This document shows positions 1-64,000 of a stretch of 64,000 bases of DNA, one piece after another. Under the pieces are notes generated by a model. It was not told the origin of the DNA and searched no databases. It saw only the letters and a list, made by a program, of their open reading frames with translations. The position numbers and the translations under genes were made by a program. Positions within the stretch are counted from its first letter, which is position 1. Each line of letters starts with the position of its first letter. This DNA is from Mucilaginibacter geliditolerans (GTDB lineage Bacteria > Bacteroidota > Bacteroidia > Sphingobacteriales > Sphingobacteriaceae), in the NCBI RefSeq assembly GCF_014200495.1, contig NZ_JACHBY010000010.1:62001-126000 (forward strand). Reading direction: 5' to 3'.

Positions 1-654
1 ATAATAACCGTTATCGGCATTGGCTACCACATACCACAGCATATTATTGAATGGCGCAGGCGTAGTAAAATAGTTTTGTTGCTTGATAGTGGCATCAACC
101 TTACTATCTATAACTATTTTATTGATGGCCGAAAAACACAGATAAGCAACCGAAACCGCGATAGCCGTTGATGCCCACCTAACCCGGTATTTATTATTAC
201 TGCTTTTAAATACCAACAGCAATGCGGCAATCACCAGCCCAATGGTAAACAGCGGATCGGCAACATACAGCAAGTTGATGGAAAACCTATGATGACTGAA
301 CGGCTCCAATAGTCCAGTACCATAACTATTGCAGGTATCGAGCAGATCATGCAGACCCAACTGAAAGCAGAAGAAGAATGCCAGCGTTGCAAAGGAAATG
401 TTAGGCTTTCGGTGGATGTTTTTTGCCAGCCAGGCCAGCAGCAAACCAATTACCAATGCAAAGAAAAGCGAATGCGTAATACCCCGGTGAAATAACAGGG
501 CCCTGTCGCCGCGCATAAACAGGCCGGGCACGGTATCAATATCAGGCAGGTTTTGCGCGATGATGCCCCACAGCAAAGCTTTTTTGCCCAACTTTTTACT
601 CAGTAATATTTCGCCAACACAAGCACCTAAAGCTATATGGGTAATGGAATCCAT
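1..654 (-). CDS. YdjM-like membrane-bound metal-dependent hydrolase family protein (3' end cut by window edge)
   Basis: The minus strand reads open from an ATG at 654 to the window edge, 218 codons with no stop, so the C-terminus lies outside. The N-terminus starts MDSITHIALGACVGE and continues through NLPDIDTVPG and HRGITHSLFFA. The spaced His and Asp residues (THI, LPDID, HRGITHS) between hydrophobic helices are the pattern of the YdjM / LexA-regulated inner membrane family (PF04307, DUF457). A later LGLHDLLDTCN stretch and further hydrophobic segments fit as well. The family is annotated as metal-dependent hydrolase, but the substrate is not established. Family assignment is good; function is open. 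Confidence 0.8.
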   Translation of the reverse strand, partial: MDSITHIALGACVGEILLSKKLGKKALLWGIIAQNLPDIDTVPGLFMRGDRALLFHRGITHSLFFALVIGLLLAWLAKNIHRKPNISFATLAFFFCFQLGLHDLLDTCNSYGTGLLEPFSHHRFSINLLYVADPLFTIGLVIAALLLVFKSSNNKYRVRWASTAIAVSVAYLCFSAINKIVIDSKVDATIKQQNYFTTPAPFNNMLWYVVANADNGYY

Positions 655-817
655 AAATGATAGTATATCTCCTTGTTTTTAAAGGGACGGAAGATAATAA
701 TGTTTGGGGAATTAGCTGAACCTGTCTGCATAGTTTTTTGACTTTTAACTTTGACTATTAACTTAAAAAGTTGTCCGTCCGCTCAGGGTAGGGACACCTG
801 CGGACACGCTTCTTCAC

Positions 818-907
818 CATGTCATTGCGAGCGATAGCGTGGCAACCTCGTCGCTTGTATATTGAACGCGACGAGGTTGCTTCGTCGTTCCTCCTCGCAA
901 TGACATG
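818..907. repeat. 90 bp palindromic intergenic repeat
   Basis: The outer arms 818-831 and 894-907 are perfect inverted copies, and the inner arms 843-854 and 868-879 pair perfectly around a 13-nt AT-rich loop. The left segment 822-845 recurs exactly, inverted, at 1102-1125. This is a REP/MITE-like extragenic palindrome. Frames that read through it give only low-complexity, Arg-rich translations. Confidence 0.85.
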
Positions 908-1060
908 AAGGAATAACCGTAATGAAAAGGGCAAAGGCCCGACAAAAAGCGCGGGCCTGGGTGTTTTGCCTGTGGGCGGAAGGATCTTTTTGTCTTGATT
1001 TTTTGTTTCTTTTGTATCAAGACAAAAGAAATAGGGCTCCGCGCCTATGAGCGGCTTCAT
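908..1060. repeat. Repeat-associated spacer with a 12 bp inverted repeat
   Basis: This stretch directly follows the 818-907 palindrome. It contains the inverted pair 988-999 and 1016-1027 (TTTTGTCTTGAT and its complement) around a 16-nt loop. I recall similar palindrome-plus-spacer sequence as common intergenic material in Sphingobacteriaceae, where it is often mis-annotated as a small protein. The 100-codon minus-strand frame across 758-1060 is taken as such a false gene. Confidence 0.5.
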
Positions 1061-1101
1061 GCGATATTCACATTAACATATTCACTCTGTACAGTCGGGG
1101 A

Positions 1102-1125
1102 TTGCCACGCTATCGCTCGCAATGA
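1102..1125. repeat. Inverted 24 bp copy of the 822-845 repeat arm
   Basis: The sequence is an exact reverse complement of 822-845. It is an isolated half-element 195 bases after the full palindrome, so the gap 655-1179 is filled mainly by repeat sequence and no gene is seen there. Confidence 0.85.
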
Positions 1126-1179
1126 TGCTTGGTGATGGACGCTCAGTGATGCAACGCCTGTTTTTGACTTTAAACTAAA

Positions 1180-2760
1180 CTACTGTTTCCTAACTATCTG
1201 ACTATTCACCTCAATCTCTTTCAATAACCCCGGCGAATTAACCGTGCTGCTGAAGCTTTTATCAGGGTTGGTTTGCGATATTTTAGCCAGGTCGTTGTTG
1301 GTTTGATCCAGTTCCCTCATCAGGCTGTTGATCTCTTTTAAATGTGAGTTGAAGAATTTCACCTTGTTGTTATAGGTATCTATCTTATAATTATTGGCTG
1401 CCGCGTTTGCCGATTTGGTGGTATCCGATGCCATAGCCGTATATGGCGACAAATTATTTACCGTTGTCTCAATCGGCACCAATGATGGCGTTGCATCCTT
1501 CGGATCAATAGCTTGCAGGCTTAGTCGTACCGGGTCGGGGTTGTAGGCTACCAGGCTCTTGTATTCATCCACAATGGCAGCTATAATTTTATGCTGATTA
1601 TCATAGGTTTCGGCTATGATCTTATTCTTTACATTGTTTTTAAAGCCATTAAATAGTAGCGATGTAAAGTCGTAAGCCTTGGTTCGCAGCACTGCGCCTT
1701 GTACCGAGTAGTAATTACTCAGCGTTTTATTTTTGGTATACATTACCCCCAAACTGGTGCTGAAAACCTGCGCCGGGGTGCTTAGGGAAAGATCGGCCTC
1801 ATTACCGAAGTTGTAGAATTGTTTGCCGTATATCTCCAAATCGTCTATCCGTTCATACGACGACAGGAAGTATAACCGGTAACGCTGGTACTCCTGATCG
1901 GGGTTATCGATCTGGGCGTAGCAGTTCTGCAAAAATGCCTCTACTGCCTTATCATTAAATATCTGGTAAATATCCGCCTCTGCTGATGGTTTCCACCTGA
2001 TGAGGGAAAGCTTGGCCTTAAATTCCAGCTCGGCGGTATTGTTTACCCGTAACGAGTCGAACATCTTGGCTACAAAATAGCCAACCTGCGCGTTAGCCAT
2101 GCCGCGCTGCTCCTTGTTCACCATGGCGTATAAACTATCCTGTATCGTCAGGTAGTTTTCGCTGTTGTTCCAGAATGATGGCTCAAGCGGTGGCAGTAAC
2201 AGCCGGTTGGTTTTGGTATCCACAAATATGAAAGTACCTAGCGGGTAAACGTTCTGGAAGTTGTTCTCCAGCATGGATAGGCTGCTCATGGATGATGAAT
2301 CCATCTTCAGTAAAAAGTTGAGCACCTTGTTATGTTCCAGCTTTACGCTCAGGCCCTCCAGCGACTCGAAATTGGAAGTTTGTTTTTCGGGGATGATGAT
2401 GGGGATATAGTAAACCGTGCTCTTGTTCTGATCCAGCGTAGCGAAATCCCGCTTTACCGTTACCGAGGTTTGATCTTCCGCATCCTGACCGTAAAAGGCA
2501 ACCGTATCGCCCTTCTCCACCGAAACTTCTTTTACCTTTTCCTCACCGGGTTTCAGGTTCATCAATGTTTTTAACTTAAACCCTCTCGATTTTTTATTGA
2601 TGCGATAAAACACTGCCACATTGGTTTTGGCGGTGTTTTTTATCTTGAATTTAAAGCCGATAGCGCCTGCAAAAAAAGGCGATAGCAGAAATATGATCAG
2701 CAATAAAATTTTGGAAATAGCTTTTAATGCGCTTTTGTAGTAATTGGCTGTTGTTTTCAT
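1180..2760 (-). CDS. Exported protein of unknown function, 526 aa
   Basis: A Lys-containing N-terminus is followed by a hydrophobic stretch of about 20 residues (residues 15-34, ILLLIIFLLSPFFAGAIG), consistent with a Sec signal peptide or anchor. The next 100 residues are rich in Lys and beta-type sequence (FKFKIKNTAKTNVAVFYRI), and the C-terminal part (about 450-505) is polar, with heptad-like runs such as LKEINSLMRELDQTNNDLAK suggesting a coiled coil. I recognise no catalytic motif or known domain. It stands alone, with a repeat-filled gap on each side. The reading frame is long and uninterrupted, so it is a real gene, but its role is unknown. Confidence 0.75.
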   Translation of the reverse strand: MKTTANYYKSALKAISKILLLIIFLLSPFFAGAIGFKFKIKNTAKTNVAVFYRINKKSRGFKLKTLMNLKPGEEKVKEVSVEKGDTVAFYGQDAEDQTSVTVKRDFATLDQNKSTVYYIPIIIPEKQTSNFESLEGLSVKLEHNKVLNFLLKMDSSSMSSLSMLENNFQNVYPLGTFIFVDTKTNRLLLPPLEPSFWNNSENYLTIQDSLYAMVNKEQRGMANAQVGYFVAKMFDSLRVNNTAELEFKAKLSLIRWKPSAEADIYQIFNDKAVEAFLQNCYAQIDNPDQEYQRYRLYFLSSYERIDDLEIYGKQFYNFGNEADLSLSTPAQVFSTSLGVMYTKNKTLSNYYSVQGAVLRTKAYDFTSLLFNGFKNNVKNKIIAETYDNQHKIIAAIVDEYKSLVAYNPDPVRLSLQAIDPKDATPSLVPIETTVNNLSPYTAMASDTTKSANAAANNYKIDTYNNKVKFFNSHLKEINSLMRELDQTNNDLAKISQTNPDKSFSSTVNSPGLLKEIEVNSQIVRKQ

Positions 2761-2865
2761 AGAGGTATCTACAGTAACGTTTTAAAAGCCGCTTTAGTTT
2801 CATTTTTTGTAACAATGGCATTACGGAAGAAGGATGCGGTTGAGTAAATTACCAAATAAGCTTAG

Positions 2866-2961
2866 GCTACCGCAAGCGTCCCGCTTGTGGTTCTACGTCC
2901 GCAAGTGTTCGCACTGGTAGCGGACAGACAGAATAGCCACAAGCGGGACGCTTGCGGTAGC
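2866..2961. repeat. Perfect 25 bp inverted repeat, with a degenerate third arm at 2979-3013
   Basis: Arms 2866-2890 and 2937-2961 are exact reverse complements over 25 bases, separated by a 46-nt spacer that itself contains GTCCGCAAGTG-like half-sites. A diverged copy of the right arm follows at about 2979-3013 (ATAAGCGGAATGCCTGCGGTGGCGA against ACAAGCGGGACGCTTGCGGTAGCGA, positions written in two parts here for comparison). This is a different repeat family from the 818-907 element. The gap 2761-3120 contains nothing else I can identify. Confidence 0.85.
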
Positions 2962-3120
2962 GAAGGTTAACATTTGAGCGGACGGAATAGCCATAAGCGG
3001 AATGCCTGCGGTGGCGAGAATGGTGAGTAGTGGCTTGGTTTTGAAACCCCTACCTCCCTTCCCCGAGGAAGGAATCGCACAAGCCTCTGCCTTAGAAATC
3101 TTTCAAAACAACTAATACAA

Positions 3121-3153
3121 AAACAAAAAAAGCCCGGATCGCTCCGGGCCTTT
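3121..3153 (-). terminator. Intrinsic terminator of the DUF4142 gene
   Basis: Read on the minus strand, a GC-rich hairpin (GCCCGGAGCGATCCGGGC, 3149-3132) is followed by a run of T. It lies just after the stop of the leftward gene 3176-3763. Confidence 0.85.
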
Positions 3154-3175
3154 ACATTGAATTAAACACCCCAAA

Positions 3176-3763
3176 TTATTTCATGCTATCATGGATCTTG
3201 TTGATCGCATCCAGGTGCATTTGCACGGTTGGTGCTACTTTAGCAGCAAAAGCTTTCAGTTGCGGATCGGTTCCGTTTTTGGCTTCATCCTGCATCAGCG
3301 TTAATGCTTTTTTATGCCCACCTATCATGGCATCAACATAAGCTTTATCAAAGTCGGCACCTGTTTTTTTGCCTACATCATCCATTTTTTTCATGGTGGC
3401 ACTATCGCACATGGTTGGCAGGGTAATATTCTTGGTTTTAGCTATCGCCGCAAGCGTATCATTTGCCTTGCCATGATCAGTGACCATCATGTTAGCAAAA
3501 TCTTTGATCTGGGCGTTGCTGGTTTTTGTGAGGGCCAGCTTGGCAAATTCAACTTCGGCCATGCCGCCGTTGGCAGCTGCGGTAGCAAATTTGGCATCAT
3601 CGCTGTTTACGGCAATACCACCTGTTGCCGCAGCATTGGCTGTGGTATCCTTAGTTTTATTAAGGCTATCGGCGCTTTCTTTGGCGTCTTTAGCGCCATG
3701 ATTACACGACTGGAAAGTTAGTGCTCCAGCAGCAATCATTAATACATAACTTAGTTTTTTCAT
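3176..3763 (-). CDS. DUF4142 domain lipoprotein
   Basis: The N-terminus MKKLSYVLMIAAGALTFQSC ends in a lipobox (FQSC, Cys20), predicting a lipidated periplasmic or outer-membrane protein. After an Ala/Lys/Asp-rich linker the body is almost wholly helical: FATAAANGGMAEVEFAKLAL, then IKDFANMMVTDHGKANDTL, then FDKAYVDAMIGGHKKALTLM. The Glu, His and Asp-His pairs at these spacings are the signature of DUF4142 (PF13628), a ferritin-like four-helix family found in many Bacteroidota and Proteobacteria. Function is unknown; stress or envelope roles are usually guessed. A terminator follows at once. The DUF1003 gene lies 49 bases upstream on the same strand. Confidence 0.85.
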   Translation of the reverse strand: MKKLSYVLMIAAGALTFQSCNHGAKDAKESADSLNKTKDTTANAAATGGIAVNSDDAKFATAAANGGMAEVEFAKLALTKTSNAQIKDFANMMVTDHGKANDTLAAIAKTKNITLPTMCDSATMKKMDDVGKKTGADFDKAYVDAMIGGHKKALTLMQDEAKNGTDPQLKAFAAKVAPTVQMHLDAINKIHDSMK

Positions 3764-3812
3764 GGTAGTACAATTTAGTTTTTCTTATCAACAGCCTATC
3801 TGCCAATAAGTT

Positions 3813-4304
3813 TTAACTACCTGTTTCATCTATGTTTTTATGGATCTCTTTTACATCGGTGCTGGATTTCATTTCTTCCAGTTCCTTATCTCCCGCATGG
3901 GTTGCTATGCCTAGTTTTTGCTGTATCTCGTGCAACATGGTCAGCATTTTGGTAATTTCCTCTTCGGCCCGCACATTTACCTCAAACTCAACCTGCTGAC
4001 TAACCTTATCTATCTTCCCCTGCCTGTTTTGGTTGATGAGCACCGATACCGACAGGATAATAGCGAATATGGATACCGTCATCTCCAGTACCGGAAAAGG
4101 GAACGGATCGAATGGTTTTGACGCATTAAGGTTATAGGTTATCCATACCACGAAAATGATTATGCAGACGATCAAAAAAGTGATGCTGCCTAATATCCCC
4201 GCCACAAAAACCGCGAAATGATCGGCCCGGGTTCTTGTAAAATCAAGTGACGACTTTAGATTTTGGGTTTCCTCCTGTTTATGAGCTGTTTGCCGCTTTG
4301 CCAT
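3813..4304 (-). CDS. DUF1003 family membrane protein
   Basis: This 163-residue protein has two transmembrane helices (about 31-56 and 71-90) joined by a short loop containing FDPFPFPVLE. They are followed by INQNRQGKIDKVSQQVEFEV and a Glu-rich amphipathic C-terminal helix ending in LHEIQQKLGI. The FDP-[YF]-PF loop, the NQNRQ motif after helix 2 and the cytoplasmic helix are typical of DUF1003 (PF06210). No biochemical function is established for the family. It is followed by the DUF4142 lipoprotein gene and preceded, 55 bases away, by the phosphoesterase, all leftward, so the three may be one transcription unit. Confidence 0.8.
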   Translation of the reverse strand: MAKRQTAHKQEETQNLKSSLDFTRTRADHFAVFVAGILGSITFLIVCIIIFVVWITYNLNASKPFDPFPFPVLEMTVSIFAIILSVSVLINQNRQGKIDKVSQQVEFEVNVRAEEEITKMLTMLHEIQQKLGIATHAGDKELEEMKSSTDVKEIHKNIDETGS

Positions 4305-4359
4305 TAATTGATGATAAATAATTCATTATCACAATAAATGCTCAAACGGCAATAATGTT

Positions 4360-5553
4360 TTAGCTGCTTTTCAGGGTGATGACGGTTATCTCGGGCCATA
4401 TGCCTATCCTGCCCTGGTAGCCCAGGAAACCGAAACCACGGTTTACATACAGGTATTTGCCTGCGTTTTCATACAATCCGGCCCATTGCGGGTACATATA
4501 TTTTACCGGGCTCCATTTAAAGCCGAACAGCTCGATACCAAACTGCATACCATGGGTATGGCCCGCCAGTGTCAGGTTGATGTGTTTTTTATTCTCCAAA
4601 GTTTTAGCTTCCCAATGCGATGGATCGTGCGACATCAGGATTTTAAATTCATCGTTACGAACATTTTCAGTGGCTTTGGTGAGGCTGCCATATTTATGAA
4701 AGCCGCCCTTGCCCCAGTTTTCAACTCCGATCAACGCGATGGATTCACCGTCTTTTTCGATCTGTACACCCTCATTCAGCAATAATTTAAAGCCGATATC
4801 GCCATGTACTTCTTTCAAGCGTACAAGATTAGCAGCCTTTTCCTCTTCGCTATCCCATTTGGTATAATCACCATAATCATGATTACCCAATACCGAGTAT
4901 TTGCCCATAGCTGCTTTCAACCTTGAAAAAAACGGGATCCATTGATCCATTTCAGCTGCGCGGCTGTTCACCAGGTCGCCCGTAAATAGTATCATGTCGC
5001 TCTTTTGGGCGTTAACCATGTTGATGCCTTTTTCCACACCCTTTTCGCTGGTAAAGCTACCGGAATGGATATCGGATAATTGCGTAAGTGTAAAACCATC
5101 AAATGCTTTGGGCAGGTCATCAAACTTTAGCGTTACCTTGTGCACTTTGTAACGGTGCCGCCCGCCTATCATACCATAGATGAGTCCGAAAAATGGTATC
5201 GCCGCAATGATGAGTGCTATTTCGCTTATCCATCCCCTGCGGGCAGGATAAACCGAAGTGGTGACATAAAGCAGCATCCGGCTCAGATCTTCGAGCAATA
5301 AAATAGGGAACGCCAGGATTTTAGGGACCAGTGATATCAGCATAAAAGCCATCAACCACGAGGTTAACCTGGGCGGTGTTGTACCGGGTTTACTGAGCAA
5401 TGTACCATATATAACTATGCAGCTAAGTGCGATATCAAACAGCCAGTATATCCAATAAATGGCAGTTGCGTGCGTTAGGGTTTCAATCGCCTGGAAAAAG
5501 TATATATCAGCTACGATCCAGAGCAGCAGTATAAAGGGGATTCTTTGTTTCAT
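4360..5553 (-). CDS. Membrane-anchored metallophosphoesterase, YkuE-like
   Basis: The first ~130 residues form four hydrophobic segments. The calcineurin-like phosphoesterase domain begins after the KVTLKFDDLPKAFDGFTL strand pattern. All metal-binding blocks are present: LSDIHSG (Asp161, His163), TGDLVNS (Asp193), GNHDYGD (Asn224, His225), MSHDP and AGHTHGMQFG near the C-terminus. Order and spacing match the YkuE/YaeI group (PF00149), whose members hydrolyse phospholipid headgroups such as UDP-diacylglucosamine or other phosphodiesters at the membrane. The active site would face the side on which the fourth helix ends. The substrate cannot be told from sequence. A full-length intact gene with an ATG start. 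Confidence 0.88.
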   Translation of the reverse strand: MKQRIPFILLLWIVADIYFFQAIETLTHATAIYWIYWLFDIALSCIVIYGTLLSKPGTTPPRLTSWLMAFMLISLVPKILAFPILLLEDLSRMLLYVTTSVYPARRGWISEIALIIAAIPFFGLIYGMIGGRHRYKVHKVTLKFDDLPKAFDGFTLTQLSDIHSGSFTSEKGVEKGINMVNAQKSDMILFTGDLVNSRAAEMDQWIPFFSRLKAAMGKYSVLGNHDYGDYTKWDSEEEKAANLVRLKEVHGDIGFKLLLNEGVQIEKDGESIALIGVENWGKGGFHKYGSLTKATENVRNDEFKILMSHDPSHWEAKTLENKKHINLTLAGHTHGMQFGIELFGFKWSPVKYMYPQWAGLYENAGKYLYVNRGFGFLGYQGRIGIWPEITVITLKSS

Positions 5554-5698
5554 GTATTAAAATGCAAAAATAACTTTATATGTGCTATTGTTTTGATGCT
5601 GAGGTATTTTTACATCCATATGAGTATCGAACAAGAAATTAGGTCGAAAGGTGCGCAATTTCATTCATAGATTACGCCCATTATTATAAATTTGACAA

Positions 5699-6604
5699 AT
5701 GATCATCAGAAATAATGAGAACTGGTTCCGGATGCTTTTTGTATGGCAAGGCTCCGTATTACCAAAAGTATTGCCGCGCCTGTTGCTATTGCTCGCACTC
5801 TCTATTGGTGTGGTGTACTTTAAAGGCAAGCTGTTTCATTATAAAATACCGCTAAATCCGGCCCCATTTACCTTGTTTGGTATTGCGCTGGCGCTTTTCC
5901 TGGGTTTCAGGAACAATGCCAGCTATGACCGTTTTTGGGAAGCTCGCAAGCTCTGGGGCGCTTTGCTAAATGATACTCGCTCCCTTGCCCGGCAGGCATT
6001 AACCATCAGCGGCTACTCGCCCGAAAGTGAAGAGGTTGCCACCTTTATAAACTACCTGATAGCTTTTACTTACGCCCTAAAGCACCAGTTACGGCACACC
6101 GATGCCAATAAAGATCTGCAACAACGCTTATCGCCCGAGCTGGCCGATCAGCTCAAAAACGCCATTTATAAACCCATTATATTAATGCGTGAAATGAGTG
6201 CATGGGTACAACGCGCGGGCACACACGCCATACTGCGGGCATCGTTCGACCAAAACCTGGATAAGCTTTCAGATATTGTAGGCGGCTGCGAACGTATCGC
6301 GTCAACACCCATACCTTATACCTACCGGGTATTGCTGCACCGTACCGTTTATATTTACTGCTTTTTACTACCCTTTGGCTTTGTGGATAGCCTGGGCTGG
6401 TTAACGCCGCTTATTGTTACCTTCATCGCTTACACTTTTGTAGCTCTTGAAGCTATCGCCGAAGAAATTGAAGATCCATTCGGCATGGAATCAAACGACC
6501 TTGCCCTGAATACCATGAGCCTCATGATTGAAACCACCCTGCTCGAAATGGCAGGAAAACCATTACCCAAACAAACTAAAATTAAAGATTACACGCTGGA
6601 TTAA
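5699..6604 (+). CDS. Bestrophin family anion channel
   Basis: This 301-residue protein begins MIIRNNENWFRMLFVWQGSV and has a first hydrophobic helix near 25-45. The family signature follows: PLNPAPFTLFGIALALFLGF then RNNASYDRFWEARKLWGAL, with the conserved Arg-Asn-x-Ala-Tyr/Ser-Asp-Arg-Trp/Phe element. A second helix pair near 210-250 (VYIYCFLLPFGFVDSLGWLT) precedes EEIEDPFGMESNDLAL, the conserved acidic EDPFG cluster. This is the bacterial bestrophin/UPF0187 family, which forms pentameric anion- or cation-conducting channels in the inner membrane. A TAAATTTG element (5687-5694) ends only four bases before the ATG, so if it is the -7 box the transcript would be nearly leaderless. Confidence 0.9.
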   Translation: MIIRNNENWFRMLFVWQGSVLPKVLPRLLLLLALSIGVVYFKGKLFHYKIPLNPAPFTLFGIALALFLGFRNNASYDRFWEARKLWGALLNDTRSLARQALTISGYSPESEEVATFINYLIAFTYALKHQLRHTDANKDLQQRLSPELADQLKNAIYKPIILMREMSAWVQRAGTHAILRASFDQNLDKLSDIVGGCERIASTPIPYTYRVLLHRTVYIYCFLLPFGFVDSLGWLTPLIVTFIAYTFVALEAIAEEIEDPFGMESNDLALNTMSLMIETTLLEMAGKPLPKQTKIKDYTLD

Positions 6605-6626
6605 CGTTTTAACGGAACCCTGTGCT

Positions 6627-7670
6627 TTACTGTTTACTACCAGGTATCAAAGCCTGCAACAAAAGTTGGTTCCATACTTTTGCTGTCTGATCATACAAAC
6701 TGAACTTAACGGCGAAGTTAAAAACGCCCCATGAAAATCCATGTAGTTCCGCTTGCTGCCTTATGCAGCTAAAGTATAGCGCTCTGGAGATAGTATCGGC
6801 ATGATCGCCAGCACCGAATTCTCCCAGAAACACCGGGCGATTATTTTTCTTCGCCCAGCTGGCTATAGCGTCCATCGTATGGATAATCGCGTTCCTTTCC
6901 TGTTCAGTGTTTTGCCATTTAGTACCGATCCATTCGCGGGGTTTGCCCATGGGGAACCAATCTTCTCCCTGCATGGTAAAATGAATAGGATCGTAATAAT
7001 GGATGGTAAGGACCAGGTAATCATCCTGCGGCAATTGCAGATCGTTTAACCTATACACCAGGTTATAAAATGAAGGCCCAACAATAACCGGGCGCGTAGG
7101 ATTTGTTTCTCTTATAATTACCAGTGCATCCTTAAAATAATCATTCCAAACCATATTGAGCTGATCATGCGGTTCGGCCATTACTTCAAACATTACCTGT
7201 TGGGGTTCATTCCGGTAATGAGCTGATAATTGTTCCCAAAGACTTAAAAACCGTTCACGGTAAACAGCGGGTTCCTTCATTAACTGATCATCCAGGTGAT
7301 TATCCAGTATAATAGCCAAACCGTGTTTTTTCGCTTCGCGGATAGCCCAGTCTATTCTTGCTAAAAACTGCGCATTAATGGTGTACGGAGCTTGAGAGTT
7401 CATGCGGGTTATCCACTGTACAGGTAAACGTACTGCTGTAAAGCCCGCATCTTTTATCAGTTTAAAATCGCTGGCCTGTAGTGTGTGCCCCCAGTCGCCT
7501 TCCTTTGGCGCATCAAAAGTAAAGGCTATGTTTATAGTTTTGGCCAGATAACCGTTAACGGTATGAATATCGGCTGTTTTTGATACGCTTGTTTTCATTG
7601 CATAAATAGGCGGACCGGAAATAACCAGCAGAAGTATAAGCAGCAAAAATTTCCGGCAATGGCGATGCAT
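6627..7670 (-). CDS. Secreted glycoside hydrolase family 5 (endoglucanase/mannanase type)
   Basis: A Sec signal lies in the first 25 residues (LLLILLLVISGPPIYA). The catalytic TIM barrel shows the GH5 blocks in order: AGFTAVRLPVQW (Arg81), an IILDNHLDD strand with the conserved His, FEVMAEPHD (acid/base Glu166 inside the NEP-type motif, here A-E-P), LTIHYYDP and FLGEFGA (nucleophile Glu284). Length, 347 aa, fits a single-domain GH5 without a carbohydrate-binding module. The family cleaves beta-1,4 glucans, mannans or xyloglucan; the subfamily cannot be named by eye. The Ala in place of Asn before the acid/base Glu is unusual and worth checking. It is convergent with the bestrophin gene, 22 bases apart. 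Confidence 0.85.
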   Translation of the reverse strand: MHRHCRKFLLLILLLVISGPPIYAMKTSVSKTADIHTVNGYLAKTINIAFTFDAPKEGDWGHTLQASDFKLIKDAGFTAVRLPVQWITRMNSQAPYTINAQFLARIDWAIREAKKHGLAIILDNHLDDQLMKEPAVYRERFLSLWEQLSAHYRNEPQQVMFEVMAEPHDQLNMVWNDYFKDALVIIRETNPTRPVIVGPSFYNLVYRLNDLQLPQDDYLVLTIHYYDPIHFTMQGEDWFPMGKPREWIGTKWQNTEQERNAIIHTMDAIASWAKKNNRPVFLGEFGAGDHADTISRALYFSCIRQQAELHGFSWGVFNFAVKFSLYDQTAKVWNQLLLQALIPGSKQ

Positions 7671-7836
7671 ATGCTAATATAACTATATGTTTATCCACAC
7701 GAAGCATCTTTCGGCGAATAACATTATCAGGGGTATAACAACTGGTAATAAGCAATAAATGGCGTTAACATTTTGCTATTCACTTTTAATTTGTTGTATA
7801 TTAGTTTATAAACTTAAATAGCCTAACCGTTTATAA

Positions 7837-8409
7837 ATGGAAGTATTTAGCCACATAAAATATGTAATTGCAATAACCCTTAGTTTTAGCATAGCACATT
7901 TACTCAGGGGTACAGTAAAATTCATCCAGCACCCTAACCGGGTAAAGCCCTATATCACCCATTTGTTGTGGGTAATATATATGTATTTAACCCTTATCCA
8001 CTTTTGGTGGTTCGAGCTCAGGCTAACCGAGATTAAGCAGTGGTATTTTTTCTCGTACTTTTTCATCGTGCTGTACATCACCAATTATTATGTGATATGT
8101 ACCATCCTGTACCCCGACGATATTAACGATTACAAAGACTATAAGGACTATTTCTTTTCCCGTCGGGGATGGTTTTTCGGCCTGCTGTCAGTTGCTTTTA
8201 TTGCCGATATTTTTGATACACTGATAAAAGGCACAGATTATTTTTACCATTTTGGATGGGAAGTACCTGTCAGGAATGCGGTACTTTTAATACTTTGCTT
8301 AGTAGGCATAAAGGTTAAAAATCCTAAGTTCCATTTAGCGCTGGTCATACTGTTTATTTTATACGAGCTCCTCTTTATAGCACGGTTGTATGATATCCCA
8401 ATAAAGTAA
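7837..8409 (+). CDS. Multi-pass membrane protein of unknown function, 190 aa
   Basis: About six hydrophobic helices cover almost the whole protein (for example YVIAITLSFSIAHLL, LLWVIYMYLTLIHFWWFEL, YFFSYFFIVLYITNYYVICT and the last LALVILFILYELLF). Charged loops carry HPNRVKPY and DDINDYKDYKDYFFSRRGW. I recognise no enzyme or transporter motif. The coding frame is intact and starts at an ATG after an AT-rich leader. It could be a member of a small uncharacterised membrane family of Bacteroidota. Confidence 0.6.
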   Translation: MEVFSHIKYVIAITLSFSIAHLLRGTVKFIQHPNRVKPYITHLLWVIYMYLTLIHFWWFELRLTEIKQWYFFSYFFIVLYITNYYVICTILYPDDINDYKDYKDYFFSRRGWFFGLLSVAFIADIFDTLIKGTDYFYHFGWEVPVRNAVLLILCLVGIKVKNPKFHLALVILFILYELLFIARLYDIPIK

Positions 8410-8433
8410 TAACGGATAATAAACGGTTAATAT

Positions 8434-8468
8434 TTGTATAGAATCATTCGGGTCAAAGCTTAACTTTG
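8434..8468 (+). promoter_or_regulatory. Putative sigma-A-type promoter of the aminopeptidase gene
   Basis: A TTG at 8434-8436 and TAACTTTG at 8461-8468 match the Bacteroidota -33 and -7 (TAnnTTTG) elements. The 24-base spacer is slightly longer than usual. The ATG is 22 bases downstream. Confidence 0.45.
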
Positions 8469-8490
8469 TCGTCATTTTAACACCGTAATT

Positions 8491-10266
8491 ATGACACACA
8501 AAGAAAAGTTGAGTGCTATACGCCAGCAGATGAAAGCTAATGGTGTAGCAGCATATATCATCCCCTCGTCTGATCCGCATATCAGCGAATACCTGCCCGA
8601 TTTTTATAAATGCCTGTACTTTGCGTCAGGTTTTACAGGGTCAGCCGGAACATTGGTGATCACCCAGGATTTTGCAGGCTTATGGACCGACTTCCGCTAC
8701 TTTGTACAAGCGAACGAACAGCTTGAAAACAGCGGTTATGAACTGGTAAAACTAAAAATACAACACGCTCCTGAATACATACAATGGTTGCACGATGTGC
8801 TGGATGACCATGCCGTTGTAGCTTTTAATGATAAGCTGTTATCCGTTTTATTAGGCGAACTGCTGGAAAAACAACTCGCCGATAAACAGATCGTATTTAA
8901 AAGCTTCGACTTTTTAGATTCAGTTTGGGCCGATAGACCGGCGTTGCCAACTGCTCCCGCTTTTTTGATAGATGAAAAATATACAGGCCAATCTACAACT
9001 GATAAGTTATCCGCATTAAGGCAATCATTAAACACATCAAAAGCAAGTCATCATTTCATATCCTCATTGGATGATATTGCCTGGTTATTTAACATCCGTG
9101 GTAAGGATGTGAGCTATAACCCGGTAGTTTTAAGTTTCGCGCTCATCAGTGCTGAAAATGCCTCTTTGTTTATTGATTCGGCTAAATTATCAACAGAAGA
9201 TAAAGACACGCTTCATAAAGCCGGCGTGCAAATTTTGCCTTATGATGATATTGCAACATCCTTAGCCGCATTGCCTGCCGATAGCAGCGTATTGATAGAC
9301 CCAAAACGAAACTGCTTTGGCTTGTATAAACAAATACCTGCATCGGCAACTATTATACAAGAGCTTAACCCGACTACGCTTTTCAAAGCCCTGAAAAACG
9401 AAACCGAGGTGGAGAACGTGCGCACTGCCATGGTAAAAGACGGTGTTGCCATGACCCGCTTTTTTAAATGGGTTGAAGAAAACATAGGCAAAATAAAGAT
9501 CACCGAGCTTTCAGCTGCCGAAAAACTGCAGGGCTTCAGGGCCGAGCAGGATGGCTTTGCAGGTATAAGTTTCAACACTATTGGCGGGTACAAGGGCCAT
9601 GGTGCATTGCCCCACTACTCAGCAACACCTGAAAGCGACAGCGAAGTATTAGCCGAAGGATTATTTTTGGTTGATTCGGGCGGACAGTACTTTTATGGCA
9701 CTACCGATATTACCCGCATGATACCCATGGGCAATAATACTGAGGAAGAAAAAACCGATTACACACTGGTGTTGAAGGCGATGATTGAGGGCTCAAAAAC
9801 CTTATACCCTAAAGGCACCTGTGGTTACCAGATAGATGCTATTTGTCGCCGCCCATTATGGGACCACGCCATTAATTATGGACATGGTACAGGTCATGGC
9901 ATTGGTTTTTATTTAAATGTGCATGAAGGTCCACAGGTATTTAACCCAACCAACGTTGCCATACCTGTTGAGCTGGGTATGATCACCTCCATTGAACCGG
10001 GCATATACCGCCCCGGCAAACATGGCGTGCGTATTGAAAACCTGGTGCTCACCATTAAACACAGCACCAATGAGTTTAACGAGTTCTACGCCTTTGAAAC
10101 ACTTACCCTGGCATTGATAGATACATCATTGATCCAAAAAGACCTGCTGGAAAAAAGCCACATCAACTGGCTCAATAATTACCACCAGCTGGTGTATGAA
10201 AAACTGAGCCCGCATTTATCTGCTGATGAGCAGGCGTGGCTTAAGGAGAAAGCGAAAGCGATTTAA
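8491..10266 (+). CDS. Xaa-Pro aminopeptidase (M24B, long three-domain form)
   Basis: The enzyme removes N-terminal residues that precede proline. Its 591 residues equal the eukaryote-like aminopeptidase P1 architecture: two creatinase N-like domains (SDPHISEYLPDFYKCLYFAS, then the HHFISSLDDIAWLFNIRG segment near 190) and a C-terminal pita-bread domain from about 310. The metal ligands are all in place: LVDSGGQYFYGTTDITR (two Asp), GHGTGHGIGF (His near 465-474), SIEPGIY (Glu near 500) and GVRIENL (Glu near 515). The tail HLSADEQAWLKEK is also typical. It is likely cytoplasmic, as there is no signal peptide. The gene stands alone between a promoter-like site and a strong terminator. Confidence 0.93.
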   Translation: MTHKEKLSAIRQQMKANGVAAYIIPSSDPHISEYLPDFYKCLYFASGFTGSAGTLVITQDFAGLWTDFRYFVQANEQLENSGYELVKLKIQHAPEYIQWLHDVLDDHAVVAFNDKLLSVLLGELLEKQLADKQIVFKSFDFLDSVWADRPALPTAPAFLIDEKYTGQSTTDKLSALRQSLNTSKASHHFISSLDDIAWLFNIRGKDVSYNPVVLSFALISAENASLFIDSAKLSTEDKDTLHKAGVQILPYDDIATSLAALPADSSVLIDPKRNCFGLYKQIPASATIIQELNPTTLFKALKNETEVENVRTAMVKDGVAMTRFFKWVEENIGKIKITELSAAEKLQGFRAEQDGFAGISFNTIGGYKGHGALPHYSATPESDSEVLAEGLFLVDSGGQYFYGTTDITRMIPMGNNTEEEKTDYTLVLKAMIEGSKTLYPKGTCGYQIDAICRRPLWDHAINYGHGTGHGIGFYLNVHEGPQVFNPTNVAIPVELGMITSIEPGIYRPGKHGVRIENLVLTIKHSTNEFNEFYAFETLTLALIDTSLIQKDLLEKSHINWLNNYHQLVYEKLSPHLSADEQAWLKEKAKAI

Positions 10267-10304
10267 ACAAAAACGCACCCGCTATAAACGGGTGCGTTTT
10301 TGTT
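10266..10304. terminator. Strong bidirectional terminator
   Basis: A perfect 16 bp stem (10266-10281 with 10289-10304) carries A-rich and T-rich flanks on both sides. It can therefore end the aminopeptidase transcript rightward and the 10368-11312 gene leftward. Confidence 0.9.
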
Positions 10305-10367
10305 TGATGTCCGAATCCAGATTCTTAAAATAGGATTGGTTAGGTTGTTCGTAACAGATTTATGCTA

Positions 10368-11312
10368 TTATAACTTACTCATTGTTTTATATAAATCCTT
10401 CAGATCGCCTGATTTTAAATTAAAAGACAAGGAAGTATGCCTTGAATAAATTGTTTCCCCTGTACCCGAATTGATAACACATACGATTTTGCTTGAGCTG
10501 TCCTTGATAAACAACAGGTAATATATAGGCTTATTTTCATTCAGGATCAGCGAATCCAGCCCCTTTTTCGTAACGACTTTGTATGGTGCATGATAATCTG
10601 CCAACACATTACTGGCGTCGTATGTTCCAGTGTCATTTCCAACAAAAGTATTGTATTTAATAAAGTTAAAATCAGGCAGGTATAGCGTACTATTCGCTAA
10701 TTCGGGTAGCTGTTCTTTATTGGTAATATCATCGTAAGCCTTAATCTTTTTGCCAGCACAAAGCAATATGGTTAATTGTTGCATATAGTTTTTTAGCATA
10801 CCTGGGCTCCAATTATACAGTGCTCCCCCGCCATCGAAGTCCATGTCGTTAAAAAAATCTCTGATCTTAGAAAAGCTTCTTGAAATGAAAGCTTCCGGGG
10901 ATACGGAAAGGGCTATGCAGGCTATTGGGTCTTCATCGCTTTGTTTAAGCGCACGGTCTTTTTTGAAGAATTTATCTTTACAGGTCCAAAAACAGAGATA
11001 ATAATAGATGTTGGTAGTATTATTTTCTGTTACATACGTAGCTTCCAAACTTAAAAAACTGTCTCCCGGGCTAATATTTACATCAGGATCATTACCCGAA
11101 AGTAAGCGTATATTTTTTGTCAGTGTCCAATTTTCTTGAAGCGCACTCAGATAACGGTTGGCATCTGGGAAATTAACGTTTTTAACCATCACATAGGTGG
11201 TGCCGTTTCTTATATTATCAAGTTTCCGGGCATCCACGATAGTAATCTGGGCATTGGCATTCAGGACAAGAAAAGCCCATAAAAGAGTGATGAGTGTAAG
11301 CTTTATGTTCAT
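10368..11312 (-). CDS. Exported protein of unknown function, 314 aa
   Basis: A clear Sec signal peptide (MNIKLTLITLLWAFLVLNANAQ, written in full it is 22 residues so only its ends matter: Met-Asn-Ile at the start, Asn-Ala-Gln at the cleavage site) precedes a soluble mixed alpha/beta body. Visible features are FWTCKDKFF with a Cys near 120, a GGGALYNWSPGMLKNYMQQL segment, and a beta-rich C-terminus with YYLLFIKDSSSKIVCVIN. No known domain is recognised. It converges with the aminopeptidase gene on a shared terminator. Likely periplasmic. Confidence 0.7.
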   Translation of the reverse strand: MNIKLTLITLLWAFLVLNANAQITIVDARKLDNIRNGTTYVMVKNVNFPDANRYLSALQENWTLTKNIRLLSGNDPDVNISPGDSFLSLEATYVTENNTTNIYYYLCFWTCKDKFFKKDRALKQSDEDPIACIALSVSPEAFISRSFSKIRDFFNDMDFDGGGALYNWSPGMLKNYMQQLTILLCAGKKIKAYDDITNKEQLPELANSTLYLPDFNFIKYNTFVGNDTGTYDASNVLADYHAPYKVVTKKGLDSLILNENKPIYYLLFIKDSSSKIVCVINSGTGETIYSRHTSLSFNLKSGDLKDLYKTMSKL

Positions 11313-11371
11313 GACAAGGTTGAAATTCCAAATTTAATATTTTTAACGGTATTTCTTAAAAGGTTTCCATT

Positions 11372-11430
11372 GCTCCCGCTGTTCGAAGTTTCCAAATCGA
11401 ACCCCAATACGCGTAGTCTCCGACTACAGC
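11372..11430 (+). repeat. Dispersed ~58 bp repeat, copy 1
   Basis: It begins CCCGCTGTTCGAAGTTTCC and ends in the hairpin GTAGTC-TCC-GACTAC (11413-11427). Related copies lie at 14575-14631, 19261-19320 and 20461-20516, with a partial at 19321-19341, all in the same orientation. Confidence 0.8.
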
Positions 11431-11543
11431 AAAATAATTCTCTCATTTCCTCCACATTTTGTTGACTTTTGATTGTTTTTTATGTAATATTGATATTACA
11501 ATCGTTCGTAAAGTCGTTATTTATTATACCAATTATAGATCTT

Positions 11544-11990
11544 ATGAAAACGCTCGATAAAATTCATGAATGGGGTGACAGTCATTACCCAAAATGGTTA
11601 GATTTTGTAAGGATCGCCCTCGGATTAGTCCTCATATGGAAAGGGATTGAGTTTATATTTAATCTCAATGTACTCGCAGATTTCCTGAACGAAACCGGGT
11701 TGACGGATGAAATAGGCACGTCAGTATTTTTAACTTTATTAACATACCTCATCATCGCTTTGCACCTTGCAGGCGGCATTTGTATTGCCCTGGGTATACG
11801 TACCCGTTTATTTTGCCTGCTTAATTTGCCGATACTGTTTGGCGCTGTATTCCTGGTTAATTTCCGGGAAAACATATTCAAACCTTATTCCGAATTCTGG
11901 CTGTCGCTGTTCGTCCTGCTGGGGGTTATCTGCTTTTTTGTGGAAGGCAACGGTTATTTGGCCATTGAACGTGGAAGAGATGGAATGTAG
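11544..11990 (+). CDS. DoxX family membrane protein
   Basis: The ATG at 11544 is preferred over one 75 bases upstream, because the protein then begins MKTLDKIHEWGDSHYPKW and the extra residues would add a hydrophobic stretch not expected in the family. Four transmembrane helices follow: FVRIALGLVLIWKGIEFIF, then one near 62-80 (VFLTLLTYLIIALHLAGG), one near 88-105 and one near 120-140. The ARIALG-LIWKG start and the HLAGGI-LGIRTR segment fit the DoxX/DoxD-like family (PF07681 or its relatives), quinone-linked or oxidative-stress membrane proteins of poorly defined function. Length 148 aa is standard. Confidence 0.75.
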   Translation: MKTLDKIHEWGDSHYPKWLDFVRIALGLVLIWKGIEFIFNLNVLADFLNETGLTDEIGTSVFLTLLTYLIIALHLAGGICIALGIRTRLFCLLNLPILFGAVFLVNFRENIFKPYSEFWLSLFVLLGVICFFVEGNGYLAIERGRDGM

Positions 11991-12014
11991 TTGTGATAGT
12001 GAACGATAAATTAA

Positions 12015-12108
12015 CTAATTTGAAGATTTGAGAATGTGCTAATTTGAAGATGATTTTAAATACACAAGTTGATTTTCAAATTTTCAAATCACCAAATTTT
12101 CAAATCAC
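12015..12108. repeat. AT-rich simple repeats upstream of efp
   Basis: CAAATTTTCAAATCAC occurs twice in perfect tandem (12077-12092, 12093-12108) and CTAATTTGAAGAT twice as direct copies (12015-12027, 12039-12051). The two sets are roughly inverted relative to each other, so the region could fold back. No gene is seen. Confidence 0.75.
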
Positions 12109-12167
12109 TCCATCACTAATTCACTCAATCACTAAATATTAAAAGCCATAATACTTAAAAAAGCATT

Positions 12168-12175
12168 TATCTTTG
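12168..12175 (+). promoter_or_regulatory. -7 promoter element of efp
   Basis: TATCTTTG matches the Bacteroidota TAnnTTTG box, 28 bases before the efp ATG. No clear TTG is found at -33. Confidence 0.5.
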
Positions 12176-12203
12176 CCAGCAAAATTTACGAATCATATAA
12201 TTC

Positions 12204-12764
12204 ATGGCAAAGGCATCTGAAATTAAAGTAGGAAATATTTTACGCTTCAACGGCGAATTGGTAACTGTTATAGAAGTGCTGCACCGCACACCGGGTAAAG
12301 GCGGCGCGTTCTATTTAGATAAATTCCGTAACATTAAAACCGGAAGAATTGTGGAGGCGCGTTTAGCAACCGACGAGCAGGTTGAAATTTGCCGTGTAGA
12401 AACCAATGATTACCAATACCTGTATGAAGAAGGCGACCATCTGGTGATAATGGATAATACCACATATGATCAGTTTAATATCCCAAAAGCATTGTTCGGC
12501 CCATCAGCAAAATTCCTGAAAGAAGGCATGAACGTGATCGTATCTTTTGAGAGTGAAGAACCGATTATGGCGCAGGCACCCAACTTTGTGGAGTTGGAAA
12601 TAACTTATGCCGAGCATGCAGTTAAAGGTGATACCTCTTCGGGCGCGCTAAAAACCGCGACGACCGAAAATGGTATTGAAATAAAAGTACCCCTGTTTGT
12701 AAACCAGGGCGATAAAATAAAAGTTGATACCCGCACCGGCGAATATGTTGAGCGTGTAAAGTAA
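12204..12764 (+). CDS. efp: Translation elongation factor P
   Basis: EF-P binds between the P and E sites of the ribosome and relieves stalling on polyproline. The 186 residues show all three domains. The KOW-like N-domain contains HRTPGKGGAFYLDKFRN, with Lys32 at the tip of the loop that is modified in other bacteria. The OB domain contains YQYLYEEGDHLVIMDNTTYD. The C-terminal OB domain has the family signature ENGIEIKVPLFVNQGDKIKV followed by DTRTGEYVERVK. The gene is monocistronic, with a -7 box in front and a terminator 20 bases behind. I cannot tell which Lys32 modification pathway applies; no EpmA- or YmfI-like gene is in view. Confidence 0.97.
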   Translation: MAKASEIKVGNILRFNGELVTVIEVLHRTPGKGGAFYLDKFRNIKTGRIVEARLATDEQVEICRVETNDYQYLYEEGDHLVIMDNTTYDQFNIPKALFGPSAKFLKEGMNVIVSFESEEPIMAQAPNFVELEITYAEHAVKGDTSSGALKTATTENGIEIKVPLFVNQGDKIKVDTRTGEYVERVK

Positions 12765-12784
12765 ATAATTGATATAAAAAATAC

Positions 12785-12819
12785 TTAGCGGCTTTCAGCA
12801 ATGTGAGCCGCTTTTTTTG
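12785..12819 (+). terminator. Intrinsic terminator of efp (identical twin at 13984)
   Basis: The hairpin AGCGGCT-loop-AGCCGCT is followed by seven T. The whole 35 bases recur without change at 13984-14018. Confidence 0.9.
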
Positions 12820-12908
12820 CATAATGATTAAAGCATACGTGATGCGCGAGCGGATGAATTATATTTATTATTTTGCGATCACATTTCCACATTTACCGAA
12901 TAAAATCT

Positions 12909-13910
12909 ATGAAAAAAAACCTAATCCTTTTTGCGCTTATAGTTTTAGCGTTCTCTTGTAAAAAATCTAGTAGTCCGGTTACTTCTGTCATTAATGATTC
13001 TGTTAGCGATATTTCGGTAGCTTCAATAAAGTCAACTAATAATTCCGGATCCCAGGGCGATCCTGCATATAATTTGCTGGGTTATGGTTATGATATTACC
13101 GGGAAATATGCTGATACAAGTTCGGTACGTGGCCTGGCGATTGATGTAAAGGCCTATGACATTAATAACCCAGGCAGAGTGGTTCCTGATTTATCGACCA
13201 CAGCTACAACCCTGACATTAAATGCAGAAAATGCTGATAACCTGGCATTGCAGTTGTCATCAAAAACAGATGAAACAAGCGGACTTAAAATGTTCAAAGG
13301 AACTATTACTACCCCATTTGGCGGTCAGGATGCTTTATCTTCAAAATATGTTTATGGTGTCTTTTCAGTGATTATACAACAAAAGAGAGTGAAGATGATG
13401 TCCAACTATGATCTATTAAAAAATTACTTAACTCCCTCCTTTGCCAATGATATAAAAGTGTTGAGCGCGGCAGATCTGGTTAAAAAATATGGCACACATG
13501 TACTTTCAGATATTGTGCTCGGCGCAAAATTGAATGCTTATTACCAGGCTGAAAGCACTTCAGGCAACAGGCTAAGTGCTGAATCAAATGGACTGACTTA
13601 TGCGATAAGTAAGGTTTTTGGTTTATCAACCGGCGCGCTTGATCCCATAAACAAGAGCGAACTGGCAAGTATTACGTCACCAAAAATTGTTTATGAAGCT
13701 GTAGGAGCCGACCAATCGAAATTAATCCTGAATACCACAACCAACCCTGTTAGCGTTGATATCACCAGCTGGCACTTAAGCTCAACCAGGGCCGGCGCTG
13801 TTTTTATTGATATATCACAAAAAGGATTGATGCCGATATACGAGCTTATAACCGATCAGGCTAAAAAGGCTGAGGTGAAAGCTTATATTACTACCTATTT
13901 AAATAATTAG
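12909..13910 (+). CDS. MACPF-domain (perforin-like) lipoprotein
   Basis: The ATG at 12909 gives MKKNLILFALIVLAFSCKK, a lipoprotein signal with lipobox AFSC (Cys17); the upstream ATG at 12873 would bury it. The diagnostic stretch is VKKYGTHVLSDIVLGAKL, with Tyr194-Gly-Thr-His197. This is the membrane-attack-complex/perforin signature Y/W-G-T/S-H-x-x6-G (PF01823). Around it are the SVIIQQKRVKMMSNYDLLKN helix and an LGAKLNAYYQAES strand expected of the fold. Known Bacteroidota members include secreted antimicrobial proteins (BSAP type) that kill related strains. The total of 333 aa is short for a two-domain BSAP, so this is a MACPF core with a small C-terminal part. Pore formation and target are inference. 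Confidence 0.78.
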   Translation: MKKNLILFALIVLAFSCKKSSSPVTSVINDSVSDISVASIKSTNNSGSQGDPAYNLLGYGYDITGKYADTSSVRGLAIDVKAYDINNPGRVVPDLSTTATTLTLNAENADNLALQLSSKTDETSGLKMFKGTITTPFGGQDALSSKYVYGVFSVIIQQKRVKMMSNYDLLKNYLTPSFANDIKVLSAADLVKKYGTHVLSDIVLGAKLNAYYQAESTSGNRLSAESNGLTYAISKVFGLSTGALDPINKSELASITSPKIVYEAVGADQSKLILNTTTNPVSVDITSWHLSSTRAGAVFIDISQKGLMPIYELITDQAKKAEVKAYITTYLNN

Positions 13911-13983
13911 CGCCCTAAGCTGGAGCACGCACGGCGCGTGTGCCTGATAAATTTTATAAATATATTCGCCCGGTATCCGAGGG

Positions 13984-14018
13984 TTAGCGGCTTTCAGCAA
14001 TGTGAGCCGCTTTTTTTG
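13984..14018 (+). terminator. Intrinsic terminator after the MACPF gene
   Basis: Identical over 35 bases to the efp terminator at 12785-12819, with the same stem and T-run. It lies 74 bases after the MACPF stop codon. Confidence 0.88.
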
Positions 14019-14103
14019 TGGGTTTCGGGTTAAGCACACTTGGTTGGTCTCTCTATGGTTTTATACAAATCATGTGAATAAACATCCTATCTTAGTGTTA
14101 TCA

Positions 14104-14574
14104 ATGAAACGCTATCTCCATCTACTCTTAGCCATCTGTCTCATCAGTATGAGTAGAACCTCTGATGCTCAACAACATTCATTTAGTAGTTATAAAGTCC
14201 CGTTGTATAAAGGGCATCCAGCAAAGCTAAAGCTGAAAGGTAACGCACTGGCAGAGCAATATCGAACAGCAATACGAACCACATATTATTCAACAAAAGA
14301 ACAAGTAGAGTACCATGGATCAACCGGCCTGAACTTTGGAGGCCATTATTGCTTTGTATACTGGGGGTGCGGATCAGATTGCCAGTACGCTGTTGTTGTC
14401 GATTTAAAAACAGGAATCGTATATCAAGGTACAGACGCTGAGCGGGGATATAAGTTCCAGCCCGACAGCAGGCTAATTATTGTAAACCCTGATCCGGAAG
14501 CTACCACCAAAACGTACAAAGAAGAATTTTGGCTATGGAATGAAGCTGAGAAGAAGTTTACTAAGCTTCCTTAA
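14104..14574 (+). CDS. Small exported protein with a WGCG-x2-CQ motif
   Basis: The ATG at 14104 is chosen because it starts a clean signal peptide (MKRYLHLLLAICLISMS, cleavage near Ala-Gln at 22-23); the longer frame from 14002 has no signal and overlaps the terminator. The mature part has GLNFGGHYCFVYWGCGSDC followed by QYAVVVDLKTGIVYQG. I have seen the same N-F-A/G-G-H-Y ... W-G-C-G-x2-C pattern in uncharacterised exported proteins of Gram-negative bacteria. The two Cys residues are six or fewer residues apart and could form a disulfide. No function is known. The 156-aa product ends immediately before a dispersed repeat. Confidence 0.7.
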   Translation: MKRYLHLLLAICLISMSRTSDAQQHSFSSYKVPLYKGHPAKLKLKGNALAEQYRTAIRTTYYSTKEQVEYHGSTGLNFGGHYCFVYWGCGSDCQYAVVVDLKTGIVYQGTDAERGYKFQPDSRLIIVNPDPEATTKTYKEEFWLWNEAEKKFTKLP

Positions 14575-14631
14575 TCCGCTGTTCGAAGTTTTTAAATCGG
14601 ACCAATATGTAAGTAGTATCCTACTACTCCG
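14575..14631 (+). repeat. Dispersed ~58 bp repeat, copy 2
   Basis: Starts directly after the stop codon of the preceding gene. Its hairpin is GTAGTA-TCC-TACTAC (14613-14627), in which both sides of the closing pair differ from copy 1, so pairing is kept. Confidence 0.8.
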
Positions 14632-14825
14632 TGATTTAAGCAACTGCCTAATACTTATATATAATTCAGTCATATATTTATCCAAATTAAGGCTTATATT
14701 CAATTTTGGATTCGATGAAAGATAACCTGATGATATCTAATTTTAACATGATTATTAAGAAAAATATCTTATTATAATTGCTGCTATAGTATTAATTTAA
14801 CCTAACCAATTAACGGAATAGCTAT

Positions 14826-16772
14826 ATGACAAAACCTTCACCTATAAGCAAACTGCATCTTTATATATTTAGGGGTATTATATATGGCATACTGACTTTT
14901 GTATCAACTTCCTCCTGCTTCGCCCAAACTGACCATATCAAAGTATTTTTTGAGAAACTTAGTACGGCTAAGCATGATACGGACAGGGTAAATATCTATT
15001 ATTCCATTTCCAGGCTATATTGGAACAAAAATGCCGACAGCGCACTGTTAATGGCGGATAAATCCCTTGAACTTGCAAAAAAAATTCATTTTGAAAAAGG
15101 TATTGCGCTAGCGTATCTCGCAAAGGGAGTAGCCCTCGGATACAAAGGAAATTGGCCGGAGTCTCTTGACTGTCACTTACAATGTCTGCGCATCAGTGAA
15201 AAACTGGGTATGGAGGGATTAACCGGAAACGAATATAATAATATAGCCGGCATGTACACCTCTTTGGAGGATTATACAAAAGCACTTTATTACAACCGGC
15301 TCGCTTATAAAATAGCCCTGAAACAGCATGATCCTACAGGATTTGCGCCCTATGCCCCACTGGTAAACATAGGGGAAATATTTAAGTACGAAGGCCAGCC
15401 GGATTCTGCTATCGCCTATAATTACCGGGCACTAATTATAGCAAAAAGAGCAAAAGATCCCACCAGCATTGCTACTGCATTATATAATATCGGCGAAAAT
15501 TACATTACCAAAAAAAACTACCGTCAAGCGCAGATCTACTTTTATGAAGCCGTTAATATTGCACAAAAGGCAGGCGATGATGAAGATGTTGCTTACTGCC
15601 ATACCGGCCTGGCACTTACCAACTATCATATGGGCAAATACAATTTCAGTATGCTATATGCACAAAAAGGTCTTGAAGAAAGCAGAAAATCTGGTATTGT
15701 TGAACTCATTAAAACAGCTTATCATGTATTATACTTAACCCATCAAAAAATGGGTAATTATCAGCAGGCACTCTATTACCGGGATCTTGAAGTTGAATTA
15801 AACGATAGTTTGAATACTGTAGAAAAACAAATAGCCATCAGGAATATACAGTCGACCTATGAACTGGATAAAAAGCAAAGGCAAATTGACTTGTTGAATA
15901 AGGATAAACTTATAAGTCAAAAAGAACTGGAAAAAATAAAATTAAAGCGAAATATTTTAATGGCGGGGGCCTTGCTTTTGATATTACTCGCTTTCATTCT
16001 TTTCAGAAACTACACACAAAAAAGGAGACTTAGTGAGCAATTGGCCTTACAAAATAAGAACATATCGGAACAGAACGAACGCCTGGAAGAACTGGTACTG
16101 GTTAAGGATCGGCTATTTTCCATTATAGGGCACGATCTGCGGGGGCCCATCCACGCGCTCTATCAAATGATAAATGTATTAAAGGAAGAAGATTTATCTA
16201 AAGAAGAAAGTGAATTTTGGATTGAGAAAGCAGGCGAATATCTGACAATAACCTCACATTTACTTGAAAACCTGCTGTATTGGGCGAAAAGCCAGATGGA
16301 TGGTATCTACACTAACCCGGCCAACTTTGATGTGCAAAAGGTAATTGAACAAAACATAATGCTGATAAAAGCACGGGCTGTCGAAAAGAAGGTGACGGTA
16401 ACCGCTATGAATATAATCGCACCTGAAATTGTTTATGGGGATGAAACAATGATTGATATCGTGGTCAGGAATTTGGTGGAGAATGCCGTAAAATTCTCAA
16501 AAGCTGGTGGTGTTGTTACGATAGGCGCTGAAAAAAAAGAATCATTAACACTGATAACTGTAAAAGATAACGGGAAAGGCATTCCTGAGGAAGCACAGGC
16601 AAAAATATTTGACAAACTTTCATCCTACACAACCTTTGGTACAGCCAGCGAAAAAGGAAGCGGACTTGGCCTTTTATTGTGCAAGGAACTCGTAGAAAAA
16701 AATAACGGTACTTTATGGTTTGAAAGTAAGACAGGTATAGGAAGCTCTTTCCATTTTACCATACCATCATAA
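14826..16772 (+). CDS. TPR-containing sensor histidine kinase
   Basis: After a signal/anchor (FRGIIYGILTFVSTSSCFAQ) residues ~55-340 are tetratricopeptide repeats (for example GNEYNNIAGMYTSLEDYTKA, then IATALYNIGENYITKKNYRQ, then VAYCHTGLALTNYHMGKYN). One transmembrane helix sits at about 378-396, then a coiled coil. The kinase core follows: H-box DRLFSIIGHDLRGPIHAL (phospho-acceptor His436), N-box VVRNLVENAVKFS, G1 DNGKGIPEEA, F-box near FDKLSSYTTFG and G2 GSGLGLLLCKELVEKNNG. The sensor region is periplasmic, the kinase cytoplasmic. No response regulator gene is adjacent, so its partner is elsewhere. Complete and intact. Confidence 0.92.
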   Translation: MTKPSPISKLHLYIFRGIIYGILTFVSTSSCFAQTDHIKVFFEKLSTAKHDTDRVNIYYSISRLYWNKNADSALLMADKSLELAKKIHFEKGIALAYLAKGVALGYKGNWPESLDCHLQCLRISEKLGMEGLTGNEYNNIAGMYTSLEDYTKALYYNRLAYKIALKQHDPTGFAPYAPLVNIGEIFKYEGQPDSAIAYNYRALIIAKRAKDPTSIATALYNIGENYITKKNYRQAQIYFYEAVNIAQKAGDDEDVAYCHTGLALTNYHMGKYNFSMLYAQKGLEESRKSGIVELIKTAYHVLYLTHQKMGNYQQALYYRDLEVELNDSLNTVEKQIAIRNIQSTYELDKKQRQIDLLNKDKLISQKELEKIKLKRNILMAGALLLILLAFILFRNYTQKRRLSEQLALQNKNISEQNERLEELVLVKDRLFSIIGHDLRGPIHALYQMINVLKEEDLSKEESEFWIEKAGEYLTITSHLLENLLYWAKSQMDGIYTNPANFDVQKVIEQNIMLIKARAVEKKVTVTAMNIIAPEIVYGDETMIDIVVRNLVENAVKFSKAGGVVTIGAEKKESLTLITVKDNGKGIPEEAQAKIFDKLSSYTTFGTASEKGSGLGLLLCKELVEKNNGTLWFESKTGIGSSFHFTIPS

Positions 16773-16958
16773 TAGAATTGCTGTTTTAGGCTCCTATCAT
16801 TGGCTCCCATTGGGTGGAATTCGAACCACTTTATAGAAGATTTAAGAATTATAGCTGAATTTATTGTTTAAACGTTTATTCGTTTCAAATTAAATATGGT
16901 TCACAATATAAAGTCAGGAAACCTGAATTATTGGATTTTGGAAGAATTTTTATCAGCC

Positions 16959-17918
16959 TCAATTTATCGAATACTTCTTGGGTTTCATGCCTGTATGCAG
17001 TTCAAAAACTCTTGAAAAATGGCTCAGGTTGGTAAAACCCAACTGATAGCCAACTTCAGAAACAGTAAGTCGCTTTTCTTTTAACAGTCTTGCAGCTTCC
17101 TGCATCTTTATGAATTGGTAATATTCAAAAATGCCTTTTCCGAAGGTCTGCTTAAACAGTTTTCGCATTTTGGGTGCACTCATTCCTGCTTCTACGGCTA
17201 TTGAAGCAATGTCAGGAGGTTCACTTAGCTGCGACTGCAAACGAAACTTAATAGCATATATGGTTTTTATATCGTTGATATGCATATTGTTCGTTGGAAC
17301 AGCCTCACGCTGCATGAGCAAAGCAAAAGTATAGCACAGCAGTTCTTCACATTTCAGTTTATAAAAATGACTTTCCAGGCTTTCTGGAACAGGCTGATGC
17401 AGCATTTCGCTGCCTGTTTTGATCATTTCGGGTGTAATACTGGTTTCAAACACAAAATTGTCCCTGGCCTCTAAAACGCTTGCTACTACAGGATGATTTA
17501 TTTCTCCAAAAAGCTGATGCAGATATTGTCTGGAAACAGCGATCGTCACACTTCCAAAAATGGTATTTAAAGGCATAGCTATGATGGAAGAAACGGCATG
17601 TCTACAGATCATCACATTGGGTTGTTCAGTTGACAGTTGCTTTTCGGTCTGTACGAGCGGGGGAAAAATCCCGCTAAGCAAGAAAACAATATCATCCTGC
17701 CCTTCAGCCAGTTCATTTGTCCGCTCAATAATAACATCTTCTTTGAGATAATAATTGCGCACCATCATCCGCAGATCCTTTCCCCAGGAAAAACCTGTAA
17801 GATAGCCCGCTCCTTTACTTTCGGGGATGTCTATAAACCGCCCCCGGATGGTGGCACCTATTGCGCGGGCAAATTCTTGCGTAATACCTGCCCCCTTATC
17901 AGTAATGGCTATTTTCAT
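16959..17918 (-). CDS. AraC family transcriptional regulator
   Basis: The C-terminal ~100 residues hold the two helix-turn-helix motifs: PPDIASIAVEAGMSAPKMRK then LFKQTFGKGIFEYYQ, and LTVSEVGYQLGFTNLSHFSR then VFELHTGMKPKKY, the canonical AraC/XylS pattern. The N-terminal ~210 residues are an unrecognised sensor domain, whose start MKIAITDKGAGITQEFARAI is followed by a beta-rich segment. It diverges from the TetX-like monooxygenase gene, with 92 bases between the starts, so regulation of that gene is likely. Ligand unknown. Confidence 0.9.
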   Translation of the reverse strand: MKIAITDKGAGITQEFARAIGATIRGRFIDIPESKGAGYLTGFSWGKDLRMMVRNYYLKEDVIIERTNELAEGQDDIVFLLSGIFPPLVQTEKQLSTEQPNVMICRHAVSSIIAMPLNTIFGSVTIAVSRQYLHQLFGEINHPVVASVLEARDNFVFETSITPEMIKTGSEMLHQPVPESLESHFYKLKCEELLCYTFALLMQREAVPTNNMHINDIKTIYAIKFRLQSQLSEPPDIASIAVEAGMSAPKMRKLFKQTFGKGIFEYYQFIKMQEAARLLKEKRLTVSEVGYQLGFTNLSHFSRVFELHTGMKPKKYSIN

Positions 17919-18010
17919 TTACGACTATTTTAATATTAATTCGAGCTATTTTATCTGTAAAAATAGTTGAAATTTTGCAGGCAGAAACAAAAGATTATTA
18001 ATTATAAGAT

Positions 18011-19165
18011 ATGTTATTAAAAAATAAAAAAGTAGCCATAGTAGGCGGTGGCCCGGGTGGGCTAACACTTGCACGGCTTTTGCAGCTTCAAGGTGCAGAT
18101 ATAAAGGTTTACGAAAGAGACGTTAATGAAAATGCACGTGTACAAGGCGCAACCCTTGATCTGCATCATGGATCGGGATTGAAAGCACTTGAGGTTGCAG
18201 GGTTGATGGATGCCTTTAAAGCCACTTATAGGCCAGGTAACGAAAAGGGCCGTGTTATCGATAAACATGCGAATATCATCTACGACGAACATAACGAAGT
18301 TTCCAACGAAGATTTCAATAGTGCGTCTTTCAGGCCGGAAATTGACAGAGGACCTTTAAGGGACATGCTATTAAACTCGCTTGAAGCCGGAACCGTTGTT
18401 TGGAATAGCCAGTTATTAAGGATTTGGCAAGTGGGAAACACTTGGAAAATGGAATTTAAGAACGGCACAACGGCTACGGCAGATTTGATTATTGGAGCAG
18501 ATGGTGCTAACTCCAAGGTCCGTCTCTTAGTTACTCCCGTTAAACCATTCTATTCGGGCGTGGTGATTGTGCAGGGTAACATAGAAAATGCAGAAATAAC
18601 AGCCCCCAATATTCACCAATTATTGAAAGACGGGAAGATCTATGGTCATGGTGATCAGAAATATATACATGTATCTTCAAAGGGCGACGGCAGTATAGAT
18701 TTTTATATCAGTTGCAAAAAAGATGAAAACTGGATGCAAACCAGCGGGATTGATTTTTCAGATCGGGTGCAAGTGTGTGACTGGTTTAAAGAAGAGTTTC
18801 CGGGATGGGATGAAGTATGGCTTGAGTTGATTGAAAATTCGAGTTTGCCGCTTCTGTTACGCCCGCAATATTGCATACCATCAGACCAAACCTGGGACGC
18901 CCAATCAAATATAACCCTGCTGGGAGATGCAGCTCACATCATGCCGCCGTCCGGCGAGGGTGTTAATTTGGCTATGCTAGATGCCCTGGAGTTGTGCGAA
19001 TGTCTCGTAAATGAAAATTTTAAAGACTTGCAATCAGCCATTGCAGCGTATGAAGAAAGAATGCGTACAAGAGCAGCAAAAGAAGCGGAGGATTCACTTG
19101 AAATGGTACAATGGATGCATGCTGAAGATGCACTAAATAAGATAGTGCAAATGCTTAATCAATAG
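18011..19165 (+). CDS. TetX-like FAD-dependent monooxygenase
   Basis: Class A flavin monooxygenase with every FAD block in place: Rossmann VAIVGGGPGGLTLARLLQ with Glu at the end of strand 2 (VYERD), ADLIIGADGANSKVR (DG motif), and ITLLGDAAHIMPPSGEGVN (GD motif). Remembered TetX sequence lines up with it along the whole length: ATLDLHHGSGLKALEVAGL and the EIDRGPLRDMLLNSLE stretch resemble GTLDLHKGSGQEAMKKAGL and EINRNDLRAILLNSLE. The length, 384 aa, equals that of TetX. TetX hydroxylates tetracyclines at C11a; whether this one does cannot be said from sequence. Divergent from an AraC regulator, followed by a strong terminator. Confidence 0.85.
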   Translation: MLLKNKKVAIVGGGPGGLTLARLLQLQGADIKVYERDVNENARVQGATLDLHHGSGLKALEVAGLMDAFKATYRPGNEKGRVIDKHANIIYDEHNEVSNEDFNSASFRPEIDRGPLRDMLLNSLEAGTVVWNSQLLRIWQVGNTWKMEFKNGTTATADLIIGADGANSKVRLLVTPVKPFYSGVVIVQGNIENAEITAPNIHQLLKDGKIYGHGDQKYIHVSSKGDGSIDFYISCKKDENWMQTSGIDFSDRVQVCDWFKEEFPGWDEVWLELIENSSLPLLLRPQYCIPSDQTWDAQSNITLLGDAAHIMPPSGEGVNLAMLDALELCECLVNENFKDLQSAIAAYEERMRTRAAKEAEDSLEMVQWMHAEDALNKIVQMLNQ

Positions 19166-19200
19166 ATGAGATAAAGCCCTTAGAATTTGAAACTTTAAAA

Positions 19201-19230
19201 TGAAAAGGCGGGATAAATCCCGCCTTTTCA
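19201..19230. terminator. Bidirectional terminator after the monooxygenase
   Basis: A 14 bp perfect stem (19201-19214 with 19217-19230) has only two unpaired bases at the tip as written, and TTTT/AAAA tracts inside the arms. Confidence 0.85.
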
Positions 19231-19260
19231 ACTGATCATGTAATTGTCTTATTTTTTATT

Positions 19261-19341
19261 GCCCCCGCTGTTCGGGCTTTCTAAATCGAACCAATATACT
19301 AGTAGTCTCCCGACTACTCTCCTCCGCTATTCGAAGTTTCT
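19261..19341 (+). repeat. Dispersed ~58 bp repeat, copy 3, plus a partial copy
   Basis: Copy 3 (19261-19320) ends in hairpin AGTAGTC-TCCC-GACTACT (19301-19318). A partial copy (19321-19341, CTCCGCTATTCGAAGTTTC) follows head-to-tail and supplies the stop codon and last three codons of the leftward KAS III gene. Confidence 0.75.
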
Positions 19342-20412
19342 ATAAACAACGGCATTAACATTAACCCCGGCACCTACGGCGGCAAATAAAATGGTTTCGT
19401 TTTTATTAAAGCTATGCCCCGGCATTTGCGCCTTATTAATCAGGTCGTATAAAGTTGGTAAGGTGGCTACAGAGCTATTACCCAGCCATGATATCGTCAT
19501 CGGCATAATCTCAAAAGGAATATGCTTAGTTTCGCAGAGCTCAAACAAGAGTTTCAAAATTGCCTCATCCATCTTATTATTGGCCTGGTGGATCAGCACT
19601 TTGCTGATATCTGTTAAAGATAAATCGGCTTTTTCTATACATTTTTTTATGACACCCGGCACTACTTTTAGTACCTGCTCATATAATTTATGTCCGCTCA
19701 TTTTTAAAAAAAGCCGGTTATCGCCGAACCCCGGTTTATTAGAGGCGCCCATTTTTAAAGCGTAAACCAATTCGTCGGCAATTGTTTCCGCGTGATGGGC
19801 CAGTATACCTATTGGCACTGCACTTTCCGTAGCAGCAAGAACTACGGCTCCGGCACCATCCGCAAAGATCATACAGTCCCGGTCATGCGGATCGCTTATC
19901 CTGGAGAGCGTTTCAGCCCCAATAACCAATACTTTTTTTGCATTTCCTGAACGTAGGTAACCATCAGCCTGTATTATACCCTGTAACCAGCCAGCACAAC
20001 CAAAGGGAAGATCATAGGCAACGGTTTGCGCATTAACGATACCCAGGCGGTGCTTTACCCTTGAAGCCAAAGCCGGCACCATATCACTCACAAGGTTTTT
20101 GGAAGTAACATCACCAAAATTATGCGCCACAATGATATAATCGAGCGATTCTGCATCAATCCCCCCCGACTCTAATGCATTCCGGGCTGCAAAAAAAGCG
20201 ATATCAGATGTAACCAGGTCATCCGTAACGTATCTTCTTTCACGAATGCCCGTTATCTGTTCCAGCTGTGAAATGACCACTTCGTTTGTTTTGGATAAGG
20301 CCACGCCATTCCTGTCAAAAAAAGTGTGATCTAAAAAATCTGTATTTTTTACGATAACCGTTGGAATATAGCTGCCACTGGCTACGATGATGGAATAGGT
20401 TTGAACAGACAT
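19327..20412 (-). CDS. Beta-ketoacyl-ACP synthase III family protein
   Basis: The thiolase-fold catalytic triad is intact: Cys139 (DLPFGCAGWLQG), His275 (LIHQANNKMDEA) and Asn312 (SWLGNSSVAT). Other family blocks are ITGIRERRYV near the N-terminus, DYIIVAHNFGD, and FADGAGAVVL. KAS III enzymes condense an acyl-CoA with malonyl-ACP to start fatty acid or specialised acyl synthesis. At 361 aa it is ~30 residues longer than housekeeping FabH, and it has no fab neighbours, so it may be an accessory enzyme. Its C-terminal -RNFE-stop lies inside a dispersed repeat, suggesting the original end was altered. Confidence 0.85.
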   Translation of the reverse strand: MSVQTYSIIVASGSYIPTVIVKNTDFLDHTFFDRNGVALSKTNEVVISQLEQITGIRERRYVTDDLVTSDIAFFAARNALESGGIDAESLDYIIVAHNFGDVTSKNLVSDMVPALASRVKHRLGIVNAQTVAYDLPFGCAGWLQGIIQADGYLRSGNAKKVLVIGAETLSRISDPHDRDCMIFADGAGAVVLAATESAVPIGILAHHAETIADELVYALKMGASNKPGFGDNRLFLKMSGHKLYEQVLKVVPGVIKKCIEKADLSLTDISKVLIHQANNKMDEAILKLLFELCETKHIPFEIMPMTISWLGNSSVATLPTLYDLINKAQMPGHSFNKNETILFAAVGAGVNVNAVVYRNFE

Positions 20413-20460
20413 GATATATTTTTGCAGAAGTAACGAATTTTATGTGAGATCTGAAAATAG

Positions 20461-20516
20461 TTCCCCTGCTATCAGAAATTTCCAAATCGTGTAAATATAC
20501 CAGTAGTCTACCGGAA
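20461..20516 (+). repeat. Dispersed ~58 bp repeat, copy 4 (degenerate)
   Basis: TTTCCAAATCG and CCAGTAGTCTACCGG match the family, but the hairpin has shrunk to GTAG-T-CTAC. It lies upstream of the KAS III start. Confidence 0.6.
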
Positions 20517-20808
20517 AAAAAACAGAAATTAATCTGAGATTTAGCGCTATCATAAATATAGCGAAAAAACAATTTTCTGATCATAGGCTGAATCTTCCGA
20601 AGTGATATATCTCCTCATTCCATAATATCAGAAATACCATTTCGAAACGCTTTGATCATTGATGATATAGCTTTCTGCTTGGTCAGGACTACGGAAATTT
20701 CGCTTTTCACACGAAAACGTGTATTTAAATGATTAATAATCAACGGTCTGAAAAACTTGTGTCGCCATATTCAAGCTATTCTAATATTAATTAGTGCCAG
20801 GCTAATTC
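20517..20808. other. Gap without a recognised gene
   Basis: AT-rich sequence. One minus-strand frame (about 20627-20785) stays open for roughly 50 codons without a start codon and could be a gene remnant, but I recognise nothing in it. Confidence 0.4.
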
Positions 20809-20844
20809 AAAAAAAGGCGCTCCCGGCTCTTTCCGGGATGCGCT
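20809..20844 (-). terminator. Terminator of the tiny membrane gene pair
   Basis: On the minus strand GCGCATCCCGG pairs with CCGGGAGCGC around a short loop, then comes a run of seven T. It lies 54 bases after the stop of the 30-codon gene. Confidence 0.8.
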
Positions 20845-20897
20845 CTCATTTATTAACACTAACTATTAAACTGATTTATAAAGAACAAAGAGTATTT

Positions 20898-20990
20898 TTA
20901 GCCGCCGTTATGGCGATCCTTTGATATTTGCATGATCATGGCAAATACAAACACCAGGATAAACATATAACCCAGGGTAGTTGCATTCAT
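20898..20990 (-). CDS. Tiny single-helix membrane protein, 30 aa
   Basis: Reads MNATTLGYMFILVFVFAMIM then QISKDRHNGG: one transmembrane helix of about 18 residues with a short positively charged tail. Its ATG overlaps the TGA of the 48-codon gene by four bases (ATGA), the classical arrangement for translational coupling, and a terminator follows. It would be missed by most gene callers. The function is unknown; the size and layout suggest a subunit or regulator of a membrane complex. Confidence 0.6.
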   Translation of the reverse strand: MNATTLGYMFILVFVFAMIMQISKDRHNGG

Positions 20991-21133
20991 CCTTGATCCT
21001 TTTTCTTGTATTTGAAAGTCAACAGGCCATCAAGCTCATCTTTTCCTTTCATTCGGTTGCTGATCATTTTTACAATGACAACTATCGCAATCAAGGAAAT
21101 CAGAGATATCCCAATAAAAAAAACGACATCCAT
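20987..21133 (-). CDS. Small single-helix membrane protein, 48 aa
   Basis: The ATG at 21133 gives MDVVFFIGISLISLIAIVVI then a charged tail (VKMISNRMKGKDELDGLL and beyond). A start at 21199 would overlap the metalloprotease end and add a polar N-terminus before the helix, so 21133 is preferred. It sits 31 bases after the metalloprotease stop and overlaps the next tiny gene by four bases, so all three are probably co-transcribed. No family is recognised. Confidence 0.55.
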   Translation of the reverse strand: MDVVFFIGISLISLIAIVVIVKMISNRMKGKDELDGLLTFKYKKKDQG

Positions 21134-21164
21134 AAACCAATAAGTATTTACTTTAATGACGAAT

Positions 21165-23705
21165 TTATTTAACACTAAGCGCCGCTGTAATTCTATCATT
21201 CAAATCCAATAAATGACTTTTGGTCATTTCATCTTTAACAAATGGAAGATCTGCTTTGATCAACTTTTGCTGATAATGTAATTGTGATTTTATTACTGAT
21301 GACATATCACTGGATTGAGATTTTAATGGCGCATTATCTGATTGCGAGGGTGGCCCATTTGGACTATCCGCAGCGCCAAAATAAGGCATTGCAGAAGGCT
21401 TAATTATGCTGATCAAATTTTCAACATAGCTTTTTTGCAGGTTTCGCCTGTAAACATCTATAGGCTGGTGGGTATACAGTTCCTTATCAACAGCATGGTT
21501 CAAGTCCTTAAAAAACTCAGTAATGGTATAAACATCTTTATCACCGCTCGCCTCTGCCTCAATCATCCTGGTCATACGGTATTTCCCAATCAAATATTGT
21601 ATTACTCCTTCCTGGCGTTCAGCTGTGGTGGTCATAAAGCTCTGCCCTGTCCGGTTAAGCACCTCTGCATTATACATCCATATAGGCGTAGTAAACACAT
21701 TACGATCCAAAAACTTCATAGCCTCTCTTTGTCTGCTTGCAGGCACACGCTCGTAAACATCTCCCGGCTGGTCAGATGTTTTTGCAGTGGTATAAACACC
21801 CGCTATATTTTTTATAACATGAACCAGGTAACGATCAAACTGCGCATTCAAAGCAGTATACATGTCTTTTAAATTATCGTACCCTTCGTTCGGAGTTTTT
21901 GTCCATTCAATTAATTGCGGTAAAATACGTTTCAAATTTTTTATACCGTATTCGCTGGCAATCATGGCATTATCACCTAAATCTTCATTTTGATAACGCG
22001 GATCATTGGTACCGATCTCTGTGCCAAACAATAAACGTTTGTTTTTTAGCTTTTCAATAGTCAGTTTGTTTAAAAACGGCACTTCCTCCTCGGGGGTTTT
22101 AAACTCATCATAATATTTGTAGCCCCATTCAATAGCCCATTTATCATAATCGCCAATACGCGGAAATAAGCCTGCTTCGCTTATATGATCTTCGGGTTGT
22201 GCCACATAATTAAACCTGGCATAATCCATAATTGAAGGGGTGTGCCCGTTCGCTTCAACATAGGCTTTATCTCTCAGTTTTTCAACAGGAACCATCGCGC
22301 TTGCCCCAAAATTATGGCGCAGCCCCAGGGTATGCCCAACTTCATGAGATGATACAAAACGAATAAGCTGGCCCATCAGATCATCATCAAACTCCATCTT
22401 TCGGGCTCTTGGATCAACTGCTCCGCATTGAATCATATACCAGTTATGGATCAGCTTCATCACATTATGGTACCAGTTAATATGGCTTTCAATAATCTCG
22501 CCGGTGCGCGGGTCAGCAATGCTTGGGCCGCTTGCGTTTGACATGGTAGATGGCTTATAAATAATGGCCGAGTGACGGGCATCTTCCAGGTCAAAAGAAG
22601 GATCTTCTTCAGGCGTTGGCGCTAACCGGGCCGAAATAGCATTTTTGAAACCAGCCTGTTCAAATGCAGCATTCCAATCATTAACACCCTGAATTAAATA
22701 AGGGATCCATTTTTTAGGTGTAGTTGGGTCGATATAAAATACAATGGGTTTTTGTGGTTCTACCAACTCACCTCTTTTGTATTTCTCCAAATCTTCAGGT
22801 TTAGGTTCCAATCTCCAGCGATTTATCAGACTGGCAGTTTTAACACCCTGCGGGTTAGCATCATAGTCTGTATAATCTGTTGTAAAATAGCCAACACGCG
22901 GATCATACATCCTGGCTTTCATTGGCTTTTCGGGTAACAGGACCATGGAGGTATTCAGTTCCATGGTAAAACCACCGCTCATGGTTGTACCTGCCATAGC
23001 ATAGGTTTTAATCGTCCTTAGCTCAACGTTGGTTGGAAATGTGTGTGCATATTTAACATAGCTGCGATCATTTTGCTGGTTGCCTATATGTAATAATTGC
23101 TTTTGTATAGCCGAACCAAAATAAAAAAGATCATTATCGGAGTTGATATAATCGGTCATATCTACAACTACGGCTGTTGAGTCTGGTTTATAGGCCGCTA
23201 TGGGGAATGCGGCCACAATAGGCTGCATTGTATTTCGCTTAACCGATGCATACATAGCCTGTGTGCTATCTTTAGAATATTCGGAATAAGACATTTTACG
23301 GATAAACAACTTATTTGCCGGCCCTTTTTCAAACTGGATAATAGTTCCGCCGATCGGGTCACCGGCATAACCATCGCCTCCCCTGCCTATTCGCATATCA
23401 GCAGAAGCAGCTGCAATGCGGCTCATTATCAGCAGATCTTTATTAAAAATAGCATACGGTATTTCAAATAAATAACGGTCATCAATTTTATGGATAGTTA
23501 TCAGCCCGTGCGTTGTTATTGCATCGGCTGTAACCACATCTTTATATGGGCGCACCTTGACTTTTGCCGGTTTTTTTGCTGTATCTGTTTGTGTTTCAGC
23601 TGCATTTGATTTCGATTTTTCTTTTTGTGGCTGTGCATAGCTTGCACTCATTCCTGCCAAACAGAAAGTTATAATTATAACTCTGTTGATCATTTTATTA
23701 ATCAT
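21165..23705 (-). CDS. Secreted zinc-dependent metalloprotease (DUF5117/DUF4953 type)
   Basis: A signal peptide (VIIITFCLAGMSASYAQ) leads into a Lys-rich linker and the DUF5118/DUF5117 region. The metzincin-type zinc site is SHEVGHTLGLRHNFGAS (His454, Glu455, His458, His464) with a downstream SIMDYARFNYVAQPED segment that supplies the Met-turn. The C-terminal ~250 residues resemble the all-helical tail of the family (PF16313). The 846-aa length is normal. These proteins occur widely in Bacteroidota beside SusC/SusD pairs. Here SusD lies 65 bases upstream on the same strand, which points to degradation of an imported or surface-bound protein or peptide. Confidence 0.88.
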   Translation of the reverse strand: MINKMINRVIIITFCLAGMSASYAQPQKEKSKSNAAETQTDTAKKPAKVKVRPYKDVVTADAITTHGLITIHKIDDRYLFEIPYAIFNKDLLIMSRIAAASADMRIGRGGDGYAGDPIGGTIIQFEKGPANKLFIRKMSYSEYSKDSTQAMYASVKRNTMQPIVAAFPIAAYKPDSTAVVVDMTDYINSDNDLFYFGSAIQKQLLHIGNQQNDRSYVKYAHTFPTNVELRTIKTYAMAGTTMSGGFTMELNTSMVLLPEKPMKARMYDPRVGYFTTDYTDYDANPQGVKTASLINRWRLEPKPEDLEKYKRGELVEPQKPIVFYIDPTTPKKWIPYLIQGVNDWNAAFEQAGFKNAISARLAPTPEEDPSFDLEDARHSAIIYKPSTMSNASGPSIADPRTGEIIESHINWYHNVMKLIHNWYMIQCGAVDPRARKMEFDDDLMGQLIRFVSSHEVGHTLGLRHNFGASAMVPVEKLRDKAYVEANGHTPSIMDYARFNYVAQPEDHISEAGLFPRIGDYDKWAIEWGYKYYDEFKTPEEEVPFLNKLTIEKLKNKRLLFGTEIGTNDPRYQNEDLGDNAMIASEYGIKNLKRILPQLIEWTKTPNEGYDNLKDMYTALNAQFDRYLVHVIKNIAGVYTTAKTSDQPGDVYERVPASRQREAMKFLDRNVFTTPIWMYNAEVLNRTGQSFMTTTAERQEGVIQYLIGKYRMTRMIEAEASGDKDVYTITEFFKDLNHAVDKELYTHQPIDVYRRNLQKSYVENLISIIKPSAMPYFGAADSPNGPPSQSDNAPLKSQSSDMSSVIKSQLHYQQKLIKADLPFVKDEMTKSHLLDLNDRITAALSVK

Positions 23706-23770
23706 GTATGGTTGTTTTATTAAGAATTTAAAGTGGATGGCCCTTTAGTTAGAGCCACCCTTTATAATAA

Positions 23771-25144
23771 TTATGGATTCTGGACGATCTCCGGATTTAA
23801 CAAAATGTACTTATTATCAATTTGATAGGTATAGCGTGCACTATTAGTCTCAAGTGTGTAAGTAACACCTTTAAATATCCTTGTATAGGTCTTAGCAAAC
23901 GCTGCATCCTGGTTAAGTCTTCTCATATCAAACCAGCGATAGCCGCGGCCAAATAATTCCCTCCTGCGCTCATTAATAACCAGTGCAAGAGCATCGGCAG
24001 CATTGCTTGCCGTTAGATCTGTGTAATCGGCCGGCGTAAAACGCTTCTTACGCAGCGCATTTAGCAGGCTTACCGCCGTGGCCGGATCGTTTGCACGAGC
24101 AGCACTTTCGGCTTTAATCAGCATCATTTCAGGAACGTTTGGCCCGATAAATACATCTTGATTGCTATTATAATTCTGACGGTAATAACTGCGCCCGTAA
24201 GCTGCAGTCCCGAAATTTAACCCGGTAAACAATACGTACCGCAGATCTTTTGTACCTAAAAGCGTTAACAGATCACCGCTTAATGTCACCTTATTGAAAC
24301 TGTACCCACTACTTAACTTTGAGAAAATGGTTTCCGGGTCAAGCAGCTTTCCGGGTAAAGTCGCTGGTGCCGAAGCATAGGTATTTAAATCAATTAAAGT
24401 GCTTTGCAATGCAAGTGCCTTACCAGCGTAAGTACCTGCATCGGTAAAGTTTCTCATCTCTAATGAGGTTTCGGCCAATATTGCGTATGCAGCAGCTTTG
24501 GATGGATCTGAGTTATAAGCAGGCAGATCAGGTAAATTTGGTAACGCTGTTGTTAAATCCTTAATGATTTGTGCATAAACATCAGCTAAAGGCGGCCTTT
24601 TTAAGTTTGCGAAAAGATTTGCAGTAGTAAGCAAGGGAACACCCAAATCAGTAGAGGCGGTAGATGGATTATATGGAGGAGCATATAAATTTACCAGATT
24701 TAAGTAAGCATAGGCACGGTGAACCAGGGCCAGCGCTAATATGGCATTTTTTTGTGTTACGGTACCACCTTCACTCGTCATTACCCCATCGGATACATTA
24801 TTACAGATCATGATCTGTTGATAAAAACGCTCCCAGTCAACGTCTGATTCTACGTTTGTGGCATAGCGGGTTGGCGCCCAGGTATAAGTCAATACAAATT
24901 GAACATCCGCTGTTTGCGCAGTGAATGAATTCTGATACTTTATACTGTCAATACTTACATCATCAGAAGAAAGTAAGGGAAAACTGTATGAATGTTCTAA
25001 AACAGATGTATTATTCAAGAGATCCTGATAATCAGAAGTATATTTAAGCGCATGCATTCCCACCGCAGGTATTTCTACATACTTACGGCACGAGCTTGTG
25101 ATCAGGGAGCCCACGACCACAAGGGCAACTATATATTTTTTCAT
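23771..25144 (-). CDS. SusD/RagB family surface lipoprotein
   Basis: The ATG at 25144 gives MKKYIVALVVVGSLITSSC, a lipobox (TSSC) at the expected place; a start at 25195 would put 17 polar residues in front. The body shows SusD features: DVDWERFYQQIMICNNVSDG, TPR-like helices such as ALALVHRAYAYLNLVNLYAP, then GVPLLTT, and near the end ALRKKRF and NERRRELFGRGYRWFDMRRL, the strongly conserved family motif. It forms the lid over the SusC barrel and binds the substrate before uptake. It lies 57 bases behind SusC in the same operon. Confidence 0.93.
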   Translation of the reverse strand: MKKYIVALVVVGSLITSSCRKYVEIPAVGMHALKYTSDYQDLLNNTSVLEHSYSFPLLSSDDVSIDSIKYQNSFTAQTADVQFVLTYTWAPTRYATNVESDVDWERFYQQIMICNNVSDGVMTSEGGTVTQKNAILALALVHRAYAYLNLVNLYAPPYNPSTASTDLGVPLLTTANLFANLKRPPLADVYAQIIKDLTTALPNLPDLPAYNSDPSKAAAYAILAETSLEMRNFTDAGTYAGKALALQSTLIDLNTYASAPATLPGKLLDPETIFSKLSSGYSFNKVTLSGDLLTLLGTKDLRYVLFTGLNFGTAAYGRSYYRQNYNSNQDVFIGPNVPEMMLIKAESAARANDPATAVSLLNALRKKRFTPADYTDLTASNAADALALVINERRRELFGRGYRWFDMRRLNQDAAFAKTYTRIFKGVTYTLETNSARYTYQIDNKYILLNPEIVQNP

Positions 25145-25201
25145 GTTGATACTATGGTTAAAATGAGTATTTAGAATGTTAGCTTTTTTCATCATGCCTA
25201 A

Positions 25202-28200
25202 TTAAAATGAGGCATTAATACCAAATACAAAATTCTTTGCCGGGGGCAAATTATTGTAGCTTGTTGTATTTACATAATCCGGGTCTATGCCATCTTTGTT
25301 GGCTCTCCAGATCAGCCCCAAATTACGAGCGCTAATACTGCCTGAAAGCGCTTTGAATGGCGTATGCATTACTATGTTATGGGGTAAAGCATACGATAAG
25401 GCCACTTGTTGTAAACGAACCTGGCTTGCATCACGAACCAGTATATCTGAATATTGGTACCTGTTTATACTATTAGTACTGGCCCCTAATCCCGGAATAT
25501 TTGTAAATGCCTGATCCCCGGGATTTCTCCAGCGATAAGCCAAATCTGCTTCTGTGCCTAATACACCTGTAAAAGGGTTAGAGGTGCTTGCATTAGCCGG
25601 ATAATTTCCAATGGAATACTTTAAAAATTTATACCCCATCTTATAAACCATCTGCACGTTAAGTGTAAAACTTTCATATCTGAAATCATTACTCCATCCG
25701 CCAAAATAAGGTGGCGTAGTACGCCCTGCATATTTCAAGTCGGCTGATGTTAAGTTGGAATTACCGGTGGTTGATGAAACGATATTTCCATTATGATCAT
25801 AAATTTGAGAATTGCCGGTATTATCTAACCCTGCCCAACGGTAAACAAACAGGTAATCCAACGGATAGCCATTAATAGGGGTTGAAGAACCTACCAGGTT
25901 GATACTGCTGGTTTTGGTAAAGCGGGCATCAGTTACAACATCGGTATTGTATGAAAAAGTGAAGCTGGAATTCCATCCCCAATTTTTTTGTTGAACAATT
26001 GCTCCCTGCAGGCCAAACTCTAATCCGTGGCTACTTAATGTCCCGGCATTAAACAGCACGCTTGACCACCCGTAAGTGGCATCATAAGGCAATTGAGCTA
26101 ATATACCATATGACCTTTTACGGTAAACATCGAAGGTTAATAATATTCGGTTGTCTAACAATGCCATGTCAACACCAGCATTCAGTTGCTTGGTGGTTTC
26201 CCATGTTAACTCATTATTAGCGGGTGAACTAATGCTCGTATAGGTTTTACCTGTATAGGTATCCGAATTTGATCCATTTAAGATCACCGTATTTAAACCT
26301 GTCCCGGGAATAGTCCCTCCTGATCCGTAAGTCAGACGCAGGCTTAAATCATTTACGGGCTTAACATTTTGCATAAAATCCTCCCGCTTTACGTCCCATT
26401 TTAAGCCTGATGACCATAGCGGAATTGCTTTTTGCTGATCAGAAACCCCCTGCGCACTATAATTGTCAAACCTTATAGAGCCACTGGCCGTATATTTATT
26501 TAGTAATGTATAGGAGGCATTAGAATAATATGATAAATACCGCTCTTTGCTAATGTTGATAGTCCCATCTGAATAACCCGGACTCATTTGGTATGGGTAA
26601 ACTGTATTATAATATGCCGTCGGATTCACATAGGTAGATGTATAGGTATCATCATTAAAGCCATACAGCGTGCGGCCGTTACTGGTAGATTGCGTTTGCC
26701 TGATTTCTGACCCTGCAATCAAATTTAACTGATGGATATTATCCCAGGTTTGGTGAACATTAAACTGGCCACGTACGGAATAATCATCATTACTCGCATT
26801 GGTTAAATGATTAATGCCGCCTAAAGGTATTCCATAAACTAATTTACCGTTGGCTATACTGGTATAAGTATTAATTAAAGTACGTGCATTATAACTGTTT
26901 AATTGATCTTCTTCGCCTGTATTACTAATATTGTCCTGATAAGAGCCGCTGGTAGTGAAACCAATCCAGCTTAATATTTTAACATTTAGTGCAGTATTCA
27001 ACCTAATCCTGGTTTCTTTAAGAATACTGTTGGAATAATTCAGTTCATCAATGGCATTATACGTCCATGGCAGATACCCTTCGCTGGTGAAGTTATCAAT
27101 AACCTCAGGCCTGTATAACACATACCTGTTTATGGAGTTGCCACTATTGTCAACCAACATATCATAGGGTCTTAAACCAAGTGACGAATTACTTAGCGCG
27201 GTGCTGGCGGCCTGGTTAGTTTTACTATAGTTATTAGTATAAGCTAATCCTGTTGAGATGTTTAAACGTTTATTAAAGAAATCACTGGTAGTATTTGCCG
27301 TTAAATTATAGCTCTGTGCATCATTGCTTTTAAACACGGGGCGATCATTAGTGGAATTGGCTGATATGTAGTAAGTGCCATTATCTCCGCCGCCTGAAAT
27401 TGCTATGTTGTACTGCTGTGTAACGGCTTTTTGTAATAAGTATTCACTGATCTGCTTTTTATTGCTTCTGCCCGATAGTACGGCCAGCGCCGAATCGCGC
27501 TGTGCTGCTGTTGCAGTTCCACGCTGTACTTTGAACATCCACTCTGTGGCCTCGCTGTTGTTAGGGTTATAATTAAATGTATAATAGCCGTAGCTCGCCC
27601 AATTAGCCGGATCGGTAATATACCCTTTATTAAAAAGCTCCTGTTCCAGGTTAACATACTGGGCACTTGTCATCGTATGTAACTGTGACAGATCAGCAGG
27701 TGCAGAAACACCTACATTCGCATTAAAATTAATGGTTGTTTCTTTTTTTCTTCCCTTTTTAGTAGTGATTACAATCACGCCATTTGCTGCCCTTGAGCCC
27801 CATATTGACGCTGCTGCGGCATCCTTTAAAAATGTGATCGATTCAATATCATTAGGGTTAAGTCTGGATAATATGGCAAATCCTGACGAAGTGGTATTAC
27901 TTATTTGAGTGAGCGCCTGGCCACCTGCTGTTTCATCAATCATCGGGAAACCATCAATGACAATTAAGGGTTGCGACGCATTGCCCCCATTGTATGTATT
28001 TGTTCCCCTGATATTGATGGTATTTTTGCGGACATCAAAATTAACACCAGGCACTTTTCCTTGCAGGCGTTCCATCAAATTAATTGCCGGTGTTTTTTCA
28101 ATTTCTGCCGAAGAAACATACCCAAATGACCCTGTCGCCCGTTCCGGGGAAATTTTTTCATACCCGTTTGATAAAACCTTAACCTCTTGTAGCTGGGTAT

Positions 28201-28840
28201 TTTTAGCCTTTAAAGCAACTTTTAAATCAATTTTGCCATCCACGTTTACTTCAAGGCTTTCCAAGGCTATATTATTGAAAACCAAAATGGCGTCATCGTT
28301 AACGGCCTGCAGCCTAAACCTTCCGTATTCATCCGTCGCTGTTGCATTGCTTGTGCCTTTTACCATTACGGTAACACCTGGTATCGGTTTACCATCCTCA
28401 CCTAATACGGTGCCGGTAACCTCATGAGGGGGCGTAAAAAAACGGATGACTTTCTGTGTTAATGACTCGTCCTTATGACTAATGACAATGTTCTTGTTTA
28501 TTATCTTAAAGGATAATGGCAAATTCTTAAAACATGCGCTTAGCGTTTCATCAATCGACGCATTTTTAAGCTGTACACTGATATTGGTGTTTTGCAGATC
28601 CTTGTTATCATAAAAAAACACATAGCCTGTTTGAATTTTAATGACCTTTAATACATTTTCTAAAGGGGCATTATTTACATTAAGGTTTACCTGCTGGCTA
28701 TAGCTACTGGCGCTTGCCTGTACCATTGCTATAATCATTATCAGTGTAGTCAATTTCATAACCAACAGGAGTTTTTTGAGAGGTAGCCATCCTCCGCCGG
28801 CAGGCGGACGCATAGCTATGGTAATAGCATTAAAATTCAT
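25202..28840 (-). CDS. SusC/RagA TonB-dependent outer-membrane transporter with STN domain
   Basis: Domain order: signal peptide near residues 25-50 (MKLTTLIMIIAMVQASASSY), STN secretin/TonB signalling domain (VLKVIKIQTGYVFFYDNKDL and on to ~120), carboxypeptidase-regulatory-like repeat (VTGTVLGEDGKPIPGVTVMV), TonB plug (LQEVKVLSNGY, then ERLQGKVPGVNFD and IVIDGFPM, then DAAAASIWGSRAANGVIVIT), and a long beta barrel ending in GINASF. The STN domain means the receptor signals occupancy to the FecR/ECF sigma pair encoded just upstream. The N-terminal ~27 residues before the signal are unusual, so the true start may be further in. Substrate unknown; the neighbouring protease suggests peptide. 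Confidence 0.93.
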   Translation of the reverse strand: MNFNAITIAMRPPAGGGWLPLKKLLLVMKLTTLIMIIAMVQASASSYSQQVNLNVNNAPLENVLKVIKIQTGYVFFYDNKDLQNTNISVQLKNASIDETLSACFKNLPLSFKIINKNIVISHKDESLTQKVIRFFTPPHEVTGTVLGEDGKPIPGVTVMVKGTSNATATDEYGRFRLQAVNDDAILVFNNIALESLEVNVDGKIDLKVALKAKNTQLQEVKVLSNGYEKISPERATGSFGYVSSAEIEKTPAINLMERLQGKVPGVNFDVRKNTINIRGTNTYNGGNASQPLIVIDGFPMIDETAGGQALTQISNTTSSGFAILSRLNPNDIESITFLKDAAAASIWGSRAANGVIVITTKKGRKKETTINFNANVGVSAPADLSQLHTMTSAQYVNLEQELFNKGYITDPANWASYGYYTFNYNPNNSEATEWMFKVQRGTATAAQRDSALAVLSGRSNKKQISEYLLQKAVTQQYNIAISGGGDNGTYYISANSTNDRPVFKSNDAQSYNLTANTTSDFFNKRLNISTGLAYTNNYSKTNQAASTALSNSSLGLRPYDMLVDNSGNSINRYVLYRPEVIDNFTSEGYLPWTYNAIDELNYSNSILKETRIRLNTALNVKILSWIGFTTSGSYQDNISNTGEEDQLNSYNARTLINTYTSIANGKLVYGIPLGGINHLTNASNDDYSVRGQFNVHQTWDNIHQLNLIAGSEIRQTQSTSNGRTLYGFNDDTYTSTYVNPTAYYNTVYPYQMSPGYSDGTINISKERYLSYYSNASYTLLNKYTASGSIRFDNYSAQGVSDQQKAIPLWSSGLKWDVKREDFMQNVKPVNDLSLRLTYGSGGTIPGTGLNTVILNGSNSDTYTGKTYTSISSPANNELTWETTKQLNAGVDMALLDNRILLTFDVYRKRSYGILAQLPYDATYGWSSVLFNAGTLSSHGLEFGLQGAIVQQKNWGWNSSFTFSYNTDVVTDARFTKTSSINLVGSSTPINGYPLDYLFVYRWAGLDNTGNSQIYDHNGNIVSSTTGNSNLTSADLKYAGRTTPPYFGGWSNDFRYESFTLNVQMVYKMGYKFLKYSIGNYPANASTSNPFTGVLGTEADLAYRWRNPGDQAFTNIPGLGASTNSINRYQYSDILVRDASQVRLQQVALSYALPHNIVMHTPFKALSGSISARNLGLIWRANKDGIDPDYVNTTSYNNLPPAKNFVFGINASF

Positions 28841-28942
28841 TACTTTTACAATGTTTGGGTTAATACATTAAATAGTTCAGCCGATTATTTTATCCGATCC
28901 TGATTTTATCAGGATGTGGGAAAGGGTTAACCCGAATACTTC

Positions 28943-28977
28943 CCGCGGAAGTGCTTCCAACACTTCTGCGGTTTTTT
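28943..28977 (+). other. 11 bp hairpin with T-run in the FecR-SusC gap
   Basis: Arms 28943-28953 and 28961-28971 pair with one G-T. A T6 tract follows on the plus strand, the strand opposite to the operon. It would stop plus-strand transcription or fold in the susC leader. No plus-strand gene is visible here. Confidence 0.5.
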
Positions 28978-29085
28978 CATATCTCCTCTGGATTTTTTGA
29001 AGAATGGTTATCCCTTTGTCTATTGGTGTCTAGTATTTATTTTTCCATATTTTCATCCTGGGTTTAATTCAACATTCTATTTTAA

Positions 29086-30222
29086 TTAGGGGGTAACTAC
29101 AATTTTCTTTTCGGAATGCCCATCAGCTCCTTTTTCAATCCTGAAATGAACTTTAGTGAAGCTTAAGAGCTCCAAAGCCTGTAAGGCAGTTGTATTCCGG
29201 TATATATCTCCTGAAAACATTCTGTCTGGAATCTGACCTTCATATTCAATTTTAACATCGTACCACCTGGCTAACTGCCTGAGCACTGTTTGAATTGAAG
29301 CATTATGAAAAGTGAAGAGCCCATTTTTCCAGGCAATCTCATCTTCTGTATCGACATTGTGTACGTTAACCCGGTGGGTAGTTGCATTGACTTGAGCTTG
29401 CTGACCTGGCTTTAACAAAAAAGCATGGCCGCCGGCATTTACTTTCACGCTGCCCTCCAATAAGGTGGTTTTCATAAGCTCTTCATCATCATAGGCATTG
29501 ATATTGAAATGGGTGCCAATATCTTCTATAACCTGGCCTTTAACCAGCACCTTAAAAGGCATAGCTTCATTATGAACCACTTCCATATAGGCTTCACCAC
29601 TAATTAATTCAATTTTTCGTTCCTTACCTGCAAACTTTTCCGGGTAACGCAAGATCGTGGCTGCATTTAACCAAACTTTGCTACCATCAGACATTTTTAA
29701 CTGGTATTGCCCACCCTTTGGAATCGTTATGGTATCGTAAACCATCGCGGCCTTTACATTTGGAGCCTGGCCAGCGTCATAACTTATCAGGCCATCTGCT
29801 TTTTTGTTAACCGCAATACTTCCATTAGTAGTAATGAGCCCGTTTTTAGCGTTATTAAGAATGATTTTTTGCCCATGGCTGGTTAAAATGGCTTTGTTGC
29901 CCCCCGGTGCAATATCGTATGGATGGTTTTGTGCAAATTGCTGACCTGCTTGCTTATGCAGCAGAAAATAACCACTAACGGAAAGAAATAATAAGATAGT
30001 TGCTGCTGCGGCAATTCGCGGCCAAAGCTGCACCTTCTTTGCACCCGGAACCCGGGTATCTAAATAATTAATAATTTGATGAATATCCCTGGTTTGTTCC
30101 GCATCTGTTAAAGCCTTCGGGTTTTTTACCCGGTGCTGAACATACCAGGTTTCCACTATGGCTTTTTCTTCTTCAGTACAGTTACCTTCAAGATATTTTT
30201 TTAATAGATCCTTTGCCAGCAT
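29086..30222 (-). CDS. FecR family anti-sigma factor
   Basis: The cytoplasmic N-terminus MLAKDLLKKYLEGNCTEEEK resembles the usual sigma-binding helix bundle. A single transmembrane helix lies near 70-87 (IAAAATILLFLSVSGYFLL). The periplasmic FecR domain carries DTITIPKGGQYQLKMSDGSK, then VWLNAATILRYPEKF and REIELISGEAYMEV in the family form, and ends in the secretin/STN-like C-terminal domain (FTFHNASIQTVLRQLARWYD). It senses the SusC STN domain and controls the ECF sigma factor encoded 94 bases upstream. Length, 378 aa, is typical. Confidence 0.93.
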   Translation of the reverse strand: MLAKDLLKKYLEGNCTEEEKAIVETWYVQHRVKNPKALTDAEQTRDIHQIINYLDTRVPGAKKVQLWPRIAAAATILLFLSVSGYFLLHKQAGQQFAQNHPYDIAPGGNKAILTSHGQKIILNNAKNGLITTNGSIAVNKKADGLISYDAGQAPNVKAAMVYDTITIPKGGQYQLKMSDGSKVWLNAATILRYPEKFAGKERKIELISGEAYMEVVHNEAMPFKVLVKGQVIEDIGTHFNINAYDDEELMKTTLLEGSVKVNAGGHAFLLKPGQQAQVNATTHRVNVHNVDTEDEIAWKNGLFTFHNASIQTVLRQLARWYDVKIEYEGQIPDRMFSGDIYRNTTALQALELLSFTKVHFRIEKGADGHSEKKIVVTP

Positions 30223-30316
30223 ATTTTGTTTAATCCTGTTATTTATTCCAGAATTATAACAAAGACAACTAAGTTGGGCTCAGGGCCCAGATTAATTTTA
30301 AAAAAAAATAATATTT

Positions 30317-30886
30317 TCAGACAAAAAGGAAGAAAATTGCCACACCGAGCTTCTTTCTAAGGATTTTAAGAGCGCCGTTGATTTGATTTTTTACAGTTTT
30401 TTCAGAAATATCCAATTTTTCTGCAATTTCTTTATGTGAAAGATAACTTTTTCGACTTAATTCAAATACTTCACGCATTTTATCGGGAAGACCGGCAATT
30501 TCCCTTTCTATAAGATCTTTTAAATCATTAATGCGGACCAGGTGATCGGTAATAGCCTCCCCATAGTCAATAAATTCCTGGAGCGAATCTATATATTGCG
30601 ATGCAACTTTTTTATGTGCTATTAAGTTTAAAATTCTGTTCTGTAGCATTCGGTATAAATAGCCCGCCAAATTGGTTTGAAAATCAATTTGCTCATATTT
30701 ATCCCATAAAGTGATAAACAATTCCTGAACAATATCCTTCGCCTCCTCGCGATCCTGAAGCTTGGCAAAAGCATGCCTGTATAATATACCGGTATACCTG
30801 TTATAGATTTCTTTGTACGCTCCGTGGTCACCGTCCTTCAGCAAGGATGCCAATTGTTGATCGGTTAAGGGATTGTACTTAAGCAT
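30317..30886 (-). CDS. ECF RNA polymerase sigma factor (FecI-like)
   Basis: The ATG at 30886 is chosen because region 2 begins at once: LTDQQLASLLKDGDHGAYKE, then IYNRYTGILYRHAFAKLQD and REEAKDIVQELFITLWDKY, the -10 binding helix. Region 4 holds LPDKMREVFELSRKSYLSHK and EIAEKLDISEKTVKNQ, the -35 helix-turn-helix. The longer frame from 31066 adds 60 residues that fit no sigma factor. At 189 aa it matches the Bacteroidota sigma-70 family. Together with the FecR gene it should drive the SusC/SusD/protease operon. Confidence 0.93.
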   Translation of the reverse strand: MLKYNPLTDQQLASLLKDGDHGAYKEIYNRYTGILYRHAFAKLQDREEAKDIVQELFITLWDKYEQIDFQTNLAGYLYRMLQNRILNLIAHKKVASQYIDSLQEFIDYGEAITDHLVRINDLKDLIEREIAGLPDKMREVFELSRKSYLSHKEIAEKLDISEKTVKNQINGALKILRKKLGVAIFFLFV

Positions 30887-31126
30887 AGTTGTGTAACAAC
30901 AAAAATACTTAGAATTTAATATAACTTTTACACAGGCTTGTATTAAAATATAAACTGACCGAAATTCATACTTTTTACAGATATTGGAATGGTTGGAAAT
31001 TTTAAGACGCCAAAACTTGGAGATGCTGATGAACCAATTAAGTGTAAATTTCTGAGAAATTAACACTTAAAAAACTATGAATTATGTATTAAAAATCGCG
31101 AAAGTCATAACTAAATCAGCATATAA

Positions 31127-31390
31127 TCATTTCTCGCCCGTATTATGATATACAATTAATTTAAGGAGTAGATCAATAACGTTTTCGTAATTTTTAGTGT
31201 CTGTGAGTAGACATTCCAGTACGCTTTGACCATACAGTTCCGTGCCCTTGAGATCATCGACTTGTGTTATCAATTGAGGTAAACCAAATTAATAGCCAAT
31301 ATATTAAACTGATCAAAGTGTAACGGAATTGGCAGCACGACATTTCAGAATAGAGTGGTCAATGGCATCATATTTCCACTTTTTTCATAA
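31127..31390 (-). pseudogene. Possible decayed AraC-type sensor domain fragment
   Basis: The minus strand shows short translatable pieces in more than one frame, separated by stops. One (ending at 31127) reads FGLPQLITQVDDLKG, then TELYGQSVLECLLTDTKNYE and a hydrophobic helix. The piece before it (GNMMPLTTLF-stop-NVVLPIPLHFDQFNILAI) is in another frame. The order resembles the N-terminal DUF6597-like domain of AraC regulators (beta strands, then a FGIP loop and helices). No HTH half remains. Family and decay are both uncertain. Confidence 0.3.
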
Positions 31391-31946
31391 ATTAGGATAG
31401 ACAATTGAAGCGCATATAGGATGCCACAAAAAAAATCTTTATGAGGCTAGACTCCTCGCTTAAGAAAATCAATATACAATTCTCAGCTGTTATTTATCGG
31501 TATCGATTTTATTTTAAAACCTTGTTCGCAGTGTTATTCAAAATTAATATTATATTAAGTAAAAAACGCAGAAATTACTATCCGGAAAAGAAGGGTATTG
31601 AAAATGCGACTTATAACTATTGAATATTAGCTAGTAAAAATTAGAGGTTTCAACCCTCAAAAATTCACTAACCGTTTCAGATCTCTAAGAAAAAAGTTCA
31701 AGATTCTGCCACTAACCACTACAAAGCCTACCACGAAAATTTGAGGCTTTTATTAAGCTAATTTCAATTTACTTATCTATCACTATAGCGTAAATACGCA
31801 AAATTAAGTTCTGATTGATTATCATATATGCAATTCAAAAGCGAACGACCAGATGTTCATTTTTATTAAAACTTTTAACGTTTAAAATATTTGCAACATA
31901 TTAGTAAATTAGCTATTTGGAATAATGATTAAGTTATTTGATCTAA
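31391..31946. other. Gap upstream of the AraC-permease fusion
   Basis: Very AT-rich, with no convincing gene, repeat or terminator. A 60-codon plus-strand frame at 31441-31623 has poor codon usage and no recognisable features, and I do not count it. An in-frame TAA at 31944-31946 abuts the TTG start of the next gene. Confidence 0.5.
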
Positions 31947-34900
31947 TTGAATCCATATACATTCTATATTAACCTGTACGATCTAATTTTCCTGGGAGCA
32001 ATTTTTATCGGGTTAACTTTTGCTGTGTTGCTATGGTTCACACCAAAGATTAACAGGATAGCAAATCGGTTCCTTGCCCTGGCAATCGTTGTTATAGTTT
32101 TGTGGTTAGCCAGGGTATTAGGCATCGACATCGGGCTGACAACCTACGTTCCTCGCTGGAGCTGGTTACCTTTACAATTTTCGCTCGCGTTTGGGCCACT
32201 CCTCTATTTTTATGTACTGAAAATAACCCAGCCCAGATCTAAATTCGGATGGAAGGACTTCCTCCATTTTAGCCCCCTGTTACTGGAAATAAGTGTTTAT
32301 GCTTTAGAAATTGGGAAAAGTGTAAAAACAAGTACACCGACATACGATACGTTGATTTTTGAACGGTTGAATACTGTATTACAGTTATTGACATTCATAT
32401 CGGTAATTAGCTACCTATATTGGTGTTATAAACTAATCGAACACTTTTACCAGCAGCTAAAATTTAACGGAGGCGACCGGTACCGGCGCGAACTGCGGTG
32501 GTTGCGTAACTTACTGACAGGTTTCGTGCTGCTATGGCTATTGTGGATACCCTTTACAGCGATCGACTATTTTTATTATAATTTCCAATTAAGCGCGCAG
32601 GCTTATTATCCGTTATATCTTCTTTTAGTGATAATGGTTATTTGGATGGCGGCGAGCGCCTTTTTAAGGCCGGAATCTGGCGTACCGGGAGATATAATAC
32701 CGGTTTTAAAACCATTAGCCCCGGCGGCGCTGAAGCAAAAAGGTATTTGGCTGAAGAAAGCAGTTAAAGAGAACAGCTATTACCTGGATCCGGAATTAAG
32801 CCTGCGTTCACTTGCCGAAAAGCTTAGCCTTACCAGCCACGAATTATCACGGATCATCAATACGGTCTTCAAAAAAACCTTCAATGATTTCATTAATGAA
32901 TTTCGGGTTGCTGATGTGATCAGAAAAATGCAGGATACTGACTATGACCATATCACGTTGCTGGGCATTGCGTTAGAATCGGGTTTTAATTCTCAAAGCA
33001 CATTTACACGTATTTTTAAGCACACGACCGGGAAAAGCCCGGTGGAATATAAAAATGAGCTGAAAAAAGATTGCCCATCTTATAACTTGGGCAGCGATGC
33101 GCGGTTTGCAACAGTAATTTCGTATCATAAATCCACCCCGACGTGGTCTTATGAACAATTAAACCGCAGCTATATGTTCAGAAATTATTTAAAAAATGCA
33201 TGGCGCCATATCAAACGTCATAAAACCTATTCTGCCATTAATGTTATGGGGCTTGCGCTGGGTATTTGCGGATGCCTGGTCATTTACCTGGTTACAAGTT
33301 TCGAGTTCAGCTTTGATACTTTTCACCCTGATAAAGAGCGCATTTATTGTATCGATGTAAGCAACCCCAGCGTCCCGGACCCTGATCGTACCCATTTAAA
33401 TATGGTGTTCCCACCCATGCCGGCCGCTATGCGGAATGACATGCCGGGCCTTGAAAAAGTAGCCGCTTTTCAGCCTTATCGTCCAAAAGTAAAAATTAAG
33501 GAAGGCGATAAAGTGATCAAACGGTTTGATGAAACGGAAGTGATAATTGCCGAACCAGATTATTTTGACATATTACCCTATACCTGGTTAAGTGGCAACC
33601 CAAAAACAGCCTTAACTGAGCCCATGTGTGTTGTGCTGACGCAAAGCCGCGCGAAAACCTATTTCGGAGACATACCGCCCGCCCGCATGATTGGCAAAAC
33701 GATCATTTACGAGGATTCGCTTACCGTTAGGGTAACCGGAATCCTGAAAGACTGGAATAAAAATTCAGATTTTAATTTTTCCGATTTTATTTCATACAGC
33801 ACCATTAACAGCAGTTTTTTAAAATACCAGATGCCCCAGGATGACTGGCACACGATAACCGGCACCCAGGAGCTGGTAAAGTTGTCCCCGGGTGTTAACC
33901 CATCGCAAATAGATGCGCAATTCCCACCGTTCATAAAAAAATATATCGACGGTGACCCGCATACCCCTCTGCACATACAGCTTCAGCCATTTACCGGCAT
34001 ACACTTTCACCGCGAGTATGGCGGCATTGGGAATAAAGCTGATCTGAGGGTGCTGTATATCCTCTCGGCAGTAGCCATATTTATATTATTTATCGCAGCT
34101 ATAAATTTCATCAATTTATCTACTGCGCAATCCATACAAAGAACCAAAGAGATCGGTATACTCAAGGTGCTGGGCAGCGAAAAAAGCGCTATCCTGTTGC
34201 AATTTTTGATCGAAACATTTATCCTGGCTTTTTTGGCAATGGTAATAGCCGTTATTGCTGTACAGCCCTTATTGAATTTATTCGCTGAATATATCCCGGC
34301 AGGTGTAAAATTCCACTATACGTCATACACCATCTGGCTATTTCTTGCCTGTATTGTAATTTTCACCACGTTACTGGCTGGTTTTTACCCGGCAAGGTTG
34401 CTATCTGCCTTTAAGCCTGTCTCCAGCCTGAAGGGCGAAATAAGTGAGCGGGCGGGCAATAAAGGTTATCTGCGCAAAAGCCTCATCGTTTTCCAGTTTA
34501 CCATATCGCTTATTTTCATTATCGGCACGATAGCTATCGGTAAACAGATCAATTACATGCAAAATCAGGACCTGGGCTTTAAAACAAGTAATATTATCAC
34601 CTTAAAAAGACTTTGGCGGGGCGATCCGGGGAAAATGAAGGTACTTGCCGAAAGGATAAAACAATTCCCCGGTATTGAACAGGTCATTACACAGGGGCCC
34701 TCTCCAATAGGCTACCGTATGCACAGGAACGATCCTGCACATTTACAGGGGAGCAACGAAGAGCCTGTTGAAGTTTACTCCCTTTCGGGCAATGAGAATT
34801 TCGTGCCCTTTTACCATATGAAAATAGTCGCCGGCCGCAATTTGCTGCATAGCGATAGCATAAGGGAATACATAATAAATGAAACTATGGCAAAGGCGCT

Positions 34901-35603
34901 CGGCTTTCGCGACCCCAAACAGGCTGTCGGCAGGCTTTTGCAATGGGCTGATAAGAAAGCTTATCCAATAGCGGGTGTTGTGGCCGATTTTTATGAAGAC
35001 TCGTTCTATCAGCAAATCAGGGCGTGTGTAATTGCCAACGACCCTACGTTTCAAAAAGGTATCGCGCTAAAGCTAACTCCCGTTGAATATAAAAAGGGTG
35101 ATATCCCGCTGTTGATAAACAATGTTGCAAAAGAATGGCAGAAACTTTACCCTGAAGAACCCTTTGATTACGCTTTTTTGGGTGATACAATTACAAAATT
35201 ATACCAAAGTGAACAGCAAACGCAATGGCTTATGGGAACAGCAACGCTTATAACCATCTTTATTTCATGTATGGGTTTGTTCGGCTTAGCGATGTTTACT
35301 ACCGAGAGACGAACCAAGGAGATCAGCATCAGGAAAGTGATGGGTGCCAGTGTAACTAATATATTGACCATGCTGAATAAAGAAGTGGTTGTACTGATAG
35401 CTATTTCATTACTGATATCGTCGCCCATTGCATGGTTCTTCATTCACAAGTGGCTGCAGAATTTTGCTTATCATACCAACCTGAGCTTTTGGATATTTAT
35501 AGTAGCGGGTGCCGGCGCTATGTTAATTGCATTGGCAACTATTAGTTTTCGAACGATCAGATCAGCTATGGAAAATCCTGTAAATGGGTTAAGGAATGAA
35601 TAA
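31947..35603 (+). CDS. Fusion of a membrane AraC-type regulator with a MacB-like ABC transporter permease
   Basis: One uninterrupted frame of 1218 codons. Residues 1-245 contain seven hydrophobic helices starting INLYDLIFLGAIFIGLTFAV. Residues ~265-370 form an AraC HTH domain (LSLRSLAEKLSLTSHELSRI, then ALESGFNSQSTFTRIFKHTT and GKSPVEYK). After a ~40-residue linker, Met410 begins a complete ABC permease: FRNYLKNAWRHIKRHKTYSA, the MacB periplasmic core, then FtsX helices (INFINLSTAQSIQRTKEIGI and the second set near SCMGLFGLAMFTTERRTKEI), ending NPVNGLRNE. The start is a TTG with a stop codon immediately before it. Either half alone is a normal-length protein. The ATPase partner is not nearby. 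The product would link DNA binding to a substrate-exporting or mechanotransmitting membrane protein. Confidence 0.88.
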   Translation: MNPYTFYINLYDLIFLGAIFIGLTFAVLLWFTPKINRIANRFLALAIVVIVLWLARVLGIDIGLTTYVPRWSWLPLQFSLAFGPLLYFYVLKITQPRSKFGWKDFLHFSPLLLEISVYALEIGKSVKTSTPTYDTLIFERLNTVLQLLTFISVISYLYWCYKLIEHFYQQLKFNGGDRYRRELRWLRNLLTGFVLLWLLWIPFTAIDYFYYNFQLSAQAYYPLYLLLVIMVIWMAASAFLRPESGVPGDIIPVLKPLAPAALKQKGIWLKKAVKENSYYLDPELSLRSLAEKLSLTSHELSRIINTVFKKTFNDFINEFRVADVIRKMQDTDYDHITLLGIALESGFNSQSTFTRIFKHTTGKSPVEYKNELKKDCPSYNLGSDARFATVISYHKSTPTWSYEQLNRSYMFRNYLKNAWRHIKRHKTYSAINVMGLALGICGCLVIYLVTSFEFSFDTFHPDKERIYCIDVSNPSVPDPDRTHLNMVFPPMPAAMRNDMPGLEKVAAFQPYRPKVKIKEGDKVIKRFDETEVIIAEPDYFDILPYTWLSGNPKTALTEPMCVVLTQSRAKTYFGDIPPARMIGKTIIYEDSLTVRVTGILKDWNKNSDFNFSDFISYSTINSSFLKYQMPQDDWHTITGTQELVKLSPGVNPSQIDAQFPPFIKKYIDGDPHTPLHIQLQPFTGIHFHREYGGIGNKADLRVLYILSAVAIFILFIAAINFINLSTAQSIQRTKEIGILKVLGSEKSAILLQFLIETFILAFLAMVIAVIAVQPLLNLFAEYIPAGVKFHYTSYTIWLFLACIVIFTTLLAGFYPARLLSAFKPVSSLKGEISERAGNKGYLRKSLIVFQFTISLIFIIGTIAIGKQINYMQNQDLGFKTSNIITLKRLWRGDPGKMKVLAERIKQFPGIEQVITQGPSPIGYRMHRNDPAHLQGSNEEPVEVYSLSGNENFVPFYHMKIVAGRNLLHSDSIREYIINETMAKALGFRDPKQAVGRLLQWADKKAYPIAGVVADFYEDSFYQQIRACVIANDPTFQKGIALKLTPVEYKKGDIPLLINNVAKEWQKLYPEEPFDYAFLGDTITKLYQSEQQTQWLMGTATLITIFISCMGLFGLAMFTTERRTKEISIRKVMGASVTNILTMLNKEVVVLIAISLLISSPIAWFFIHKWLQNFAYHTNLSFWIFIVAGAGAMLIALATISFRTIRSAMENPVNGLRNE

Positions 35604-36016
35604 ATCATTTCATCGTAAGCTTTCATCTTTCAGTAGCCTGTAGGGGAAGCTTCTCGAATCCTTTTTGGCAGACTTAAGATTGTTAGCCGCATCTTGATGA
35701 ATATAAAATATTAATTTATAGTATTTTATAAATAGTCTTCCAATCGCTGACACTTGATTTTACTTAACATAATATGTTTCGAGCTGGTTGTGATTTTAAC
35801 AAAAGGCTTCCTTTAAGCGGTTTTTTTGTTATGCAGGTTGGAATGTGCCGTTTACCTCTTGACCGCCTGCCATTTTAGCGGTGGCTCAGAGGGTGTAGAT
35901 CCGGAGGACTCCAATGGAGAGTGTATTATACGTAATGCATAACACACCACTGCTATTATGCTCACCTGCACGCCTCTTTCAAGAGAGCAACAATAAAAAG
36001 CCGCATACATAGCTTG
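35604..36016. other. Gap between convergent permease genes
   Basis: No gene seen. A minus-strand segment at about 35655-35695 translates as AANNLKSAKK and resembles AANSLKSAKK at about 38603-38636 downstream of the other permease, so both may be copies of a short repeat or remnant. Confidence 0.4.
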
Positions 36017-38404
36017 TTATTCTGTTTTCAAACTTTTTATCGGGTTTGCCAATGCGGCTTTTATGGACTGGAAGCTTACCGTCAGTAGTGTGATCAGCAT
36101 AGTCATAATAGCTGTAATGATAAATATCCACCAGGCAACATCGGTATGATACTGATACTTGTTCAGCCAGTTATGCATAAGGTAATAAGCCACAGGCGAA
36201 GCTATAATTATTGAAATAAACACCAGTATGGCAAAGTCTTTCGATAATAATTGCCACAGGGCGAACACTGAAGCGCCAAGCACCTTGCGTACACCTATTT
36301 CTTTAACGCGCTGTTCGGCCATGAATAATGCCATGCCAAACAGCCCCAGGCAGGTGATAAATATAGCCAGGCTGGCGAAGGCGGTAGCCAGCTTACCTAT
36401 GCGTTCCTCATTATCGAATTCTTTGGCATATTCCTGGTCAACGAAGTGGTATTCAAATGGCTGTTGCGGATTCTCGGTTTTTAATACCGAAGTGATATTG
36501 CTAATAGCTTTACCGGCGCTCATTTTCGGGTTGATCTTTAGCAGTAAACTGCCTCCTGCCCATTTCGCTAAAAAATAAACCATAGGTTGCACCTGTTCAT
36601 AAGGCGAACGGTTAATGATGTCTTTAGTTACGCCTATGATCCTGATTTTTTTCCCAAAAAAGGTTATGTAGTTTTCTGTCGGTTTTTTCATGGCCATAAA
36701 ATCAGCTGCTGCCTGGTTGATGATCACCGCTGCTGAATCGGAAAGGAATGACCGCGAGAAATCCCGGCCTGCGCTAAATTTCCAGCCAATGGTTTTGCCA
36801 TAATCGTATGAAATGTCCTCCTGGCCGAAACCGGCACCCAGATTAGGGTCTTCTCCAGGCCATCCGACGCCGCTGGTAGTACCGGGAACTTTGTTAGGTG
36901 GAGCATCTGCTTCGGCCATTTCAGTTATCGTGCCGTTACTTGCAAGGGCCTGTTTTATCGCATCAAAATGTTGGTGGAGTTCAAAAGTTCGGACTGGTAT
37001 GGCAACTAATCTGTCCTGGCTGTAGCCTACCGGGCGGTCTTTGGCAAAAAGAATCTGCCGGATAACTACCGTAGTACCGATGATCAGCACAATAGAAACT
37101 GTAAACTGGAGCACCACCAGTACTTTACGCGGGGCCGAAGCCAAACGCCCAACCCGGAACGCCCCTTTCATTACCTTCACGGGTGTAAATGATGAGAGGT
37201 AAAATGCCGGATAGCTGCCTGTAATTATTGCCGTGATAAAGCTAAAACCAATTGCAGCAAACCAGAACGCCGGGCTGTTCCATGGTATGGAAATTTGTTT
37301 ACCCGCTATTTGGTTAAAGGCCGGAAGACTTAACTGCAATAGCAGTAATGAAACTAAAAATGCAAGCAGCACACAAAGTAACGATTCGCCGTAAAACTGG
37401 TATACCAATTGGCTGCGGGATGAACCTATTGCCTTGCGGATACCTACTTCGCGCGCGCGTTTCTCAGATCTGGCTGTACTTAAGTTCATGAAATTGATAC
37501 AGGCCAGCAGGAGTACAAACACACCTACAATACCAAAAAGCCACACATATTGTATTTCGCCGCCAATGTTTTTTCCGTCCTTAAATTCACTGTACAAATG
37601 CCATTTACTCATTGGCTGCAGGAACAGCGCCGGTTTTGTTTTAGCTGAAAGCGGTTTTAAATGCCGCAGCTTTTCATCCTTGATTTTTAAAGATACTTTC
37701 TCAAGGTCGGCATTATCAGCCAATTGAACATATAAATTAACATTGCCTGGGCCCCATGGCTCCCTCATTCCGCTTAAGCCTGGCTCATAGTGGCCCCATG
37801 AACCAATAAAAGCCATACCGGCAAGCGTGGTATTTCCGGGCAGATCCGCATAAACGCCAGCTATTTTTAGATTATCTAAACCGTCCCACCTCAATTTTAA
37901 CTTCAATACTTTACCCATGGGGTCCTCATTGCCGAAAAATGCCTTCGCTGTAGCCGCGGAAATTAATATCGACGATGGATCCTTTATAGCATCGCCTCTG
38001 CCTTCGAGCATATTTAGTGTAAACAGGGCTGGCCCGCCGGCTTCCATGAAAGAACCTTGCTCATTCATTTTTTTGTCGCCCGAAGCAAGTATATAATCTC
38101 TCGGCGCTGTGGACATTACTACAGACTTAAAATCGCTGCCATAATTTTTCCGCAACTCGGCCGCCAAAGGGTACGGTACAAAAAATGAGGTTTTCACTTC
38201 GCCATTATTGATATCGTTTTGTATTACCTGGGCTATGCTGCGATAATTGCCGTGATATTTATTAAATGATACTTCATCCAAAATCCACAAACTGATTAGC
38301 ATTACCACAGCCATGCCCACTGCAAGGCCACCTATATTAATAAGCGACAATACTTTATTCTTAATAAGGTTGCGCCATGCAATTGTTAAATAATTCCTGA
38401 GCAT
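36017..38404 (-). CDS. MacB-like ABC transporter permease
   Basis: The ATG at 38404 gives MLRNYLTIAWRNLIKNKVLS, the standard start of this Bacteroidota family; the upstream start at 38452 adds 16 atypical residues. Order: helix 1 (LINIGGLAVGMAVVMLISLW), MacB periplasmic core, three-helix FtsX block with ACINFMNLSTARSEKRAREV and GIRKAIGSSRSQL, second core, and a final FtsX block with CLGLFGMALFMAEQRVKEIG and VRKVLGAS. The end is NPIKSLKTE. Its 795 residues are usual for this tandem-FtsX type. These permeases export antimicrobials or lipoproteins, or act in signalling, together with a separate ATPase. A truncated relative follows upstream at 38490. Confidence 0.92.
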   Translation of the reverse strand: MLRNYLTIAWRNLIKNKVLSLINIGGLAVGMAVVMLISLWILDEVSFNKYHGNYRSIAQVIQNDINNGEVKTSFFVPYPLAAELRKNYGSDFKSVVMSTAPRDYILASGDKKMNEQGSFMEAGGPALFTLNMLEGRGDAIKDPSSILISAATAKAFFGNEDPMGKVLKLKLRWDGLDNLKIAGVYADLPGNTTLAGMAFIGSWGHYEPGLSGMREPWGPGNVNLYVQLADNADLEKVSLKIKDEKLRHLKPLSAKTKPALFLQPMSKWHLYSEFKDGKNIGGEIQYVWLFGIVGVFVLLLACINFMNLSTARSEKRAREVGIRKAIGSSRSQLVYQFYGESLLCVLLAFLVSLLLLQLSLPAFNQIAGKQISIPWNSPAFWFAAIGFSFITAIITGSYPAFYLSSFTPVKVMKGAFRVGRLASAPRKVLVVLQFTVSIVLIIGTTVVIRQILFAKDRPVGYSQDRLVAIPVRTFELHQHFDAIKQALASNGTITEMAEADAPPNKVPGTTSGVGWPGEDPNLGAGFGQEDISYDYGKTIGWKFSAGRDFSRSFLSDSAAVIINQAAADFMAMKKPTENYITFFGKKIRIIGVTKDIINRSPYEQVQPMVYFLAKWAGGSLLLKINPKMSAGKAISNITSVLKTENPQQPFEYHFVDQEYAKEFDNEERIGKLATAFASLAIFITCLGLFGMALFMAEQRVKEIGVRKVLGASVFALWQLLSKDFAILVFISIIIASPVAYYLMHNWLNKYQYHTDVAWWIFIITAIMTMLITLLTVSFQSIKAALANPIKSLKTE

Positions 38405-38489
38405 GTGATCTTGATTAATATAATAATTTGTTAAACTGCTTTCTAAAAACATCCCCCGAGGGAAGCATAGAGCTATAAATTTACGGTTA

Positions 38490-38573
38490 TTACTCCGCTT
38501 TCAAACTTTTAACAGGGCTGGTAAGCGTAGCTTTTACAGCCCGGAAACTTATAAATATTAGTAAAAAGAAGGT
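38490..38573 (-). pseudogene. C-terminal remnant of a third MacB-like permease
   Basis: The minus strand ends in FLLIFISFRAVKATLTSPVK then SLKAE-stop, aligning residue by residue with the tail of the 36017-38404 permease (LLTVSFQSIKAALANPIK then SLKTE-stop). The sequence before it cannot be read in frame, with a nine-C tract at 38598-38606, and the rest of the gene is gone. It is the scar of a lost tandem permease. Confidence 0.75.
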
Positions 38574-38773
38574 TTTGTTCTTTAACAAAGGATATCGCCC
38601 CCCCCTTTTTTAGCGGATTTAAGGCTATTAGCAGCTTCATGATTTTCGTAATCAACTGTCGTGTAAATATTATGAAAATTCACCATTTCCTTTGGAGTGA
38701 ATTTTATTTAACATTTATCATACAATGGCTTTGCATAATAATAAACCCATTTTCTTTCAATGATAAGCTCGCT

Positions 38774-41293
38774 TTATTCTACTTTATACGGAAGAGTTTT
38801 ATACCCCAAATTACCGTCAATTCCTATCCCTTCAACAATAATGTGATAAATGCATGGGCTGCCAGCGTTATAATATTCAAAAGATGCGTGCCCATCTTTG
38901 TCAGTAATAATATTAGGCTTCCAAAAAATGGTTGTACGCAGGTCAGCGGTGTTTTTATTGACTTTGGGATCGTCATAATGAGGTGAATAAAATTCACGTG
39001 ATTTGTAATAGCCTTTAGGCATATAAATCATGGCACCGGATGGCGCGCTCTCTGTTTTATTCGGCCCTCGTTTTGTGGTTAAGACCAACACACCGTTTCT
39101 TCCCTGATATCCATATATGGCGGTATATGTTATATTTTTTAATACCTCCACGCTACTAAACGCATTAGCCGGTATATTGCTTAAATCTGTCACCGGTACA
39201 CCATCAACTACAATCTCCATAACTGCCGCCGCAGTACCACCAAGCGCTATGTTCGCGAAATTACTTGTTAAATAGAATTGTCCTTTATATATAATGACCC
39301 CAGCCAATCTTCCTTCCAGGCATCTGGTCAGGTCGGTTTCGCAATTGAGCTCGTCGCTGGTAATAACCTGATCGGCATTTCCCGGGCCATTTCGATTGTC
39401 AGAATGATCAATAACACTCTTCTTTTTCCCTTTTATAACAACTTCTTTTAAAATCCTGGTGGGATTACGCAGCCCATATTTGATCTCGGCATCATATAAG
39501 TCCTTTTGCGCTTTTAAATAATTGGTCAGCTGCGTATTTGAATTAAAGGCGGTCACTGGCATATATTTATTTTTAATTGCCTTATCTTCATTACCATTAT
39601 CATCAAGTGAAATCACTACATTTTTCCCATGTTTAGGCGTAACTGCTTGAAGTAGGAATTTCAGGCTATCTACTAAAAATAAATCCTTAAAAACAAAATG
39701 ACCATTCCTGTCAGCAACAGTATCTATTACAAACGGACTTTCTGCGCCAAAACTGGACAAGACGATACTTGCAGCCGCGACAGGTTTCCCTGTCATGGTC
39801 GTTTTTACATATCCGGATAACTTTATTAAATTTTCTGGCTGATAGACTGGCGGAGGTATTTCACCTGCCAAAAGCTGCTTCCACTCAAAGCGGCGATAGC
39901 CTTGGGTAAGCATCAGGATATCTAGATTAGCCCTGGATGTATCATCGTTATTGATGAAATAATAATTGGGTTGTTCTATATATCCTTGAATGTCTGATGT
40001 TAGTAAAATATGCGAAAGGATAGTCGTGGCTGCATTTTCATCCGTCTGTACTTTGTTTTCGTCAATTACCGAAACCGAAAAACTGCCGATCGCCGGTTTT
40101 GCATCTGCGCTCTGAACATCCAGGCTTATTTTCACTTTTCCGCGTGGGGCCGAAATAATTTTGTCTGGACTTATTTTCAGATTTAAAAAATCTCTTTCAT
40201 TTTTTATAAAAACAACACGCTCGTTAATAGGCTCTCCGGTATTTGTAAATAAGGTAAACTGAACAATCCCTGAAGGAAACCTGTTTTTGGGTACATTAGC
40301 GATGAGAGAGGTTTTTCCAGGCGGGTTTTTGCCGACGAAATAAACTTGTCCTCCTGATTGGGCGAGTAAATAAACATTTCCAGAGTTTTCAATATCGTTA
40401 CTGGCATCGACTTTAATTCGAATTTTTGTTGAATCACTCTCATTTACACTCAATGTATACCCACTATTTTGGGCTAACGGCAGGTCTACGGTGCTTTGTA
40501 AACCATTGGCGCATGTGATCAGCGCTTTATAAGTTTTTCCACGCTGAGGTGTAATATAAAAGACCCCCAACCCTAAATGCTGGGTAGTAAACTCGCATAC
40601 CTTATTATTTTCATTGTCGACCACTATACCTTTAATACCTGTACCAAATCCATCTGGCCCAATGGCCTTAAAGGCCAGTTTTGAGGTTATGCCATTTACC
40701 AGGTAACCACCTTCGGGAAAGAATTGTACATCGTCCTTGCCAGACAGGCTTCGGATTGTCACAGCTTTGGTTACAGTGTTTTTTTCATCGAGTTTGCTTT
40801 GGCTGGTTTTGGTAAACACGTTATTTAAGCCGGTGCTCCCTATCTTGACAATTTTATCATAATAATATTCAGATCCCATATTGCGCATCCAGTTGGTGTA
40901 CGCTCTTATCCGGTAATTCCCTTCTTTCAGAGTGTCAGACAGAGCAATATCTCCCCATGTTACACCATCGATCATGGGCAGCTTGATCCATCTTATTACA
41001 GAGTCGCGTTGATCTATCAGCTCGACATTCACCACTTTACTCAGCCCTGATAGTTTATGATCACTGCCCACGGTTACGTAGGCCTTAAACCAAATGTCAT
41101 CTCCGGCAGCGTAAAAAGGTTTGTCTGTCTGCAGGTAGACTTTTTCAGGCTGGTAGGTATCAAGCCACCAGGATAATTGGCCAATTATTTTATCGATAAT
41201 AGGGTCATTATCCCGGTTTCCAAAACTTGCAAACATAACAAGCATTAACACACATACAATCACTCGAATTATAACAATACTTATTTGTCTCAT
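38774..41293 (-). CDS. MG2-domain / TonB-plug protein, 839 aa
   Basis: The ATG at 41293 gives a short N-terminus MRQISIVIIRVIVCVLMLVM acting as signal or anchor. Next come macroglobulin-like beta domains with the family motif PEKVYLQTDKPFYAAGDDIW, later FPEGGYLVNGITSKLAFKA, carboxypeptidase-like repeats (LIKLSGYVKTTMTGKPV), and a TonB plug near the end (GGTAAAVMEIVVDGVPVTDL, then NAFSSVEVLKNITYTAIYG). It lacks a barrel, so it is not a transporter itself. Such proteins are frequent in Bacteroidota, often near permeases or TonB receptors. They are thought to be periplasmic or surface structural proteins, but no function is proved. Related architecture is common, so the assignment is good. Confidence 0.85.
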   Translation of the reverse strand: MRQISIVIIRVIVCVLMLVMFASFGNRDNDPIIDKIIGQLSWWLDTYQPEKVYLQTDKPFYAAGDDIWFKAYVTVGSDHKLSGLSKVVNVELIDQRDSVIRWIKLPMIDGVTWGDIALSDTLKEGNYRIRAYTNWMRNMGSEYYYDKIVKIGSTGLNNVFTKTSQSKLDEKNTVTKAVTIRSLSGKDDVQFFPEGGYLVNGITSKLAFKAIGPDGFGTGIKGIVVDNENNKVCEFTTQHLGLGVFYITPQRGKTYKALITCANGLQSTVDLPLAQNSGYTLSVNESDSTKIRIKVDASNDIENSGNVYLLAQSGGQVYFVGKNPPGKTSLIANVPKNRFPSGIVQFTLFTNTGEPINERVVFIKNERDFLNLKISPDKIISAPRGKVKISLDVQSADAKPAIGSFSVSVIDENKVQTDENAATTILSHILLTSDIQGYIEQPNYYFINNDDTSRANLDILMLTQGYRRFEWKQLLAGEIPPPVYQPENLIKLSGYVKTTMTGKPVAAASIVLSSFGAESPFVIDTVADRNGHFVFKDLFLVDSLKFLLQAVTPKHGKNVVISLDDNGNEDKAIKNKYMPVTAFNSNTQLTNYLKAQKDLYDAEIKYGLRNPTRILKEVVIKGKKKSVIDHSDNRNGPGNADQVITSDELNCETDLTRCLEGRLAGVIIYKGQFYLTSNFANIALGGTAAAVMEIVVDGVPVTDLSNIPANAFSSVEVLKNITYTAIYGYQGRNGVLVLTTKRGPNKTESAPSGAMIYMPKGYYKSREFYSPHYDDPKVNKNTADLRTTIFWKPNIITDKDGHASFEYYNAGSPCIYHIIVEGIGIDGNLGYKTLPYKVE

Positions 41294-41683
41294 TTCACAA
41301 TGAATTTTGAACAGATTGTCAAATAACTTCATCTATTTTATTTCTGTTACTATTATTTATGATGTATGAGGGTGAGCTATTGCGGGGTTCCACCTAATAA
41401 ACCAAACTGATAAAAATTAATAAAATTTAAACATTTTCTGAAAATTAAGTTAAATTTTATTGATTAGATATTAACAAAACGCTATTATGGCGTTCATAAT
41501 TGGAACGGTTAAATTAAGTTTTTAACTATAGTCAGAGGTTCTTAAAAACTGTAATGAAAATTTAAACTATAGGCAAATCCGTTAAAAACAGCCATTAATT
41601 AGCCTAAGGATTTGAAATAGAACAAAATTATGCAAAAAGGTGTTTGCATCTGTTTTGATATTTTTTCTGTAAATTTTCTGCAA

Positions 41684-41712
41684 TAAAAAAACCCACTCGC
41701 CAGAGTGGGGTT
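41684..41712 (-). terminator. Intrinsic terminator behind the tRNA-like remnant
   Basis: On the minus strand ACCCCACTC-TGGC-GAGTGGGT is followed by seven T. It sits 17 bases after the tRNA-like 3' end, as it would behind a working tRNA gene. Confidence 0.8.
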
Positions 41713-41728
41713 AAATCATTGATTTTGA

Positions 41729-41785
41729 GGCTACTGATACTGGGCTCAAACCAGCGACCCTCTGGTTAATAGTCAAAAGATTCTA
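41729..41785 (-). pseudogene. Degenerate tRNA-Lys-like 3' half
   Basis: On the minus strand the T-arm is GCTGG-TTTGAGC-CCAGT (41755-41739), followed by ATCAGTA-G-CC as acceptor strand and discriminator. The variable region is AGGGTC and the anticodon-arm remnant TTTGA-CTATTAA-CCAGA. These correspond to the 3' half of a tRNA-Lys (normally TCTGA-CTCTTAA-TCAGA). The D-arm and 5' acceptor are absent, and several stem pairs are broken. This is the usual footprint of an integrase att site at a tRNA 3' end. Confidence 0.6.
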
Positions 41786-41927
41786 ATTATTGATACTTTG
41801 CTATTGTTATATATTATTGATTTTAAGCATATTATAAAATTTCATGTCCGTTATTTTTATGGATTTTTTGCTCAATTGTGTGAGAAATGTGTGAGAAAAA
41901 AATAGTGTTTTTAAAAAATAACGAAAT

Positions 41928-42258
41928 ATGGCTGTTAAAGTAAATTTATACCTTGACGAGCGGAAGATCGAAACAGGAGGAAAAGCACCTGTAAAGCTAA
42001 GGCTGTATATGTCGCGGACTGATATTAGGCATTACCATACGGGTCGTTACCTCCTATCGGAGCAATTTGATGAATCGTATTTAACAACTAAAAGACCTTA
42101 AAATTGCATTGGATGGCATCGTTGTTAAAGCCAGCACGATCATTTCAAAGATGGACGGTGTATTTGTATTGGCTAAATTTGAAAAGGAAATGTTTGGTGC
42201 GCCATTAGCAAACTTCGTAAAGTTTGTTTTTGGGCCTTACAGAAAAAACCGGTTGTGA
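41928..42258 (+). pseudogene. Truncated, frameshifted tyrosine recombinase (integrase)
   Basis: An ATG at 41928 starts MAVKVNLYLDERKIETGGKA then PVKLRLYMSR and continues to a stop at 42099-42101 (57 codons). This is the arm-type DNA-binding N-terminus of Bacteroidota integrases (PF17293 type). Just before that stop the next frame continues LKIALDGIVVKASTIISK then FVLAKFEKEMFG to 42258, the expected following segment. Nothing of the core-binding or catalytic domain remains. It faces the tRNA-like remnant 143 bases away. A dead integrative element is the simplest reading. Confidence 0.75.
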
Positions 42259-42383
42259 TAATGCCATAATCCTGCCTTTTGTATTGTTTCGTTGACCTAA
42301 CTCCGAAGCATTTTTTTCAACATTTTGCCTCAATTGACCCCTTTATTTTGTTGCCGCCGATTTTTTTTATAAATGGCAGGTGA

Positions 42384-43313
42384 TTACTTTATAATTGTTG
42401 TAAGATCTTTCGCCATTTGTTTAGTAAAAGCCACTGAACCTGTTCCGGTCATGTGTAAAGCGTCGGCATAAAAATTATCTGGTAAACCTGGATAATTGAT
42501 ATTGTAATTGATATACGCTCCACCATTATTTTTTATTATGTCGCTACATTTTTTAAAGTGAGCCATAACATTATTTTTAATTTTAGCATCAACCACATAC
42601 TTAGTTTGATAAGGAGACTGGATAAAAATAAGCTTGATACCTTTCTTCTTTAAAAACCCGGCGATATTTTCGAGATTTTTATATTCCTCGTTGGTATTTT
42701 GATTGGGGAATTTAGTCAGGGAAACGTGAATGTCTTTTTTCTTTTTTTCCGCCAAAATTTTATCATCTAAATTTAATGATGTACCGCCGCCAACGTCAAA
42801 TTTTAAACAATCGTATCTATTGTTATCCAGCTGATCTGTCTTTATTTCTCTTCTTCGTTTAAATATTTCCAAAAGGTTGCTAAAGTTTTTTATATAATAA
42901 TATCCTAAATAGTTTTCACTTATGTTTGAGTTTTTAGGTATCGTATTATTGCGTTCTTCTAAAAAATCTTGCATAGTAGATGGGATGATAACATATTTAG
43001 GTTGATATTTATCTACATACTGATTAAGCAAATTGTAGTCATCAGCCATTTGCATGCTCCATACCCCAAAATTATAATATGATAATTTAAAATTGTTTAA
43101 CATAACATCGGTGTTAATGTTATCTATTGCGATAGAAGATCCTATAACCATAACATCAACGTGTTTTAATTTAATTCTTTTAAGTTCAAATACTTTGGCA
43201 TCAAATCCAACATTGTTTGATATGATGGGCAGGTAACCGCAATAAAATAAAACGATATAGAAAATAGTTATTGAGGAAACAAATAATAAAATTATTGTTA
43301 AGAATTTTTTCAC
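42384..43313 (-). CDS. SGNH-like membrane-anchored acyltransferase partner
   Basis: An N-terminal transmembrane helix (FLTIILLFVSSITIFYIVLF) leaves the rest outside the cytoplasm. Two SGNH hydrolase-fold landmarks are visible: VMVIGSSIAIDNI, block I with Ser59/Ser60, and ADALHMTGTGS near the C-terminus with Asp284 and His287 (the D-x-x-H pair). VIIPSTMQDFLEE and IKLIFIQSPYQTKY are strand/helix segments of the same fold. DltD, AlgJ, AlgX and PatB have this topology and act with an MBOAT to place acyl groups on extracytoplasmic polymers. It is last in the six-gene operon, seven bases after the MBOAT gene, and shares the operon's very AT-rich composition. Weak overall similarity, so the assignment rests on motifs and context. 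Confidence 0.65.
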   Translation of the reverse strand: MKKFLTIILLFVSSITIFYIVLFYCGYLPIISNNVGFDAKVFELKRIKLKHVDVMVIGSSIAIDNINTDVMLNNFKLSYYNFGVWSMQMADDYNLLNQYVDKYQPKYVIIPSTMQDFLEERNNTIPKNSNISENYLGYYYIKNFSNLLEIFKRRREIKTDQLDNNRYDCLKFDVGGGTSLNLDDKILAEKKKKDIHVSLTKFPNQNTNEEYKNLENIAGFLKKKGIKLIFIQSPYQTKYVVDAKIKNNVMAHFKKCSDIIKNNGGAYINYNINYPGLPDNFYADALHMTGTGSVAFTKQMAKDLTTIIK

Positions 43314-43320
43314 AACTTTA

Positions 43321-44796
43321 TTAAAATTTAAAATAGATAAATTGAGCTATTTTCGATGATCCGAATAAAAGTATCACAAATATTAGCGTATAATATAGTG
43401 CAACACGCAGTACCTTGCTTTTGATAAAATCAAATTGCAATGGATGTGGTTTATCACGCTGTAACCATTCTATACATAACATTATCACAATTAGGATGGA
43501 TGTAAAGAAAACGGTTGCCCTTTTTAAATTGGTAACACTATCGGCAGGAAAAATTGTAGGAATCGAGAATAAGCTCTTGGAAAAAAGATCCTTATAAAAA
43601 TCTACAGCCTGGCTTATACTATCACTGCGAAATAATATGAATGTGAACATTACTAAAATAAAGGTACCAAGCATGTTTCTAAATTCCTTAAACGAGGGCA
43701 GTACTTTTCCCATTACTAGCTTTTTCTTCTTATTTAAAGTTCCATTAAGTATTAATGGGATATAGTAAATACCATGAAGTACCCCGAACAAAACGAACGT
43801 CCAATTAGCGCCATGCCAAATACCGATAATAGTAAAGTTGATAAGAATGGCTAAGATTAATCCAAATTTACCATAATCTCTAAACGCTATACTTAAAGGC
43901 GAAAACACGTAGTCGGTAAGCCAGCTGGTTAAAGACATATGCCATTTGCGCCAAAATTCTGCAATATTTTGAGCGAAGAAGGGGTATTCGAAATTTCGCG
44001 TAATATTAAAGCCCAATAACCTCGCTATCCCAATTGCCATATCAGAATAGCCTGAAAAATCAGCATAAATTTGAATGGTATAAAAAAACGCACCCACTAT
44101 AAGAGAACTTGCCGGCAACGTTTGATATGAACTAAAAATTTGATTTGATATCATCGCGCAATTGTCGGCAATCACCATTTTTTTGAACAAACCCCAAGTT
44201 ATTTGTTTGGCGCCATCAGCTGCGTTAGCGTAGTCAAATACTCTTTTTTTCTCCAATTGTGGAATAAGCAAACCTGCCCTGTCTATTGGCCCCGAAATCA
44301 CACTGGGGAAAAACGCCACATACGAAAAGAAAACTACCCAGTCTTCTGTTGGTTTTATTTTACCTCTTTGAATATCAAAAAGATAACTAAGCGTTCTAAA
44401 CGTGTAAAAACTTATTCCCAGAGGCAGCAATATATTAATTACATGTAAGTTGTAACTTACGTGTAATGCTGAAAGCAGGCCTACAAAAGATTCTATAAAA
44501 AAGTCGGTGTATTTAAAATAAACCAATGATGCTATCGCGGTAACTACTCCCAAACCTAAAAGGGTACGTTTCGTTTTCACAGATAAATCCTTACCCATGT
44601 AATGGCCCAATATAAAATTAAGTAACGAGGTCGATATTAACAGCGACAGAAAATGCCAATCCCACCAGCAGTAAAAAACGTAGCAGCCAACTAACAGTAA
44701 TATGTTTTGAAGCTTTAAATTACGATTGACAATAAACCAATAAAGAAAGAATAATATAACAAAAAATACTACAAACTCCGGTGAATTAAAAAGCAT
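43321..44796 (-). CDS. MBOAT-family membrane O-acyltransferase (AlgI/DltB-like)
   Basis: Polytopic, 491 aa, with the family start MLFNSPEFVVFFVILFFLYW. Key blocks: LGISFYTFRTLSYLFDIQRG, FPSVISGPIDRAG, ITWGLFKKMVIADNCA, FSGYSDMAIGIARLLGFNI, NFEYPFFAQNIAEFWRKWHM then SLTSWLTDYVFSPL, and the catalytic IIGIWHGANWTFVLFGVLHG with His328. This matches the AlgI/DltB/PatA group (PF03062), which moves an acyl group from a cytoplasmic donor through the membrane. In this operon an acyl carrier protein is encoded four genes upstream, so the donor may be acyl-ACP, as for DltB and DltC. It follows the SDR gene by four bases. Confidence 0.92.
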   Translation of the reverse strand: MLFNSPEFVVFFVILFFLYWFIVNRNLKLQNILLLVGCYVFYCWWDWHFLSLLISTSLLNFILGHYMGKDLSVKTKRTLLGLGVVTAIASLVYFKYTDFFIESFVGLLSALHVSYNLHVINILLPLGISFYTFRTLSYLFDIQRGKIKPTEDWVVFFSYVAFFPSVISGPIDRAGLLIPQLEKKRVFDYANAADGAKQITWGLFKKMVIADNCAMISNQIFSSYQTLPASSLIVGAFFYTIQIYADFSGYSDMAIGIARLLGFNITRNFEYPFFAQNIAEFWRKWHMSLTSWLTDYVFSPLSIAFRDYGKFGLILAILINFTIIGIWHGANWTFVLFGVLHGIYYIPLILNGTLNKKKKLVMGKVLPSFKEFRNMLGTFILVMFTFILFRSDSISQAVDFYKDLFSKSLFSIPTIFPADSVTNLKRATVFFTSILIVIMLCIEWLQRDKPHPLQFDFIKSKVLRVALYYTLIFVILLFGSSKIAQFIYFKF

Positions 44797-44800
44797 AGGT

Positions 44801-45520
44801 TTAAATTATATTGGTTCCTGAATTAATGATCATATCAATACCGTTGATTTGAACAGATGCACTGCTAAGAAATAAAACGGCTTCAGCTACTTCTTCGGTT
44901 GTAAGTATTTTTTTTGATGGATTGCTATCCTTTATCTGTTCAATAACCCTTTCATCAATATCATTTGTGAAATTGGTTAACATAAACGATGGCGAAACGG
45001 TATTAGAAGTGATATTGTATCTTATATTTTCGGAAGCCCAAACTTTCGACAGTTGTTTTAAGTAGGCTTTATTTCCTACATATATGGATGAACCGGCAGG
45101 CGGTGTATTAACAAGCGCGGATGTTAAAATGGTGATAATCTTCCCACCTTTTTTTTTTCGGAAGTAACCGATAGCTGCCTGGGTAATGGAGATGGTTGGA
45201 ATAACATTATCTTGAAATTCAGTCAAAAAATCGTCTGTCGATATTTTATAAAAATGCGATTTCATAAAAGAGCCTGAATACGCATTATTTATTAACAAGT
45301 CCAATTCAATAGTTGCTATTTTTGTTTTTAGTGCTTCTACTTCATCTAAACTTTTAAAGTTGCATTTTATCGCGAAGGCATTTTTATGATCAGCTTCTAT
45401 CTTTTTTGCGTTAGATTCTGATTGATTATATGTAAAATACACGCTATGGCCTTCCTTGGCAAATTTACGCGTAATGGCCTCGCCCAAGCCTGAAGAACCT
45501 CCTGTAATCAATACGTTCAT
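44801..45520 (-). CDS. SDR oxidoreductase, 3-oxoacyl-ACP reductase-like
   Basis: A classical short-chain dehydrogenase of 239 aa. It has the nucleotide-binding ITGGSSGLGEAITRKF, LDLLINNAYSG (NNAG variant), catalytic Ser134 (TILTSALV) and Tyr147-x3-Lys151 (IYVGNKAYLKQ), and the PSFMLTNF motif after strand 6. A C-terminal LTTEEVAEAVLFLSSA and GIDMIINSG fit FabG-type enzymes. With the MaoC-like hydratase and the carrier protein it could reduce or oxidise the 3-position of an ACP-bound acyl group. Its start overlaps the MaoC stop by four bases (ATGA), so translation is coupled. Confidence 0.88.
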   Translation of the reverse strand: MNVLITGGSSGLGEAITRKFAKEGHSVYFTYNQSESNAKKIEADHKNAFAIKCNFKSLDEVEALKTKIATIELDLLINNAYSGSFMKSHFYKISTDDFLTEFQDNVIPTISITQAAIGYFRKKKGGKIITILTSALVNTPPAGSSIYVGNKAYLKQLSKVWASENIRYNITSNTVSPSFMLTNFTNDIDERVIEQIKDSNPSKKILTTEEVAEAVLFLSSASVQINGIDMIINSGTNII

Positions 45521-45912
45521 GACAAAATTCCTATTTGAATTTTTCCTTTGGCAAGAACCAATAGATCCTTACTTTTAAATTGAAATTTAAATTCGACGGC
45601 GTTAACCGAAGTGTATACTTCAGAAACATTTGCTTCAAAAAAAACAGTGTCATTTAAGTACACTGGATTTTTAAATTGGATGTCTTGTTTATGGATAATA
45701 ACGTCTTTAGTTGATAAATACTCACCTATAAAATAGGATAAAAAGCCGTTTAAAATATTACCGTGCATCACCTTCCCCTTAAATCCATGAGACAATGCAA
45801 ACTCATCATTTGTATGCAGCGGATTATTATCGTTAAATATGTTTATAAATCCCTTATAAACAGCTTCAGAAACGCAAAATTCCTTTTTGTAAGAATCTCC
45901 TACCGCAAACAT
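45517..45912 (-). CDS. MaoC-like (R)-specific enoyl hydratase / hydroxyacyl dehydratase
   Basis: A single-hotdog protein of 131 aa with the hydratase-2 active site FNDNNPLHTNDEFA (Asp28 and His33) and GKVMHGNILNGFLSYFIGEY, the conserved Gly-His-Gly loop. Length and motif spacing match PhaJ/MaoC (PF01575). It would interconvert 2-enoyl and (R)-3-hydroxyacyl groups on the carrier protein. Its start overlaps the ACP stop by one base and its end overlaps the SDR start by four, a tightly coupled unit. There is no ketosynthase in the operon, so the acyl chain must come from FkbH or another source. Confidence 0.87.
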   Translation of the reverse strand: MFAVGDSYKKEFCVSEAVYKGFINIFNDNNPLHTNDEFALSHGFKGKVMHGNILNGFLSYFIGEYLSTKDVIIHKQDIQFKNPVYLNDTVFFEANVSEVYTSVNAVEFKFQFKSKDLLVLAKGKIQIGILS

Positions 45913-46154
45913 TACACACCCTTGCTAATAATGCAATCCAACATTTCGCCTACATTTTTCCAGCTTTGAATTTCCTGAGAGGTAAACCTGGTTTTAAAGA
46001 GTTTCTCGATCGCTACAACCAATTGAATGTGATTTAATGAATCCCAATCTTCCACATCGTCGGCAGTTGTTTCATAGGTCAGTACAATATCTTCGTTATC
46101 GAGTACATCGATAAAAACAGCATTAACTTTCTTTAGAACGTCAATTTTTTCCAT
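45912..46154 (-). CDS. Acyl carrier protein
   Basis: 80 aa with the phosphopantetheine site DVEDWDSLNHIQLVVAIEK; Ser39 in DSL is the attachment residue. The acidic helix and the ETTADDVEDWDS leader fit carrier proteins of the FkbH-associated or D-alanyl carrier type rather than AcpP, which has a longer acidic helix 2. Its neighbour upstream, 14 bases away, is the FkbH-like gene. It would carry the acyl group handled by the MaoC-like enzyme and SDR and presented to the MBOAT. No dedicated phosphopantetheinyl transferase is nearby; a housekeeping one would be needed. Confidence 0.92.
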   Translation of the reverse strand: MEKIDVLKKVNAVFIDVLDNEDIVLTYETTADDVEDWDSLNHIQLVVAIEKLFKTRFTSQEIQSWKNVGEMLDCIISKGV

Positions 46155-46168
46155 TTTTCTTATTTTAA

Positions 46169-47896
46169 TTATTTAGTATTTATAAAATTCTTTTTTGGTG
46201 AGTAGTTATTTACATCAAGTAGCCATACGTTATTATCATTCTCTGATATAAAACCAAGATTTAAGTAATGATTTTTAACCATTTCATTTTTGGGAGTTGG
46301 TATGTATTCGCCTTTTAAATATTTAAAGCCATTTTCTTTGGCTATGGCTACGAGTGTATTTAAAACAAAATTTTCCATCCCTCTTTTTAGCACCCTGCAA
46401 CTCATAAACCAGGTATCGATAAATAGCACATCGGTTGATTCCTTTTCTAAAATCACAACGCAGATCAAACCATTATCCCCAAATTTATCTTCTAACGTAA
46501 AAGACAACGTGTGGGATTTATCCGATTTAGAAAGCTTTTCTATATCTGCTTCGGTATAACGTACAGTACGTAAATTAAACTGGTTTGACCGTTGCGATAA
46601 TTGCGCTACCCGAGGTGTATTAAAGTTGTTAAAGGGTTCAACCAGCGATAACATGTTTAAACTTTTTAGAAAATCACCCTCGTTAACAAATACCGATTGC
46701 TCAACAAGCCTTTTTGCCTCTGTTTGATACTGCTTAGTCCGTTCAGTATCCTCGTTTGAGTATGATACTGTATCAAATAAATTTAAAGTGTACAAGTATT
46801 CCAAATAATCGGCGGGGTCTACCGGTAATTCCGGAACTACAATGCCGGCTATATTTTCCCTTACGATATTTCGCTCAAAAGGATTGTCATCCAAAAAAAC
46901 CATCGAGTCGAAACCAATATTTAAAGTGCTTTGAATTTTTTTGATATTGTCAACCTTGTTCTCCCAGTTGGCAACAAAAACAGCGATATCATCCAAATGC
47001 AAAACCATATCGGGATGTTTTTCAAAAGGTTCTTTAGCAATCGATTCGGTATTTTTACTGCATATCGCTAAAATTACACCTCGGTTTTTTAGCTTTTTTA
47101 TCCAATATTGTAATTCTGTAAATGCTTTCCCAATACCCAACGTTCCAAGTTGAATATTCTCTAAGCCGTCATCTCCAATAATACCGCCCCACATCGTATT
47201 ATCGAGATCAATTATAAGGCATTTCCTTACACGCCCATTCATTGCGCCTATAGTATCAAGGGTTTTTGCGGCAACTTCAGGCAAAATATCAATACTCAAA
47301 ACCATTTCAGTATTAATATAAATAGATGTTTGAAATACTACCGATTTGCTAAACTGATTTTGAATTGATGAAAGGTCGCAAATATAAAAATCGGGATTTT
47401 GCGATGCAAAAACCATTAATTGATAGTTGAGCTTACGCAGCTGGAACAAAAAAGATATTTCGGTTTTATTAGCATAATTTCCAAAAACCGAGTCGTCAAT
47501 TTCCGGGAAATTATAGAAAATTATTTTTGCATTAAGGTTTGAACTTATTGTTGTGCGGATATTGCTTATTATCTCAAGCTGAGTATCGGCAAAACTGCCG
47601 TAATAATCTGGCTTTAATTTACTGTATTTGGAATTGAGTTTATGGGTAGATTGAAAAATGATAACAATTTCCGGCTTGAATTCATATAGTTCTGAAGATG
47701 GGTCGAATACCTGGCGTTCTATTTGATTAAAGTCGGCTTCAAAAATCTGAAGATCATATCCATAATCGTACCCAGTTCCCCGTAGCGCCTGCTGCAAAAA
47801 TTGAGTGGCTGTATCTCCTAATAAAGCTACTTTTATGGATTTCAAACCAGAAAAATTTCTTTTTAAATTCTTCTTAAGTTCTGAAAAACTTTTCAT
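46169..47896 (-). CDS. FkbH-like HAD-IIIC enzyme (acyl-ACP loader)
   Basis: 575 aa, three parts. Residues 1-215 are an SGNH-like N-terminal domain (KVALLGDTATQFLQQALRGT). Residues ~225-370 are a HAD subfamily IIIC phosphatase: IDLDNTMWGGIIGDDG (Asp230 and Asp232), LAICSKNTES and MVFLDDNPFERNIVRENI. The C-terminal ~170 residues are GNAT-like (LEDKFGDNGLICVVILEKES, then RVLKRGMENFVLNTLVAIAK). In FkbH, OzmB and similar enzymes the HAD domain dephosphorylates 1,3-bisphosphoglycerate and loads the glyceryl unit on an ACP. Many FkbH-like proteins lie in polysaccharide or flagellar-glycan clusters. It is first in the operon. The substrate here is inferred. Confidence 0.88.
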   Translation of the reverse strand: MKSFSELKKNLKRNFSGLKSIKVALLGDTATQFLQQALRGTGYDYGYDLQIFEADFNQIERQVFDPSSELYEFKPEIVIIFQSTHKLNSKYSKLKPDYYGSFADTQLEIISNIRTTISSNLNAKIIFYNFPEIDDSVFGNYANKTEISFLFQLRKLNYQLMVFASQNPDFYICDLSSIQNQFSKSVVFQTSIYINTEMVLSIDILPEVAAKTLDTIGAMNGRVRKCLIIDLDNTMWGGIIGDDGLENIQLGTLGIGKAFTELQYWIKKLKNRGVILAICSKNTESIAKEPFEKHPDMVLHLDDIAVFVANWENKVDNIKKIQSTLNIGFDSMVFLDDNPFERNIVRENIAGIVVPELPVDPADYLEYLYTLNLFDTVSYSNEDTERTKQYQTEAKRLVEQSVFVNEGDFLKSLNMLSLVEPFNNFNTPRVAQLSQRSNQFNLRTVRYTEADIEKLSKSDKSHTLSFTLEDKFGDNGLICVVILEKESTDVLFIDTWFMSCRVLKRGMENFVLNTLVAIAKENGFKYLKGEYIPTPKNEMVKNHYLNLGFISENDNNVWLLDVNNYSPKKNFINTK

Positions 47897-48418
47897 AATA
47901 TTTTAAATACGTATCATATGTAAACGGCGTGAAAATACGGTTTTTTTCCATGGCTTTGCCAAAATGGTAAATATTTGAGCTCCTAATTAAAACGTAAAAT
48001 TACTTCCCTAATATATCTAATACTGTACCCGGTTATATTAGCATTGCTAATAGCAATCTATGCCACTTAGAAAAGGGTAGGCCTACCCTTTTCCTTTTAA
48101 CATCTATTCTATTTAACCAATGTTAGTTAACTAAAACCGATATACCGCTAAGTTCAAAGGGTTAACTGCCCGTGGCGCCATCAGTCCAAATTCAATGCCA
48201 TAAGCGGGTATTTTAAATATAGTTGAGGTTCATCTCGAATAATTGGTTATAACTTATAAGAACAAACATAATATGTAGTGAATCCATCTGCAACCTGTAC
48301 CATACTGCTTACTATGCAGTACTGTGCTTAATACCCCTTAGGTTACGCCTTTGATAAGAAGGGCTTCATATGCTTTAAAGTGCTTGTCTTTTTTTGACCA
48401 AAAATAAAAATGGGCTTT
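47897..48418. other. Intergenic gap upstream of the acyl-transfer operon
   Basis: No gene recognised. The sequence is AT-rich, with one perfect 24 bp palindrome (48070-48093, GAAAAGGGTAGG and its complement) without a T-run long enough to call a terminator. It may mark the right edge of the inserted DNA or an operator of the operon. No integrase or tRNA is seen at this side. Confidence 0.4.
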
Positions 48419-48916
48419 TTAACGGCCAAATTCCTGCACCCAATAACCGTTATAGCTATAAGCGCCCATTTCTACGTAAAGCGTATCCATCATAGCCTTG
48501 CAATGGTCCTCACTTTTTTCCCAGGCAAGCATTACATCGCCAATTGTAGCATATCCTTCAGCAATGTTTTCGCCTACGTACTGCCCGGTGTAGCCAGCGC
48601 TTATTGCCCTTTGTATTGGCGAAATACCTCCCTGCGAAATGTGACTGAAATAGTTGTTGGTATACATGTCGATAGCATGGGTTTGCGCGGCGGTAGCAAG
48701 TATATTGTTCCATACCAATTTTTTTACAGGCGGCATAGAATCCGGCCCGCATTTACAACCGTGGCTCCGAAGTTTGTTTACAGAATCGAGCATCGACAAC
48801 TCGATTTTACCACTTTGTATTGTCTGATCTTTTTTGCATGAATACAGAACAAAAAGGCAGACAAGCGCCGCAAAATTTAAAACCTTAACAGGATAAAAAT
48901 GGCATTTATTCATCAT
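48419..48916 (-). CDS. CAP-domain (SCP/PR1-like) lipoprotein
   Basis: The signal ends in lipobox LYSC (Cys27). The CAP domain is complete: LDSVNKLRSHGC, then LVWNNILATAAQTHAIDMYT, FSHISQGGISPIQRAISAGY, GENIAEGYATIGDVMLAWEK, SEDHCKAMMDTLYVEMGAYS and NGYWVQEFG. Two His residues and acidic residues line the typical cavity. CAP proteins (PF00188) in bacteria bind or modify ligands outside the cell; functions are rarely known. Two extra Cys (HGCKCGPD) near residue 55 are a feature of a Bacteroidota subgroup. It is isolated, with its promoter region toward the GH12 gene. Confidence 0.88.
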   Translation of the reverse strand: MMNKCHFYPVKVLNFAALVCLFVLYSCKKDQTIQSGKIELSMLDSVNKLRSHGCKCGPDSMPPVKKLVWNNILATAAQTHAIDMYTNNYFSHISQGGISPIQRAISAGYTGQYVGENIAEGYATIGDVMLAWEKSEDHCKAMMDTLYVEMGAYSYNGYWVQEFGR

Positions 48917-49104
48917 CCGGAAAATCTAAATATTTTATTAAAATCCAAATAAACATTAAAATTCTAACAAAAACATACCGGGAATAGTAGTTGCGCACTG
49001 TACTGAACATTTGTGGCCGTAAACATAATCAAACGGGCCATACCGCTTTGTTGCATGCAGATACATTTGTATACCAACAAAATATAAACTTTAAATTAAA
49101 AATT

Positions 49105-49860
49105 ATGAGAATTAAACAACAAGCATTATTGCTATTGGCAATTTCATGCACGGTTTTTGCCTGCCAAAAAAGTTCAGTTAAGCCGCAAAGTACCAATCCC
49201 AAAGTACTGGCCAATTGGTCGTCATCTGCACAATACGCCTCGTGGAATGCCGGCAGTGGTTACTATATCGAAAACAATATATGGGGAAGTGGCGCCGGCT
49301 TTCAATCTATTTGGGCAAACACCTACAGCAACTGGGGGGTATGGTCCGACCAGCCTAATACCAGTGGGGTAAAGTCATACCCAAATTCAGATTATGGTGT
49401 TCATCAAACGTTTAGTGGCTTACACACTGTTCAAAGCAGCTTTAATGTAACAGTGCCTAGCAGCGGTGCTGCTGCCGAAAGCACCTATGATATATGGTGC
49501 AATAACTATGCTTATGAAATTATGATATGGGAGAACTGGACCGGTGGCGTAAACCCAATTGCCGTCGGCTATAATGGCAATGGCACTCCAATAGCGACTT
49601 ACACGAATGTAACGCCTACTGCCGGAGGCCCAACTTATACCGTTTATGTGGGCTCTAACGGATCAAACGCTGTATATTCTTTTTTAAACAATAGCCAAAC
49701 ATCATCAGGAACCGTTAATATAAAGGATATTCTTAATTTTATTCAGAGTAAAGGGATAACTTTTACTACGCTGGATAAGGTTCAGTTCGGGTTTGAGATC
49801 ACTTCATCAAATGGTGGTCTTAATTTCTACTGCAACAGCTATTCAGCTACTGTTAACTAA
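49105..49860 (+). CDS. GH12 endoglucanase/xyloglucanase, lipoprotein
   Basis: The ATG at 49105 gives MRIKQQALLLLAISCTVFAC with lipobox VFAC (Cys20); the upstream frame from 48991 has no signal. The mature protein is a small beta-jelly roll with the GH12 signatures YYIENNIWG, STYDIWCNNYAYEIMIWENW (nucleophile Glu138) and KVQFGFEITSSNGGLNFYCN (acid/base Glu231). The length fits a bare catalytic domain. GH12 enzymes cut beta-1,4-glucan or xyloglucan. As an outer-membrane lipoprotein it could start the attack on the polymer, with the neighbouring GH28 on pectin. Confidence 0.87.
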   Translation: MRIKQQALLLLAISCTVFACQKSSVKPQSTNPKVLANWSSSAQYASWNAGSGYYIENNIWGSGAGFQSIWANTYSNWGVWSDQPNTSGVKSYPNSDYGVHQTFSGLHTVQSSFNVTVPSSGAAAESTYDIWCNNYAYEIMIWENWTGGVNPIAVGYNGNGTPIATYTNVTPTAGGPTYTVYVGSNGSNAVYSFLNNSQTSSGTVNIKDILNFIQSKGITFTTLDKVQFGFEITSSNGGLNFYCNSYSATVN

Positions 49861-49922
49861 TTTTTACTTATTAGGTAATGAAGTCTTACAATTATCTAAC
49901 AATTAGTTTCAGTCAGTCCCAA

Positions 49923-49955
49923 AAAAGCCTCAGTATTGAATATACTGAGGCTTTT
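49923..49955. terminator. Terminator after the GH12 gene
   Basis: A 14 bp-long stem-loop (AAAGCCTCAGTAT paired with its complement, loop TGAA) with A and T tracts on both sides. It can serve the GH12 gene and the leftward propeller gene at 50011. Confidence 0.85.
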
Positions 49956-50010
49956 GGCTATTTAAAGAAAAGAAAGAAGTGGTCAAATGCCCCAAACCTT
50001 ATTGGCATAT

Positions 50011-50988
50011 TCATCGAATATTTCCAAATCGTACGTTTTCCGGTCGGTTTTTATTGTCAATTATTTGCAAAATAGTAGAAGGGCCAAGATCGGCGGGCTG
50101 ATCCCATGAACGCAATGCCCAAACCAGTTTCTTCTGCTTATTAACTTCTATAAACTGAACTGGTGTCTTGTTTCCTTTTCCCGTCCAATTATTGATAATA
50201 GTATTTCCGTTATCCAGGCGATAAGCCATTTGCCATCCGCCAAACTTAAAGCCGGGTAGTTCCTTGCCAGAGTAGCTCCAAACTACCTTCCCTGTCTGGT
50301 CATATTCTTCTACTTGTGGTATACGCTCCTCCGCTACCAATACATTGCCATTTTTAAGTGGCGTAACTCCCCAGACCTGAGGAACATTTAAAGACCATAT
50401 CGCCTTTCCGTCACTATTATACTCGACAATTTCATGGAGGTCCATATGTGCTAATATCAGTGTGCCGTTATTGGTTAGTCTTGCATGCCTGAATTGCGGA
50501 TGAACCTGCTCAGGATTGCCGACGGGAACTTCAAATTCCTTTTCTACCTTGTTAGTTTTGATATTTATTACGATCACCTTTGCAATTTTGCCGTTTTGAA
50601 CGAAAAGCACGTGATTGTTTCCTATTGGAACCGCAGTATGAACTTCATTGCCATCCGGCACGTCATAATTCCAAAGCACATTTCTTTGCTGATCGATTAA
50701 TGTAATACCGAACTGATGGGCAAACAGAATATTACCATTTGAAAGCATAACCGCATCGCTTATTTCCCCTTTGGCAGGATGAGTGTAGGTCCAAACAACC
50801 GAACCACCTTTAATGATGAACATGGTTTCAGGCCCGCCCTCACCTGCATATAAAAAATCATGTTCGTAGAGACCCTTTCCGGGGACGGTTACAGGCGAAC
50901 TGCGAACTGTATCAATAGTCGTTTGTGCTTTGCAAAATAAACTCAGGGACATTAGCCCCACTATAATTAAAGTCCGGTGTATTATCAT
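50011..50988 (-). CDS. Secreted beta-propeller protein, paralog A
   Basis: The ATG at 50988 is chosen since it starts a signal peptide (IIHRTLIIVGLMSLSLFCKA). The protein is a set of four-stranded blades marked by regular LSNGNILFAHQ, LKNGNVLVAEE and LDNGNTIINNW turns and Trp-containing strand ends (VLWNYDVP, AIWSLNVP, VVWSYSGK). Conserved His residues lie in NEVHTAVPIG, RHARLTNNGT and LAHMDLHEIVEY. Two paralogs are encoded at 54379 and 55464. PQQ-like propellers bind a cofactor or a sugar; the His pattern also recalls arylsulfotransferases. No catalytic role can be assigned. It is the last gene of the GH28 run, 212 bases behind it. Confidence 0.72.
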   Translation of the reverse strand: MIIHRTLIIVGLMSLSLFCKAQTTIDTVRSSPVTVPGKGLYEHDFLYAGEGGPETMFIIKGGSVVWTYTHPAKGEISDAVMLSNGNILFAHQFGITLIDQQRNVLWNYDVPDGNEVHTAVPIGNNHVLFVQNGKIAKVIVINIKTNKVEKEFEVPVGNPEQVHPQFRHARLTNNGTLILAHMDLHEIVEYNSDGKAIWSLNVPQVWGVTPLKNGNVLVAEERIPQVEEYDQTGKVVWSYSGKELPGFKFGGWQMAYRLDNGNTIINNWTGKGNKTPVQFIEVNKQKKLVWALRSWDQPADLGPSTILQIIDNKNRPENVRFGNIR

Positions 50989-51200
50989 TTCATTTTTTTT
51001 ATAAAGTCGTTCATTTATCGCTAAAGTTTCATAAGCGCGGGTACTCATTTTTTTCCGCTCCCCCCTTGCCGATAATCATTCCATTGTAATAAATGCCTGT
51101 AAAATATTTGTTGACTTTCCAGCTTTTTCCGGCTAAAAAGAGATAAGGTAATGAGAACCACATTTTTTGCCAATCGCTAATCATTTTCATTACGATTTGC

Positions 51201-52685
51201 TTATTTAATTATGGGACTATCTGTAAGTTGCAAATCTGATACCTGATTGAAGACCGGCTTATTATCAAGAGTCATCCTGGGTGCGTTCAATTCTCTTAAA
51301 CACAGGCCTTTTACATCATTAGCTATGAGTAGAGGCCGTGTATCTGATTTGATCGTGTTGATTTCGACCGCTGTGATTTTTATGTTTTTAGCGTGCCGTA
51401 TAAAAAATCCATAAGCCGGGGCTTGGCCGAACATTCCCGGTTCCGGGTACATTTCTTCATTTTCCGGTGGATTCGCCTGGGTACCATTCGGGGTCAAACC
51501 TCCCTTTACATATAATTTTATATTGCTTAATGTTACATCCTCTATATCATGGCCAGGAATTCCGCTTATGGTACATACGTAATGAGGGTCGGCGTTGTAA
51601 ATAACTACATTACTGATCAATATTCGCCGTAGCTGGCCAACAGGTGTGCCGGCCGGCCCCCGCATACGCGAGCCTAAGCGAAGAAATATCGGGTCGCTTA
51701 CAACGTCCCGCATCGTGATGTTTGTTACTGCAACATCTTCGAGCTCTGCACCATCAACCGTTTCGAGGGCCAGTCCCCTGCAATAATCGAATACACAGTT
51801 AGATATCGTAATATTTTTAAAACCTCCATTGGACTCTGTACCTAATTTAATCCGGCCGGTGGGATGGGATACTGAACGCTTGAAAGTTCCGTCTAAAAGC
51901 GTTCCAACATCATAACCACTAACCTGGCAATTGGTAATCGTTACATTTTCGGTGTTACGGGCATAGCCCAAAGCATAAGTGCTCTTCAGGCATATCCCAT
52001 CATCATATGGCGAATTAACAAAACAATCCGACACTCTAACATTTTTACAGCAATCAATGTCCATACCGTCACGGTTGGTATCCTCCTTAATGTTACTAAT
52101 AGTAAGATTGTCCGTGCCGGTAGCGAGTATGCCGAACCACCCCCCGGTTAAAATGGAAATATCCCGGATAATGACATTCCTGCATCTCAGAAGTGCTATC
52201 GCCTTGTTACCAAGTTTGCTATCATTTTTCGAGTCTCTAAGCAGCCCCTTACCCCAAATCATGCCAGGCCCCAGGATGGATATATCATGGAGGTCCTCCC
52301 CCCAAATCAAGCTGTTATGAAAATGACTATGCCCATAGTCCTGATAGGTCGTATTAACGGTCGCCTCTTCCGGATCATATTCACCGTTCGCTTCTGATTT
52401 TGTAGCTATAATGACGGCGCCCTGGTCCAGATAAAGGGATATATTGCTTTTTAAACGAATGGATCCGGATAAATAATTGCCTGCTGGTAAAAAAACGGTT
52501 CCCCCACCGGCTTTGGCGGCAGCATCGATAGTATTATTGATTGCCTTTGAATCAAGGGCTATCCCATCGCCCTTCGCGCCATAGTCCTTTACATTGTAAC
52601 CGGTTGTTCCGGGAGAAATCGCCCGGGCTGTGGTAGTGGCCAACAGCCAACTACCAATCAGTAATAAAATTAATCTATTTGTCAT
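51201..52685 (-). CDS. Glycoside hydrolase family 28 (polygalacturonase-type)
   Basis: A signal peptide ends near residue 22, followed by GYNVKDYGAKGDGIALDSKA, the standard start of the right-handed beta-helix. The catalytic region has NRDGMDIDCC (Asp206, Asp209, Asp211), NSPYDDGICLKS (Asp228, Asp229) and GRIKLGTESNGG with Arg278-Ile-Lys280. In ordinary polygalacturonases the motifs are NTD, DD, GHG and RIK; here GHG is replaced by a less usual YDVGTLLDG loop, so it may act on a modified substrate such as rhamnogalacturonan or a galacturonosyl side chain. Its first eleven bases overlap the end of the upstream dehydrogenase gene. Length 494 aa. Confidence 0.88.
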   Translation of the reverse strand: MTNRLILLLIGSWLLATTTARAISPGTTGYNVKDYGAKGDGIALDSKAINNTIDAAAKAGGGTVFLPAGNYLSGSIRLKSNISLYLDQGAVIIATKSEANGEYDPEEATVNTTYQDYGHSHFHNSLIWGEDLHDISILGPGMIWGKGLLRDSKNDSKLGNKAIALLRCRNVIIRDISILTGGWFGILATGTDNLTISNIKEDTNRDGMDIDCCKNVRVSDCFVNSPYDDGICLKSTYALGYARNTENVTITNCQVSGYDVGTLLDGTFKRSVSHPTGRIKLGTESNGGFKNITISNCVFDYCRGLALETVDGAELEDVAVTNITMRDVVSDPIFLRLGSRMRGPAGTPVGQLRRILISNVVIYNADPHYVCTISGIPGHDIEDVTLSNIKLYVKGGLTPNGTQANPPENEEMYPEPGMFGQAPAYGFFIRHAKNIKITAVEINTIKSDTRPLLIANDVKGLCLRELNAPRMTLDNKPVFNQVSDLQLTDSPIIK

Positions 52686-54366
52686 GTAGTTTTAGTTTTG
52701 CATTTTTTACATCAATTGCTTTCACAGCTGCTGCCCGATTTCCGAAACTGTTTCTTACATAAGTAAGGACATCGGCGATCTGTTTGTCAGATAAATAGCT
52801 GAAAGAGGGCATCACATTCTGAAATAGCTGTCCATCTATCGTAGCATGGCTTAATCCTCTTAATAACACGTTGATAGATTTGGACTTCGGGGCCAAAACG
52901 TAACTGGTTTTTATGAGCGGCGGGTTCATATTCTGCACGCCTCCGCCATCTGCCTGGTGGCAAACAGCGCAATTTTTAATATATATTGCCTTACCGCTTA
53001 AAACCGAAGACCTGATCGCAGCCGGTATTATTACGGCGGTTTTATGCTTTGCCACTATAGCCGGTTTTACTGTGTTGGATCTGTCTGTGACCGGGGCCGG
53101 GGTAACAACCGGTTCCATTGCACCTTGTTTATAGCTTATCTTGTAAATTGTTCCTTTCAAGTCGTCACAAACATATAGGGAACCGTCAGGCCCCTGGGCC
53201 AGTCCGCAGGGACGATGTTCGGCGCGGCCGGAGGCTGTGTTTTCAGGCGAACCGGAAAAACCGTCGGCAAATACTTCCCAGTCTCCATAAGGCTTTCCAT
53301 CTTTAAATGGTTGAAACACCACGAAATAACCTTTCTGAGGCTCCGGAGCACGATTCCAGGATCCATGAAAAGCTATAAAGGCCCCGTTTTTATAATGCTC
53401 AGGAAACATATTACCAGTATAAAAAAGAATATCATTAGGCGCCATATGACCAGGATAAGCGGCAACCGGATCGATAAATTTACTGTCGCCTTCTTTTTTT
53501 CCATCACCGCCATATTCAGGTGCTAGTATCTTTTTGTGCTGAAACTGGTCATAATAAATAAATGGCCAGCCTGCATTGTCGCCATTGTTCAGGGCATACA
53601 TACACTCCGCAGGTAATTCAGCGGACTCTTTTACCGTATAAAGAGCAGGAAATAGGTTGTTCAATTGGTCCCTGCCATGCTGCATTACGTAAATCTGATC
53701 TGTTTGCGTATTGTAATCTATAGCCACCACATTTCTTAGACCCGTAGCATAACGTATACCATCCTGATAGGTTTGATTCAACTTATCAGGTTTAAATTGC
53801 CATACACCACCGGCTGTCTCAAGCAGAGGACAGCCCGGCATTCCCTGCGACCCGGGCTGCCTGTCGTTGATCTGACAGGAGTTCGAAGGGCAGCCAATAG
53901 GGATATACATATTACCGTCCTTATCCATCATGATCGATTTGGTTTCGTGGGTTCCTTTATCAACCAGGCCAGTTACAATTTTTTCCGGTGAATCAGGATT
54001 GATCACTTCCTCATCCTTATTAAGTTTATACCTGAATATTTCCGAATTTGAGGCATCATAGAGATATCCCTTCCATATATGAATCCCTGTACCGCCATAA
54101 TTGCCAAAGCCGCCAACAACCGTTGCTTTATTATCTTTTTCCGAAAGCAACAAGGTTCCCTTGCCGTTTACGGTTCTGGCCAGTCTAACATAAATTTTTC
54201 CTTTAGGCGTAATGACCATGTGCCTGGTACTGCCAAGGCCAGTGATCAAGGCATTTGCAGTAAAACCATCAGGTATTTTGAGCCCGGCGTTATCCTGGGC
54301 AAATAATTTGGAGCAGCAAAAAAATAAGATTAAAAAGTTGAGCCTTATTGATTTTTTATTGATCAT
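52675..54366 (-). CDS. PQQ-type sugar dehydrogenase fused to cytochrome c
   Basis: A signal peptide (RLNFLILFFCCSKLFAQ) is followed by a six-bladed sorbosone/glucose dehydrogenase propeller: GFTANALITGLGSTRHMVIT, then GIRYATGLRNVVAIDYNTQT and GHMAPNDILFYTGNMFPEHY, ending near GSLYVCDDLKGTIYKISY. From about 450 on comes a class I cytochrome c with heme site CAVCHQADGGG (Cys466, Cys469, His470) and axial Met in NVMPSFSYLSDKQIADVL. Electrons from sugar oxidation would pass to this heme in the periplasm. The PQQ supply must come from outside, since no pqq genes are in view. It lies 12 bases behind paralog B and overlaps the GH28 gene. Confidence 0.87.
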   Translation of the reverse strand: MINKKSIRLNFLILFFCCSKLFAQDNAGLKIPDGFTANALITGLGSTRHMVITPKGKIYVRLARTVNGKGTLLLSEKDNKATVVGGFGNYGGTGIHIWKGYLYDASNSEIFRYKLNKDEEVINPDSPEKIVTGLVDKGTHETKSIMMDKDGNMYIPIGCPSNSCQINDRQPGSQGMPGCPLLETAGGVWQFKPDKLNQTYQDGIRYATGLRNVVAIDYNTQTDQIYVMQHGRDQLNNLFPALYTVKESAELPAECMYALNNGDNAGWPFIYYDQFQHKKILAPEYGGDGKKEGDSKFIDPVAAYPGHMAPNDILFYTGNMFPEHYKNGAFIAFHGSWNRAPEPQKGYFVVFQPFKDGKPYGDWEVFADGFSGSPENTASGRAEHRPCGLAQGPDGSLYVCDDLKGTIYKISYKQGAMEPVVTPAPVTDRSNTVKPAIVAKHKTAVIIPAAIRSSVLSGKAIYIKNCAVCHQADGGGVQNMNPPLIKTSYVLAPKSKSINVLLRGLSHATIDGQLFQNVMPSFSYLSDKQIADVLTYVRNSFGNRAAAVKAIDVKNAKLKLHDK

Positions 54367-54378
54367 AGTCTTTTAAAT

Positions 54379-55395
54379 TTATCGTTGCAGGCCACCTTTT
54401 TCAGGTTTCCCTTTTTCGTCTAACAATTGTATCCCGCTTGCCCTATTCAGGTTAGGATTATCCCATTGTGAAAGCACCCAAACAATTTTCTTGCCGGGTG
54501 TAACTTCAATCACCTGGGCGGATTTATGTTCCTCCTCTTTAGAAAGGTTGGCATTTCCGCTCCAGTTTGTAATAATTGTATTCCCATTAGCGAGCCGACA
54601 GGCTTGTTGCGTGGTATATAGGGTTACGCCTTGCGCTTTTGCATCATCACGGGTAAATTCCCATACGGTTTCACCCTTTTTATTCACCTCCCTTGTATAG
54701 CCGTACTGATTCCCGCTGATTAAGGTATTACCGTTTTTAAGCCGGATCGCTGCCCATGGCGACATGGCATCCACCGACCAGATGATTTTTCCGCTCGTGT
54801 TGTATTCATTAACCTTATTCATGTCCATCTGTGCGATAAGGAATGTACCATCTTTTGTGTACCGGCAGTGCCTGAACATGCCATGTGTGCCCGTTCCGCC
54901 TGTTGGGATAATCAGTTCCTTTTCAATCGAGTTGTCCTTTTTGTTCATAATTACCGCTTTGGCCGGAACTGAATTAAACATCAGGAAAACCCGGTCATTA
55001 CCAAGCGGCTGGCAAGTATGGATCTCTGTCTTGGGAGGAGCATCAAAATTCCAAATCACTTTTTTATCGGGCGTTACTTCACTGGCTCCTTTGAAACGGG
55101 CAAATATAATATCGCCGTTGGAGAGCAGCGTAGCATCGCCAAATTCGCCACTTTGGGGCATCGTATAGGTCCAAACAATCTTTCCGTCTCTAACGATAAA
55201 CATTTGCTGGTTTTCAAAAGAAGAGTTTTGCCATTCTCCTGCATAAAGGAACGGATGCTCAGCCATTCCTTTGCCGGGCAAAGTATCTGTCGCTTTGATA
55301 CTAACAACCGTTTCTTGTTTTGATTTATGACGCTTATTAGTGAGGCTAATAAACAAAAATGGTAAAACAAGTATTGCTGATGAAAGGCGTTTCAT
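54379..55395 (-). CDS. Secreted beta-propeller protein, paralog B
   Basis: MKRLSSAILVLPFLFISL forms the signal. The blade turns (LLSNGDIIFARF, LKNGNTLISGN, LANGNTIITNWSG) and the strand motifs (KVIWNFDAPPKTEIHTCQPL, FRHCRYTKDGTFLIAQMD) correspond one to one with paralogs A and C. It keeps the same His residues (EIHTCQPLG) and the same ending pattern VLSQWDNPNLNRASGIQLLD. It lies between paralog C (68 bases upstream) and the PQQ-type dehydrogenase (12 bases downstream), in one leftward run. Function unknown. Its strong conservation of internal Trp and His relative to its neighbours argues for a shared ligand. Confidence 0.75.
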   Translation of the reverse strand: MKRLSSAILVLPFLFISLTNKRHKSKQETVVSIKATDTLPGKGMAEHPFLYAGEWQNSSFENQQMFIVRDGKIVWTYTMPQSGEFGDATLLSNGDIIFARFKGASEVTPDKKVIWNFDAPPKTEIHTCQPLGNDRVFLMFNSVPAKAVIMNKKDNSIEKELIIPTGGTGTHGMFRHCRYTKDGTFLIAQMDMNKVNEYNTSGKIIWSVDAMSPWAAIRLKNGNTLISGNQYGYTREVNKKGETVWEFTRDDAKAQGVTLYTTQQACRLANGNTIITNWSGNANLSKEEEHKSAQVIEVTPGKKIVWVLSQWDNPNLNRASGIQLLDEKGKPEKGGLQR

Positions 55396-55463
55396 AATTT
55401 TAATTGGTGATCAATTAATTTCATTTGTTTTTGTAATCTCCTATATCATTTAATTAATTTCAA

Positions 55464-56510
55464 CTAACGATAGGCCGGAATTCTATCCAGCATTTTTTTA
55501 TCCAGTAACTGGAAGGATGAGGCTGGCCCCATATCCGGATTGCTCCATTGGCTTAATGTCCACACTACTTGCTTTTGTTGATTAACTTCCACCAGTTGTA
55601 CTGTACCGGGCCAATCCTTTGGATCTTTCACCTCTCCAGCCAACCAGTTGGCAAAAACCGTATTACCATTGGGCAATCGCTCTGCATCCTGAATAATGTA
55701 TAATTTTATATTAGGGATATCGCTTTGATTAAGCTGCCAAACCAATTTCCCTTGCGGGTCGACTTCGGATACGGTATTATGAAAATTGGAAATAAGCGTA
55801 TTTCCATTTGCCAAACGGCTTGCTGACCAAGGATATTGGACTTTGAATGACCATACCGTTTTGCCGGAAGGGTCATATTCGGAAACCTGGTTGGAATCAA
55901 GGTGTGCGGCCAATATATTGCCATTGGATAGCAAACGAACCCTTCTAAATTGCAGATGCGGTTGGGGTTTACCCGTTGGCAATACGAATTCCTTCTCTGT
56001 TTTTCCAGTTTTTACATTTACCAGATGTGCTATACAAGGCACACCCTGGGTTACATATAATATCCTGTTCAACCCGATCGCCTGCACGGAATGTATCTCA
56101 TGATTTGGCGCTGCATTCACATTCCAAATCACTTTTTTATCAGGCGTTACTTCACTCGCGCCAACTTTTCGGCAAAATACGATGTTGCCATTTTTGCGCA
56201 TGGTAGCGTCCCCCAGTTCTTCTATTGTGTTGGTAGAATCCTTAAAAGGTATATCGTAGCTCCACTTTACCTTACCATCACGGATCAAATAAATTGTTTG
56301 AACTGGTCGGCGATAATCCCATTCACCAGTATATAAAAAATCGTGATATTTCAGTCCCTCTCCAGTGGCGATTTTTCCCTGTGCAAACGATCCTGAAAAC
56401 GGTAAACTAATCAGCAGACCTACTAAGAGGTTTTTGGCTAATGTTTTCAGAGTTGGTTTGATTGACTTGCAGATTGAAATAACCGCTGTCACTTCAGTGT
56501 TTTTTTCCAT
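55464..56510 (-). CDS. Secreted beta-propeller protein, paralog C
   Basis: It has a long N-terminus before the signal (TLAKNLLVGLLISLPFSGSFAQ), then KYHDFLYTGEWDYRRPVQ. Blade marks are MRKNGNIVFCRKV, LANGNTLISNF and LPNGNTVFANWLAG, with NHEIHSVQAIG and FRRVRLLSNGNILAAHLDSN. The C-terminal QLVEVNQQKQVVWTLSQW then NPDMGPASSFQLLD matches paralog A and B. It is first of the leftward GH28 run and lies 163 bases behind a GH39 gene. Three tandem-related copies suggest recent duplication and specialisation. The PQQ-like fold is inferred from the repeats. Confidence 0.75.
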   Translation of the reverse strand: MEKNTEVTAVISICKSIKPTLKTLAKNLLVGLLISLPFSGSFAQGKIATGEGLKYHDFLYTGEWDYRRPVQTIYLIRDGKVKWSYDIPFKDSTNTIEELGDATMRKNGNIVFCRKVGASEVTPDKKVIWNVNAAPNHEIHSVQAIGLNRILYVTQGVPCIAHLVNVKTGKTEKEFVLPTGKPQPHLQFRRVRLLSNGNILAAHLDSNQVSEYDPSGKTVWSFKVQYPWSASRLANGNTLISNFHNTVSEVDPQGKLVWQLNQSDIPNIKLYIIQDAERLPNGNTVFANWLAGEVKDPKDWPGTVQLVEVNQQKQVVWTLSQWSNPDMGPASSFQLLDKKMLDRIPAYR

Positions 56511-56672
56511 AATAATTACTTAATGAGTGTAACTTGAGTCTATGGCTTATAATTGATTTGCAATTTTGCTGAAGCATTTTACAGCAGGATCTCATATAGC
56601 TACTTATACTTAGATTAACGGAAGGCGCTGTAATTTTACCGTCATATAAACAACTTGTATTAACATGCATGG

Positions 56673-58385
56673 TTACCAGGTTATTTTTAATAAAGTGATA
56701 CCTTGTCTTTCTAAATCAAAATTAATTTTCGCTTCTCCTTTTATTGGGGTAATATATTTTGGAGAAGAAATTTCTTGTAGCTGGCCTGCAGCTTCCAATA
56801 TTTTGTATTCATCCGCTGTAGGTTCCTTTGGTGACCCCATATTTTTCCACGCGGTATAAGCATTGCTATGCGTTTGATCAACAATATACTGAGTGAGTAA
56901 CACGCTTTGCTGCGGAAGCCCTTTTACCACCAGAGAAACAGGTGTCGATGGAACATTGATATCATTTTTATCATGATAATTCCAAACCATGATATTGGCA
57001 GTATTTGTACTTTTAGTGGCTAACGCGTTCACATCCGGCTCCTCCCCTCTTACACTCGAGTCGCGTATGGTCATATAGTTTTGCCTGGAAGTCGACGTAG
57101 TTGTTACCCTATTGCCCCCCATCATACCCAACATCCTGAATACATTCAAAACAGGTTTATCAATGCCGTTGGTAGCAAGATCTCTGAAACCCCTGAAATA
57201 GGGCTGGTCTTCAAATTCAAATGCCCAGGTTACAGCACCTGCCAGATTTACCCCTCTTTTTTTGGCCAGGTCATAGGTCCGGGTCATCACTGCTGCCGTA
57301 TAGCTGGCATACATGGTGCTGTTGCGGTAGGCATATTCGGGATGAAGATCTCCCGAGCAGGCGGCACAACCTTCAGGATCTGACTCTCCGATAATTATGG
57401 GCAGGTTTTTTAAAGAAGGTATAGATGAAACAATCTCAAATCCTTTGTCGATACTCCTTAGTTGGTTCCCCATATTCATCCATACAATTCCATCGATAAG
57501 TTTAGGAGCACCTTTAGCGTGAAAGGTTATAAAATCAAGAGGGGCACCCGTTTTACCGGTAACATAATTCTTACCGCTAACGATATGGATTAAAAACTTT
57601 TTTAAAAGCTCGCCACCTGATTTTCCGTCAGGGCTTGTTGTTTCAGGTCCCCCAATTTTTGCAGTCGGCAATGCCCGCTTTACCGCATCGGCGGTATAGT
57701 CATATAATTTGATGTACTCATCCGGGTTTCCTTTCCAGTAAAATGTTAAATCCGGCTCATTCCATACTTCCCAGTACCAACTCTCTACTTCTGTTTTGCC
57801 ATAGCGTTGTACCGAGTGTTTTACCCATTGAAAAACCAGTTCGGCCCATTTATCATAACTCCTCGGAGGGTAAGGCCATCCTGAATAATGCTTCGGCTTT
57901 GTTTTATCCAATGGGGTTTCTTCACTTACGGACCCTGGATTAACGGACAGTGCTTCAGGCATAAAGCCAATTTCAGCAATTGGTTTCATGCCACGCCGGA
58001 TATAGGTGTCAAAAATACTGTCAACAATTTTCCAGTCATAAACAGGTTTCCCACTGGAGTCTTCAGTGTAGGCATTAGTTGAACTCCATTTTAAACCAGG
58101 GTTACCATCGCCGCTGGTCAGCATATTATGGGCCCGTACACTTACTGTCACCGGGCTTAAAGCAGCGATTTCGGTAAGCAATTTTTTCCCATCTTTCATG
58201 TAGGTATAGTTCGCTTCGTCATATCCGAAAAACTCCCACATAGGCTGTAGCGTTCCTTGGCTTTGCAATAAATTTACGTTGATAGAAACTGCTGGCGTCT
58301 TATTTTGTCCGTGACCACTTAATGCTATTGACAGCAAGATAAATAAGAAAAAATATCTTGAAATAATTTTGGAAATCATAATCAT
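56673..58385 (-). CDS. Glycoside hydrolase family 39 (beta-xylosidase-like)
   Basis: The start at 58385 places a signal peptide (MIMISKIISRYFFLFILLSI) at the N-terminus; a start at 58454 would add 23 residues. The catalytic barrel has AALSPVTVSVRAHNML, EIGFMPEALS, then WYWEVWNEPDLTFYW (acid/base Glu210) and LPIIIGESDPEGCAACSG (nucleophile Glu334), which is the GH39 arrangement. The nucleophile segment is atypical, with two Cys. The C-terminal ~120 residues are a beta-sandwich. GH39 members are beta-xylosidases, iduronidases and relatives. It faces away from the XRE-cupin regulator, with the 416-base gap carrying that gene's promoter. Confidence 0.82.
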   Translation of the reverse strand: MIMISKIISRYFFLFILLSIALSGHGQNKTPAVSINVNLLQSQGTLQPMWEFFGYDEANYTYMKDGKKLLTEIAALSPVTVSVRAHNMLTSGDGNPGLKWSSTNAYTEDSSGKPVYDWKIVDSIFDTYIRRGMKPIAEIGFMPEALSVNPGSVSEETPLDKTKPKHYSGWPYPPRSYDKWAELVFQWVKHSVQRYGKTEVESWYWEVWNEPDLTFYWKGNPDEYIKLYDYTADAVKRALPTAKIGGPETTSPDGKSGGELLKKFLIHIVSGKNYVTGKTGAPLDFITFHAKGAPKLIDGIVWMNMGNQLRSIDKGFEIVSSIPSLKNLPIIIGESDPEGCAACSGDLHPEYAYRNSTMYASYTAAVMTRTYDLAKKRGVNLAGAVTWAFEFEDQPYFRGFRDLATNGIDKPVLNVFRMLGMMGGNRVTTTSTSRQNYMTIRDSSVRGEEPDVNALATKSTNTANIMVWNYHDKNDINVPSTPVSLVVKGLPQQSVLLTQYIVDQTHSNAYTAWKNMGSPKEPTADEYKILEAAGQLQEISSPKYITPIKGEAKINFDLERQGITLLKITW

Positions 58386-58692
58386 GGTTTTGGGGTAAAA
58401 TTTAACCAGGAGATCAAATTCAACACTGTTGAACAAATATATACAAAGTTTCATACCAACAAAGAAAAATTGTATTTTGGCAATTGATTTGTGATAAATA
58501 ATAGTAATTATATTTCAGGCCATCGTCCCTGATTATTACAGCCTTTGCTGGTTGTCGAAAAAACAATCACAATTAGTATTTACCAAAGATCATGACTATG
58601 ATTTGAAAGAAATGGACTGGCGTAGGGACAGTTCCAGTAGCATAACTGCCCTAAAAATTAAACGTGTCGTTTGTTCCGGTAAAACAGCGCGA

Positions 58693-58721
58693 TTGATCTT
58701 TTTTATTATATAATAAGTTTG
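58693..58721 (+). promoter_or_regulatory. Promoter of the XRE-cupin gene
   Basis: TTG (58693-58695) and TAAGTTTG (58714-58721) are separated by 18 bases, a good Bacteroidota sigma-A promoter, 80 bases upstream of the ATG at 58801. I find no other element in the gap 58386-58800. Confidence 0.6.
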
Positions 58722-58800
58722 GCTTATTTTAGCAACTGCAATAGAAAATCTGATCTTGTAAAAGCCTTCAGATCATTGTAAGTCATAGGATTAAAAATCA

Positions 58801-59358
58801 ATGAAAGAAAGCACAACGGATACAGCATTTAATGTTGGCGATAGAATCAGGATTCTTAGGTTAAGTCAAAAGCGCACCTTACAGGAGGTGGCGGATAATT
58901 GTGGGTTGTCAAAAAGTATGATTTCCAAGATTGAGAATAACCTCACTATGCCTTCTATCGCTACCCTTGTAAAGATTTCCCAAGACTTAGGCACAACCAT
59001 ATCAAATCTGATGGAACGTGAAGACCGGGCTAAAACTGTTGTGACCAGACGTAGTGAAGCGGAAGAAAAATTAATGTTGACTGAGAAAGGATATTCTATA
59101 TTTCCTTATGCTACCGAATTCCATAGCAAAAAAATGCAGCCATTTCTGTTTACAGCTAAAAAAGGAGAAGTAACCCCGCATGAACTTTCGCACGAAGGAG
59201 AAGAATTCATTTTTATTATTGACGGGGAAATGAAAATGAAAGTAGGGGACACGGAATATAACCTTCGAAAAGGCGATAGTTTATATTTTAACGCTTTATA
59301 CAAGCATGGTATAGTTCCGGTTTCAAGCCTAGTGGTTTACCTGGACATATTTGTTTAA
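58801..59358 (+). CDS. XRE-family regulator with C-terminal cupin
   Basis: Residues ~12-66 form the XRE HTH: VGDRIRILRLSQKRTLQEVA then DNCGLSKSMISKIENNLTMP. Residues ~108-182 are a cupin barrel with GEEFIFIIDGEMKMKVGDTE and LRKGDSLYFNALYKHGIVPV, whose FN-and-H pattern resembles the metal/ligand site of MmsR-like or PuuR-like regulators. The cupin probably senses a small molecule such as a sugar breakdown product. It sits between two leftward glycosidase groups, transcribed the other way, so control of GH39 and the GH43-GH39-GH97 run is plausible. 185 aa, complete. Confidence 0.9.
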   Translation: MKESTTDTAFNVGDRIRILRLSQKRTLQEVADNCGLSKSMISKIENNLTMPSIATLVKISQDLGTTISNLMEREDRAKTVVTRRSEAEEKLMLTEKGYSIFPYATEFHSKKMQPFLFTAKKGEVTPHELSHEGEEFIFIIDGEMKMKVGDTEYNLRKGDSLYFNALYKHGIVPVSSLVVYLDIFV

Positions 59359-59581
59359 TTTTTTTCATACGGTTATTTTCTCACTTTTAATCCCCTGAGT
59401 GATATTCGTGATAAAAAACACTATAATAACTAAACAGTAGTATATCAATCGACCTGCCAGACTAAACCTTTGGAATAGTATTTCCTGATTCCCATCTATA
59501 GCTGTCCAAGCTAATAATTGATTCACCTGATCGAAAGATTTGCTCTTTATTTTTCCTTTTGATACAGATATTGTCGAAAAA

Positions 59582-61108
59582 TTAATTCAATGGTTTGTAA
59601 ATAAAATTCTTGAACTCAACATTTCCATCACCAATACTACAAAGTCCTAATCGTAAACTTAAAAAACCACCGAGCACATTATGATTATATCCCGAAACTT
59701 CGACAGAGTTTTCGATCTTACTCCATTGTTTCCCATCAGTGCTGTAATACATATCAACGGTATTTTTTATGTTTCTAATGCGTAAAAACACATGGTTTTT
59801 TATCACGCCTTTTTCAGCAGGAAACTGCCAGCCGCGAAGGTTGGCCAGGATGTTTTGTTTATCTGCCAAAATTCCTGAATAATATCTATTGTCATAAAAA
59901 AGCATTAAACCACCTGTAGCATTGCCGTCAATAGTTATTTCTACCTGAGCTGTATAGGAATGGCTTGAAGGAATACAAAGCAAAGGCGCACAATTAGCAA
60001 CGGAAGTTCCTTTACCTTTTATGGTTAAGCCGTTACCAGACAAGTGAAACCTGGTGGTATCGTATTCTCCGAAAAATTGCCACTGTGCTTTCAGATCATG
60101 GCTGTTAAAATCATCATTTAATGAAAAGGTATTTGCCGGAGCACTCTTCATAGGTTTTAAGATTGGTGCGTCTGTTTTAATGCCGTCAGGTATTTTAAAC
60201 CAGCCATTTTTTGTCCATTCAACCGGCTCAAGCAAGGTCTGGCGGCCCATATTGTAATAACCGTTCTCATAGCCATGAAACATCATCCACCATTTGCTAT
60301 TTGGCCCTTCAAACAAAGTACCATGTCCCTTAGACCACCACTCTTCCAAATTATCTTTTGTACGGATGATCGGATCGTAAGGAGAGTTTTCCCAAGGCCC
60401 GAAAGGCGATTTAGAACGTGCAGAAATTACCATATGACTTGTTGCCGGGCCGGCTGTCCCCCCTTCAGCTACGGTCAGGTAATAATATTCACCCCGTTTA
60501 ACCATCTTAGGCCCTTCCATACAAAAGCACTCGATCGACCATTCACGCGGTATTTTCCAACCACTGTAAACCGGTTTAACTTCACCAGTTACCGACAGCC
60601 CGTCATCAGCTAACGGAACATACCCACCGTTACTAAAATAGAGATAACGTTTACCCGCCGCATCGGTAAAATGCCCCGGATCAATAAAACCGATTTTCAA
60701 ATCGACGGGATCACTCCAGGGGCCGCCTATGGAATCGGCTGTAACCACGTAATTGGTATTACCGGCCGGAAAATAGATGTAGTATTTGTTCTTGTACTTT
60801 ACCAAACTGGGTGCCCATACCGAACCCACATATTTATGCAGGGCATGTGTTACCGGCGTCCAGTTAATCAGGTCCTTTGAATGCCAGATCAATAGCCCTG
60901 GATAATATTCGAACGATGAATGCACCATGTAATAATCGTCCCCGTCACGCATAATGCTGGGATCCGGGTAATCGCCTGCAAAAATTGGATTTACATAATA
61001 AGCCGCACCTTTTGGATTGCCTTGCATCTGGTTTTGTGCATGAGCTAAAAACGCCAGCAAAACAAGTGTAGATGTTAAAACGATATTTTTAAAGTTATTC
61101 ATGATCAT
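59582..61108 (-). CDS. Glycoside hydrolase family 43 with C-terminal beta-sandwich
   Basis: The start at 61108 (or 61102) gives a signal peptide (NIVLTSTLVLLAFLAHAQ); the earlier ATG at 61150 would overlap the upstream gene by eight bases. The five-bladed propeller carries the three catalytic acids: Asp49 (GDYPDPSIMRDGD), Asp143 (IGFIDPGHF) and Glu198 (IECFCMEGPKMVKRG). The C-terminal ~190 residues (FSLNDDFNSHDLKAQWQFFG and on to KNFIYKPL) are the DUF1349-type or GH43_C2 sandwich. GH43 members are arabinofuranosidases and xylosidases, consistent with the other hemicellulases here. Cys at 196 and 199 flank the catalytic Glu. Confidence 0.9.
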   Translation of the reverse strand: MIMNNFKNIVLTSTLVLLAFLAHAQNQMQGNPKGAAYYVNPIFAGDYPDPSIMRDGDDYYMVHSSFEYYPGLLIWHSKDLINWTPVTHALHKYVGSVWAPSLVKYKNKYYIYFPAGNTNYVVTADSIGGPWSDPVDLKIGFIDPGHFTDAAGKRYLYFSNGGYVPLADDGLSVTGEVKPVYSGWKIPREWSIECFCMEGPKMVKRGEYYYLTVAEGGTAGPATSHMVISARSKSPFGPWENSPYDPIIRTKDNLEEWWSKGHGTLFEGPNSKWWMMFHGYENGYYNMGRQTLLEPVEWTKNGWFKIPDGIKTDAPILKPMKSAPANTFSLNDDFNSHDLKAQWQFFGEYDTTRFHLSGNGLTIKGKGTSVANCAPLLCIPSSHSYTAQVEITIDGNATGGLMLFYDNRYYSGILADKQNILANLRGWQFPAEKGVIKNHVFLRIRNIKNTVDMYYSTDGKQWSKIENSVEVSGYNHNVLGGFLSLRLGLCSIGDGNVEFKNFIYKPLN

Positions 61109-61142
61109 AGTAATAAGTATGAATGGTATCTGCTGTTCATCT

Positions 61143-62720
61143 TCAGTCAATCCGGTTTAATTTAATTAAAAGCACGTCATTCTGATGAATGGCCAGTTGC
61201 TTCTCAAAACTCCCCGACGTACTTACAGTTACTATTTTTTCTTCAACAGGGTTATCATTATCTTTTTGTTTGAGTGCTTGCACCTGTTGAACCGTAAGCT
61301 GTGAAGGCGAACCTATCTCAAAATAGGCCGAATAAGGATCGTTAGCATGATAGCCGGTCTTGTAAATGCTTATCTTATATTTACCTGGCTTTAACCCATG
61401 CAGTTTGAATTCAACCGGCGCTAAAGCTTTTGATGGGAGGAGCCTTTTATAAAACACCTGATTATTTACGCTGTCGCCCGGGTGATCAATGGTAAAATTC
61501 CATACCAAAGCCTGTACACCGCCATTTTCATCCTTACAAATTATAGCACTTGAATCCGCACATTGCAACTCAGCATTACCAAGTTGGTTCAAATATTTAA
61601 AAGCATAAAATGCCGGCTTTTTAATATCCTGGTAATTCATTAAACCAAAACCGCCATGAAAAGGCGTAGCCCGGGGGCCTGCTTCCTCGAAAATATCGGT
61701 AAATGTCCAGTATGACATAGAATTCACATCCGGGGCTGCCCGTTTTACCGTATTCAAAATGTAGGCTGCTTCATGGTAGCTATCGTGAATGGGGTCGCTT
61801 GGCGTATAAGACGCGCTCCACTCGGTATAATGCAGTTCCAGATTAGGCATGGCAGACTGCTCAATTTGTTTTTTTGAATGGCGCATGTGATTTGCAATAG
61901 CGTACCTGTCCTGACTGAGGACAGTTCCGGCATTACCTGTCTCATCCAAATATCCTCTGTTTACGCCATAGTCGTGTGTGCTGATAAAATCAATAGGTAC
62001 CTTCTGCTGCGCGCAGAAATCGATCATTTCAGGTATCCAGGCGTTACCTGCCGTAGCCGGCCCACCCACCCGATAACTGGCCGACACGCTTTTAATAGCT
62101 GTAGCTGTTTCTTTATAAAGCTTGAAATAATCCTGTTGGGTCCCGGTAAAGAAACCGCCCTTCAGATTAGGTTCGTTCCATACCTCAAAATACCAACTGG
62201 CCACTTCCTTTTCACCATAGCGCTGGGTCCAGTGTTCCACCAATGCTTTGATCAGGTCGTTCCATTTCTGATAATCCCTCGGCGGCGTAACATTTCCTCT
62301 CCACCAAAAAATAGTTTGGCTACCACTCGCTAAGGCCCCTGGCATAAATCCAACTTCTACAAAGGGCTTCATGTTGATCGATTGCAAAAAATCAAACAGC
62401 TCATCGATATACTGCCAGTTATAAATAGACTTTCCTTTTTTGTCTTCGAAGTAAACGCCCATGTCATCAGATAACAGCCCATGAAAGCGGATGTACTTGA
62501 AACCGCACTCATCATGCGCTACCTTTAATTGCCGCTGCCAATCTGCACGCAAGCCTTCATTCGCCCGCCCGGCCCCAACGCATAAATTAATACTTTTAGG
62601 AAGCTGCCCTTTTACCTGGTTAATATTTACATCGATGGCTCTTTTAATGGCAATATTTTGGGCCGCTGCTGTTATACAACTGAAGACGAATAATATTGCT
62701 ATAATGTACTTTGTTTTCAT
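61143..62720 (-). CDS. Glycoside hydrolase family 39 (beta-xylosidase-like), second copy
   Basis: A signal peptide (YIIAILFVFSCITAAAQ) precedes a GH39 barrel: CGFKYIRFHGLLSDDM, PFVEVGFMPGALASGS, then ASWYFEVWNEPNLKGGFF with acid/base Glu183 and LELHYTEWSASYTPSD with nucleophile Glu300. The last ~110 residues form a beta-sandwich (FKLHGLKPGKYKISIYKTGY). Compared with the 56673 gene it keeps the more typical GH39 nucleophile motif, and the two differ throughout, so they are not recent duplicates. It is the upstream partner of the GH43 gene, 34 bases apart. Confidence 0.9.
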   Translation of the reverse strand: MKTKYIIAILFVFSCITAAAQNIAIKRAIDVNINQVKGQLPKSINLCVGAGRANEGLRADWQRQLKVAHDECGFKYIRFHGLLSDDMGVYFEDKKGKSIYNWQYIDELFDFLQSINMKPFVEVGFMPGALASGSQTIFWWRGNVTPPRDYQKWNDLIKALVEHWTQRYGEKEVASWYFEVWNEPNLKGGFFTGTQQDYFKLYKETATAIKSVSASYRVGGPATAGNAWIPEMIDFCAQQKVPIDFISTHDYGVNRGYLDETGNAGTVLSQDRYAIANHMRHSKKQIEQSAMPNLELHYTEWSASYTPSDPIHDSYHEAAYILNTVKRAAPDVNSMSYWTFTDIFEEAGPRATPFHGGFGLMNYQDIKKPAFYAFKYLNQLGNAELQCADSSAIICKDENGGVQALVWNFTIDHPGDSVNNQVFYKRLLPSKALAPVEFKLHGLKPGKYKISIYKTGYHANDPYSAYFEIGSPSQLTVQQVQALKQKDNDNPVEEKIVTVSTSGSFEKQLAIHQNDVLLIKLNRID

Positions 62721-62840
62721 GGGTGAATAGAATTGTTTTTAGGGAATGATATAATGGTTGTTATTAAGAAGGCAGTAAAAGTGCCTGATTTTTATTGTGA
62801 ATATAGAAAGAAAAATGGATTCAACAATCGATTGCATGTT

Positions 62841-64000
62841 TTATTCAATTTTAGCTGCCCATCCCCCGTTACGTGCCATTTTAATAGCTATTTTATCATC
62901 AGCTTTTATCTGCATGGTTTTACGGCGATAATCCATTGCCTGCCTATCGGCATTTATACCATCTTCAAAATAAGTCATGGTATAGGTCCTGCCTTTTTCC
63001 AAAAAGTCAAAGTTTAGTTCAACTTCCCTATTTTTTTGCTCACCGTTGGTTATACCACCAATGAACCATTTTTCACCCTTACGTTTGGCCACTACCGCTA
63101 CCTCACCAACTTGTGCCACCAGTGCTTTGGTTTCATCCCAGGTAGTTGGTACGCTGGTGATAAATTCGGTACAATCCGAGTTACGGTAATAAAGTGTAGG
63201 GTTATCGGCCAGCATTTGTACCCCACTTTCAAAAACTACATATAAAGCAAGCTGATTAACCCTGGTACCAACCGCCGCTGCGTTAGGTCGCTGTGCACTG
63301 TAAACTTCAGGTTGCATGTTTATCATAGCGCCCGGGGTAAAATCCATGGGGCCAACGGCGTTTCGCATAAATGGAAGATAAATACTGTTATTAGGGTAGC
63401 AACTACCCATTTGCTCCAAGCCCCTTACACCCTCGTACGAGATCAGATTCGGATATTTATATTCTAAGCCGGATGGCTTGAATGCACCATGAAAATCAAC
63501 AAAAATTTGATATTTGGCGGCCTCTTTTACTACTTTTTCATAATAGTTAACCATCCACTGATCAGAGCGCTCCATAAAGTCAATCTTAACGCCTTTTACA
63601 CCCCATTCATGAAAGGTTTTAAACAGATCCATGTTGTTGTATACGGTGAGCCAGGTTAGCCATAAAATAATGTCCACGTGCTTTTCCTTTCCATAACGAA
63701 TGAGTTCCTTTACATCGACTTTTGGGTTTGGTGTATAGGGGTCCGTGGTACTTTTAGCCCATCCTTCGTCCATCACAATATACTTAACACCGTATTTTGA
63801 GGCGAAGTCGATATAATATTTATACGTTTCCAGGTTATAGCCAGATACGAAATTTACGTCAGGCCCGTATGGAGCAGCATCATTCCACCATTCCCAACTG
63901 GCTTGTCCCGGCTTGATCCACGACGGGTCTGCGATCACGCTTTTTGCCGCCAGCTTTAAGGTCATGGTATTTTCTATGAGCTGTCTGTCATCTTTAGTAA
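62841..64000 (-). CDS. Glycoside hydrolase family 97 (N-terminus cut by window edge)
   Basis: The frame is open beyond 63965 to the right edge (codons read TKDDRQLIENTMTLKLA), so the N-terminal beta-sandwich is outside. The catalytic barrel is visible: WIKPGQASWEWWNDAAPY, then GVKYIVMDEGWAKS, and GVKGVKIDFMERSDQWMVNY, followed by FVDFHGAFKPSGLEYKYPNL and ISYEGVRGLEQMG, the GH97 pattern. The conserved acidic residues in these segments, and the C-terminal FFIGGITNGEQ-like sandwich (WFIGGITNGEQKNREVEL), fit. Family members are alpha-glucosidases or alpha-galactosidases. It probably heads the run with GH39 and GH43. Confidence 0.85.
   Translation of the reverse strand, partial: TKDDRQLIENTMTLKLAAKSVIADPSWIKPGQASWEWWNDAAPYGPDVNFVSGYNLETYKYYIDFASKYGVKYIVMDEGWAKSTTDPYTPNPKVDVKELIRYGKEKHVDIILWLTWLTVYNNMDLFKTFHEWGVKGVKIDFMERSDQWMVNYYEKVVKEAAKYQIFVDFHGAFKPSGLEYKYPNLISYEGVRGLEQMGSCYPNNSIYLPFMRNAVGPMDFTPGAMINMQPEVYSAQRPNAAAVGTRVNQLALYVVFESGVQMLADNPTLYYRNSDCTEFITSVPTTWDETKALVAQVGEVAVVAKRKGEKWFIGGITNGEQKNREVELNFDFLEKGRTYTMTYFEDGINADRQAMDYRRKTMQIKADDKIAIKMARNGGWAAKIE

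Follow-up and report, generated by a model that had tools for sequence, protein, structure and literature searches.

A probable Dlt-like acyl-transfer operon with an FkbH-type loader in Mucilaginibacter geliditolerans

Why would a glyceryl loader and a stand-alone carrier protein be encoded next to a membrane acyltransferase? The question is raised by six leftward genes in a stretch of 64,000 nucleotides from Mucilaginibacter geliditolerans (the window). An earlier note on this DNA had read them as a Dlt-like acyl-transfer operon in which an FkbH-type enzyme takes the place of the adenylating loader DltA, with overlaps of four bases or fewer and gaps of up to 14 bases. All six tightly packed genes were confirmed at the same coordinates (Table 1), and the junctions calculated from these, running from the FkbH to the SGNH gene, measure +14, -1, -4, +4 and +7 bases. 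Profile matches agree with the families proposed for the six products, narrowly so for the SGNH protein. A profile scan of the operon genes likewise bore out the absence of a ketosynthase, and among the surrounding proteins that were scanned no glycosyltransferase was found.

Table 1. Features of the six-gene operon, with positions in the window.
Feature	Position	Strand	Basis
FkbH-type HAD-IIIC glyceryl loader	46169..47896	-	575 aa; TIGR01686, PF21211; FkbH_N + HAD + C-terminal FkbH region
Stand-alone ACP	45912..46154	-	80 aa; PP-binding; phosphopantetheine Ser39
MaoC/hot-dog dehydratase-hydratase	45517..45912	-	131 aa; MaoC profile; Asp28/His33
FabG-like SDR	44801..45520	-	239 aa; adh_short_C2; Tyr147/Lys151
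MBOAT membrane acyltransferase	43321..44796	-	491 aa; MBOAT profile; His328
Putative C-terminal acyl-shuttle hexapeptide FIYFKF (F-x-Y-x-x-F, Tyr488)	43324..43341	-	motif conservation; function via passages of PMC12148441
SGNH/DltD-like acyl-transfer partner	42384..43313	-	309 aa, GTG start; hydrophobic N-terminus; Ser60, Asp284, His287

The loader shows the features of its family, namely a domain above the curated cut-off (TIGR01686, 293 bits against 146.65; PF21211 FkbH_N, 253.5 bits), the HAD aspartate nucleophiles and a conserved cysteine. In an alignment of 62 rows, some of them cut, Asp230 and Asp232 are kept in 60 of 60 and Cys500, presumably the catalytic cysteine, in 59 of 59. Residues 3-381 have a solved relative in 3slr (BF1531), and a scored search places the family at no fewer than 8000 clusters of 90% identity, all at E<=1e-20. 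The ACP lies just above the PP-binding cut-off (22.0 bits against 20.8) and, at E<=0.01, its sole match in its own genome is itself. MaoC reaches 41.9 bits against a cut-off of 27, its nearest solved relatives being 3-hydroxyacyl-thioester dehydratase 2 and R-specific enoyl-CoA hydratase. For the SDR (adh_short_C2, 118 bits; TIGR01830, 121.8 bits, under its cut-off) they are CylG and FabG.

On the export side, the MBOAT scores 59.8 bits against a profile cut-off of 27 and aligns to the DltB structure 6bug; with 173 bits it stays under the TIGR04091 DltB cut-off of 375 and is not a DltB equivalog. The F-x-Y-x-x-F at its C-terminus is a family trait: among 46 complete MBOATs encoded close to FkbH genes a single one (L054, FIYFQY) departs from it, and of 39 MBOATs whose loci were picked without FkbH, 38 have it. 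The putative partner of the MBOAT, the product of 42384..43313, is predicted to have an SGNH/DltD-like fold: it matches DltD PF04914 over 120 residues (23.5 bits against 22.7). Searched by profile, the solved structures yielded no strong relative, an acylhydrolase matching weakly (E 0.0025) and AlgJ at E 0.31. Gly58, Ser60 and His287 are invariant among 20 aligned partners.

Nearly all residues that the earlier note had singled out hold up in alignments. Kept in every row are Ser39 of the ACP (58/58), Asp28 and His33 of MaoC (21/21 each), His328 of the MBOAT (50/50) and His287 of the SGNH protein (37/37), while Asp284 of the latter is found in 28 of 37. For the SDR, Tyr147 and Lys151 are each present in 27 of 29 rows, unrelated flank SDRs included, and Ser134 in 22 of the same 29. 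The SGNH serine had been given as Ser59 or Ser60; Ser60 stands (38/38) and Ser59 does not (18/38).

We then compared 47 Bacteroidota FkbH loci over a region reaching 5 kb ahead and 7 kb beyond, with one member of each duplicate pair (L005/L030, L003/L013, L006/L046) retained. The co-occurrence check proposed for the operon turned out in its favor: an ACP lies beside FkbH in 46 loci, a same-strand MBOAT in 36, and MaoC and SDR jointly in 16. Eleven loci are without a same-strand MBOAT, two of which (L013, L054) carry one on the opposite strand; seven of the 16 MaoC-SDR loci also have none on the same strand. The six-gene order is identical in L019, L024, L027, L032, L035 and L121, where the sixth gene of L032 was recognised by position and its GxS/DxxH motifs and not by profile. 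The first five genes keep this order in L175, and the order is rearranged in L040 and L042. Glycosyltransferase profile matches, obtained with two seeds, were found at 15 of the 47 loci. The comparisons as a whole document the genes of the operon, their order, conservation and co-occurrence, and the exchange of its loader and tailoring modules.

FkbH and ACP form the loader core, and what accompanies it is swappable: no tailoring, MaoC with SDR, or a methyltransferase and/or an epimerase-like VOC protein. FkbH, ACP and MBOAT occur with no recognised tailoring gene at 16 of the 47 loci; at ten, the MBOAT is accompanied by methyltransferase and/or VOC, and MaoC is absent. An ACP-methyltransferase fusion protein exists among the sampled loci. 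MaoC and SDR make up a module that a locus may lack, and they usually occur as a pair. Within the 47 loci MaoC stands alone once and the SDR never; L031 and L174 have MaoC without SDR, and L062, L064 and L066 encode a fused MaoC-SDR protein of 418 aa beside FkbH (Pfam was run on that of L062). On an FkbH tree of 47 rows, 18 of them with MaoC, no fewer than 13 changes are required to explain where MaoC occurs, a count made over several weak forks and without a shuffle control, which indicates that the module was gained and lost repeatedly. In 151 genomes of the family, its own included, the window MaoC has three matches at E<=1e-10, each beside FkbH; together with the co-occurrence counts, this led us to reject the idea of chance neighbors.

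Whether the MBOAT itself belongs with carriers was addressed in two samples taken by MBOAT similarity. The family is present in 269 of 395 Bacteroidia genomes. Of the 41 top-ranking places outside the own genome the first sample took in 40, all but G562:C358, which lies close to a contig end; the second covered 40 stretches with the 42 top-ranking places of an MBOAT subclade further away. Carriers were sought with a profile of the cassette ACP at E<=1e-4 and 1e-3, respectively, a search that may miss unlike carriers; it gave none in 36 of the 40 places of the first sample. The window MBOAT falls in a 26-member clade with local support of 99 that is carrier-linked throughout (26/26). Of its other 25 members 22 were picked via FkbH, so that the purity of the clade is partly a sampling effect; the three sampled by MBOAT alone (L120, L121, L125) are carrier-linked as well. 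The earlier note had named acetyl-type neighbors without a carrier as evidence against its reading, and this describes most MBOATs and not the window's clade. In L120 and L125 a DltA-like adenylating enzyme and a GNAT occupy the place of FkbH, which supports the view that FkbH replaces DltA.

In the 130-protein MBOAT tree carrier linkage changes 11 times, as against a mean of 41.7 and a minimum of 35 in 200 shuffles; the count omits one row labelled S (L178) and includes one carrier locus twice, L164 being the same place as L042. The window's clade is the sole large pure one, and the other carrier-linked MBOATs are scattered through the tree. A split by one branch that set all 48 carrier-linked MBOATs apart, seen in a first tree that left out the first MBOAT of L037 and the second of L029 as non-cassette extras, was broken by the second, wider sample. 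Alignment columns 12 and 159 differ between carrier-linked and carrier-less MBOATs, the changes being conservative and the sample narrow.

Compared with the Dlt system of teichoic acid D-alanylation (DltA, DltB, DltC, DltD, DltX), the operon shares a phosphopantetheine carrier adjoining the MBOAT, a DltB-like MBOAT, a putative DltD-like SGNH partner and the layout of loader, carrier, MBOAT and SGNH protein. The findings on ACP (46/47), MBOAT (36/47) and the DltA-like enzymes of two clade relatives fit the Dlt-like reading. The differences lie in the loader, which is adenylating in Dlt and FkbH here, with no AMP-binding gene among the six, and in two additional, putatively carrier-tailoring enzymes. 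Dlt further places the FXYXXF motif on the microprotein DltX, whereas the window MBOAT has it fused at its own C-terminus, as in PatA; with junctions of 14 bases or fewer there is no room for DltX within the operon. The operon is moreover found in Bacteroidota, Gram-negative bacteria that are not known to contain teichoic acid.

PatA/PatB and other Gram-negative MBOAT-SGNH acetylation pairs, as portrayed in passages of a 2025 paper (PMC12148441), share with the window the C-terminal FXYXXF, the conserved histidine and the SGNH partner; acyl-Tyr has been demonstrated by experiment for the PatA motif. These pairs take an acyl-CoA donor and have no carrier, in contrast to the dedicated ACP and loader found here. 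Since the same passages describe MBOAT/SGNH pathways other than Dlt as lacking a carrier protein, the window operon would be a hybrid. Its FkbH, stand-alone ACP and presumed on-ACP tailoring are shared with the methoxymalonyl and tetronate loaders described in parts of PMC7489565, in which FkbH-like enzymes form glyceryl-ACP. There, tailoring involves two dehydrogenases and an O-methyltransferase instead of MaoC and SDR, and the product goes to a polyketide synthase, whereas here it would go to a membrane acyltransferase. For the methyltransferase/VOC variant of the cassette, the suomilide/varlaxin loading module (FkbH, methyltransferase and PCP) is a precedent: its authors deduced that FkbH, a methyltransferase and a carrier supply 2-O-methylglyceric acid (PMC10143770). 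That module sits in a nonribosomal peptide synthetase, and the MBOAT there is assigned to another moiety.

What, then, might the operon make? FkbH enzymes hold the glyceryl group on a cysteine. Judging by its family and intact residues, the window loader would take glyceryl from 1,3-bisphosphoglycerate, strip the phosphate and hand the group to the Ser39-phosphopantetheine of the ACP, a step known for FkbH enzymes. The 16 loci at which FkbH, ACP and MBOAT have no recognised tailoring gene beside them make glyceryl the probable entry unit and suggest that glyceryl-ACP by itself can serve as donor. MaoC could then remove the beta (C3) hydroxyl to give 2-hydroxyacryloyl-, that is pyruvoyl-ACP, whose keto group the FabG-like SDR may reduce to lactyl-ACP. 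By homology to DltB/DltX/DltD and PatA/PatB, the MBOAT would carry the acyl group through the membrane onto its own Tyr488, and the SGNH protein would receive it on Ser60 and esterify a surface glycan. Taken in its entirety, with some C3 acyl group delivered to a surface glycan, this carrier-fed MBOAT-SGNH scheme seems to us somewhat more likely than not. The route from MaoC and SDR to lactyl-ACP, taken alone, falls somewhat short of an even chance. Lactyl loading has a precedent in the bryostatin loading module. For tetronate pathways, passages of PMC7489565 state that acetylation of the hydroxyl derived from glyceryl precedes its elimination; an acetyltransferase of this kind is missing from the operon genes, which leaves direct dehydration by MaoC uncertain.

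The same carrier-fed export could also serve another acyl group. MaoC and SDR may act on a beta-ketoacyl or 3-hydroxyacyl chain from a housekeeping ketosynthase, yielding a short 3-hydroxyacyl (for instance 3-hydroxybutyryl) or enoyl group, with glyceryl as the starter or unused. The best matches of the SDR are 3-oxoacyl-ACP reductases, and the nearest solved relatives of MaoC point the same way. A ketosynthase III adjoins the FkbH-ACP-MaoC-SDR set in L025 and L033, its Cys-His-Asn kept when read by eye, and ketosynthases lie nearby in L062, L064 and L066, which fits a chain-elongating use. However, the operon itself has none, and a KASIII query found matches beside only two of the 16 MaoC-SDR loci; further matches were found at the partial locus L011 and in L046 and L048, where about 6-7 kb separate them from the untailored cassette downstream. 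The untailored cassettes make the FkbH product look like the default donor and MaoC-SDR an add-on, and hence a lactyl product likelier here than a short 3-hydroxyacyl one, which we consider unlikely.

Less likely again is the export of glyceryl, or of an oxidised glyceryl made by the SDR as a dehydrogenase (2-hydroxy-3-oxopropionyl, as in methoxymalonyl pathways), with MaoC in a role such as proofreading or hydration. A tetromadurin proposal does have dehydrogenases oxidising the primary hydroxyl of glyceryl-ACP (parts of PMC7489565); yet the SDR is FabG-like, a second dehydrogenase was not found in the operon, and the fact that MaoC and SDR are in most cases either both present or both absent points to two consecutive steps. 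Similarly improbable, in our view, is an ordinary acetyl-CoA O-acetylation pair of MBOAT and SGNH protein, co-transcribed with an unrelated cytoplasmic FkbH-ACP-MaoC-SDR pathway, for example one of amino-sugar N-acylation. It would account for how common, and mostly carrier-less, the MBOAT family is in Bacteroidia, and for the MaoC-SDR loci with no same-strand MBOAT. It sits poorly with the MBOAT as recurring outlet of the 16 untailored loci, and with a clade, albeit mostly sampled through FkbH, whose members are all carrier-linked, with FkbH and adenylating loaders alike.

Searches of the open-licence PMC literature for FkbH, MBOAT and acyl carrier protein jointly returned only an aeruginosin review; nothing was found there joining FkbH with lactyl, O-antigen, or polysaccharide and MaoC, HAD-IIIC with MBOAT, or MBOAT with glyceric acid and polysaccharide. 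A tentative picture, slightly more doubtful to us than the lactyl route by itself, is a modular surface-acylation platform of Bacteroidota fed by glycolysis. FkbH would supply glyceryl-ACP, MaoC and SDR would convert it to lactyl and methyltransferase and VOC to O-methyl or epimerised glyceryl, and carrier-accepting MBOATs with the fused tyrosine would export the products; the window operon would esterify a surface glycan with D- or L-lactyl groups, with lactate not used. The presence of a carrier runs against the 2025 statement, as worded in passages of PMC12148441, that non-Dlt MBOAT-SGNH pathways lack one. The operon appears to be a swapped-parts version of the Gram-positive machinery for cell-wall D-alanine, working with a three-carbon unit from sugar metabolism, and in it and its relatives loader, tailoring and export parts are being exchanged. 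Envelope acyl chemistry, be it glyceryl, lactyl, O-methylglyceryl or aminoacyl, would then be partly predictable from gene content.

The earlier note's claim of six tightly packed leftward genes is borne out: FkbH, ACP, MaoC, SDR, MBOAT and SGNH follow one another closely, the junctions ranging from a 4-base overlap to a 14-base gap, and each family is backed by domain scans, in which the lowest-scoring calls were the ACP (22.0 bits against a cut-off of 20.8) and SGNH/DltD (23.5 against 22.7). Alignments with relatives revealed that key residues are largely kept, namely FkbH Asp230/Asp232 (60/60 rows) and Cys500 (59/59), ACP Ser39 (58/58), MaoC Asp28/His33 (21/21), MBOAT His328 (50/50), and SGNH Ser60 (38/38), His287 (37/37) and Asp284 (28/37). 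The MBOAT ends in FIYFKF, matching a C-terminal F-x-Y-x-x-F present in 45 of 46 complete MBOATs near FkbH (the exception, FIYFQY, is in locus L054; a further four MBOATs are truncated where their locus ends). The same motif occurs in 38 of 39 MBOATs from loci picked without regard to FkbH, and is thus a trait of the MBOAT family. Two genes upstream of the operon, one encoding a CAP-domain protein and the other a member of glycoside hydrolase family 12, show no sign of belonging to it.

Positions of the operon and other features (L-numbers denote loci in other genomes, with locus-internal coordinates)
Feature	Place	Position	Strand
Whole operon	window	42384..47896	-
SGNH	window	42384-43313	-
MBOAT	window	43321-44796	-
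SDR	window	44801-45520	-
MaoC	window	45517-45912	-
ACP	window	45912-46154	-
FkbH	window	46169-47896	-
CAP-domain protein	window	48419-48916	-
Glycoside hydrolase family 12 protein	window	48991-49860	+
Integrase-type remnant	window	41928-42101	+
tRNA-like stretch	window	41690-41800	-
DltA-like enzyme, GNAT, ACP, MBOAT, SGNH	L120	2971-7808	
DltA-like enzyme, GNAT, ACP, MBOAT, SGNH	L125	430-5192	
Split transketolase	L040	7475-9242	
MaoC-SDR fusion	L062	6177-7433	
MaoC-SDR fusion	L064	7264-8520	
MaoC-SDR fusion	L066	7263-8519	
Methyltransferase-ACP fusion (390 aa)	L052	7091-8263	
Methyltransferase-VOC fusion (435 aa)	L055	10987-12294	
FkbH-VOC-LicD protein-GNAT-ACP	L058	127-7118	

One scan of a genome collection yielded 55 FkbH loci; the 47 from Bacteroidota (L012-L057, L059), inspected over 5 kb ahead of FkbH and 7 kb behind it, serve as denominator. 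The co-occurrence that the earlier note had proposed to look for in this phylum was found: an ACP accompanies FkbH in 46 loci (all except L056), a same-strand MBOAT in 36, and MaoC and SDR together in 16, nine of them with MBOAT. MaoC is present in 17 loci, once alone (L031), and SDR in 16, never alone. The window's gene order is repeated in L019, L024, L027, L032, L035 and the later-found L121, and for its first five genes in L175; the order is reshuffled in L040 and L042, MBOAT precedes FkbH in L023, and L050 carries an extra methyltransferase. In 16 loci FkbH, ACP and MBOAT are present and no tailoring gene was recognised. Methyltransferases were found in 12 and VOC proteins in 11; ten loci combine one or both of them with an MBOAT and lack MaoC. 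The scanned VOC proteins reach 35-57 bits against the methylmalonyl-CoA epimerase model, below its cut-off of 115. MaoC is combined with methyltransferase or VOC in L050 only, and, outside the 47, L174 has methyltransferase and MaoC without SDR. The outlet varies as tailoring does, with KASIII in L025 and L033 and, in L044, an Acyl_transf_3 protein close to where the contig stops. GT2-like genes in 15 of the 47 loci, and Glycos_transf_2 matches in at least 15 of 129 scanned flanking proteins (203 listed), place some cassettes within polysaccharide clusters; among the window operon's neighbours scanned for domains, no genes of this type were found.

Tailoring is scattered over the FkbH tree (58 proteins, several forks weak, some branches long), on which MaoC must have changed state 13 times or more and methyltransferase/VOC 10 times or more over 47 rows, counted without a shuffle control (the window and 46 loci; L057, with a split FkbH, was left out). 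Within one group with end branches of about 0.02-0.03, L036 and L037 lack tailoring, L033 has MaoC, SDR and KASIII, and L040 has SDR and MaoC plus a transketolase split into N and C halves inside its FkbH-SDR-MaoC-ACP-MBOAT cassette, which might provide the carrier with a second unit, a C2 group derived from a ketol. Fusions occur as well. In L062, L064 and L066, two of them from Alphaproteobacteria, a 418-residue MaoC-SDR protein (Pfam scan on that of L062) stands beside ACP and an FkbH of 621 to 719 residues, and ketosynthases are encoded close by on the opposite strand; L052 and L055 hold fused methyltransferase modules. Outside Bacteroidota, glyceryl/VOC chemistry seems tied to a glycan-modifying LicD protein in L058 (Bacillota, Eubacterium).

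Starting from the MBOAT, we found the window-type family in 269 of 395 Bacteroidia genomes (E<=1e-60). Outside the own genome, 40 of the 41 best-matching places were read with flanks: 36 had no carrier, two had FkbH (L121, L138) and two an ACP (L120, L125). The latter is preceded by a GNAT and a DltA-like amino-acid adenylating enzyme (275 and 263 bits with TIGR01734, whose cut-off is 560). Both loci look like an (N-acyl)aminoacyl variant of the window's export system. A more distant subclade, read in 40 stretches at its best-matching places, gave five with FkbH (L164 being L042 again, L184 having a distant FkbH), one with ACP only (L167), 33 without carrier and one cut contig with SDR (L178). 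Carrier-less neighbours, which the earlier note had named as speaking against its reading, therefore hold for most sampled family members, but not for the window's own clade: in a tree of 130 MBOATs it falls among 26 members (local support 99), all carrier-linked, 24 with FkbH (window included) and two with an adenylating loader. Since other carrier-linked MBOATs are scattered elsewhere in the tree, carrier feeding was gained or lost more than once. Besides the window, 22 of the clade were sampled for an adjoining FkbH; L120, L121 and L125, sampled by MBOAT similarity alone, are carrier-linked too. The window MBOAT belongs to a lineage that, across the members sampled, is apparently fed by a carrier regardless of which loader is present.

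The operon looks like an acquired module. Its G+C content is 32-35%, compared with 37-46% in the flanks read, and the own genome (6.5 Mb, 26 contigs) has a single match each for the FkbH and MBOAT families and the operon ACP. Ten of 151 family genomes carry FkbH (E<=1e-30; one match weak and partial), as do 17 of 395 from the phylum (E<=1e-60), own genome included in both. About 280 bases past the operon's 3' end, within a low-G+C stretch at 41-48 kb, what is left of an integrase-type N-terminus (57 residues; 26.8 bits to Arm-DNA-bind_5) runs into stops, possibly an island scar. A nearby stretch, which by eye resembles a tRNA's T-arm and 3' end, may be left over from an attachment site; ARAGORN called no tRNA there, and one partial match (36 bases, 83%) lies elsewhere in the genome.

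Taken as a whole, a carrier-fed MBOAT-SGNH acylation with a C3 acyl group is a moderately probable scheme, which we would rate marginally higher but for the FkbH-based sampling of the clade. FkbH would form glyceryl-ACP, an accepted step for FkbH-like enzymes in polyketide pathways according to PMC7489565, and glyceryl is the likely default donor because in 16 loci FkbH is the only maker or modifier recognised. MaoC and SDR would act on glyceryl-ACP as an added pair, MaoC beta-eliminating the C3 hydroxyl and the FabG-type SDR reducing the keto group to yield lactyl-ACP. Bryostatin reportedly offers a precedent for this lactyl route. The KASIII-bearing loci count against it, and so do tetronate pathways, in which acetylation comes first (PMC7489565). 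Export may follow the PatA/DltX logic outlined in PMC12148441, the acyl group passing to the motif tyrosine, the SGNH serine and then the polymer.

The operon resembles Dlt and PatAB in working and fits the definition of neither: it differs from Dlt in lacking DltA and DltX and in its MBOAT, which scores 173 bits against the DltB model (cut-off 375), and from PatAB in having its own dedicated carrier. Among the open-licence papers searched, FkbH with MBOAT is described only in an aeruginosin review. MBOAT/SGNH pathways besides Dlt are said in PMC12148441 to be without a similar carrier protein, and the window's MBOAT lineage is at odds with that statement.
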